Notes under the pieces: model-generated
Databases searched by the model: none
The model's input: only the letters and a program-made list of their open reading frames with translations
Told to the model about the DNA's origin: nothing
Program-made: the position numbers and the translations under genes
Shown: piece by piece, positions 1 through 38,070 of the stretch
How positions within the stretch are numbered: the first letter of the stretch is position 1
Layout of the letters: each line of letters starts with the position of its first letter
Origin: Desulfuromonadales bacterium
GTDB lineage: Bacteria > Desulfobacterota > Desulfuromonadia > Desulfuromonadales > DASPGW01
Length of the DNA: 38,070 bases
Assembly (NCBI GenBank): GCA_035620395.1
Contig: DASPGW010000095.1
Coordinates: 1-38,070 of the forward strand
Reading direction: 5' to 3'

Positions 1-74
1 ATTTCGGCGGGGTCAAATCCTGGTTGATGCCGTTGAAAAAACACGCGTTTGCAGGGCATTGACCGGGAAAATTG

Positions 75-103
75 TTGACACACATGTAGTTGTCTGTTTT
101 ATT
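75..103 (+). promoter_or_regulatory. Sigma-70 promoter of the leuA T-box leader
   Basis: A perfect -35 box TTGACA (75-80) is followed after 17 bases by TTTATT (98-103), which matches four of six bases of the -10 consensus. Transcription would start near 110, just before the first T-box stem. This is the only good promoter seen upstream of leuA. Confidence 0.7.
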
Positions 104-109
104 GAGAGC

Positions 110-380
110 ACAGTTTTTAAAGGCAATGAAGAGGAGTAGTAGATGCCTCCCCCTGTTGCAGAGAGCCGGCGGTCGCTGCGAGCCGGTACAGGGGTGTGTC
201 GAACTCGCCTCGGAGCCGCGTGAGTGAACCGGCCGTCAGGCCGCTAGCCGTCGTCGTGAGCCTGCGTTAAGGGTCAATAGAGGTCCGCCGAAACCAGCAT
301 GGCGAAGGTGGGCGAATCAGGGTGGTACCGCGAAGCGTCAAGCTCTCGCCCCTGTACGGGGTGCGAGCTTTTTTATTTTC
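110..380 (+). promoter_or_regulatory. T-box riboswitch (tRNA-Leu, CUC specifier) controlling leuA
   Basis: This is a transcription-attenuating leader that reads the charging state of tRNA-Leu. Visible parts in order are a Stem I start rich in GAGGAGTAG (near 128-142), and the distal Stem I element beginning AGAGAGCCGG near 160. CCCCTGT/ACAGGGG pairing lies in upper Stem I. The specifier loop GAA-CTC is at 201-206, and CTC is a Leu codon. The T-box core AGGGTGGTACCGCG is at 319-332. In the antiterminator, AGGG (319-322) pairs with CCCT (350-353) and GCG (330-332) with CGC (347-349), leaving the TGGTACC bulge for the tRNA acceptor end. The variable base U fits an A discriminator, as in tRNA-Leu. 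The competing terminator follows. T-boxes are mainly a Gram-positive device but are known upstream of leuA in some deltaproteobacteria. Confidence 0.95.
341..374 (+). terminator. Intrinsic terminator of the T-box
   Basis: A 12-position stem pairs 341-352 with 358-369, containing one mismatch and one G-U pair. The loop is TGTAC and the stem runs into a six-T tract. Its left arm uses the CGC and CCCT bases that also complete the antiterminator, so the two structures exclude each other. Confidence 0.93.
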
Positions 381-528
381 TGAAGGGGGGTGGTTGTGTG
401 GAATCGGACCTTGGCGACCTAGTTTTCAGTGAACCCTTCGCTAGAATGTTTACGGTGTTTCGAGGCAATCAGCACGGCTGCCCTGGCCGCAGAACAGCAA
501 TCCGGGCCGCAAAACAACAGGAGACGAC

Positions 529-2067
529 ATGAACAAGCCCAAGATGATCAGGATTTTCGATACCACCCTGCGGGATGGCGAGCAGTCCCCCGGGGCGAGC
601 ATGAACATCGAGGAGAAATTGCGGATTGCGCACCAGTTGGAAAAAATGAACGTCGATGTCATCGAGGCCGGTTTTCCGATTGCCTCCGACGGGGACTTCG
701 AGGCGGTGAAGAAAATCGCCCAGACGATCATGGGACCGCAAATCGCCGGGCTCTCCCGGGCCAACGACAAGGACATCGATCGGGCGTGGGAGGCGCTCCA
801 ATATGCCGGTGAGCGCGGTCGCATCCATACCTTCATCGCCACCAGCGACATCCACATGAAGTACAAGCTCAAGATGACCGAGGACCAGGTGGTGGAAACC
901 GCAGTCAAGGCGGTACAGCGGGCGGCCGGCTACACGCCGAACGTCGAATTTTCGGCCGAGGATGCGGTTCGCACCCGACTCCCCTTTCTGGCCAGGGTGG
1001 TGGAGGCGGTGATCGCCGCCGGCGCCAAGGTGGTCAACATCCCCGATACCGTCGGCTACACCATTCCGTCCGAATATTTCAACATCATCAAGTATCTCAA
1101 GGACCACGTGCCGAACATCGAAAAGGCGATTCTTTCGGTGCATTGCCACAACGACCTGGGCTTGGCCGTGGCCAACTCGCTGGCAGCGGTTCAAGCCGGG
1201 GCGGAGCAGGTCGAATGCACCATCAACGGCATCGGCGAACGGGCCGGCAACTGCTCCCTGGAAGAAGTGGTGATGGCGCTGCGGACGCGCCACGATATTC
1301 TCCCCTTTGCCACCAACGTGAAAACGGAGCACATCTACGCTGCCAGCAAGCTGCTTTCCACGGTCACCGGCATCGTCGTCCAGCCGAACAAGGCGATCGT
1401 CGGCGCCAATGCCTTCGCCCATGAAGCGGGCATCCACCAGCACGGGGTGTTGATGGAAAAGTCGACCTATGAGATCATGACCCCCGAATCGATCGGCCTG
1501 ACGCAGAACAAGCTGGTGCTCGGCAAGCACTCCGGCCGTCATGCCTTTATCGACCGCCTCAAGGAGCTGGGGTACGAGCTTTCCAAGGAGGATGTCGAAA
1601 AGGCTTTTGTCCGCTTCAAGTCGCTGGCCGACCAGAAAAAGGAGATCTTTGACGAGGATCTCGATGCCATCGTCGCTGATGAGATCATCCGTGTGCCGGA
1701 GCGCTACAAGCTGCTGCAGATGAACGTCTCCTCCGGTTCCTTCGCCGCGCCGACAGCTACCGTCGAGATGGAAGTCGACGGCAAGGTGAAGAAGACCGCC
1801 ATGATGGGTGACGGGCCGGTCGATGCCACTTTCAAGGCAATTAAAAAGTTGACCAAGGCCGAAGCCCGCCTGTTGCACTTTTCCGTCGGTGCCATCACCG
1901 GCGGCACCGATGCGCTGGGTGAATGCACTGTCCGCCTCGAAGAGGACGGCCGGGAGGTGCTGGGGCAGGGGGCGCATTCCGACATCATCGTCGCCAGCGC
2001 CAAGGCGTATGTCAACGCCCTGAACAAAATAGCTTCGGTGGTCAAGCGGACCAGCATCCATCTGTAG
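529..2067 (+). CDS. leuA: 2-isopropylmalate synthase
   Basis: It condenses acetyl-CoA with 2-oxoisovalerate to give 2-isopropylmalate, the committed step of leucine synthesis in the cytoplasm. The 512-residue protein has the usual full length. The N-terminal TIM barrel opens with [13 protein letters not shown] (about residues 10-22), and the metal-binding H205-x-H207 lies in [26 protein letters not shown] and HEAGIHQHG follow. The C-terminal ~130 residues carry the allosteric LeuA dimer domain ([11 protein letters not shown]), so leucine feedback inhibition is likely in addition to the T-box control upstream. An AGGAG box (519-523) sits five bases before the ATG. leuC follows after 65 bases. 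Long open frames on the opposite strand are codon-bias shadows. Confidence 0.98.
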
Positions 2068-2073
2068 GAACAA

Positions 2074-2108
2074 GAATCAGGAATAGCCTGATACCTGAAA
2101 CCTGATCC
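2074..2108. repeat. Heptad-phased repeat, leuA-leuC gap
   Basis: There are five consecutive 7-base units. The first two resemble GAATCAG and the last three resemble CTGATAC, the reverse complement of that motif. ATCAGG (2076-2081) pairs with CCTGAT (2087-2092). It is the shortest member of the heptad family described in the findings. Confidence 0.55.
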
Positions 2109-2132
2109 TTCGATTCACACCAAGGAGAGAAC

Positions 2133-3413
2133 ATGGGAAAAACGATAGCGGAAAAGATATTCGACGCTCACCTGCGCGACGAACCGTTCCCTGGCGCCAA
2201 GGTCCTCAACCTCGACCGGGTGCTCTGTCACGAGATCACGACGCCGGTGGCGATTGCCGACCTCGAGTGGCGCGGCAAGGACCGGGTTTTCGACAACACG
2301 AAGATCAAAGCGGTCATTGACCACGTCACCCCGGCCAAAGACAGCAAGACCGCCCTGCAGGCAAAGATGCTGCGCGATTGGGCTCGCCGGCACGCCATCA
2401 AGGATTTTTTCGACGTCGGCCATAACGGTGTCTGCCATGCCCTTTTCCCCGAGAAGGGGTACATTCGGCCGGGCTTTACCGTCATCATGGGTGACAGCCA
2501 CACCTGCACCCACGGTGCTTTCGGTGCGTTTGCCGCCGGCGTCGGTACCACCGATCTGGAGGTCGGCATCCTCAAGGGGGTCTGTGCCTTCCGCGAGCCG
2601 GCCACCATCCGTGTCAACCTGACCGGAAAGCTTCCGGACGGGGTCTACGCCAAGGATGTGATTCTCTTTGTCATCGGCCAGCTCGGGGTCAATGGCGCCA
2701 CCGACCGGGTGATCGAGTTCCGCGGTCCGATCGTCGATGCCATGAGCATGGAAGCGCGCATGACCCTGTGCAACATGGCGATCGAGGCGGGCGGCACCTG
2801 CGGCATCTGTCTGCCGGATATGACCACCGTCGATTACCTCTGGCCCTTCATCCAGGGAGAATACTCGAGCAGGGAGGCGGCGTTGGCCGACTTCAGGAAA
2901 TGGCACTCGGATGCCGACGCCAAGTACGAGAAGACCCTCGACTTCGACGTCTCGAAGCTCGAGCCGCAGGTCACCTACGGCTTCAAGCCCGACTGCGTCA
3001 AACCGGCGAAGGAGATGGCCGGCACAAAGGTCGACCAGATTTACATCGGCACCTGCACCAACGGCCGCATCGAGGATTTGCGCCAGGCGGCGGCCATCCT
3101 CAAGGGGAAGAAAATTGCCGAAAGCGTTCGTGGTATCGTCTCTCCGGCCACGCCGAAGATTTTCAGCGACGCCCTGGCCGAGGGGATCATCCAGATTTTC
3201 ATGGATGCCGGCTTCTGCGTAACCAACCCGACCTGCGGCGCCTGCCTGGGAATGAGCAACGGCGTGCTCGCCGAAGGGGAGGTCTGCGCCTCAACCAGCA
3301 ACCGCAACTTCAATGGTCGCATGGGCAAGGGGGGAATGGTCCACCTGATGAGCCCTGCCACCGCCGCCGCCACCGCACTCACCGGCGTCATCACCGACCC
3401 GCGGACCATCTGA
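2133..3413 (+). CDS. leuC: 3-isopropylmalate dehydratase large subunit
   Basis: With LeuD it isomerises 2-isopropylmalate to 3-isopropylmalate using a [4Fe-4S] cluster. At 426 residues it is the short LeuC form, closer to the archaeal/HacA-like type than to the ~466-residue E. coli form. Aconitase-fold motifs seen are GDSHTCTHGAFG, YIGTCTNGRIEDL and NPTCGACLGMSNG. The cluster cysteines are C308, C368 and C371. CASTSNRNFNGRMGKGG near the C-terminus is typical of the family. The start is set by AAGGAGAG ending seven bases before ATG. Its partner leuD follows after a 72-base gap that contains a palindromic repeat. Confidence 0.97.
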   Translation: MGKTIAEKIFDAHLRDEPFPGAKVLNLDRVLCHEITTPVAIADLEWRGKDRVFDNTKIKAVIDHVTPAKDSKTALQAKMLRDWARRHAIKDFFDVGHNGVCHALFPEKGYIRPGFTVIMGDSHTCTHGAFGAFAAGVGTTDLEVGILKGVCAFREPATIRVNLTGKLPDGVYAKDVILFVIGQLGVNGATDRVIEFRGPIVDAMSMEARMTLCNMAIEAGGTCGICLPDMTTVDYLWPFIQGEYSSREAALADFRKWHSDADAKYEKTLDFDVSKLEPQVTYGFKPDCVKPAKEMAGTKVDQIYIGTCTNGRIEDLRQAAAILKGKKIAESVRGIVSPATPKIFSDALAEGIIQIFMDAGFCVTNPTCGACLGMSNGVLAEGEVCASTSNRNFNGRMGKGGMVHLMSPATAAATALTGVITDPRTI

Positions 3414-3431
3414 TCTGGTCGCGCTGGCGAT

Positions 3432-3458
3432 GTAGGGGCGCACTGCGTGCGCCCCTAC
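3432..3458. repeat. GTAGGGGC-type palindrome, leuC-leuD gap
   Basis: Perfect 12-base arms (3432-3443 and 3447-3458) start with GTAGGGGCG and end with CGCCCCTAC, around a 3-base loop TGC. It shares its ends with the palindrome at 8354-8383. It sits inside the leuCD operon and has no T-tract, so it is not a classical terminator. Confidence 0.8.
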
Positions 3459-3485
3459 GTGAATTTCCATATGGAGAGATAAAAG

Positions 3486-4016
3486 ATGAAAAAGACCTTC
3501 GGCGGGCCGGCCATCTTCCTCGACCGGTCCGATATCAACACTGACGAGATCATCCCGGCCAAGTACCTCACCGAAGTCACCAAGGAAGCCCTCAAACCCT
3601 ATTGCCTGGAGGATCTCAAGCTCGATGGCTTCGACCCCAGGGGGGAGAAGCTGAAAAACGCCCGGGTGGTTGTTTCCCGGCAGAACTTCGGCTGCGGCTC
3701 GTCCCGCGAACACGCGCCCTGGGTGTTTGAGGTGAATGACATCCATACCATCATCGCCGAAAGCTATGCCCGCATCTTCAGGCAGAACATGTTCAACGGC
3801 GGCATGCTCGCCATCGAGTTGCCCAAGGCTGATCTGGACCGGCTCTTCGCTCTGGAGAAGCTGGGCGCGGTCGGGATCGTCGTCGATTTGCCCGGCCAGA
3901 AGCTGACGGCCGAGGCGGGAGGCAAGGACGAGATTTTCAGCTTCGAGATCAGCCCCTTCGACAAGGCGCTGGTCGAGGCCGGCGGCTGGGTCGAGTTCGC
4001 CGACGCACGGTACTGA
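3486..4016 (+). CDS. leuD: 3-isopropylmalate dehydratase small subunit
   Basis: This is the swivelling-domain partner of LeuC in the isopropylmalate isomerase. The 176-residue length suits the short archaeal-like LeuD class, in keeping with the short LeuC beside it. The substrate-gripping motif QNFGCGSSREHAPW is intact, as is the N-terminal DRSDINTDEIIPAKYL segment. A GGAGA ribosome site lies upstream of the ATG. The gene ends the leuACD run, and strong hairpins follow within 10-55 bases. Confidence 0.97.
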   Translation: MKKTFGGPAIFLDRSDINTDEIIPAKYLTEVTKEALKPYCLEDLKLDGFDPRGEKLKNARVVVSRQNFGCGSSREHAPWVFEVNDIHTIIAESYARIFRQNMFNGGMLAIELPKADLDRLFALEKLGAVGIVVDLPGQKLTAEAGGKDEIFSFEISPFDKALVEAGGWVEFADARY

Positions 4017-4025
4017 GGCGCTGAC

Positions 4026-4071
4026 AGCATTTTGGAAATGCTAGAGGCCGGGCGAAGACCCCGGCCTCTAG
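4026..4071 (+). terminator. Tandem hairpins after leuD
   Basis: Two hairpins abut. AGCATTT (4026-4032) pairs with AAATGCT (4036-4042). CTAGAGGCCGGG (4041-4052) pairs perfectly with 4060-4071 over a 7-base loop. The 12-bp stem is as strong as a terminator, but no T-tract follows it. It could be a Rho-independent terminator of unusual form, an RNA-stabilising 3' end, or a repeat. Confidence 0.6.
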
Positions 4072-4107
4072 TGCGTCTGGTCCTTCGTGATGCAGATGGA
4101 GGTCGCT

Positions 4108-4635
4108 ATGGTTCTTCCCCTGTTGCAGAAACGCCGCAGCATTCGCCAGTTCAAATCACTGCCGGTCGAGCCGGAAAAGGTCGAGCAGCTGATCGAGGCG
4201 ACGCTGCGTTCCCCCTCTTCGCGGGGGCTCAATCCTTGGCAGTTCGTGGTCGTCGACGACCCGGAGACCCTCCGGCGTTTGGGCAAAGCCAAGGCGCACG
4301 GCTCCGAGTTCCTGACCGGGGCACCGCTGGCGGTGGCGGTCTGCGCCGATCCCGCGCGTTGCGACGTCTGGATCGAGGACTGCGCTATCGCTGCCATTAT
4401 CCTGCAACTGGCTGGCGAGTCGCTGGGCCTGGGCAGCTGCTGGGTGCAGATCCGCCAGCGCCCGCACGGCGAGGGCCGCAGCGCTGAGGCTTACGTGCGG
4501 GAGGTGCTCGGACTGCCGGTGTCGCTGGTCGTAGAATGCATTATCGGCATCGGCTATCCGGCCCGCGGCTTGCCGGGGCACCCGCGGGAGAGCTTGGCCT
4601 TCGATAGGGTGCATCGCAACCGATTCGGTGGCTGA
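4108..4635 (+). CDS. Nitroreductase-family flavoprotein
   Basis: This is a probable FMN-dependent NAD(P)H oxidoreductase of the nitroreductase fold, with unknown physiological substrate. The N-terminal RRSIRQF motif (FMN phosphate binding) is present. So are SSRGLNPWQFVVVDD and the LGLGSCWVQIR segment typical of the second half of the fold. The ATG at 4108 is preferred because GGAGGT lies just upstream. An in-frame GTG at 4087 would add seven residues but lacks a ribosome site. The 175-residue length is normal for a small nitroreductase. It sits between leuD and leuB but has no obvious role in leucine synthesis, and no promoter of its own is clear. Confidence 0.88.
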   Translation: MVLPLLQKRRSIRQFKSLPVEPEKVEQLIEATLRSPSSRGLNPWQFVVVDDPETLRRLGKAKAHGSEFLTGAPLAVAVCADPARCDVWIEDCAIAAIILQLAGESLGLGSCWVQIRQRPHGEGRSAEAYVREVLGLPVSLVVECIIGIGYPARGLPGHPRESLAFDRVHRNRFGG

Positions 4636-4791
4636 TTCCGGGTCTGAACACTGACAGGCAGCAATGCTCCACAGGTCTGGCGGATTCCCCCGGCCTTCGT
4701 TCAAAAATCGAAACCGTCCTGATATTGCAAGCAGGAGAATCCCTTCCCGGAAAGACCTGAAGTTTCGTCGATGTTGGAGAGTGATTTAAAA

Positions 4792-4821
4792 TTGATATTG
4801 TCATAATGATAGTAATATGTT
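4792..4821 (+). promoter_or_regulatory. Possible promoter of the RelE-like gene
   Basis: TTGATA (4792-4797) and TATGTT (4816-4821) are 18 bases apart in a locally AT-rich patch (4783-4820) within otherwise GC-rich sequence. An alternative -10, TAATAT (4813-4818), would leave 15 bases. The match is only moderate. Confidence 0.35.
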
Positions 4822-4854
4822 ACAGCAATTCGAAGCGGCTGTCTCCGCGGCGGG

Positions 4855-4892
4855 GCCGGCCTGTTGAGAGGTTCTGCAACAGTATGGCCGGC
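4855..4892 (+). promoter_or_regulatory. Hairpin abutting the ribosome site of the RelE-like gene
   Basis: GCCGGCC (4855-4861) pairs with GGCCGGC (4886-4892), and TGTTG (4862-4866) pairs with CAACA (4877-4881), with four unpaired bases on the right. The GAGG ribosome site (4893-4896) begins at the very next base, so the fold could hinder translation initiation. Confidence 0.5.
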
Positions 4893-4904
4893 GAGGTGTG
4901 TGGA

Positions 4905-5252
4905 ATGCAGGATTACCGTTATCATCCAACCGACAATTTTGCGGCCAAGCTGGAAAAGATCGGCAGACAGGACCCGCCGGGACATGCACGCATATTGCGG
5001 GTGATCAAACGATTGCTGGCGAACCCGGCGGATGCCGACGGCTGGATGCATGGGGCCCATCATGGCCGTTTGAAGAAATATGTCGGCCGTCGTGACTACC
5101 GGTTGATCTATCACTGGTGTGAGCTCTGCCGCAAGGAGAACCGCCGGATCGAGGATCGCTGTGGGAGTTGTGACATCCTTGCGGACCACAGTGTCATTTT
5201 CTTCGATATTTATCATAAGAACGAGCTCGCCTACCTGAAGAATCTCGGTTGA
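4905..5252 (+). CDS. RelE/ParE-like protein with a zinc-knuckle insert
   Basis: This is a 115-residue protein whose core resembles the RelE/ParE toxin fold. It has a helical N-terminus (FAAKLEKIGR, HARILRVIKRLLANP), then HGRLKKYVGRRDYRLIYHW, then the closing strand VIFFDIYHKNELAYL. RelE-type proteins cleave mRNA on the ribosome and are normally paired with an antitoxin. Between the two core strands sits C72-x2-C75-x10-C86-x2-C89, which looks like a Zn-binding knuckle. No antitoxin gene is visible on either side. The ATG at 4905 is chosen because GAGG lies eight bases upstream and homology begins here; in-frame ATGs at 4806 and 4884 would add non-family residues. The toxin function is inferred, and a regulator or housekeeping RNase is possible. 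Confidence 0.75.
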   Translation: MQDYRYHPTDNFAAKLEKIGRQDPPGHARILRVIKRLLANPADADGWMHGAHHGRLKKYVGRRDYRLIYHWCELCRKENRRIEDRCGSCDILADHSVIFFDIYHKNELAYLKNLG

Positions 5253-5282
5253 GACCGGCTCGCAATCTAAAAAAGGACTGGA

Positions 5283-5759
5283 ATGACTGCCGCCGACAAG
5301 CTCATTGATTTTCTTCGGTCGCAGCTTGGTTCCGAGACCCACGTCGGCCCCTGGCTGACAATTGATCAGGAACGGATCGACCGCTTCGCCGAAGTGACCG
5401 GCGACGTCCAGTGGATACATACCGATCCGCAGCGTGCGGCCAGCGAATCTCCGTTCGGTGCGACGGTGGCCCACGGTTTCCTGACCCTCTCATTGCTCCC
5501 TTTTCTGACCCAGAGCAACCATCCCTATTTTTTTCAGAAGAACTATCCTGGCATGCGGTTGCGGGTGAATTACGGTCTGAACCGGGTTCGCTTCCCGTCC
5601 CCCGTCGTCGTCGGTTCGCGTCTCCGTGCCCACTCCACCCTGCTGAGTGCCGAAAAGCTCGGTGAGGCCGTCGAGGTCGTCTATCGTCTGACGGTGGAGA
5701 TCGATGGAAAGGAGAAGCCCGCCTGCGTGGCGGAGTCGGTCGTGCGGGTCTATCCCTGA
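5283..5759 (+). CDS. MaoC-like (R)-specific enoyl-CoA hydratase
   Basis: This is a hotdog-fold protein of the MaoC dehydratase family. Such enzymes hydrate trans-2-enoyl-CoA to (R)-3-hydroxyacyl-CoA. The 158-residue length is normal for a single-domain member. The catalytic Asp41 and His46 (D-x4-H) lie in TGDVQWIHTD, followed by FGATVAHGFLTLSL, the hydratase signature that ends in the central helix. GLNRVRFPSPVVVGSRLRA forms the second part of the fold. AAGGA lies upstream of the ATG. It follows the RelE-like gene after 30 bases. The CoA substrate cannot be told from the sequence, and no other beta-oxidation gene is in the window. Confidence 0.9.
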   Translation: MTAADKLIDFLRSQLGSETHVGPWLTIDQERIDRFAEVTGDVQWIHTDPQRAASESPFGATVAHGFLTLSLLPFLTQSNHPYFFQKNYPGMRLRVNYGLNRVRFPSPVVVGSRLRAHSTLLSAEKLGEAVEVVYRLTVEIDGKEKPACVAESVVRVYP

Positions 5760-5829
5760 TCGTGCAAAGCGCCCTGCTTGACGTCATTCTGGTTGGGTGT
5801 GCATGTTGTGGCACGGCTTGTGGGACTGA

Positions 5830-7080
<1,251 letters not shown>

Positions 7081-7165
7081 TCCCGGGACCCGAGTCCCGA
7101 GTGATTGAATCTTGAACCTTTGACCGGACCCGGGGCTTTGGACCCGGGATCTTAGACTTCTGACC
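7081..7165. repeat. Heptad-phased repeat, leuB-asd gap
   Basis: About twelve 7-base units run in one phase from 7081 to 7165. Early units are TCCCGGG and ACCCGAG. Later ones are TTTGGAC, CTTAGAC and TTCTGAC, with GAC recurring at the unit end. The GGACCCGGG-like segments on the two sides are partly complementary. Nothing else is seen in this 116-base gap apart from the ribosome site of the next gene. Confidence 0.6.
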
Positions 7166-7196
7166 GTAACTAAACTCGAGAAAAGGAACAGCTCCC

Positions 7197-8294
7197 ATGA
7201 AAGTCGGACTCATCGGTTGGCGCGGCATGGTCGGTTCGGTTCTTCTGCAGCGCATGCAGGAGGAAAACGATTTCGCGGGCATCGAGCCGGTCTTCTTTTC
7301 CACCTCCCAGGCCGGGGCGCCTGCCCCCATGAACGCCGGGACTCTCAAGAATGCCTCGGATATCGCCGAACTCAAGAAGCTTGACGTCATTCTCACCTGC
7401 CAGGGCGGCGACTACACCAAGGCGGTCCACCCCGAACTGCGCAAGGCCGGCTGGCAGGGGTACTGGATCGACGCCGCCAGCACCCTGCGCATGGAGAAGG
7501 ACGCCGTCATCATCCTCGACCCGGTCAACCGAGGGGTCATCGATACGGCGCTCGCCAAGGGGCAGAAGGATTTCATCGGCGGCAACTGTACCGTCAGCCT
7601 GATGCTCATGGCTCTGGGTGGGCTGTTCCGCGCCGATCTGGTGGAATGGCTCTCCTCCATGACCTATCAGGCCGCCTCCGGCGCCGGTGCTCCCAACATG
7701 CGCGAACTGATCAGCCAGATGGGGGTACTGCACGGCTCGGTTCACGACCGGCTCAAGGACGTGGCCTCGGCAATCCTCGACATCGATCGGGAAGTCACCG
7801 CCATCCTGCGCAGCGACATCATGCCGAAGGAGGAGTTCGGCTTCCCCCTGGCCGGCAACGTCCTGCCCTGGATCGATCGCGAAGTCGAGGACGGCCAGAG
7901 CCGCGAGGAGTGGAAGGGGTTTGCTGAAACCAACAAAATTCTCGGCACTGCCACCCCGATTCCGGTCGACGGCATCTGCGTGCGTGTCGGCGCCATGCGT
8001 TGCCACAGCCAGGCGCTGACCATCAAGTTGAAGCGGGATGTACCGCTCGCCGACATCGAGAACCTGATCGCCAACGACAACCAGTGGGTCAAGCTGGTGC
8101 CGAACACCAAGGCCGACACTCTCGCCCAGCTCACTCCGGCCGCCGTCTCCGGGGATCTCACCGTCCCCATCGGCCGCGTGCGCAAGATGAAGATGGGCCC
8201 GCAGTACCTTTCAGCCTTCACCTGCGGCGACCAGCTCCTCTGGGGCGCCGCCGAGCCGCTGCGGCGGATGCTGCGCATCCTGCTGGAGCGGTAA
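7197..8294 (+). CDS. asd: Aspartate-semialdehyde dehydrogenase, E. coli Asd type
   Basis: It reduces aspartyl phosphate to aspartate semialdehyde with NADPH, the branch point to Lys/DAP, Met, Thr and Ile. The 365-residue protein closely follows the classical Gram-negative form. It has [18 protein letters not shown] at the N-terminus, FFSTSQAG, and the catalytic C131 in [47 protein letters not shown] and [15 protein letters not shown] follow. AAAAGGA lies upstream of the ATG. A second, only distantly related dehydrogenase for the same reaction follows directly. It lies in line with leuB, separated by a heptad repeat. Confidence 0.95.
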
Positions 8295-8317
8295 ACCGAA
8301 AGAGCGTGAATAGTGTG

Positions 8318-8339
8318 GGGGCACGGCGCGCCGTGCCCC
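8318..8339. repeat. GC-rich perfect palindrome, asd-asd gap (copy A)
   Basis: A 22-base perfect palindrome is centred on GGCGCGCC. Its flanks GGGGCAC/GTGCCCC resemble the ends of the GTAGGGGC-class repeats. It lies 15 bases before copy B. Confidence 0.75.
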
Positions 8340-8353
8340 AACGGTCGATGGAA

Positions 8354-8383
8354 CGTAGGGGCGATTCATGAATCGCCCCTACG
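8354..8383. repeat. GTAGGGGC-type palindrome, asd-asd gap (copy B)
   Basis: A 30-base perfect palindrome starts CGTAGGGGCG and ends CGCCCCTACG, centred on TTCATGAA. Its ends are identical to those of the repeat at 3432-3458, while the centre differs. There is no T-tract. Confidence 0.8.
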
Positions 8384-8417
8384 CGCATTCCAGGTCAGGA
8401 AACGGGTGGGACAGGTC

Positions 8418-9437
8418 ATGAGCAAGTTGTTTAATATCGCCATCGTCGGCGCCACCGGTGCCGTGGGCACCGAAATGTTGCGGGTTCTGGAGGAGCGCGA
8501 GTTCCCGGTGCAGTCGCTGCGCCTGCTCGCCTCCGAGCGCTCCGAAGGGAATTTTCTCGAATTCGCCGGCGAGGCGATCATGGTGCAGAAACTCACCAGG
8601 GATTCCTTTGCCGGGATCGACATCGCCCTGTTCGCAGCCGGGGGTGAGCGGAGCACGGCATTCTGCCCGATCGCTGCGGCCGCCGGTGCGGTCTGCATCG
8701 ACAATTCCAGCGCTTGGCGCATGGACCCTGAGGTCCCGCTGGTCGTCCCCGAGGTGAACCCCGGCGATATCTCCGGTTACGCCAGAAAGGGGATCATCGC
8801 CAATCCCAACTGCTCGACCATCCAGATGGTGGTGGCGTTGAAGCCGCTGCACGATGCTGCCAGAATCAAACGGGTGGTGGTCTCCTCCTACCAGGCGGTT
8901 TCCGGTACCGGCCAGAAGGCGATCGAGGAACTGCGTATCCAGACCGGCGAACTGCTCAACGGCCGGCCCGCCGACTGCAAAGTTTATCCGCACCAGATCG
9001 CTTTCAACTGTCTGCCGCACATCGATGTCTTCATGGACAACGGCTACACCCGGGAAGAGATGAAGTTGGTCAACGAGACCAGGAAGATCATGGGCGACGA
9101 CTCGATCATGGTCACCGCTACCACGGTGCGCGTGCCGGTCTTCTACGGCCACAGCGAGGCGGTCAATGTCGAGACCGAGAAGAAGATCTCCGCGGCGCTG
9201 GCTCGGGACCTGCTGGCCGCCGCCCCTGGCGTCCAACTGGTCGACGACGTGAGAAATGAGGTCTACCCGATGCCAATCGACGCAGCCGGGCAGGACCTGA
9301 TCATGGTTGGCCGCATCCGCGAGGACGAGTCGATTGCAAACGGTCTCAATCTCTGGGTGGTCGCCGACAACCTGCGCAAGGGGGCGGCGACCAACGCGGT
9401 GCAGATTGCCGAGATCCTGGCGGAGAAGTATCTTTAA
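8418..9437 (+). CDS. Aspartate-semialdehyde dehydrogenase, second (Usg-like) type
   Basis: This 339-residue protein belongs to the other main branch of the aspartate-semialdehyde dehydrogenase family, the one found in Gram-positives and many other bacteria. It begins NIAIVGATGAVGTEML and continues LRLLASERSEG. The catalytic C132 is in NPNCSTIQMV, then come SYQAVSGTGQKAIEEL, VPVFYGHSEAVNVE and LNLWVVADNLRKGAA. All expected active-site segments are present, so it should be active. The ATG at 8418 is chosen because the upstream part of the frame runs through the palindromic repeats. The E. coli Usg protein is a homologue without a known dehydrogenase role, so this copy could also have another substrate. 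Two non-orthologous versions side by side are unusual. Confidence 0.92.
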   Translation: MSKLFNIAIVGATGAVGTEMLRVLEEREFPVQSLRLLASERSEGNFLEFAGEAIMVQKLTRDSFAGIDIALFAAGGERSTAFCPIAAAAGAVCIDNSSAWRMDPEVPLVVPEVNPGDISGYARKGIIANPNCSTIQMVVALKPLHDAARIKRVVVSSYQAVSGTGQKAIEELRIQTGELLNGRPADCKVYPHQIAFNCLPHIDVFMDNGYTREEMKLVNETRKIMGDDSIMVTATTVRVPVFYGHSEAVNVETEKKISAALARDLLAAAPGVQLVDDVRNEVYPMPIDAAGQDLIMVGRIREDESIANGLNLWVVADNLRKGAATNAVQIAEILAEKYL

Positions 9438-9440
9438 GGC

Positions 9441-9496
9441 AGGCAAGAGGCAAGAGGGACCTTGGCCTTTGGGCTTTAGACATTGGACCCGGGACT
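9441..9496. repeat. Heptad-phased repeat, asd-ecfT gap
   Basis: Eight consecutive 7-base units run here. Two are identical AGGCAAG units, followed by TTGGCCT, TTGGGCT, TTAGACA and TTGGACC variants. AGGCAAG-like and TTGGCCT-like units are partly complementary. The element fills almost all of the 71-base gap and leaves no clear ribosome site for the next gene. Confidence 0.6.
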
Positions 9497-9508
9497 TCGA
9501 TTTAAACT

Positions 9509-10297
9509 ATGGCCCTCATTGATGACATCACCCTCGGACGGTTCGTTCCGGGGGATTCCTTTCTGCATCGCCTCGACCCGCGGTTCAAGCTGACCGGCCT
9601 GCCGATCCTGGTGATTGCCGCCTTCGCGGCGCACACTGACGGGCAACGACTGGCTCTGGCCCTGCTGGCGGGGGCGCTGATTCTGCTGGCCGGCGGCGAA
9701 TGGCGTTTTTTTCTGCGGGGGCTGTGGGTCCTTCGCTGGCTTTTTCTCTGCACCGTTCTGCTGCACCTGATGTTTTCGCCCGGCCGGACCCTGTTCGGAA
9801 GTGTCTGGTTTTCCCTCGACGGGCTGTTGCGCGGACTGCTGGTCTGTGAACAATTGGCGCTGGCCGTGCTCTTCTCCTCGTTGCTGACTCTCTCGACATC
9901 TCCGGCGGAGCTCGCTGCCGCGGTCACCTCCCTGCTGCGGCCGTTTGGTCGCTTCGGCCTCCCCGTCAGGGACCTCAGCCTGCTTCTGCTGCTGGCGCTG
10001 CACTTTATCCCCATTCTGCGTGAGGAGGCGCTGGCCCAACTGGCGGCCATTCGGGCCAAAGGGGAGAATCCAGCCCGTGGTCGACTGCTGGAACGGGGGC
10101 AGGCTGTCGGGCGGATGGTGGCGCCGCTCTTGCTGCGTCTGGTCGATCGCGCCGACCGTTTGGCTCTTGCCGTGGCAGCCGGGGAGCCGGTGGTGGAGGA
10201 GTTGCACCTTCCCCCCTGCTGGCAATTGCGACGGGATGAGGTCGTTTTTCTGTTGTTTCTGTCGCTTTGTCTCGGCTTTATTTTCCGGGTGCTGTGA
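9509..10297 (+). CDS. EcfT/CbiQ-type transporter transmembrane protein
   Basis: This resembles the membrane T-component of energy-coupling-factor (ECF) importers, which joins a substrate-binding S protein to two ATPases. The 262-residue protein starts with DPRFKL, the conserved motif before the first membrane helix. Several hydrophobic segments follow (about residues 28-60, 65-90, 105-130, 150-170), with a last one at the C-terminus. The cytoplasmic segment with AIRAKGENPARGR is typical of the coupling region. No S component or ATPase is in the window, so the substrate is unknown. The stop overlaps the truA start by one base (TGATG), which implies translational coupling. The ribosome site is weak. 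Confidence 0.82.
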   Translation: MALIDDITLGRFVPGDSFLHRLDPRFKLTGLPILVIAAFAAHTDGQRLALALLAGALILLAGGEWRFFLRGLWVLRWLFLCTVLLHLMFSPGRTLFGSVWFSLDGLLRGLLVCEQLALAVLFSSLLTLSTSPAELAAAVTSLLRPFGRFGLPVRDLSLLLLLALHFIPILREEALAQLAAIRAKGENPARGRLLERGQAVGRMVAPLLLRLVDRADRLALAVAAGEPVVEELHLPPCWQLRRDEVVFLLFLSLCLGFIFRVL

Positions 10298-11031
10298 TGA
10301 AGACCATCTTCCTGACCGTCGAGTATGACGGCACTGACTTTGTTGGCTGGCAGATCCAGCCCAACGGCCGATCGGTGCAGGAGGTGCTGGAAACGGCCCT
10401 CACTCGGGTGCTCGGCGCTCCGGTGCGTATTCATTCGGCGGGACGCACCGATGCCGGGGTGCACGCCCGGGGAATGACGGCACACTTCGAGACTGCTGCC
10501 GACCTGCCGCTGGCAGCCTACCGGGAAGGGGTCAACCGTTTGCTGCCGCCGGACGTGGCGGTGCGCGTGGCGACCGAGGCTCCCGAGGGTTTCCACGCCC
10601 GCTTCGATGCTCGGGGCAAGTGGTACCGCTATGCGATTTACGTTGCTCCTGTCCGTTCGCCGCTTCTGGGCCGCAGTGCCTGGCATCTCCGTGCCCCTCT
10701 CGATCTGGCGGCGATGGACCGGGCCGCGCAGGATTTCGTCGGCCGTCACGATTTTGCCGCCTTCCGTTCGGCCGGCTGCGACGCCCGGACCACAGAACGG
10801 GAAGTCTTTTCGGTGCAGATGGAGAACCAGGGCGAGCTGCTGCTCATCGACGTTCGGGGCGCGGGATTTCTGCGCAACATGGTAAGGGTGATGGTTGGTA
10901 CCCTGGTGGAAATCGGCATGGGCCGGCGACCCCATACCGACGTGGCGTCTCTGCTTTGCCAGGGCTGCCGCCAGAAGGCCGGTCGGACCGCGCCGGCGCT
11001 AGGGCTCTGTCTGATGGAGGTCTGGTATTAA
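10297..11031 (+). CDS. truA: tRNA pseudouridine synthase A
   Basis: It makes pseudouridine at positions 38-40 in the anticodon stem-loop of many tRNAs. The 244-residue length is usual. The catalytic Asp is D52 in SAGRTDAGVHARGM. Other family segments are VEYDGTDFVGWQIQ at the N-terminus, ARGKWYRYAIY, and GAGFLRNMVRVMVGTLVEIG near the C-terminus. The ATG at 10297 overlaps the last base of the ecfT stop codon. The frame is open ten codons further up, but homology begins at KTIFLTVEYDG. Confidence 0.96.
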   Translation: MKTIFLTVEYDGTDFVGWQIQPNGRSVQEVLETALTRVLGAPVRIHSAGRTDAGVHARGMTAHFETAADLPLAAYREGVNRLLPPDVAVRVATEAPEGFHARFDARGKWYRYAIYVAPVRSPLLGRSAWHLRAPLDLAAMDRAAQDFVGRHDFAAFRSAGCDARTTEREVFSVQMENQGELLLIDVRGAGFLRNMVRVMVGTLVEIGMGRRPHTDVASLLCQGCRQKAGRTAPALGLCLMEVWY

Positions 11032-11033
11032 AG

Positions 11034-11103
11034 GGCGCGAGGCATGAGGCATGGGGCATGAGTGCGTCTGGCTCTAGCCTTCAGCCTATTGCCTCGTGCC
11101 TGC
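11034..11103. repeat. Heptad-phased inverted repeat, truA-usp gap
   Basis: There are ten 7-base units. The left arm is GGCATGA-like (three nearly identical copies after GGCGCGA). The right arm is AGCCTTC/TGCCTCG-like, the complement of the same GGCNNNA unit. The arms can fold into an imperfect hairpin. It begins two bases after the truA stop. Confidence 0.7.
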
Positions 11104-11169
11104 CTTGCAAAACGCCTCTCGGAAGGTATAGTTGACCTCAACTCGGGTCTTTCCTGCGTGAGGTTGTGA

Positions 11170-11622
11170 ATGCCTAAAAATCTGAAAATTCTGGTCCCCA
11201 TCGATTTTTCCCGACATAGCCTGGAAACACTTCGCTTCGCACTTTCTCTGCGGGATTATTTTGCTGCGACCTATGTGCTGCTGCATGTCGTTCCGGCCGG
11301 GGAGGCGGAAACTTTCGCCACGCTGGGTGGTGAGTCGAGCGAGGTGCAAACCCGCCGCGTCAGCGAGGCCCTGGCCGAACTGGAGCGGGAGGCCGAACGC
11401 CGCCGCCAGGAAGTTCCCGGAATCGAACTGGCCTGCCGGGTCACGACCGGTGTCTCTTTTAAGGAAATCTGCCGTCTGGCCGACGAGGAGAACTTTCAGC
11501 TCATCGTCATCGGTACCCACGGTCGGACCGGGCTCTCCCACCTGCTCATCGGCAGTACCGCCGAAAGAGTCGTGCAGCATGCTTCCTGCCCGGTGTTGAG
11601 TGTCAAGCCCCAGGTTCTGTGA
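11170..11622 (+). CDS. Universal stress protein, UspA family
   Basis: This is a single-domain 150-residue Usp protein. Such proteins bind ATP or other ligands and help cells survive stress; the exact target is not known here. It begins KILVPIDFSRHSLETLRFAL, the first strand and helix of the fold. It ends with GTHGRTGLSHLLIGSTAERVV, which contains the G-x2-G-x(9)-G-S/T nucleotide-binding pattern, followed by ASCPVLSVK. A GTGAGG sequence upstream is a weak ribosome site. It lies alone between the truA repeat and the ribosomal-protein promoter. Confidence 0.93.
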   Translation: MPKNLKILVPIDFSRHSLETLRFALSLRDYFAATYVLLHVVPAGEAETFATLGGESSEVQTRRVSEALAELEREAERRRQEVPGIELACRVTTGVSFKEICRLADEENFQLIVIGTHGRTGLSHLLIGSTAERVVQHASCPVLSVKPQVL

Positions 11623-11658
11623 AAGTGGCGGCCGTCAATTTTGCGGGTTAAAAAAGGC

Positions 11659-11687
11659 TTGACATACCCACTTTATTCGGCTATTTT
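11659..11687 (+). promoter_or_regulatory. Sigma-70 promoter of the rplM-rpsI operon
   Basis: TTGACA (11659-11664) and TATTTT (11682-11687) are 17 bases apart. A GGCT/AGCC mini-hairpin (about 11691-11704) starts near the predicted transcript 5' end. About 50 bases of leader precede rplM. Confidence 0.8.
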
Positions 11688-11744
11688 CACGGCTTCTGTG
11701 AGCCCCGTTACCAAATCACAGATTCAAGTCTGAAAGGGAGCCCG

Positions 11745-12173
11745 ATGAGTACGCAAGTTGCCAAGCAGTCGGATATTCAAAGAAATTGGTTTGTCGTTGA
11801 TCTGGAAGGGAAGATTCTCGGACGTGTCGCTACCGAAATCGCCCGCGTCCTGCGCGGCAAGCATAAACCCATTTATACTCCCAGTGTCGACACCGGCGAT
11901 TTTGTCGTTGTCGTCAACGCCGGAAAGGTCAAGCTGACCGGCAACAAGCTGGCAGACAAAATGTATTACCGTCACACCGGTTTTCCCGGCGGAATCCGTT
12001 CGACCAACGCCGAAAAGCTGCTCGCGAAAAAACCTGAGGAGCTGATCAAGCAGGCGGTGAAGGGGATGCTTCCCAAGAATAAACTGGGTCGTCAGATGTT
12101 CCGCAAGCTCAAGGTCTATGCTGCGGCCGAGCATCCCCATGTCGCTCAACAGCCCAAAGAACTCGCCCTTTAA
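11745..12173 (+). CDS. rplM: 50S ribosomal protein L13
   Basis: This is an early-assembly protein of the large ribosomal subunit. It has 142 residues, the standard length. Recognisable segments are [21 protein letters not shown] near the N-terminus, [29 protein letters not shown], and [20 protein letters not shown] towards the end. AGGGAG lies upstream of the ATG. It is first in the conserved two-gene operon with rpsI, 22 bases before it. Confidence 0.98.
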
Positions 12174-12195
12174 GAGTTTACTCAGGAGATAGAAG

Positions 12196-12588
12196 ATGGC
12201 CGAGCAGAAATTCTACGCTACCGGTAAAAAGAAAACCTCCGTTGCGCGGGTCTGGATCCAGCCGGGGACGGGGAACATTGTTGTCAACAAGCGTTCCATC
12301 GATGACTATTTTGGCCGGGAAACGTCCAAGATGGTGATTCGCCAGCCCCTGGAGCTGACCAGCAACGTTGGCAAGTTCGATGTATTCGTCAATGTCAGTG
12401 GCGGCGGTCCTTCCGGACAGGCCGGCGCGATCAAGCATGGTATCACCAAGGCTCTGCTTGAGGTGGATATCGCGCTGCGCGGCGTGCTGAAGAAGGCGGG
12501 TTTCATCACCCGCGACAGCCGGATCAAGGAGCGGAAGAAATATGGCAAGGCGGCTGCCCGTCGCAGCTTCCAGTTCTCCAAGCGTTAA
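12196..12588 (+). CDS. rpsI: 30S ribosomal protein S9
   Basis: This is a small-subunit protein whose C-terminal tail reaches the P-site tRNA. It is 130 residues long. It shows [19 protein letters not shown] at the start, then [39 protein letters not shown] and the terminal [10 protein letters not shown], whose last Lys-Arg is the conserved tRNA-contacting end. AGGAG precedes the ATG. A strong terminator follows 48 bases downstream. Confidence 0.98.
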
Positions 12589-12636
12589 CCGCTGCGTTGT
12601 CACGGCCGGTCGGTTTCCGGCTCCATATGTTCACTG

Positions 12637-12673
12637 GAAAAGGGAAGCCCTCGGGTTTCCCTTTTCTTCTTCC
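12637..12673 (+). terminator. Intrinsic terminator of rplM-rpsI
   Basis: GAAAAGGGAAGCCC (12637-12650) pairs with 12653-12666 (one G-U pair, very tight loop), and TTCTT follows. The argC ribosome site GGAGG (12675-12679) lies only about ten bases beyond, so argC expression needs read-through or an internal start. Confidence 0.85.
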
Positions 12674-12684
12674 CGGAGGTTGTC

Positions 12685-13722
12685 ATGGTCAAAGTCGCCG
12701 TTGTCGGTGCCAGCGGTTACACCGGTGTGGAGTTGATCCGTCTTCTACTGGCGCATCCCGGCGTCGACATTACCTGCGTTACCTCGCGGCAGAATGCCGG
12801 CGAGAATATCGCAGCTGTCTTTCCCTCCCTGCTGGGCAGGATTGATCTTGTCTGCGACCCCGTCGACCCGGCCCTGATTGCGGCCAAGGCGGATTTCGTC
12901 TTTACCGCCCTGCCGCATCAGTCGGCCATGGCAGTGGTACCTGAGTTGCTTGCCGCCGGCAGGAAGGTGGTCGATCTCTCGGCCGATTACCGTCTGCGGG
13001 AAGTGTCGGTGTATGAGGCCTGGTATGCCAGGCATACCAGTGCCGACCTGCTCGCCGAGGCTGTCTACGGCCTGCCCGAATTCTATCGTACCCAGGTTGC
13101 CGGCGCCCGTCTGGTCGCCAACCCCGGTTGCTACCCGACCAGCGTCGCCCTGGCCCTGGCGCCACTGCTCAGGGCCGGACTGATCGATCCGGCCACCCTG
13201 ATTATCGACAGCAAGTCCGGGACCAGCGGCGCCGGCCGTTCGGCCAAGGTCGACGCTCTCTTCTGCGAGGTCAACGAGGGATTCAAGGCCTATGGAGTGG
13301 CCAGCCACCGGCACACGCCGGAGATCGAGCAGACCCTGACCGATCTCGCCGGTGAAAGTGTGGTGGTGAACTTTACACCGCACCTGTTGCCGGTCAACCG
13401 GGGTATCCTCTCCACCTGCTATGCAGCCCTCAGGACGGAAATGTCGACGCAGGAGCTGGTCGAAATCTTCCAGCAGCATTATGCCGGCGAGTATTTTGTC
13501 CGCGTCCATCCAGCCGGGAGTCTGCCGAATGTCGCCTTCGTTCGGGGAAGCAATTTCTGCGACCTGGGTGTGGTGGGCGACCCGCGCACCGGCCGGGTCA
13601 TCGTTGTTTCGACCATCGACAACCTGGTCAAGGGGGCGGCCGGCCAGGCGGTGCAGAACATGAATCTCATGCTTGGCTTCGAGGAGAATGCCGGCTTGAC
13701 CGCGCTGGCGGTGTTCCCTTAA
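12685..13722 (+). CDS. argC: N-acetyl-gamma-glutamyl-phosphate reductase
   Basis: It reduces N-acetylglutamyl phosphate to the semialdehyde with NADPH, the third step of arginine synthesis. The 345-residue protein starts [19 protein letters not shown] (NADP-binding Rossmann). It has [14 protein letters not shown]-like VYGLPEFYR, and the catalytic C149 in [20 protein letters not shown] and the [13 protein letters not shown] segment with the active-site His follow. GGAGG lies six bases before the ATG. It is a structural relative of the two asd proteins nearby but clearly a separate enzyme. No other arg gene is in the window. Confidence 0.97.
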
Positions 13723-13726
13723 TGGC

Positions 13727-13798
13727 GGTCACTGGTCCGTGGTCCGCTGTCAGTTGTTGGCGGTTTTGCAGCGGACCACGGACCACGGACAACTGATC
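13727..13798. repeat. Heptad-phased hairpin, argC downstream gap
   Basis: This is the clearest member of the heptad family. The left arm has four units (GGTCACT, then GGTCCGT-like). The right arm has the complementary GCGGACC and ACGGACC units. Bases 13734-13749 pair perfectly with 13769-13784 (16 bp), with a 19-base loop, and weaker pairing extends outward. There is no T-tract after the stem. Confidence 0.85.
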
Positions 13799-13816
13799 TT
13801 TTCAGAGGGTTTTCGC

Positions 13817-14011
13817 ATGGACTGCGTCTCCACCACATCCCTGAAACACTGCACCTGCACGTACACTGCCTGCGACAAACGCGGCAATTGCTGCAAATGC
13901 GTCCAGTACCACCAGCGCCAGGGGGAGATCCCCGGCTGCTTCTTCACGCCCGAAGGGGAACGCAGCTACGACCGCTCCCTCGCCAACTTCATCAAGGACC
14001 GGAGCCGCTGA
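13817..14011 (+). CDS. Small cysteine-rich protein (DUF6485-like)
   Basis: This is a 64-residue protein of unknown function, recognised as similar to the DUF6485 family. It has eight cysteines in the first 41 residues: C3, C12, C14, C19, C25, C26, C28 and C41. They include CTCTYTAC and CCKC clusters, which suggest metal or Fe-S binding. The C-terminal half contains [17 protein letters not shown], which looks like a conserved signature. The ATG at 13817 has AGAGGG upstream; the longer open frame would run through the repeat. It ends 11 bases before the likely start of the YgiQ gene, so the two are probably co-transcribed. Confidence 0.75.
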
Positions 14012-14022
14012 CCATCGCTGCC

Positions 14023-15804
14023 GTGACTGAATTCATTCCCACGACGCGCCAGGAAATGCTGGCGCGAGGATGGGACGAACTCGATATCCTGTTCATCTCC
14101 GGGGATGCCTACGTTGATCATCCTGCCTTCGGCGTCCCCCTGCTGGCCCGAGTACTTGAGGCGGACGGCATTCGCGTCGGCATCCTCGCTCAACCCGACT
14201 GGCGCAATCCTGAAGCCTTGCGGGCATTGGGCCGTCCTCGCCTCTTTGCAGCCATTTCGGCCGGGGCCATGGACTCCCTGGTCAACCATTACACGGCCGC
14301 GAAAAAAATCCGCAACAACGATGCCTACACCCCCGGTGGCCGGGCCGGAGCCCGGCCAAACCGGGCGCTTATCGCCTATACGGCCGCCATCAAGGGAGCC
14401 TTCAAGGGTCTGCCGGTGGTCATCGGCGGCATCGAGGCGAGCCTGCGCCGGCTGGCGCACTACGATTACTGGGACAACGCGGTGCGCCGCTCCGTCCTGC
14501 TCGACAGCAAAGCCGACCTGCTGATCTTCGGCATGGGGGAGGCGCCATTGCGGGAGATCGCCCGGCGGGCTGCCGCCGGTGAGTCTCTGGCGGCAATGCG
14601 CGACATCCGCGGTACAGCCTACGTTGGCGCGGTGCAACCCGGGGAAGCAGGGACGGCGCTGCCTTCGTTCGAAGAGGTGGCGGCCAATCCGGAGGCCTAC
14701 AACGAAGCCTTTCGCCTCGCGACAGCCGAGGCCAACGCTTTTGCCTCCCGTCCGCTCTATCAACGGCACGGGGAGCGCTGGATAGTCGTCAATGCTCCGT
14801 CCCTGCCGCTTGCCGAGGCCGAACTCGACCGCATTTACGCACTCCCCTTCACCAAGCTCCCCCATCCCTCCTACACCGAAGCAATACCCGCCTATGAGCA
14901 GATCCGCTTTTCCATCACCACTCATCGCGGTTGTTTCGGGGGGTGTGCTTTCTGCGCCATCAGCCAGCATCAGGGCAAGTTCATTCAGTCCCGCTCCGAA
15001 ACTTCGGTGCTTGCCGAAGTGGAGCGGCTGACGCGACACCCGCAGTTTCGCGGCACAGTCACCGACGTCGGCGGCCCGACCGCCAACATGTACGGACTTT
15101 CCTGTGGCGATGCTGACGCCCGCAGCGGCTGCCGGCGCACCGGCTGTCTCTACCCGCGGCCGTGCCGGCATCTTGTTGCCGATGACAGCCGGGCGGTGCG
15201 GCTACTGCGCAAGTTGCGCAATCACCGCGGAATCCGCCATGTCTATGTCGCTTCGGGGGTTCGCTACGACCTGCTTGAGCATCAGCAGGAGTATTTCGAG
15301 GAACTGCTTACACAGCATGTGGGGGGGCTGCTCAAGGTCGCCCCCGAGTCGGTGTGCGAAGGAGTGACGCAGGTTATGCGCAAGCCGGGACCGCAGCTCT
15401 TCGAGGCATTTCTGCGCCGTTTCCGTGATGAAAGCTGTCGGCTCGGTCTGCGGCAGGGGATTGTCCCCTACTTCATTTCGGCGCATCCCGGTTGCACCAT
15501 CTCCGACATGGTCGACGTGGCGCTGTTTCTCAAACGCCATCATCTCAGGGTGGAGCAGGTCCAGGAGTTCACCCCGACGCCCGGTACGCTCTCCACCTGC
15601 ATTTACTTTACCGGTCTTGACCCCTTTACCGGGGCGCGGATTCATGTCCCGCGCTCTGCCGAGGAAAAACGACTGCAGAAGGCCCTGTTGCTCTGGCATC
15701 TTCCCGAGAACCGCCGCGATCTGCTCAGGGCGCTTGCCGTCAGTGGGCGTGAGGAGGACGGCCGTGCTCTGTTGGGGGGGGCGGGAAGGAGGAGGGAGAA
15801 ATAG
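14023..15804 (+). CDS. YgiQ-family radical SAM protein
   Basis: This is a large radical SAM enzyme of unknown reaction, related to E. coli YgiQ. From the start the protein matches the family: [69 protein letters not shown]. The [4Fe-4S] motif C-x3-C-x2-C is in [15 protein letters not shown]. Later segments are [23 protein letters not shown] and [13 protein letters not shown]. The GTG at 14023 (593 residues) is chosen as the last start before the conserved region. No strong ribosome site is present, so the N-terminus is uncertain. The frame is open further upstream, but that part overlaps the Cys-rich gene. Confidence 0.88.
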
Positions 15805-15969
15805 GGGCGCAAACCGGGCAAAGCCTGTGCTACAAGTCCGATCCGTTTATTCGCTTGCGATACCCTTTCCCCTTCTGCTTGACAGCTCGGCTGCCAGGCC
15901 CTAAGATGCCCTGTTTCTTTGCCCAGGCATCTGCCGAAGCATCCCTGACCTGGAGATGGAAAGAACTGA

Positions 15970-16168
15970 ATGAGAGGATTCAGGTTGCTTTTCTGGTGAC
16001 GGTCCTGAGTGTGGTTCTGGTGATTGAGGGAGTCCCCTGGTTTCTCTTTCCCGCCGGCTACAAAACGCTGCTCCGGCAAATCTCGTGCTATCTGACCAGC
16101 ATCTCCGTCTGGCCGGTTTTGCGGCCATGATGATCGGCCTTTTGCTGGTGCACTTCGCGGTCGGATAG
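15970..16168 (+). pseudogene. DUF2065 (YjeT-like) gene with two frameshifts
   Basis: Three short reading frames join to a YjeT/DUF2065-like small membrane protein. ATG at 15970 begins MRGFRLLFW and meets a stop at 15997. The next frame reads VTVLSVVLVIEGVPWFLFPAGYK up to about 16085. A third frame reads LRLAGFAAMMIGLLLVHFAVG to the TAG at 16166. Each switch looks like the loss of a single base (near 15995 in a G run, and near 16086). Restoring both bases gives about 66 residues, the usual family length, with two membrane helices. GGAAAG lies upstream of the ATG. It may be true decay or sequencing error. The rest of the 15805-16259 gap shows nothing else convincing. Confidence 0.65.
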
Positions 16169-16259
16169 CCGGGCGAAAAGCATTGACTTCGCACTGCGTT
16201 TATGGTTGATATAGTCCCGGCATTTCGGGGCGGGAAGGGAGCGTTCGGCGGTAGTATCC

Positions 16260-17291
16260 ATGCGGCTTGAGGATTTTGATTACGAGCTTCCCCCGGAGCA
16301 GATTGCCCAATACCCCTTGGCTGGACGGGACGATTCCAAACTGATGGTGCTGGATCGCGGCGCGCGTTCAGTCCGCACGGGAGGGTTTCCCGAAATTACC
16401 CGCTTTTTCCGCGCCGGCGATCTGTTGGTGACCAACGATACCCGGGTAATTCCGGCCCGCCTGCTGGGAACCAAGGAAAGCGGGGGGCGGATAGAAGTCT
16501 TCCTGGTGCGCCGGCTGACCGGAGAAGAGGAGAGCTGGGCCTGCCTTACCAAGTGCTCTAAGACCCCGCAGCCCGGCGCCCGGCTGCAGTTGGCTGGCGG
16601 GATCGAAGGAACCGTGCTGCCCGGCGGTGAGTCCCCGTACCGGCACATCCGGTTCAGCTGCCCCGGCGATTTTTTCAGCGCTCTCGAGCAGGTGGGGCGT
16701 ATTCCGTTGCCGCCTTATATCCGCCGCGAAGACGACGCGGCGGATCGCACCCGTTATCAGACGGTCTTTGCCCGCACCCGCGGAGCCGTGGCGGCGCCCA
16801 CCGCCGGTTTGCATTTTACCGAGGCGGTTCTTGCGGAATTGCAACGACTCGGCGTACGGATCGAGCCGCTGACCCTGCATGTGGGGCTGGGGACGTTTCT
16901 TCCGGTCCGGGTGGATGATATTCGGGAACATCGCATGCACGGCGAAAGCTATCATGTCCCCGCGGCCACGGCCGCTGCGGTGAACCTCGCCAAGGCAGAG
17001 GGGCGTCGGGTTTTTGCACTGGGGACCACGACCACGCGCACATTGGAGCACGCGGTGGACAGCGAGGGGTTGGTCGTGCCGGGAGAAGGCGTCAGCGACC
17101 TCTTTATCTACCCGGGTTTTCAATTCAAGATCGTCGATGCCCTGATCACCAACTTCCATCTGCCCCGCTCCACCCTGTTGATGCTGGTGTCAGCCTTTGC
17201 CGGTCGGGAGTTTGTGCTTTCTGCTTATCAACGGGCGGTGCGGGAAGGCTACCGGTTCTTCAGCTACGGCGATTGCATGCTGATTCTCTAG
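16260..17291 (+). CDS. queA: S-adenosylmethionine:tRNA ribosyltransferase-isomerase
   Basis: It transfers and isomerises the ribosyl part of SAM onto preQ1 at tRNA position 34, making epoxyqueuosine. The 343-residue length is standard. It begins DFDYELPPEQIAQYPL, then LLVTNDTRVIPARLLG, IPLPPYIRREDDAADRTRYQTVFA, GAVAAPTAGLHFT, and the final FHLPRSTLLMLVSAFAGRE and YGDCMLIL. A possible promoter lies at 16183-16215 (TTGACT, with TATAGT at 16210-16215), but the 21-base spacing is poor. It is followed after 21 bases by tgt, the enzyme acting just before it in the pathway. Confidence 0.97.
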   Translation: MRLEDFDYELPPEQIAQYPLAGRDDSKLMVLDRGARSVRTGGFPEITRFFRAGDLLVTNDTRVIPARLLGTKESGGRIEVFLVRRLTGEEESWACLTKCSKTPQPGARLQLAGGIEGTVLPGGESPYRHIRFSCPGDFFSALEQVGRIPLPPYIRREDDAADRTRYQTVFARTRGAVAAPTAGLHFTEAVLAELQRLGVRIEPLTLHVGLGTFLPVRVDDIREHRMHGESYHVPAATAAAVNLAKAEGRRVFALGTTTTRTLEHAVDSEGLVVPGEGVSDLFIYPGFQFKIVDALITNFHLPRSTLLMLVSAFAGREFVLSAYQRAVREGYRFFSYGDCMLIL

Positions 17292-18449
<1,158 letters not shown>

Positions 18450-18485
18450 CAAACGATCACAACCTAAACCAGGGAGGATATGACA

Positions 18486-18818
18486 ATGAATCTGTTTGGA
18501 GCGACCGAAGCTTTCGCAATGGCCGGCAATGCCGGCGCCCAGCAAGGAGCGCGCCCCGGCTACGAGGGGATCATCATGCTGGTGATCATGTTCGCTATTT
18601 TCTATTTTCTGCTGATCCGGCCGCAGCAGAAGCGGGCCAAGCAACACAAGGAACTGGTCGAATCGCTCAAGGTCGGCGACCAGGTGGTGACTGCCGGCGG
18701 GATGCATGGCAAGGTGGCTGCCGTCCAGGAGAACGTGGTGACTCTGGAAGTTGCTACCGGCGTCAAGATCAAGTTCAACAGAGCTTCCATCGTCTCCACG
18801 ACCAGGCAAGAGCAGTAA
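18486..18818 (+). CDS. yajC: Preprotein translocase subunit YajC
   Basis: This is an accessory membrane subunit that associates with SecD-SecF. The 110-residue protein has a short Ala/Gly-rich N-terminus, one membrane helix at about residues 30-46 (IIMLVIMFAIFYFLLI), and then RPQQKRAKQHKELVESLKVGDQVVTAGGMHGKV, the family hallmark. Two in-frame ATGs compete at 18480 and 18486. The AGGGAGG site (18471-18477) lies only two bases before the first but eight before the second, so 18486 is chosen. Confidence 0.95.
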   Translation: MNLFGATEAFAMAGNAGAQQGARPGYEGIIMLVIMFAIFYFLLIRPQQKRAKQHKELVESLKVGDQVVTAGGMHGKVAAVQENVVTLEVATGVKIKFNRASIVSTTRQEQ

Positions 18819-18889
18819 GGAACCTACTGAAATGGCCGGCGGTCGCCTGGTGGCTGCCGGCAAGATGCCGAAAGGAGATAATTACTGCC

Positions 18890-20488
18890 ATGACCAAGGG
18901 TTTCAAATGGCGGGGACTGCTGGTTCTGGTCTGCCTGGTTCTCTCGCTCGTTTCCCTGGCCCCCACGCTCTTCCGGGATAGCCTCCCCGATTGGTGGAAA
19001 AAGGCCTTCGACCCCATTCATTTGGGCCTCGACCTGCAGGGTGGCATGCACCTGGTGCTCGGCGTCGATGTAGATAAGGCAGTGGAAGGCCGTCTCGACA
19101 GTATCGTCGACCAGACGGAAAGCCTGCTGCGGGAAAAAGATATCATCTTCAAACGGGTCGATCGTCAGGCCGCCGAACGTCTGGCTGTCACGGTTTACGA
19201 TGAGGCGGCCGGTGCGCAGGTGGATGCGCTCATGAAGGAGAATTTCCCCTCCCTCGAGCCGTTGACGATTACGGCCGAAGGCGGTTTTATCCAGAAGGAT
19301 TACCGCCTGAGCACCCGCGAAGTGGAGAGTATCAAGGATTACGCGGTGCGCCAGGCTCTGGAGACCCTGCGCAACCGCGTCGACCAGTTCGGTGTCAGCG
19401 AGCCGACTCTCCAGCGGCAGGGCGAAAACCGCATCCTGATCCAGCTCCCCGGCATCAAGGACCCGGACCGTGCCATCTCCCTACTCGGCAAGACCGCCCG
19501 CCTTGAGTTCAAAATGGTGGCCGAGGATATCGATCCGCAGCAGGCCGTCAAGGGAAACTTGCCCCCCGGAACGCAGCTTCTCTATGAGCGTAGGGTGGAT
19601 CGCCAGACGGGGGCGACGACCGAGGTGCCGATCGTGGTCCAGGAAAAAACGATCATGACCGGTGACCTGCTCGCCGATGCCCAGGTGCGGATCGATACCC
19701 GGTTCAACGAGCCTTACGTGGCAATCGATTTCAATTCGCTCGGGGCCAAACGCTTTGATCAGATCACCGCCGCCAACGTCGGCAAGCGCATGGCCATCGT
19801 CCTCGATGATACCGTTTATTCGGCGCCGGTCATTCGTGAACGCATCTCCGGCGGCAGTGCCCAGATCAGCGGCTCATTCTCCGAGCAGGAGGCGACCGAC
19901 CTGGCCATCGTGCTGCGGGCCGGCTCGCTGCCGGCGCCGGTCGAGATCCTCGAGAACCGCACTGTCGGTCCCTCTCTCGGCCGCGACTCCATCCAGCAAG
20001 GGATTGTCGCCATCCTCCTGGCCGCCGTTCTGGTCGTCGTGGCGATGGCGGCTTATTACAAATGGGCCGGTATAGTCGCCAATGTGGCCCTCGGCCTGAA
20101 CTTTTTCTTCATCCTCGCAGTCCTCAGCCTGTTCAAGGCGACGTTGACCCTGCCCGGCCTCGCCGGCATCGCTCTGACCCTCGGTATGGCGGTCGACGCC
20201 AACGTACTGATCAACGAGCGCATCCGCGAGGAACTGCGTCTTGGCAAGACCGCTAAAGCAGCCATCGAAGCTGGTTACGCCAAGGCTTTTCTGACCATCA
20301 TCGATTCCAACCTCACCACCCTGCTGGCCGGTGTGATCCTGTTCCAGTTCGGTACCGGGCCGGTCAAAGGGTTCGCTGTCACCCTTTCGGTCGGGATTGT
20401 CACCACCCTGTTCACGGCGGTTTTCGTCACCCGACTCATTAACGACTACTTCATGGCCCGCCGTCCGATCACGCGGCTGAGCATCTGA
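18890..20488 (+). CDS. secD: Protein translocase subunit SecD
   Basis: With SecF it uses the proton motive force to pull proteins out of the SecYEG channel on the periplasmic side. The 532-residue protein has an N-terminal membrane helix (about residues 9-27). FDPIHLGLDLQGGMHLVLGVD, a signature of the family, comes next, followed by a large periplasmic domain. The C-terminal half carries five membrane helices, including SLGRDSIQQGI, GMAVDANVLINERIREEL and TTLLAGVILFQFGTGPVKGFA. AAGGAG lies about 12 bases upstream of the ATG. secF follows after 13 bases. Confidence 0.97.
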   Translation: MTKGFKWRGLLVLVCLVLSLVSLAPTLFRDSLPDWWKKAFDPIHLGLDLQGGMHLVLGVDVDKAVEGRLDSIVDQTESLLREKDIIFKRVDRQAAERLAVTVYDEAAGAQVDALMKENFPSLEPLTITAEGGFIQKDYRLSTREVESIKDYAVRQALETLRNRVDQFGVSEPTLQRQGENRILIQLPGIKDPDRAISLLGKTARLEFKMVAEDIDPQQAVKGNLPPGTQLLYERRVDRQTGATTEVPIVVQEKTIMTGDLLADAQVRIDTRFNEPYVAIDFNSLGAKRFDQITAANVGKRMAIVLDDTVYSAPVIRERISGGSAQISGSFSEQEATDLAIVLRAGSLPAPVEILENRTVGPSLGRDSIQQGIVAILLAAVLVVVAMAAYYKWAGIVANVALGLNFFFILAVLSLFKATLTLPGLAGIALTLGMAVDANVLINERIREELRLGKTAKAAIEAGYAKAFLTIIDSNLTTLLAGVILFQFGTGPVKGFAVTLSVGIVTTLFTAVFVTRLINDYFMARRPITRLSI

Positions 20489-20501
20489 CAAGGAGAGGCC
20501 G

Positions 20502-21419
20502 ATGGAGCTCATCAGACCGGATACCAACTTTGATTTTGTCGGCAAGCGTAACATTGCCATCATTGCCTCGTGTCTCCTTATTCTGGCCGGGATTGTCTCC
20601 CTGGTGGTCAAGGGCGGCCCCGCGTACGGCATCGACTTCGCCGGCGGTACCCTGGTGCAGATCAAGTTCACCCAGGATACCAGCGCCGGTCAGATCCGGG
20701 AGGCCCTTCAGGACCTGGATCTGCGGGGGGTGACCATTCAGCAGTTCGGCACCCAGGCCAACGAATTCCTGGTGCGTACCCAGGAATCGAGCGCTTCGCT
20801 GGAAGGGCTCTCCTCCAAGGTCCAGGCATCCCTGGAGAAGAGTTACGGCGCCGGCAAGGTAGAGGTTCGCCGTACTGAGATGGTCGGGCCTCAGGTCGGC
20901 AAGGACCTGCGCAACCAGGGGGTGCAGGCGCTGCTCGTCGCCATCGCCGGCATGCTTGTCTATGTCTCCTTCCGTTTCGAGTTCCGTTTCGGGGTAGGCG
21001 CGGTCATCGCTCTGGCGCACGACGTGCTCGTCACGTTGGCGGCTTTTTCGTTGCTCAACAGGGAGATCGACCTGACCGTCGTCGCCGCCTTTCTGACCAT
21101 TATTGGCTACTCGGTCAACGACACGGTCGTCATCTGCGACCGGATCCGCGAGAACAGAGGGAAGCACCCCAAGGAGGGCCTGATCCCTCTCATCAACCGC
21201 AGTATCAACGAGACACTTTCACGCACCATCATGACTTCCGGCGTCACCCTGCTGGCAGTCTTGGCCCTTTATTTTCTCGGCGGCAGCGTCATCCAGAACT
21301 TCGCCCTCGCCATGTTGATCGGGATGGTGGCCGGCGTCTACTCGACGATCTTCATAGCCAGCCCGGTGATCATCTACTGGGAGAATTTCAAGACGCGGAA
21401 AACCGCCGCTGTAGAATGA
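20502..21419 (+). CDS. secF: Protein translocase subunit SecF
   Basis: This is the smaller partner of SecD in the export complex. It has 305 residues. The order is an N-terminal FDFVGKR segment and first membrane helix, the GIDFAGGTLVQIKF motif opening the periplasmic part, and then five more helices. Conserved segments include AHDVLVTLAAFSL, FLTIIGYSVNDTVVICDRIREN and SINETLSRTIMTSGVTLLAVLALY. AAGGAG precedes the ATG. It overlaps neither neighbour; a TPR-protein gene follows after 13 bases and probably shares the transcript. Confidence 0.97.
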   Translation: MELIRPDTNFDFVGKRNIAIIASCLLILAGIVSLVVKGGPAYGIDFAGGTLVQIKFTQDTSAGQIREALQDLDLRGVTIQQFGTQANEFLVRTQESSASLEGLSSKVQASLEKSYGAGKVEVRRTEMVGPQVGKDLRNQGVQALLVAIAGMLVYVSFRFEFRFGVGAVIALAHDVLVTLAAFSLLNREIDLTVVAAFLTIIGYSVNDTVVICDRIRENRGKHPKEGLIPLINRSINETLSRTIMTSGVTLLAVLALYFLGGSVIQNFALAMLIGMVAGVYSTIFIASPVIIYWENFKTRKTAAVE

Positions 21420-21432
21420 AAGGAAGACCCAT

Positions 21433-22029
21433 ATGAAAAAGGAAACCTTATTCCTCGTCGTCATCGTGCTGGTAGTCGGCGTCCTCGTGGGAATTCTCGT
21501 CAGCAAGGCGGGCAAGGGACCGGGCAAAACTGCTCAGGCGCCGTCTGCCCCGCCGCAGGTCGCAGCTCCTGGGGTAAATCAGCAGCAGACGATCCAGATG
21601 CTCGAGGGGCTCGTGGCCAAGGACCCCAATAACCGCAACGCCTGGGTCGAACTGGGCAACAATTATTTCGACAGCGACCAGCCGGTCAAGGCGATCGAGG
21701 CCTATGGCAAGGCCCTGGCGCTCGGTCCCGAGGATCCCAATGTCCTGACCGACCAGGGACTCATGTTCCGGCGCCTGGGTCAGTACGACCGGGCCATCGA
21801 AAATTTCAGCAAAGCCAATGCGATCGATCCTCGCCATCTTCAAAGTCTCTTTAATATGGGGGTGGTCTACCGCTACGATCTGCAGGATTTTCGCAAGGCC
21901 AATGATGCCTGGAGCAAGTATCTGGCGCTCAACCCCACGGGTCCTGGTGCCGACCAGATCCGGGCCGAGATGCAGGCATTGGGGCAGCTGCTGGGGACCG
22001 GTACGGCCCCCGCTCCCTTGAGCAAGTAG
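21433..22029 (+). CDS. Membrane-anchored TPR-repeat protein
   Basis: This 198-residue protein starts with one membrane helix (about residues 5-25, LFLVVIVLVVGVLVGILV). A Pro/Ala-rich linker follows, and then at least three tetratricopeptide repeats: NAWVELGNNYFDSDQPVKAIEAYGKALAL, NVLTDQGLMFRRLGQYDRAIENFSKA and the related SLFNMGVVYRYDLQDFRKANDAW. The orientation puts the repeats in the periplasm. TPR domains act as protein-binding scaffolds, and the arrangement recalls NrfG/CcmH-like factors, but no specific partner can be named. Its place directly behind secF suggests a link to the envelope. Confidence 0.85.
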   Translation: MKKETLFLVVIVLVVGVLVGILVSKAGKGPGKTAQAPSAPPQVAAPGVNQQQTIQMLEGLVAKDPNNRNAWVELGNNYFDSDQPVKAIEAYGKALALGPEDPNVLTDQGLMFRRLGQYDRAIENFSKANAIDPRHLQSLFNMGVVYRYDLQDFRKANDAWSKYLALNPTGPGADQIRAEMQALGQLLGTGTAPAPLSK

Positions 22030-22060
22030 ACGAGCGCCGCCAACCATTTATTCACCCCGC

Positions 22061-22096
22061 CGGGCCGGAGAACAGTATCTCCGGCCCGCTTTGTCT
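22061..22096 (+). terminator. Terminator-like hairpin after the TPR gene
   Basis: CGGGCCGGAGA (22061-22071) pairs perfectly with 22078-22088 over the loop ACAGTA, and CTTTGTCTT follows, a weak T-rich tail. It would end the queA-to-TPR transcript 15-24 bases before recJ starts. Confidence 0.7.
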
Positions 22097-22111
22097 TCAG
22101 GGCAGAACTGC

Positions 22112-23833
22112 ATGGAAGCGATAACTTCTCGCCACTGGCTGTCGCGACAGAGCGACCTCTCGCCGGCAGCCATCGCGCAGCTTGCCAGCGAGCTCAAACT
22201 GGCGCCGTTGACCGCACGCGTACTGGCCCTGCGCGGCATGGTCAGCCCCGAGGCGGCCAGCGCATTCATGCAGAGCTCCCTTGCTTCGCTCCCCGATCCT
22301 TTTTTGCTGCCGGGGATGAGCCGCGCCGTGCAGCGTCTGGCTGTCGCCATCGAGCGGGGCGAACGGATTGCCGTACATGGCGATTACGACGTCGACGGCA
22401 TCACCGGCACTGCCCTGCTGGTGGAAACCCTGCGGTTGCTTGGCGCCGACACCGAGTGCCACATCCCCCTGCGGCTGAGGGACGGTTACGGCCTCTCCGC
22501 CGACGCTCTGCGTCAGGCGGCCGCCGGCGGCGCCAAGGTCGCTCTTTCCGTCGATTGCGGCGTCTCGGCGGTTGCCGAGGCGCACCTGGCGCTTGAGCTC
22601 GGCCTCGATCTCATTATTACCGATCACCACCAGCCGCCGGAAACCCTGCCTGCTGCCCTCGCCATCATCAATCCGCACCTGCCGGAAAACCGTTTTCCCT
22701 TCAGGGACCTGGCCGGAGTCGGCGTTGCTTTTCTCCTGCTGGTGGCATTGCGCAAGATCCTGCGCGAAAGGGGCTTCTTTGCTGCCCGGCCGGAGCCGGA
22801 TCTGCGCCGCGGCCTCGATCTGGTGGCTCTCGGTACCATCGCCGATGTGGTCCCCCTGCAAGGGGTGAATCGCATCCTCGTCCGGGCCGGCCTGAAAAGC
22901 ATGAACAATAGCGACCGGCCGGGGCTACGGGCGCTCAAGGAGGTTGCGGCCGTCAGTGAGGTGAGTTGCGGCAATGTCGCCTTCCGTCTGGCGCCCCGCC
23001 TGAATGCGGCCGGCCGCCTCGAGGATGCGCTCCTCGGCGTCGATCTGCTGCTAGAATCATCGCCCGAGCGGTCGCAGCCGATGGCCAGGCTGCTCGATGA
23101 TTTCAACCGGGAACGACAGGAAATTGAGCAGGAAGCCCTCCGGCAGGCCGTGGCTCACCTGGAGGCCGAGAAGTTCGCCGGGAGATACTCCATTGTTCTG
23201 GCCGATTCTCGCTGGCACCCGGGGGTGATCGGCATTGTCGCCAGCCGCCTGGTCGAGCGCTACCACCGGCCGGCAGTACTCATCGCCCTCGAAAACGGCA
23301 AGGGTAAGGGGTCCGCGCGCTCAATCGCCGGATTTCACCTGTACCAGTCCCTTGAGCGTTGCCGTCGCCATCTGACCGGTTTTGGCGGGCATGCTTTCGC
23401 CGCCGGTCTCTCCATTGCCGAGGATGAAGTGGAAGTCTTTGCCGCCGCCTTCGAAGAGGTGGCGCGGGAGTGTCTCAGGGAAGGAGATCTTCAGCCCCGC
23501 GTTCTGCACGATGGAGAAATTCTGCTGGAGGAATTGAACGAATCCGCAGTCCGTCAGCTTGCCGAACTGGCGCCCTTTGGGATGGGCAACCCTGAACCTT
23601 CCTTCCTGGCTTGTGGGGGCCGGGCGCAGCAGGTCCAGACGCTGGGCGGCAAACATCTGCGTTTCACTCTCCGCCAGGGGGGCTACAGCCTTCCCTGCAT
23701 CGCTTTCGGCATGGCCGAGCGACAACAGGACCTGGTCGGGGAGTTGGACCTGCTATTTACCCCTGTTCTCAACGAGTGGCGCGGGAAGGTTTCGGTTCAG
23801 TTGCGGCTGAAGGATTTCCGCCCGGCAGAGTGA
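22112..23833 (+). CDS. recJ: Single-stranded-DNA-specific exonuclease RecJ
   Basis: This is a 5'-3' single-strand DNA exonuclease used in recombination, mismatch and base-excision repair. The 573-residue protein has the DHH-superfamily motifs in order: HGDYDVDGITGTALL, SVDCGVSA, ITDHHQPPE and DLVALGTIADVVPL. The DHHA1 motif GKGSARSI and FGGHAFAAG follow. The C-terminal OB-like domain is present (GMGNPEPSFL). The ATG at 22112 is chosen over an upstream in-frame TTG at 22091, which overlaps the tail of the terminator hairpin; AGGG lies about nine bases before this ATG. Confidence 0.96.
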   Translation: MEAITSRHWLSRQSDLSPAAIAQLASELKLAPLTARVLALRGMVSPEAASAFMQSSLASLPDPFLLPGMSRAVQRLAVAIERGERIAVHGDYDVDGITGTALLVETLRLLGADTECHIPLRLRDGYGLSADALRQAAAGGAKVALSVDCGVSAVAEAHLALELGLDLIITDHHQPPETLPAALAIINPHLPENRFPFRDLAGVGVAFLLLVALRKILRERGFFAARPEPDLRRGLDLVALGTIADVVPLQGVNRILVRAGLKSMNNSDRPGLRALKEVAAVSEVSCGNVAFRLAPRLNAAGRLEDALLGVDLLLESSPERSQPMARLLDDFNRERQEIEQEALRQAVAHLEAEKFAGRYSIVLADSRWHPGVIGIVASRLVERYHRPAVLIALENGKGKGSARSIAGFHLYQSLERCRRHLTGFGGHAFAAGLSIAEDEVEVFAAAFEEVARECLREGDLQPRVLHDGEILLEELNESAVRQLAELAPFGMGNPEPSFLACGGRAQQVQTLGGKHLRFTLRQGGYSLPCIAFGMAERQQDLVGELDLLFTPVLNEWRGKVSVQLRLKDFRPAE

Positions 23834-23886
23834 TGGGCTACTGGTAAGTGCAGGCAGTTGGGGGGCAGGGGCCCTGCTGGAGGGGC

Positions 23887-24702
23887 TCAGGAGTTGGGGG
23901 CGCGGGTCCCCTTGAGGTGGACGAACCAGTAGGCAAAGGCGACGAAGACGACGCCGCCGAGGATGTTGCCGAGGGTGACCGGCAGCAGGTTGGCGAAAAA
24001 GAAGCTCCCCCAGTTCAGGCCAGGCTCCGTCAGCTGGAGTTCGCCGGCGAGGAAGAGGCCGGTGGGGATGAAGTACATGTTGGCTACCGAATGCTCGAAG
24101 CCGCTGGCGACGAAGGCCATAATCGGCGCGTAACAGGCAAGCAGCTTGCCGGTGACGTCCCGGGCCGCGGTCGCCATGAAAACCGCCAGGCAGACCAGCC
24201 AGTTGCAGAGGATGCCGCGAACCAGGGCGACATCGAAGGGCAGGTGGCTCTTGGTGACGGCGATGCGGATGGAGTATTCGGCCAACTCCCCTGTCTGCCA
24301 GAGATTGGACCGGAACATGAGCCAGGCGAAGAAGACTGAGCCGGCCAGATTGCCGGCGATGACCACCGTCCAGTTCTCCGCCAGCTTCGCCCAGGTGATC
24401 TCGCCGTGCAGCGCAGCCTTGGCCAGCAGGCTGTTGCCGGTGAAAAGTTCGGCACCGCAGACCACCACCAGCATCAGGCCGAGAGAGAAGACGCTGCCCC
24501 CGACCAGCCTGGCGATGCCGGTGCCGACGAAGGCGGCGGCATCTTGCGTCACCACCGTCGCCAGTTGTGAGCCGAAGGCGATATAGAAGCCGGCCAGCAG
24601 GCTGAGCACGACGGTGCGCGACAGGGGCTGCGTGGTGACCCGTTTGCCGCTTTCGACGAGGGCCTGAACGGTTTCGGCGGGGGTAAGAAAGTTTTTAATC
24701 AA
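23887..24702 (-). CDS. Formate/nitrite transporter (FNT) family channel
   Basis: This is a pentameric inner-membrane channel family for formate, nitrite or hydrosulfide. The 271-residue protein has six hydrophobic segments. Motifs include GFYIAFGSQLATVV, CGAELFTGNSLLA, AGNLAGSVFFAWL, CNWLVCLAVFMA and FVASGFEHSVANMYFIPTGLF, where the His in EHSVANM matches the central channel His of FocA. Which anion it carries cannot be told. It starts with TTG at 24702, which overlaps the stop of the upstream aminotransferase by four bases (TTGA), so the two are translationally coupled. GAGG lies about nine bases before the TTG. It converges with recJ with only 53 bases between. Confidence 0.93.
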   Translation of the reverse strand: MIKNFLTPAETVQALVESGKRVTTQPLSRTVVLSLLAGFYIAFGSQLATVVTQDAAAFVGTGIARLVGGSVFSLGLMLVVVCGAELFTGNSLLAKAALHGEITWAKLAENWTVVIAGNLAGSVFFAWLMFRSNLWQTGELAEYSIRIAVTKSHLPFDVALVRGILCNWLVCLAVFMATAARDVTGKLLACYAPIMAFVASGFEHSVANMYFIPTGLFLAGELQLTEPGLNWGSFFFANLLPVTLGNILGGVVFVAFAYWFVHLKGTRAPNS

Positions 24703-25886
24703 AGCCCTGCCTCTTTCGCGACCTTTTCCCAGGCGGGAAGGCTGCGCTCGATGATGGCGGCGTCGATACAGTAGGCGATGCGGAAATGGCCCGGCGCACC
24801 GAAGCCGGCCCCCGGCACGAGCAGAATGTTGTGTTTCTGCGCCAGTCGGACGAAGGCGACGTCGTCCTCCAGCGGCGAGCGGGGAAAAAGGTAGAAGCCG
24901 CCGCCGGGTTTGACCATGCGGAAGCCGAGGCCGGTGAGGTGATCGTAGAGGCGGTCGCGTTTTACCCGGTATTCCTCGATGTCGACGCTCACCCGCTGCA
25001 GTTTGGTCACCAGGCGCTGCATGAGGGCCGGGGCATTGACGAAGCCGAGGACCCGGTTGCAGAAAACCGCTCCCTCGATGAACCGCCCGGCATCGTGCAG
25101 CTCAGGATTGACGGCCAGGTAACCGATGCGCTCACCGGGCAGGGCAAGATCCTTGGAGTGGGAGGTGACGATCACCGAGTTGCGGATGCAGCCGAAAATG
25201 CCGGGAACCTCGGCGCCGTCGTAGGCGAGGCGGGCGTACGGCTCGTCGGAGATGACGTAGATCTGCCGGTCCAGTTCCCGCTCCTTGCGGGTGAGCAACT
25301 TTCCCAGTGCTGCCAGGCTCGCCTGCGGGTAAATGACCCCGGTCGGGTTGTTGGGAGAATTGACGATGATGGCCCGGGTGTTGGGGCCGACCGCCGCTTC
25401 GATGGCGTTGAGATCGAGCTGGAAGGTTTCACGGTCGGTCCAGACCTCCCGGGTCACGCCGCCGTGATTGTCGACGTAGAACTTGTATTCGACGAAATAG
25501 GGGGCAAGAATGATGACCTCCTCGCCCGGATTGAGAATAGTCTTCAAAACCACGTTGAGGGCGCCGCCGGCGCCGCAGGTCATGACCACATGCCGTGCTT
25601 CCAGCGGCAGCGGTGATTTCTCCGAGAGCAGTTCGGCCACCGCCGAGCGGGTTTCCTCATAGCCTGCATTGTTCATGTAACGGTGCATCCCCGGCAGCGG
25701 GTGCTGCGCCAGTTCCAGCAGCTCCCGGCGGAACGCCTCGGGCGGCTCCACCGAAGGGTTGCCGAGGGTGAAATCGAAGACATTCTCCTCACCGTGAATC
25801 TGGCGCAGCATTGCCCCCTCCTCGAACATCTTGCGGATCCAGGAAGAACGCTCGATGCAGCCTTGCACCTTGATGGCTATGGTCAT
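24699..25886 (-). CDS. Class I/II pyridoxal-phosphate aminotransferase
   Basis: This is an aspartate-aminotransferase-fold enzyme of 395 residues. It has FTLGNPSVEPPEAFRREL and YMNNAGYEETRSAVAELL at the N-terminus, TCGAGGALNVVLKTILNPGEEV, and the cofactor-binding IVNSPNNPTGVIY. The Schiff-base lysine is in SHSKDLALPGERIGY, and PGGGFYLFPR follows. The substrate is not evident; Asp, aromatic or branched-chain amino acids are all possible. AAGGAG precedes the ATG. A promoter is seen upstream on the same strand. It is divergent from pheA and coupled to the FNT channel. Confidence 0.92.
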   Translation of the reverse strand: MTIAIKVQGCIERSSWIRKMFEEGAMLRQIHGEENVFDFTLGNPSVEPPEAFRRELLELAQHPLPGMHRYMNNAGYEETRSAVAELLSEKSPLPLEARHVVMTCGAGGALNVVLKTILNPGEEVIILAPYFVEYKFYVDNHGGVTREVWTDRETFQLDLNAIEAAVGPNTRAIIVNSPNNPTGVIYPQASLAALGKLLTRKERELDRQIYVISDEPYARLAYDGAEVPGIFGCIRNSVIVTSHSKDLALPGERIGYLAVNPELHDAGRFIEGAVFCNRVLGFVNAPALMQRLVTKLQRVSVDIEEYRVKRDRLYDHLTGLGFRMVKPGGGFYLFPRSPLEDDVAFVRLAQKHNILLVPGAGFGAPGHFRIAYCIDAAIIERSLPAWEKVAKEAGL

Positions 25887-25923
25887 TGTGGACTCCTTGG
25901 ATTGTCTGAATTGAATGGCCCGC

Positions 25924-25953
25924 AGTTTAGCCGGGCAATCGGTGGACGGTCAA
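25924..25953 (-). promoter_or_regulatory. Promoter of the aminotransferase-FNT pair
   Basis: On the minus strand, TTGACC (25953-25948) and TAAACT (25929-25924) are 18 bases apart. The transcript would start about 45 bases before the start codon. Confidence 0.6.
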
Positions 25954-26012
25954 GGGGAAAGGGACACCCGCGGCCGGTGCATCAAACGAAGGGAAAAAAC
26001 AAGGCTTTTGCG

Positions 26013-26041
26013 TTGATTTTTGCGCAGCGATACGCTAGATT
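26013..26041 (+). promoter_or_regulatory. Promoter of the pheA operon
   Basis: TTGATT (26013-26018) and TAGATT (26036-26041) are 17 bases apart, about 30 bases before the pheA start. It is divergent from the aminotransferase promoter, about 60 bases away. Confidence 0.6.
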
Positions 26042-26076
26042 TCCAGCTCCATGGCCCAATTAAAGGGGGTGACGGC

Positions 26077-27150
26077 TTGACCCGGAAAAATCTCAACGAA
26101 TTGCGGCGGCAGATCGACGCCATCGACGATCAGATTCTGGATCTCCTCAACCGGCGGGCCGGCGTGGTCATCGAAGTTGGACGTGCCAAGGCCGGTGAGC
26201 AGAAAGAATTTTACGTTCCGAGCCGGGAGCAGGCGATCTACGAGCGGCTGACCGCTGCCAGTGCAGGCCCCTTTCCCAAGGAGGCGATCCGCCGGGTTTT
26301 TCGCGAGATCATCTCTGCCTCGCTTTCCCTCGAACAGCCGATGAAGGTGGCGTTTCTCGGGCCGCAGGCAACCTTCACCCATGTGGCGGCCATGCAGCAG
26401 TTCGGTTTTTCCGCCCAACTTGTGCCCCAGAAAAGCATTCCGGCCGTCTTCGACGAGGTGTTGCGGGGGCGAGCCCACTACGGCGTCGTGCCGGTGGAGA
26501 ACTCCAACGAGGGGGTCGTTTCGCACACCCTCGACATGTTCATGGAGTCGGACCTGAAAATCAACGCCGAGATTCTGTTGGCGATCTCGCACGATCTTCT
26601 CTCCCGCTCCGGCCGCATCGAGGACGTGCGCAAGGTCGTCTCCCATCCCCAGGCGCTGGCCCAATGCCGCAAATGGCTCGAGGAAAACCTGCCGGACGTT
26701 CCTTTGGTTGACGTCGCCAGTACCGCCCTGGCGGCGCAAATGGCGGCCGAGGATGAGACGGCGGCAGCGGTGGCCAGCGAGATGGCTGCGACGCTCTACG
26801 GTCTGCAGGTTCTCAAGCCGAAGATCGAGGACAATCCCAACAATTTTACCCGCTTCCTGGTCATTGGCACAAAAACCCCCGAGCGAAGCGGCCGCGACAA
26901 GACCTCGGTCATGTTCAGCACCAAGGATGAGCCCGGAATCCTCTACCGCATGCTCGAACCGTTCAGCAAGCGCGGCATCAACCTCTCCAAAATCGAGAGC
27001 CGGCCGATGAAGAAGAAGGCCTGGGAATACATCTTCTTTCTCGACATGGAGGGGCATATCGCCGAAGAGGGTGTTTTTGCCGCTATCGAAGAGCTCAACG
27101 GGTATTGCCAGTTTCTCAAGGTGCTCGGCTCATATCCGCGAGCACGTTAA
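26077..27150 (+). CDS. pheA: Chorismate mutase / prephenate dehydratase (P-protein)
   Basis: This bifunctional enzyme converts chorismate to prephenate and then phenylpyruvate for phenylalanine. The 357-residue protein has three parts. The AroQ chorismate mutase is at about residues 1-88 (ELRRQIDAIDDQILDLLNRRA). The prephenate dehydratase is at about 90-270 (VAFLGPQATFTHVAA, VPVENSNEGVVSHTLDM, and NNFTRFLVIG with its catalytic TRF). The ACT domain at about 280-357 carries the Phe-binding ESRP motif. The start is TTG at 26077 with AGGGGG about eight bases upstream; there is no suitable ATG in frame. tyrA follows after ten bases. Confidence 0.96.
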   Translation: MTRKNLNELRRQIDAIDDQILDLLNRRAGVVIEVGRAKAGEQKEFYVPSREQAIYERLTAASAGPFPKEAIRRVFREIISASLSLEQPMKVAFLGPQATFTHVAAMQQFGFSAQLVPQKSIPAVFDEVLRGRAHYGVVPVENSNEGVVSHTLDMFMESDLKINAEILLAISHDLLSRSGRIEDVRKVVSHPQALAQCRKWLEENLPDVPLVDVASTALAAQMAAEDETAAAVASEMAATLYGLQVLKPKIEDNPNNFTRFLVIGTKTPERSGRDKTSVMFSTKDEPGILYRMLEPFSKRGINLSKIESRPMKKKAWEYIFFLDMEGHIAEEGVFAAIEELNGYCQFLKVLGSYPRAR

Positions 27151-27160
27151 AGGCCGTTCG

Positions 27161-28042
27161 ATGACCGACAGCAGCGTGGACAAACTCTTCATCCCTCGAC
27201 TCGCGATCATCGGCGTCGGCCTGATCGGCGGCTCCCTGGCGCTGGCCCTCAAGGCGGCCGGCGCCGTTGGTGAGGTGGTCGGCATCGGCCGCGGCCAGGC
27301 CAATCTCGAGAAGGCCCTCGACCTCGGTGTGGTCGACCGGATCACCCGGGACGCCGCTGCCGGCGTGCGCGACGCCGACCTGGTTTTTCTGGCGACCCCG
27401 GTCCTCACGCTGTCTGAGGTGGCGGCGGCCATCGCGCCACACCTGAAGCCCGGGGCGATTCTGACCGACGGCGGCAGCGTCAAGGGGAGCGTGGCGCGCG
27501 CCATCGAACCGCTGCTGCCGCCCGGTGTTCATTTCGTTCCCGGCCACCCCATTGCCGGCACCGAAAAAAGCGGGGCCGAAGCCGCCTTCGCCACCCTCTA
27601 TCGCAGGCGGCGCTGCATTCTCACCCCTACCGACAGGACCGACCGCGGCGCCCTCGATCTGGTGCGGCGGGTCTGGGAGACTGCCGGCAGCGAGGTGGTG
27701 CTGATGGATGTGGAAAAACACGACCGGGTGCTCGCCGCCATCAGCCACCTGCCGCACATGGTGGCCTATTCGCTGGTCAACGCGGTCAGCACCTACGATC
27801 GCTACGAAGAGAATATCCTCGAATATTCCGCCGGCGGGTTTCGCGATTTCACCCGTATCGCCTCCTCGGATCCGACCATGTGGCGGGACATCGCCCTGAC
27901 CAATCGGGACGCCCTGCTGGAGATGATGGAGCGTTTCGAGCGGTTCTTCGCCGAGCTTAAGGAGGATGTTCGCAGCGGCGAAGGCGAGAAGCTGTTCGAG
28001 TTTTTCCTGCGCTCCAAGGAGAGCCGGGATGCGATTCTCTAG
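27161..28042 (+). CDS. tyrA: Prephenate dehydrogenase
   Basis: It oxidatively decarboxylates prephenate (or arogenate) on the way to tyrosine. It is 293 residues long, a monofunctional form without a chorismate mutase domain; that activity is supplied by the adjacent pheA product. The NAD-binding Rossmann motif is IIGVGLIGGSLALALK. The active-site segment VPGHPIAGTEKSG contains the conserved His, and ISHLPHMVAYSLVN and GGFRDFTRIASSDPTMWRD follow. AAAGG lies upstream of the ATG at 27161. A heptad hairpin separates it from aroA. Confidence 0.95.
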   Translation: MTDSSVDKLFIPRLAIIGVGLIGGSLALALKAAGAVGEVVGIGRGQANLEKALDLGVVDRITRDAAAGVRDADLVFLATPVLTLSEVAAAIAPHLKPGAILTDGGSVKGSVARAIEPLLPPGVHFVPGHPIAGTEKSGAEAAFATLYRRRRCILTPTDRTDRGALDLVRRVWETAGSEVVLMDVEKHDRVLAAISHLPHMVAYSLVNAVSTYDRYEENILEYSAGGFRDFTRIASSDPTMWRDIALTNRDALLEMMERFERFFAELKEDVRSGEGEKLFEFFLRSKESRDAIL

Positions 28043-28046
28043 ATTC

Positions 28047-28123
28047 GGCTAATGGCAAAGGGCTAAAGGCTAATGGTTTAAACCCCTGAGTCCCTTGCCC
28101 TTTGCCTTTAGCCCTTGGCCCTT
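28047..28123. repeat. Heptad-phased inverted repeat, tyrA-aroA gap
   Basis: Eleven 7-base units run in one unbroken phase. The left arm has GGCTAAT, GGCAAAG and GGCTAAA-like units. The right arm has TGCCTTT and AGCCCTT-like units, the complement. Bases 28054-28070 match the reverse complement of the right arm at 16 of 17 positions. It fills nearly the whole gap. Confidence 0.8.
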
Positions 28124-28137
28124 AACCGAGGTTTGCC

Positions 28138-29436
28138 ATGTCCCAGACCCGCACCGTCCACCCCGCCGCCGGCATGCGCGGCGAGATCGTCGTCCCCGGC
28201 GACAAGTCGATTTCCCACCGCTCCATCATGCTCGGCTCGCTCGCCGAGGGAACCACGATCGTGCGCGGATTCCTGCACGGCGAGGACAATCACGCCACGC
28301 TCAAGGCCTTTCGCGCCATGGGGGTGACGATCGAGGAGCTTGCCGACGGCGTCCTGCGCATCGAGGGGAAGGGACTCGACGGTCTGGCCGAGCCCGCCGA
28401 CGTCATCGACTGCGGCAACTCGGGGACAACCATCCGCCTGATGACCGGTCTGCTGGCCGGGCAGGCCTTCTTTTCCGTGCTGACCGGCGACCGCTACCTG
28501 CGCAAGCGCCCGATGAAGCGGGTGGTCGGTCCTCTGGCGTCGATGGGTGCCCGTATCTGGGGACGCCGTGGGGGAGACCTGGCGCCGCTGGCGATTCAGG
28601 GCGGCGGGCTCAGGGCGATGGCGTACGATTCCCCGATTGCCAGCGCCCAGGTCAAGTCCGCTCTGCTGCTGGCGGGACTGTACGCCGAAGGGGTGACCAC
28701 GGTCCGTGAACCGCATCTTTCCCGCGATCACAGCGAGCGGATGCTGGCCTATTTCGGTGCCGACGTGCGGCCTTTTCCGGGCGGCGTTTCCGTAACCGGA
28801 CGGCCGCGGCTCACCGGCCGGGAGGTGCAGGTGCCCGGCGACATTTCTTCGGCCGCTTTCTTCATGGTTGCCGCCCTGATCACCCCCGGCTCGGAGCTGC
28901 TGATCCGCAACGTCGGGGTGAACCCGACCCGCAGCGGCATTGTCGATATCCTGCGAGCGATGGGCGGAAATCTGGAGTTGCTTAACGAGCAGGAGGTCTC
29001 AGGGGAGCCGGTTGCCGACGTGCTGGTCCGCAGCAGCGCACTCAGGGGGATCGAGATCGGCGGCGACGTGGTGCCGCGGGCCATTGACGAATTCCCGGTG
29101 ATCAGCGTTGCCGCCGCCTTCGCCGAGGGGACCACGGTGATCCGCGATGCCCGTGAGCTGCGGGTCAAGGAGACCGACCGTATCGCCGCCATGACTTCGG
29201 AACTGAACCGGCTGGGGGGGAAGGTCGAAGCCCGCGAGGACGGCATGGTAGTCGAGGGGGGCGAAGGTCTGGCTGGTGGGGATGTCTCCTCCCACGGTGA
29301 CCATCGTATCGCCATGAGCATGGCGGTAGCGGCGCTGCGCGCTGCGGCGCCGGTCACCATAGACGATACGGAGTGCACGGCCACCTCGTTCCCCAATTTC
29401 TGGGAACTGCTGGATTCTGTGAGGGGTGAGGCGTGA
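28138..29436 (+). CDS. aroA: 3-phosphoshikimate 1-carboxyvinyltransferase (EPSP synthase)
   Basis: It joins phosphoenolpyruvate to shikimate-3-phosphate, the sixth step of the shikimate pathway. The 432-residue protein carries VPGDKSISHRSIMLGSLAEG, the PEP-binding CGNSGTTIRLMTGLLAGQ, RPMKRVVGPL, SAQVKSALLLAGL, and DEFPVISVAAAFAEG with RVKETDRIAAM. The conserved DHRIAMSMAV is near the end. CGAGG lies upstream of the ATG. Its 3' end runs through four 7-base units of the heptad repeat and overlaps cmk by four bases. Confidence 0.97.
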   Translation: MSQTRTVHPAAGMRGEIVVPGDKSISHRSIMLGSLAEGTTIVRGFLHGEDNHATLKAFRAMGVTIEELADGVLRIEGKGLDGLAEPADVIDCGNSGTTIRLMTGLLAGQAFFSVLTGDRYLRKRPMKRVVGPLASMGARIWGRRGGDLAPLAIQGGGLRAMAYDSPIASAQVKSALLLAGLYAEGVTTVREPHLSRDHSERMLAYFGADVRPFPGGVSVTGRPRLTGREVQVPGDISSAAFFMVAALITPGSELLIRNVGVNPTRSGIVDILRAMGGNLELLNEQEVSGEPVADVLVRSSALRGIEIGGDVVPRAIDEFPVISVAAAFAEGTTVIRDARELRVKETDRIAAMTSELNRLGGKVEAREDGMVVEGGEGLAGGDVSSHGDHRIAMSMAVAALRAAAPVTIDDTECTATSFPNFWELLDSVRGEA

Positions 29437-29446
29437 GGCATGAGGC
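29419..29446. repeat. Heptad repeat spanning the aroA/cmk junction
   Basis: Four units read GTGAGGG, GTGAGGC (twice) and ATGAGGC. They encode the last aroA codons and the first cmk codons and contain both the aroA stop and the cmk GTG start. No opposite arm is seen. Confidence 0.7.
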
Positions 29447-30128
29447 GCAGCGCGAGCTGATCATCGCCATCGACGGTCCTTCCGGGGCCGGCAAGAGTAC
29501 CTTGAGCAAACTCCTGGCCGCCAGGCTGGGTTATGTCAATATCGACACCGGCGCCATGTACCGCAGTGTGGCTATCGCTGCCCGCCGCCTCGGGATCGAC
29601 CCAGCCGACAGCGAGGCATTGACTCGGCTGTGCGCTGATCTGCACATCGAATTCATCCGCAATAACGGGGAGGAACGGGTGTTTCTCGACGGCGAGGACG
29701 TTTCCGCCGCAATCCGTACTCCGGAGGTCAGTCTGCTAACCTCGAAGGTGGCTGCTTGCCCGGCAGTGCGAGAGGCGATGGTTCGGTTGCAGCGAGAGAT
29801 GGGTGCCCGCGGCGGCGTGGTGCTCGAAGGTCGAGACATCGGCAGTGTGGTCTTCCCGCAGGCCGAGGTGAAGTTCTTTCTGGTGGCAACCGCCCGCGAG
29901 CGTGGCCGGCGCCGCTACGAAGAACTCAGGGCCAAGGGGCTCGACGTTGATCTCGATCAGACCATTGCAGAAGTCGAGGCCCGTGATGCCGCCGACAGTG
30001 CCCGGGAGCATGCCCCCCTCCTGCAGGCGCCCGACGCCTTACCGATCGATTCTACGGCCATGAGCATCGACGAGGTTCTGGTTGAGATGCTGCGAATCAT
30101 AGAAGAGAGGCGCCAGACCAGAGGCTGA
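29433..30128 (+). CDS. cmk: Cytidylate kinase
   Basis: It phosphorylates CMP and dCMP with ATP, recycling pyrimidine nucleotides. The 231-residue protein has the P-loop IAIDGPSGAGKSTLSKLLA, NIDTGAMYRSVAIAA, the CMP-binding insert, and VLEGRDIGSVVFPQAEVKFFLVA with the catalytic Asp/Arg pair. The start is GTG at 29433, overlapping the aroA stop as GTGA. It is the only start in frame close to the P-loop, although the first six residues come from the heptad repeat. The aroA-cmk-ispH-rpsA order is conserved in related genomes. Confidence 0.96.
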   Translation: MRHEAQRELIIAIDGPSGAGKSTLSKLLAARLGYVNIDTGAMYRSVAIAARRLGIDPADSEALTRLCADLHIEFIRNNGEERVFLDGEDVSAAIRTPEVSLLTSKVAACPAVREAMVRLQREMGARGGVVLEGRDIGSVVFPQAEVKFFLVATARERGRRRYEELRAKGLDVDLDQTIAEVEARDAADSAREHAPLLQAPDALPIDSTAMSIDEVLVEMLRIIEERRQTRG

Positions 30129-30210
30129 GGAAAGATGCAAGAAGGAGCCTCTTGTCTTTTGTCTCGGGCCTGTTGACCCAGGTCTTGAATCTTGTGTCTT
30201 GTGTCACCCC
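30127..30210. repeat. Heptad-phased repeat, cmk-ispH gap
   Basis: Twelve 7-base units run in one phase, from purine-rich GAGGAAA, GATGCAA and GAAGGAG to pyrimidine-rich CCTCTTG, TCTTTTG and TCTTGTG (twice). The two ends are partly complementary. It starts inside the cmk stop codon. Confidence 0.75.
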
Positions 30211-30234
30211 TCACCAATCGCGGGTCACCGATTT

Positions 30235-31074
30235 ATGAAAATCATTCTTGCCGAAAGTGCCGGCTTTTGCTTCGGCGTCAAACGCGCGACCAGCATGGCC
30301 TTCGACGCCGCTGAGCATTATCACCAGATCTGTTCCCTCGGACCGATCATCCACTCCCCGCAACTGGTCAAGAAGCTCGAGGAAAAGGGGGTCAGGGTGA
30401 TCGGGAACGTTGAGGAAATCCCGGAGGGAGCGGTCATTATCCGCTCGCATGGGGTAACCTCTGCCGAACTCGACGACATTCTCGCACGTGAATTGAATAT
30501 CGTCGATGCGACCTGTCCTTTTGTCAAGAAGGCCCAGGACCATGCGGCGCTGTTGAGCCGTGAAGGGTATGTCGTCATCCTGGTCGGCGAGGCGGAACAC
30601 CCGGAGGTGCAAGGGATTGTCTCCTATGCCCGTGACGGCGAAGTGTTTGTGGTGGCCGACCGGCACCAGGCCGAAGAACTGCCGCGCAAAAGCCGCATCG
30701 GCGTGGTCGCCCAGACCACCCAGTCTTTCGAGAATCTGCGCCAGGTCGTCGAGGTCTGCCTGGAAAAAAGCAAGGAACTGCGGGTCTTCAATACCATCTG
30801 CAGTGCCACCACCGTGCGCCAGAACGAGGCGCGGAACATTGCCCGGCAAGTCGACATGATGCTGGTGATCGGCGGTTTCAACAGCGCCAATACGAACCGG
30901 CTAGCCCAGATCTGCCTTGAAATCCAGCCGCGGACACATCATGTGGAAACGGCCGAGCAGATCGAGCCGGCGTGGTTTGTCGAAGTTTCGACGGTCGGCA
31001 TTACCGCTGGTGCTTCCACTCCTCGCTGGATCATCGACGAGGTCATGGAGCGGGTCGGCCTGCTGGGAAAATAA
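30235..31074 (+). CDS. ispH: 4-hydroxy-3-methylbut-2-enyl diphosphate reductase
   Basis: This is the last step of the MEP isoprenoid pathway, giving IPP and DMAPP by a [4Fe-4S] enzyme. The 279-residue protein is a plain IspH without a fused S1 domain; rpsA lies separately downstream. The cluster cysteines are C12 (AGFCFGVKRA), C94 (DATCPFVKK) and C189 (NTICSATTVRQ). RSHGVT, GEAEHPEVQGI, TTQSF and GITAGASTPRWIIDEV complete the active-site set. The ATG at 30235 is chosen because homology begins there; the longer frame overlaps the repeat. Confidence 0.97.
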   Translation: MKIILAESAGFCFGVKRATSMAFDAAEHYHQICSLGPIIHSPQLVKKLEEKGVRVIGNVEEIPEGAVIIRSHGVTSAELDDILARELNIVDATCPFVKKAQDHAALLSREGYVVILVGEAEHPEVQGIVSYARDGEVFVVADRHQAEELPRKSRIGVVAQTTQSFENLRQVVEVCLEKSKELRVFNTICSATTVRQNEARNIARQVDMMLVIGGFNSANTNRLAQICLEIQPRTHHVETAEQIEPAWFVEVSTVGITAGASTPRWIIDEVMERVGLLGK

Positions 31075-31175
31075 AATTTGTTTTTTTAAAGTCGTTATGA
31101 TATCTTCACGCTCCATGGCCAAGAGCCACGGCTGTCGATTGGCGACAGGAAAATACCCAGGGGGTCACATCTCTA

Positions 31176-32921
31176 ATGGTTGAAAACAAGAAAAAGCTCA
31201 ACAAGGAAGTCCAGGCCGGATTCGGCGACGAAGAAAATGAATTCGGTGAAATGGAGCAGAGCTTTGAAGCTCTCTTTGAAGAAAGTCTGCAGGCACTGAA
31301 CGTCGGTGATGTCGTCAAGGGAACCATCGTTCAGGTCAATCCCGATTCGGTCATCGTCGATGTCGGTTTCAAGTCTGAGGGTGTGATTCCCCTCAGCGAA
31401 TTCTTCGATGAAAAAGGCGCGCTCATCGTCCAGGTCGGTGACGTGTATGATGTTCTGGTCGAGCGCACCGAGAGCGAAACGGGCCTGATCAGCCTCTCCA
31501 AGGAAAAAGCAGATCGCCAGAAGATCTGGAATTCCCTTGAGGAGGGTGCGGTGGTCGATGGCCGTATCGTTTCCCGGATCAAGGGGGGCCTCGCTGTCGA
31601 TATCGGCGTCAATGCTTTCCTCCCCGGTTCCCAGGTCGATCTGCGTCCTGTCCGCAATCTCGACAAGCTGCTCGGTGAGACCTTCAAGTTCAAGATCATC
31701 AAGCTCAACAAGCGCCGTGGCAACATTGTGCTCTCCCGCCGCGTTCTTCTCGAAGACCAGCGTGAGAACCTGCGTTCCGACACACTGAAAACCCTGGAAG
31801 AGGGTCAGGTGGCTGATGGCGTGGTCAAGAATCTCACCGACTACGGGGCTTTTATCGACCTGGGCGGGATCGACGGTCTGTTGCACATCACCGACATGTC
31901 GTGGGGCCGCGTCAGCCATCCCTCGGACATCCTGGCCGTAGGCGACAAAATTAAGGTCAAGGTTCTCAAGTTCGACCGCGAGAAAGAGCGGGTTTCGCTT
32001 GGTCTGAAGCAGATCGCTCCTGATCCCTGGCTCGATGTTGAGCAGAAATTCCCGGTGGGTATCCGGGTTAAGGGCAAGGTTGTCAGCTTGACCGACTATG
32101 GGGCATTCGTCGAGCTCGAAGAAGGGGTCGAGGGACTCATCCACGTTTCGGAGATGAGCTGGACCAAGCGCATCAAGCACCCCAACAAGGTGCTCAATAT
32201 TGGCGACGAAGTCGAGTCGGTCGTGCTGGCCCTCGATATCCCCAATCGCCGTATCTCGCTGGGTCTCAAGCAGGCAGAACCGAACCCCTGGGAAGTCATT
32301 GGCGAGAAGTTCCCCATCGGCACCATCATCGAGGGGCAGGTCAAGAACATCACCGATTTCGGCATTTTTGTCGGCGTTGACGAGGGGATTGACGGACTGG
32401 TCCACATCTCCGACCTTTCCTGGACCAAGCGCATCAAGCATCCTTCCGAACTGTACAAGAAGGGGGATATCGTCAAAGCGGTGGTGCTGAACATCGACCG
32501 GGAAAATGAGAGGTTTTCTCTCGGCATCAAGCAGTTTACTCCCGATCCCTGGCAGGCCATTCCGGTTCGTTATGCACCGGGTACCATCGTCCGTGGACAA
32601 GTTACCTCGGTAACCGATTTCGGCATCTTCCTCGAGATTGAGGAAGGAATCGAAGGACTGATTCACGTTTCGGAAATCAGCAAGGAAAAAATCGATACGC
32701 CGAAGAACTTCGCCAAGGTGGGTGATGAACTGGAAGCTGTCGTCCTGAACGTCGACACGATGGAGCGCAAGATTGCCCTCTCCATCAAGCATCTGGCCGA
32801 CCGGAAAGAAAAGGCGGAGGTCGATGCCTTCCTCGGCGCCCAGAAAAACGCCACCTCCAATCTCGGGGCCCTGCTGCAGGGTGCCATGGAGAAAGCACAC
32901 GGCGAAAAGGGCGAGGAATAA
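31176..32921 (+). CDS. rpsA: 30S ribosomal protein S1
   Basis: This is the RNA-binding protein that helps the ribosome load mRNA. The 581-residue protein has an acidic N-terminus and six S1 (OB-fold) repeats, seen as recurring G-x-V...DYGAFVELEEGVEGLIHVSEMSW segments. Examples lie at about residues 45-115, 130-195, 215-285, 300-370, 387-460 and 475-545. The ATG follows AGGGGG. The 101-base upstream region is AT-rich at its start (TTGTTT at 31078, TATCTT at 31101), a possible weak promoter. S1 genes often regulate their own translation, but no specific element is identified here. A strong terminator follows. Confidence 0.97.
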   Translation: MVENKKKLNKEVQAGFGDEENEFGEMEQSFEALFEESLQALNVGDVVKGTIVQVNPDSVIVDVGFKSEGVIPLSEFFDEKGALIVQVGDVYDVLVERTESETGLISLSKEKADRQKIWNSLEEGAVVDGRIVSRIKGGLAVDIGVNAFLPGSQVDLRPVRNLDKLLGETFKFKIIKLNKRRGNIVLSRRVLLEDQRENLRSDTLKTLEEGQVADGVVKNLTDYGAFIDLGGIDGLLHITDMSWGRVSHPSDILAVGDKIKVKVLKFDREKERVSLGLKQIAPDPWLDVEQKFPVGIRVKGKVVSLTDYGAFVELEEGVEGLIHVSEMSWTKRIKHPNKVLNIGDEVESVVLALDIPNRRISLGLKQAEPNPWEVIGEKFPIGTIIEGQVKNITDFGIFVGVDEGIDGLVHISDLSWTKRIKHPSELYKKGDIVKAVVLNIDRENERFSLGIKQFTPDPWQAIPVRYAPGTIVRGQVTSVTDFGIFLEIEEGIEGLIHVSEISKEKIDTPKNFAKVGDELEAVVLNVDTMERKIALSIKHLADRKEKAEVDAFLGAQKNATSNLGALLQGAMEKAHGEKGEE

Positions 32922-32939
32922 GCGAGCTGATCCATCTGT

Positions 32940-32979
32940 AGCCCCCGCAGTCTGAAGGATTGCGGGGGCTCTGTTATTT
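32940..32979 (+). terminator. Intrinsic terminator of rpsA
   Basis: AGCCCCCGCA (32940-32949) pairs perfectly with 32961-32970. Weaker pairing continues into the loop, and CTGTTATTT follows. It lies 18 bases after the rpsA stop and 14 bases before sppA. Confidence 0.85.
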
Positions 32980-32992
32980 CGGGGCTCGTCCC

Positions 32993-33883
32993 ATGACAAA
33001 AAGACCTTTTCTGATGGCCCTGCTGCTTCTCGGCGCCGTCTTTGTATTCTTCGTTGCGCTGGTCTTTGCCATCAGCAGTATCATGGGTCGTGCTGACAGC
33101 TTGCCGATCGGCAAGAAAGTCGGCGTGATCGAAGTGACTGGCGTTATTGCCGTATCGAAGGATATCATCGACCAGTTGATCGATTTTCGCGACGATGATA
33201 CCGTCAAGGCCATCGTCCTGCGGGTTGACTCTCCTGGCGGCGGCGTCGGACCATCCCAGGAAATCTACGAGGAGGTCCGCAAAACGATCGATGTTAAGCC
33301 CGTCGTCGTTTCCATTGGGTCGGTTGCCGCCTCCGGGGGATATTACATCGCCGTGCCTGCCCGGCGGATTCTCGCTAATCCCGGATCGATTACCGGCAGC
33401 ATCGGGGTCATTATGGAGTTCACCAATTTTCAGGAACTCCTGCAAAAGATCGGCCTGCGCAGCGACGTAGTCAAGAGCGGGGAACACAAGGACATCGGTT
33501 CGCCGATTCGTCCGATGACCGAGTCGGACCGAAAAATACTACAGACAATGATCGATGACGTCCATTCGCAGTTTATCGATGCTGTAGCCGAGGGTCGTAA
33601 AATAGACCCGGCTATCGTTCGCACTCTTGCCGACGGTCGCATTTTTACGGGGCGTCAGGCCATGGCGGCCGGGTTGGTAGATGAACTGGGCAACCTGCAG
33701 GACGCCATCGATGTGGCGGCAGAACTCGCCGGCATCGAGGGGCAGCCCAAGGTGGTCTACCCGCCCGAGGAAAAATCGGGGATTCTGGATTATCTGGTCC
33801 AGGAAACTATTAGCCAGTTGCGGCACGGCCTGCAGGGTCAGGGCTCGCCGGGCCTGCGTTATATTTGGTCGGGAATTGACTAG
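32993..33883 (+). CDS. sppA: Signal peptide peptidase SppA, short form
   Basis: This membrane-anchored serine protease degrades left-over signal peptides. At 296 residues it is the short, single-domain form. An N-terminal membrane helix spans about residues 6-28. LRVDSPGGGVGPSQEIYEEV precedes the nucleophile S114 in GSVAASGGYYIA. The general base is probably K161 in VVKSGEHKDIGSP. NPGSITGSIGVI and RIFTGRQAMAAGLVDELG are further family marks. No strong ribosome site is visible before the ATG at 32993. The ihfB gene follows after 13 bases. Confidence 0.94.
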   Translation: MTKRPFLMALLLLGAVFVFFVALVFAISSIMGRADSLPIGKKVGVIEVTGVIAVSKDIIDQLIDFRDDDTVKAIVLRVDSPGGGVGPSQEIYEEVRKTIDVKPVVVSIGSVAASGGYYIAVPARRILANPGSITGSIGVIMEFTNFQELLQKIGLRSDVVKSGEHKDIGSPIRPMTESDRKILQTMIDDVHSQFIDAVAEGRKIDPAIVRTLADGRIFTGRQAMAAGLVDELGNLQDAIDVAAELAGIEGQPKVVYPPEEKSGILDYLVQETISQLRHGLQGQGSPGLRYIWSGID

Positions 33884-33896
33884 GAGGTCGGTATTT

Positions 33897-34178
33897 ATGA
33901 CGAAGAGCGAATTGGTTGAGAGCCTGTCCTTCACCGATGTTGGACTCAACAAAAAAGAAGCCGAATTGATCGTCAATACGATTTTCGACACCATCGGTGA
34001 TGCCCTCATCAGCGGCGATCGGGTCGAGATCCGCGGTTTCGGTTCCTTCACCATCCGCGAGCGCGACGCTCGTGAGGCGCGGAATCCCAAAAGCGGCGAC
34101 GTCGTCAAGATTGCCGCCAAGAAGACACCGTTTTTCAAGACTGGCAAGGAACTCCGCGAGCGAGTCAACAACGGTTAG
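33897..34178 (+). CDS. ihfB: Integration host factor, beta-type subunit
   Basis: This is a small DNA-bending protein of the HU/IHF family, and the context behind rpsA points to IHF beta (HimD). The 93-residue protein begins MTKSELVESL. It has the arm motif VEIRGFGSFTIRERDAREARNPKSGD, whose NPKSG proline intercalates into DNA, and ends KTPFFKTGKELRERVN. TAGGAGG lies eight bases before the ATG. The reading frame is open far upstream through sppA, but only this start gives the family length. The alpha partner is not in the window. Confidence 0.95.
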   Translation: MTKSELVESLSFTDVGLNKKEAELIVNTIFDTIGDALISGDRVEIRGFGSFTIRERDAREARNPKSGDVVKIAAKKTPFFKTGKELRERVNNG

Positions 34179-34233
34179 ACAGTTGGCTTAACACCAATCC
34201 GCGGTTCGGCATTTAACTCGGCAGGAGAGAGTC

Positions 34234-34623
34234 TTGGCCTGTGAGTCGTTGACGCATCTGGCAATATCCCGGGAATGGGTCGGTGAGCCGCTTGAGCTGG
34301 CGCCGGGTACTGCCGTTGCTCGTTTGTTGACCCGTCCGGAAATGGCCGCTGATGACCGAGGGCTGGTTCACGGCGGATTCGCCTTCGGTCTGGCCGATTA
34401 TGCGGCGATGCTGGCGGTCAATGACCCTTACGTTGTCCTGGGTGCCGCTGAGACTCGATTTCTGGCTCCGGTCCGGGTAGGTGAGGTGCTGACAGCCCGT
34501 GCGGTTGTCGAATCGGCGGAGGGTAAAAAGCGCCTGGTCAAATGCTCGGTGACCACGGATCGGGAGGTTCTTGCCGCTACGTTTACCTGCTTCGTCCTTC
34601 CTCGGCACGTTTTCGATACTTAG
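34234..34623 (+). CDS. Hotdog-fold thioesterase (PaaI/4HBT-like)
   Basis: This 129-residue protein looks like an acyl-CoA thioesterase of the PaaI/4-hydroxybenzoyl-CoA class. The central helix signature is GLVHGGFAFGLADYAAMLA, where HGG and the following Asp are the usual active-site elements. VLGAAETRFLAPVRVGEVLTARAVV forms the strands. The start is TTG at 34234, preceded by AGGAGAG; no ATG fits. The substrate is unknown. It lies 55 bases behind ihfB and may be read from the same transcript. Confidence 0.85.
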   Translation: MACESLTHLAISREWVGEPLELAPGTAVARLLTRPEMAADDRGLVHGGFAFGLADYAAMLAVNDPYVVLGAAETRFLAPVRVGEVLTARAVVESAEGKKRLVKCSVTTDREVLAATFTCFVLPRHVFDT

Positions 34624-34625
34624 GA

Positions 34626-34680
34626 GCAAGATGCAAGATTTAAGATGCAAAAGGCATGGTCTTGCATCTTGAGCCTTGAT
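34626..34680. repeat. Heptad-phased hairpin after the thioesterase gene
   Basis: The left arm has GCAAGAT (twice) and TTAAGAT units, and the right arm has CTTGCAT and CTTGAGC. Bases 34627-34638 pair perfectly with 34660-34671. It lies between the thioesterase stop and a classical terminator. Confidence 0.75.
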
Positions 34681-34682
34681 AA

Positions 34683-34722
34683 ACGAAAAATGCCCCGCCA
34701 TCATGGACGGGGCATTTTTCGT
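34683..34722. terminator. Bidirectional intrinsic terminator
   Basis: ACGAAAAATGCCCCG (34683-34697) pairs perfectly with 34708-34722. Further CCAT/ATGG pairing lies inside the loop. An A-run on the left arm and a T-run on the right give a U-tract in both directions. It can end the thioesterase transcript on + and the 6S RNA on -. Confidence 0.92.
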
Positions 34723-34744
34723 AACATTGGCATACATGCCTATT

Positions 34745-34947
34745 ATCAATGTGCTCCGGGATGCCGACCATTTCTCAAGGTCCGGACCTTGCAAAGATAC
34801 CCGCCTTTGAAAGCCGTTTCAGGCGTCCCACTCGTCGGTGGGCTGGCTCACCACGGCCTTGACCAAGGACATTAACTGAGCTGTTGGTCGGTGCCTCAAG
34901 CTTGGTATCGTGCATCCCAGAGTATTTCAGTGAGCGTTTAATTTGTT
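34745..34947 (-). ncRNA. ssrS: 6S RNA
   Basis: 6S RNA binds the sigma-70 RNA polymerase by imitating an open promoter and reshapes transcription in slow growth. On the minus strand the closing stem is CTCTGGGATGC (34922-34912) with GCATCCCGGAG (34764-34754), almost the same as the E. coli CTCTGAGATG/CATCTCGGAG stem. Next to it are CAAGGTCC/GGACCTTG and GGTCGG segments that mirror the E. coli 3' half. The central ACGCCTGAAACGGC recalls the conserved GCCTTAAAACTGC. A good promoter lies upstream and a terminator downstream, and no protein frame fits. The ends are estimates from promoter position and stem pairing. Confidence 0.85.
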
Positions 34948-34954
34948 TATTCTT

Positions 34955-34982
34955 ATGCTATCACTGCTTGTCGACCTGTCAA
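34955..34982 (-). promoter_or_regulatory. Sigma-70 promoter of the 6S RNA gene
   Basis: On the minus strand, a perfect TTGACA (34982-34977) and TAGCAT (34960-34955) are 16 bases apart. The start point near 34948 agrees with the predicted 5' end of the 6S RNA. Confidence 0.8.
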
Positions 34983-35013
34983 GGGCCGCGTATTGTTTTG
35001 CCGGCCGGCTGTC

Positions 35014-36120
35014 TTAATGGCGCAACGCCATTGCCTCCCGCAGTCGGCGACGAGCCATCTGCATGGCCGCCTCCCGGGGATAAAGGTTTTCTTCGGTCAC
35101 GACCTCAAGGAGCTTGCGGGTATTGCTCGTCAACTTTTCCTTGATGGTTATCATCGCCTGTCGTTCGTCCCCGCCGCTGTATTCGACAGCGGCGCAGATG
35201 ACTCCCCCAGCATTGGCGATGAAATCCGGGATGCAGAGGACCCCCCGCTCGTGCAGCATGCGCTCGGCCTCTTCGGTTACCGGGATATTGGCACCTTCGA
35301 TAATGATGCGAGCCTTTACCCGATGGACGTTGGCAACCGTGATTACGTCCGGTCTTGCGGCCGGGATCAGCAGGTCGCAGGGGAGTTCGACGAGCTCTGG
35401 CCCCTTGAGTCGCCGAGCATCCGGATAGGCAAGAACCGTCCCTTTTTCTTCTTTTATGCGGGCCAGCTCCGTCACGTCAAGCCCTTCCTGCCGGTATATG
35501 GCGCCGGAAGAATCGCTGGCCGCCACCAGTCGGATGCCCATGTCGGCGAGAAAACGGGCCGCATGCCGGCCGACGTTGCCGAATCCCTGTATCGCCAGGG
35601 TGGCGTCCGCAATCATAATGCCGGCGAAGGGGAGGGCGAGTCCGGCCACCTGGGCGAGCCCGTAGCCCGTGGCACCGATCTCGTCGAGGGGAATGCCGCC
35701 AAGGCTACGGGGGCGGCCGATGCAACGGCCGATCTCTTCGTAAATCCAGCCCATGCAGCGTTCGTCCGTACCCATGTCCGGCCCGGGAATGTAGTCGACC
35801 AGATCGCGGATGCTGCGGGCAAAGGCGCGCAGCAAGGTTTCCTTGTCGGCATGGTGCGGATCGGCCAGGATCCCGGATTTGCCGCCGCCATGCGGGAGTC
35901 CGGCCGCCGCATTCTTGAGGGTCATCGCCCTCGCCAGGCGGAAAATCTCGCTCGTACCGATGTCCGACGCCAGCCGAACCCCGCCGATAGCCGGTCCGCA
36001 GGCGACATTGTCGATGACGACGATCCCTTTCATCCCGGTTTGCGGATCGTAGAGATGGACCGTTTTGGCCGGTCCCAGCTCGTCAGCCCAGGTGTCGAAT
36101 ATGTCATCTTTGGTCGTCAT
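35014..36120 (-). CDS. Glu/Leu/Phe/Val (ELFV) family amino-acid dehydrogenase
   Basis: This is an NAD(P)-dependent oxidative deaminase of the glutamate/leucine dehydrogenase superfamily. It has 368 residues, close to leucine dehydrogenases and shorter than usual glutamate dehydrogenases (~410-450). Segments seen are GPAIGGVRLA, TLKNAAAGLPHGGGKSGI with the substrate-site lysine, and PGPDMGTDERCMGW with the catalytic Asp. GGIPLDEIGATGYGL, the Rossmann IQGFGNVGRHAA, and EGANIPVTEEAE and PDFIANAGGVI follow. The specificity cannot be assigned, because GGGKSG differs from both GGAKGG (GDH) and GGGKAV (LeuDH). It has its own promoter and precedes 6S RNA on the same strand. Confidence 0.9.
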   Translation of the reverse strand: MTTKDDIFDTWADELGPAKTVHLYDPQTGMKGIVVIDNVACGPAIGGVRLASDIGTSEIFRLARAMTLKNAAAGLPHGGGKSGILADPHHADKETLLRAFARSIRDLVDYIPGPDMGTDERCMGWIYEEIGRCIGRPRSLGGIPLDEIGATGYGLAQVAGLALPFAGIMIADATLAIQGFGNVGRHAARFLADMGIRLVAASDSSGAIYRQEGLDVTELARIKEEKGTVLAYPDARRLKGPELVELPCDLLIPAARPDVITVANVHRVKARIIIEGANIPVTEEAERMLHERGVLCIPDFIANAGGVICAAVEYSGGDERQAMITIKEKLTSNTRKLLEVVTEENLYPREAAMQMARRRLREAMALRH

Positions 36121-36153
36121 CGAGAGAAGATCCTGTTCGGGTGGCCTATTTTC

Positions 36154-36181
36154 AGTATAACGAATGCTGATGACGGCGCAA
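36154..36181 (-). promoter_or_regulatory. Promoter of the ELFV dehydrogenase gene
   Basis: On the minus strand, TTGCGC (36181-36176) and TATACT (36159-36154) are 16 bases apart, about 34 bases before the start codon. A GGCGG/CCGCC hairpin lies just upstream of the -35 box. Confidence 0.55.
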
Positions 36182-36281
36182 ACCGGGCGGAAATCCCGCC
36201 GTGAACGGCAAAAGGGGGCGCGCAGGACAGGCAGGTTGTGCTAATATGCTTCCCTGCGGCCATGAAATACAGGAAGCCTTT

Positions 36282-36377
36282 ACCACAGAGAGCACCGAGA
36301 GACCCTGGAGACCACAGAGGAAGCCATAAGCTCAAATCTCTGTGCTCTCGGTTACAAATCTTTGTGAGCGCTGTGGT
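36282..36377. repeat. CACAGAG-type long inverted repeat upstream of the rlu gene
   Basis: ACCACAG (36282-36288) pairs with CTGTGGT (36371-36377) at the outer ends. Inner CAGAGAGCACCGAGA-like and TCTCTGTGCTCTCGG-like segments are complementary in parts. The units are about seven bases long (ACCACAG, AGAGCAC, CGAGAGA), so it probably belongs to the heptad class. The rest of the 36121-36406 gap holds only the ELFV promoter. Confidence 0.6.
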
Positions 36378-36406
36378 GAAGATTGTGATTTAGGTAGCTT
36401 AAAATT

Positions 36407-37336
36407 ATGCCCCGAACCACCTACCGCTTCACTCCCAACGCCGAAGATGCCGGCATGCGCCTCGACCAGTTCGTCGCCGGCCGCAGTGCCGATCTTTCGC
36501 GGACCCTGGTGCGCAAGCTCGTCGACCTGGGTGGGGTGCATATCGGCGGTCGTCGAACCCGCCGCTGTTCCTATCCAGTCCAGGCCGGGGAGATTGTAGA
36601 GATCTACGTCGATGGCCTGCCGCTGGAGCCTTACCAGGTAGAGGCAGCGGCAGTCGTCTACCGGGACTCCTATCTGATTGGGGTCGACAAACCGGCCGGG
36701 GTCGAGACGCAGCCGACGCCGGCCCGCTTCAAGGGGACGCTCTATGCTGCGCTGCTCGACTATCTGCACGATCCATTTCGTCCGCAGCAGGCGCCTGAAC
36801 TCGGCATGGTGCAGCGGCTCGACCGGGATACGTCCGGAGTCATGGTCTTCTCCATCCATCCGCGGGCCCATCGCGGGTTGACCGAGGCCTTCGCCGGTCG
36901 CCAGGCTCGCAAGCGCTACCTGGCCCTTGTGGCTGGCCGGATGACGGCGCCGGAGGGAGAATTTCGCTCCATGCTGGCCCGCAGTCGGGCGACCAACAAA
37001 GTCAAGTCGGTCGAGCGGGGCGGCAAGGAGGCCGTGACCATCTACCGCGTGCTCGAAGAGTTTGCCGCTGCCACGCTGGTCGAAGTGGAGATAGTCACCG
37101 GCCGCTCGCACCAGATCCGCGCTCATTTTGCCGAATCCGGTCATCCTCTGCTCGGCGACCAGCGCTATGGTGGCTCCGTCGACCGGCACGGATACCCGAT
37201 ACGGCGGCAGATGCTGCATTCCTGGCGTCTCTCCTTAAAGCATCCGGTCAGCGGCCAGCCCCTTGAGCTGGAGGCGCCGATCCCGGCCGACATGGCGGGA
37301 CTGCTGGCGGAACTCAGATGTTCTAAAATTCAGTAA
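36407..37336 (+). CDS. RluA-family pseudouridine synthase
   Basis: It isomerises uridine to pseudouridine in rRNA or tRNA. The 309-residue protein has an N-terminal S4 RNA-binding domain (about residues 15-70, MRLDQFVAGRSADLSRTLVRKLVDLGGVHI). The catalytic core follows, with VDKPAGVETQPT, the catalytic Asp in VQRLDRDTSGVMVF, ARKRYLALVAG, and GRSHQIRAHFAESGHPLLGDQRYGG. The target position cannot be told from sequence, so RluC/RluD-type assignment is left open. The ATG at 36407 lacks a strong ribosome site. Confidence 0.93.
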   Translation: MPRTTYRFTPNAEDAGMRLDQFVAGRSADLSRTLVRKLVDLGGVHIGGRRTRRCSYPVQAGEIVEIYVDGLPLEPYQVEAAAVVYRDSYLIGVDKPAGVETQPTPARFKGTLYAALLDYLHDPFRPQQAPELGMVQRLDRDTSGVMVFSIHPRAHRGLTEAFAGRQARKRYLALVAGRMTAPEGEFRSMLARSRATNKVKSVERGGKEAVTIYRVLEEFAAATLVEVEIVTGRSHQIRAHFAESGHPLLGDQRYGGSVDRHGYPIRRQMLHSWRLSLKHPVSGQPLELEAPIPADMAGLLAELRCSKIQ

Positions 37337-37352
37337 TTGGTGGTTTGAAAGC

Positions 37353-37401
37353 TGTCCGTTGTCCGTTGTAAAACCTTGAAACCAATTACAACTGACAACG
37401 G
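37353..37401. repeat. Heptad-phased inverted repeat, rlu-lgt gap
   Basis: The left arm has TGTCCGT twice, then TGTAAAA. Bases 37356-37369 match the reverse complement of 37388-37401 at 13 of 14 positions. A second inverted repeat (TAATTGG at 37334-37340 with CCAATTA at 37382-37388) is interleaved with it. The unit is close to that of the argC element. Confidence 0.7.
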
Positions 37402-37431
37402 CCGGCGCGAAGCGCCTGACAGAGGAAATCC

Positions 37432-38070
37432 ATGCTCCCTTTTCCCGAAATCGATCCCGTCATCGTCCGCATCGGCCCGCTGGCGGTGCGCTGGTACGGC
37501 ATGATGTACCTGCTAGGCTTTGTCGGCGCCTGGTTCGTCATTCGCAACCTTGCCCGCCGGCGCTCGCTGCCACTGGATGCCGACGGGATTTCCGACCTCC
37601 TCTTCTACGGCATTGTGGGGGTCATTCTTGGCGGTCGCCTCGGCTACGTACTCTTCTACAACTCCGCCTACTATTTCCAGCATCCCCTGGAGAGTTTCGC
37701 TGTCTGGGAAGGGGGGATGAGCTTTCACGGCGGGTTGCTCGGTGTTGTGGTCGCCGCCATCGTCTTCTGCCACCGTCGAAGACTGCCGATGCTGCTGACC
37801 GGCGATATTCTGGTGACGGCAGCCACCATCGGCCTGGGGCTCGGGCGGGTCGGCAATTTCATCAACGGCGAGCTGTGGGGCCGGGTCACCGATGTACCCT
37901 GGGGGATGGTCTTTCCCGGCGCCGGTCCGCTGCCGCGCCATCCGAGCCAGCTATACGAGGCTCTGCTCGAAGGGGTGGTCCTGTTCGCCGTGCTCTGGCT
38001 TCTGCACCGGCGGCGGTCTGCCCCCGGGATTCCTTTCTTTACCTTTTTTCTGTTATACGGGGCGTTCCGT
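37432..38070 (+). CDS. lgt: Prolipoprotein diacylglyceryl transferase (5' part, cut by window end)
   Basis: This integral membrane enzyme moves diacylglycerol from phosphatidylglycerol to the lipobox Cys of prolipoproteins. The first 213 codons are present and the frame is open at the window end. Segments seen are VRIGPLAVRWYGMMYLLGF (periplasmic start and first helix), GVILGGRLGYVLFYN, FAVWEGGMSFHGGLLG with the essential His, and the Lgt signature GRVGNFINGELWGRVTD. PRHPSQLYEALLEG follows. AGAGGAAA lies upstream of the ATG. Only the last two helices or so are missing. Confidence 0.96.
   Translation, partial: MLPFPEIDPVIVRIGPLAVRWYGMMYLLGFVGAWFVIRNLARRRSLPLDADGISDLLFYGIVGVILGGRLGYVLFYNSAYYFQHPLESFAVWEGGMSFHGGLLGVVVAAIVFCHRRRLPMLLTGDILVTAATIGLGLGRVGNFINGELWGRVTDVPWGMVFPGAGPLPRHPSQLYEALLEGVVLFAVLWLLHRRRSAPGIPFFTFFLLYGAFR

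Follow-up and report, generated by a model that had tools for sequence, protein, structure and literature searches.

The window, the whole 38,070-nt stretch analysed, carries a short gene in a leu gene cluster, between leuD and leuB (leu names other than leuD were read from the sequence). Its product begins MQDYRYHPTDNF and ends GRLKKYVGRRDYRLIYHWCELCRKENRRIEDRCGSCDILADHSVIFFDIYHKNELAYLKNLG (translation of 4905-5252, + strand). The frame is open upstream of the ATG back to 4806, and conservation across the homologues, here called family A, starts at this ATG. A weak sigma-70-like match further upstream is a possible promoter of the gene's own. The gene is flanked by a nitroreductase-family gene and a MaoC-like gene. 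At 0.655, the GC3 of the family A gene lies below the 0.72–0.86 of the flanking genes, a difference that a more recent arrival or weaker selection on codons could explain. Neither strand of the window showed an antitoxin-like ORF near the gene. The features are collected in the table.

Features at the family A locus, numbered as in the window
Feature	Position	Strand	Remarks
Weak sigma-70-like match TTGATA-18-TATGTT	4792..4821	+	9/12 matches; chance possible
Shine-Dalgarno-like GAGGTG	4893..4898	+	6 nt 5′ of ATG; read from sequence
Predicted RelE-fold Cys4 protein gene (family A)	4905..5252	+	115 aa, ATG to TGA, stop included
Invariant basic residues K57, K58, R62, R66, candidate RNA-binding/catalytic surface	5073..5102	+	46/46 copies; putative role
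Cys4 insert C72-x2-C75-x10-C86-x2-C89, candidate zinc knuckle in beta3-beta4 hairpin	5118..5171	+	46/46 copies
H104 and K105, end of last strand	5214..5219	+	H104 46/46, K105 45/46; putative catalytic role
Nitroreductase-family gene, recurrent family A neighbour	4087..4635	+	Pfam PF00881, E 2.8e-25
MaoC-like dehydratase gene, downstream neighbour	5283..5759	+	Pfam PF01575, E 3.5e-22

Two side observations concern the surrounding genes. Between leuD and leuB (4017-5991), the nitroreductase, RelE-like and MaoC-like genes are not obvious leucine-pathway genes. Further along (7197-9437) lie two tandem, mutually similar genes of the same blastp cluster, which look like aspartate-semialdehyde dehydrogenase (asd) paralogues.

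Predicted fold and conserved residues

We examined two AF2 models, one built from the family A alignment (mean pLDDT 77.1, pTM 0.72) and one from a 54-sequence alignment of family A with its sibling families B and C (mean pLDDT 79.5, pTM 0.74). Both have the order beta-alpha-alpha-beta-beta-beta; in each, the Cys insert separates the last two core strands and is itself poorly modelled (block pLDDT about 54–61). The predicted strands on either side are 65-71/72 and 96-104, in agreement with the preliminary description of this DNA, which had placed two CxxC pairs between core strands. In Foldseek searches of PDB the top match was RelE of T. thermophilus (E about 4e-4, probability 1.00), followed by RelE, YafQ, YoeB, HigB, ParE and the RelE domain of Cami1; nearly all top matches are RelE, YoeB, YafQ, HigB or ParE at probability 1.00. 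The comparison with RelE, HigB and YoeB that the preliminary description had proposed as a check thus returned a RelE-like predicted fold.

Sequence comparison reaches the known toxins through an intermediate only. No Pfam or NCBIfam model covers family A; the window protein passed none, including TIGR02385 (RelE_StbE) and PF05016 (ParE_toxin), and had no significant match among PDB sequences, while direct ParE_toxin matches were sub-threshold (6 of 26 family A members). Family A aligns with family B by hhalign (probability 97.5%, E 5.7e-12), and TIGR02385, with a cut-off of 27.9, recognises two family B proteins (30.5 and 31.5 bits). The matches of both AF2 models to RelE, YoeB, YafQ and HigB, together with this profile link, support the membership of family A in the RelE/ParE superfamily, and here the earlier reading as RelE-like held.

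The C-x2-C-x10-C-x2-C motif reported earlier in this ORF was confirmed at residues 72-89 (CELC-RKENRRIEDR-CGSC). All four cysteines are present in each of the 46 distinct family A copies, so the motif is not a product of chance; L019, with x9, departs from the x10 spacing of the other 45 copies. Two such conserved CxxC pairs are what a zinc knuckle or zinc ribbon calls for, and zinc-finger HMMs gave weak matches to 14 of 26 family A members (best E 0.0013). The cysteines probably grip a metal ion at this candidate site. K57, K58, R62, R66 and H104 are likewise invariant, and were matched by eye to RelE/YoeB catalytic residues; H104 occupies what we take to be the position of the catalytic His in YoeB/YafQ-type toxins. 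Y69, W71 and S96 are also invariant among the 46 copies, and the C-terminal Tyr of RelE is not conserved in the family A alignment. Values of dN/dS between close family A pairs are about 0.02–0.11, indicating strong purifying selection on the gene wherever it persists. These values and the invariant residues rule out a decaying toxin.

Family A shares with the RelE/StbE mRNA interferases (TIGR02385; PDB 2khe, 9g12, 4fxe) the predicted beta-alpha-alpha-beta-beta-beta fold and basic residues on strands 2-3, but it has an insert of about 24 residues, bearing the four cysteines, between strands 3 and 4, it has no linked antitoxin, and the window protein falls below TIGR02385. With the YoeB and YafQ toxins (PDB 2a6r, 4mmg, 9lew) it shares the fold, an Arg in a DYRLIY-type strand and a His near the C-terminus, and differs from them in the Cys4 insert and in having no YefM/DinJ-type partner. 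Cami1, a CARF-RelE effector (PDB 8phb), is a RelE-fold RNase that is not known to be neutralised by a classical antitoxin. It resembles family A in combining a RelE fold with no known antitoxin of that kind, but is controlled by a fused CARF domain that is absent in family A.

Distribution, gene context and sibling families

Family A is present in 36 of the 136 genomes of the order; elsewhere in the phylum it is sparse, with finds in a few further classes. Geomonas, Geobacter, Desulfuromonas and Desulfuromonadales MAGs carry relatives of about 58–77% identity, and some genomes (e.g., G110 and G034) have broken or partial copies only. A second family A copy in the window genome, of 72% identity, lies on a 3-kb contig (L052 452-1965; G000 contig C50). 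Its placement among the Geobacter/Geomonas copies, in a tree of weak support, suggests a separate acquisition or a contaminant contig. A Phd/YefM-type gene near the second copy has its own RelE-type partner. Families A and B had no match in plasmids, phages or viral contigs, and mobile-element cargo was rejected on this ground.

We looked for antitoxins around family A. The adjacent cognate antitoxin gene that marks a type II toxin-antitoxin system was not found in the window, and no antitoxin family of known type recurs among the 66 small neighbours of 46 family A loci; the earlier remark that no antitoxin lies nearby thus extends to the whole subfamily. Only nitroreductase and MazG were matched by more than two of the small neighbours (nine each); of the 52 Pfam families in the neighbour tally, those beyond the 25 listed matched at most one neighbour each. 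Nitroreductase neighbours family A in about 10 loci. A search of the window genome for a family-B-type antitoxin in trans gave no match, a weak result, as it had no positive control. For an RNA antitoxin, Rfam gave only two sub-threshold matches, to eukaryotic families, which we took as chance. Family A may have an unlinked or novel antitoxin.

Family B (about 104 aa, from other Desulfobacterota; e.g., L064 and L154) was found with the family A profile and has its insert at the same place with identical C-x2-C-x10-C-x2-C spacing. It differs from family A in a GPHDEAY C-terminus, in lacking the YRLIY Arg and in its overlapping upstream ribbon-helix-helix (RHH)-type gene. In all 15 family B loci with readable upstream sequence, this small RHH-like gene either overlaps the start of the toxin gene or stops right at it, and the one tested matched Pfam DUF6364 above cut-off. 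We infer from its sequence type and position that it is an antitoxin. Apparent pairs of RHH-type antitoxin and Cys4 RelE toxin with overlapping genes are seen at L061-L073, L112-L115 and L152-L154. Family C (L075, L156, L157) has a Cys-rich insert in the same hairpin, of shorter spacing than in family A (CEEC-x5-C-x2-C-x-C), and, unlike family A, has an overlapping upstream small gene, which also differs from that of family B and could be another antitoxin family; it is of the MMNTSQKVMFNQDD... type. Across the 54 sequences of the three families six columns are invariant: P41, V60 and the four cysteines.

These siblings bear on several earlier claims. RelE-fold toxins had been said to lack such sites; as the same insert recurs in sibling RelE families, this general premise was wrong. 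The context of Cys4 homologues, another proposed check, divides, with no recurrent antitoxin neighbour for family A and an antitoxin-type gene upstream at every readable B and C locus. The insert thus characterises a lineage and does not preclude pairing with an antitoxin, which is the chief argument against its standing in for one. It coexists with antitoxins in the siblings and is best read as a candidate zinc knuckle with a structural role in the beta3-beta4 hairpin. The suggestion of a domesticated toxin held by its knuckle survives in part. Domestication is plausible from the purifying selection, the recurrent chromosomal synteny and the zero matches in mobile elements; the knuckle in place of an antitoxin is not supported, because families B and C both combine the Cys insert with an antitoxin-type gene.

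Interpretation of family A

The reading we favour, and consider probable, is a RelE/ParE-superfamily protein encoded on the chromosome by a single gene, with a probable RNA-cleaving surface, a Cys4 zinc knuckle and no linked antitoxin. The knuckle would mark a lineage of RelE toxins in which B and C, the other branches, form ordinary toxin-antitoxin pairs, with family A a patchily kept accessory gene under purifying selection and unlinked to an antitoxin. Family A most likely keeps an mRNA interferase-type, RNA-cleaving surface; its knuckle, presumed to bind zinc, would lend stability to the extended beta3-beta4 hairpin, with a further contact to RNA or the ribosome as a possible role. Restraint would come from expression level or low activity rather than an antitoxin. 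The fold, the likely activity and the siblings' toxin-antitoxin link are already known, and the Cys4 branch without a linked antitoxin is a variant; we found no description of a Cys4-bearing RelE in the open-access literature, the scope of our search, subscription journals lying outside it. Current family models largely miss this branch of the superfamily. Its antitoxin-paired and antitoxin-free members could be compared as a direct test of the knuckle's role, and of how a RelE-fold protein is carried without a linked antitoxin.

A catalytically silent RelE-fold protein, domesticated to bind RNA or the ribosome, would need no antitoxin as it would not cut; the missing antitoxin and the unconserved C-terminal Tyr suit such a protein, but the invariant K57, K58, R62, R66 and H104 and the near-invariant K105 resemble a kept active site, and we consider it unlikely. 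We give slightly less credence to a metal- or redox-switched RNase, in which the Cys4 site replaces the antitoxin and only loss of zinc or oxidation of the thiols would activate the enzyme. Four invariant cysteines, the lack of a linked antitoxin and hosts from mostly anaerobic lineages would accord with a switch, but the occurrence of the insert beside antitoxin-type genes in B and C argues that it is not tied to antitoxin loss. The related proposal of a free-standing RelE RNase whose zinc- or redox-sensing Cys4 site gates cleavage, with no antitoxin needed, appears very doubtful; if true, the toxin of a toxin-antitoxin system would have given rise to an mRNA-decay enzyme under metal or redox control.

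A two-gene module, with a MazG-like pyrophosphohydrolase as antidote or functional partner, is to us quite improbable as well. The MazG-like gene adjoins family A in 16 of the 36 genomes with family A (14 directly upstream, 2 downstream), with start/stop overlap at some loci. It is, however, present in 114 of the 136 genomes, most of them without family A, and both the window genome and at least four more genomes with family A lack it. As a dedicated antitoxin it was rejected, being near-universal in the order and missing from the window genome. The MazG-nitroreductase neighbourhood also exists without the RelE-like gene, in G112 and G117, where no clear relic of that gene was found at the empty sites. 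We read the MazG-like gene as a neighbour at a chromosomal site of family A gain or loss, and not as a dedicated antidote. The order MazG-like - (RelE-like +/-) - nitroreductase - TM2 - thioesterase recurs on the chromosome at L087, L088, L090, L091, L128 and L129.
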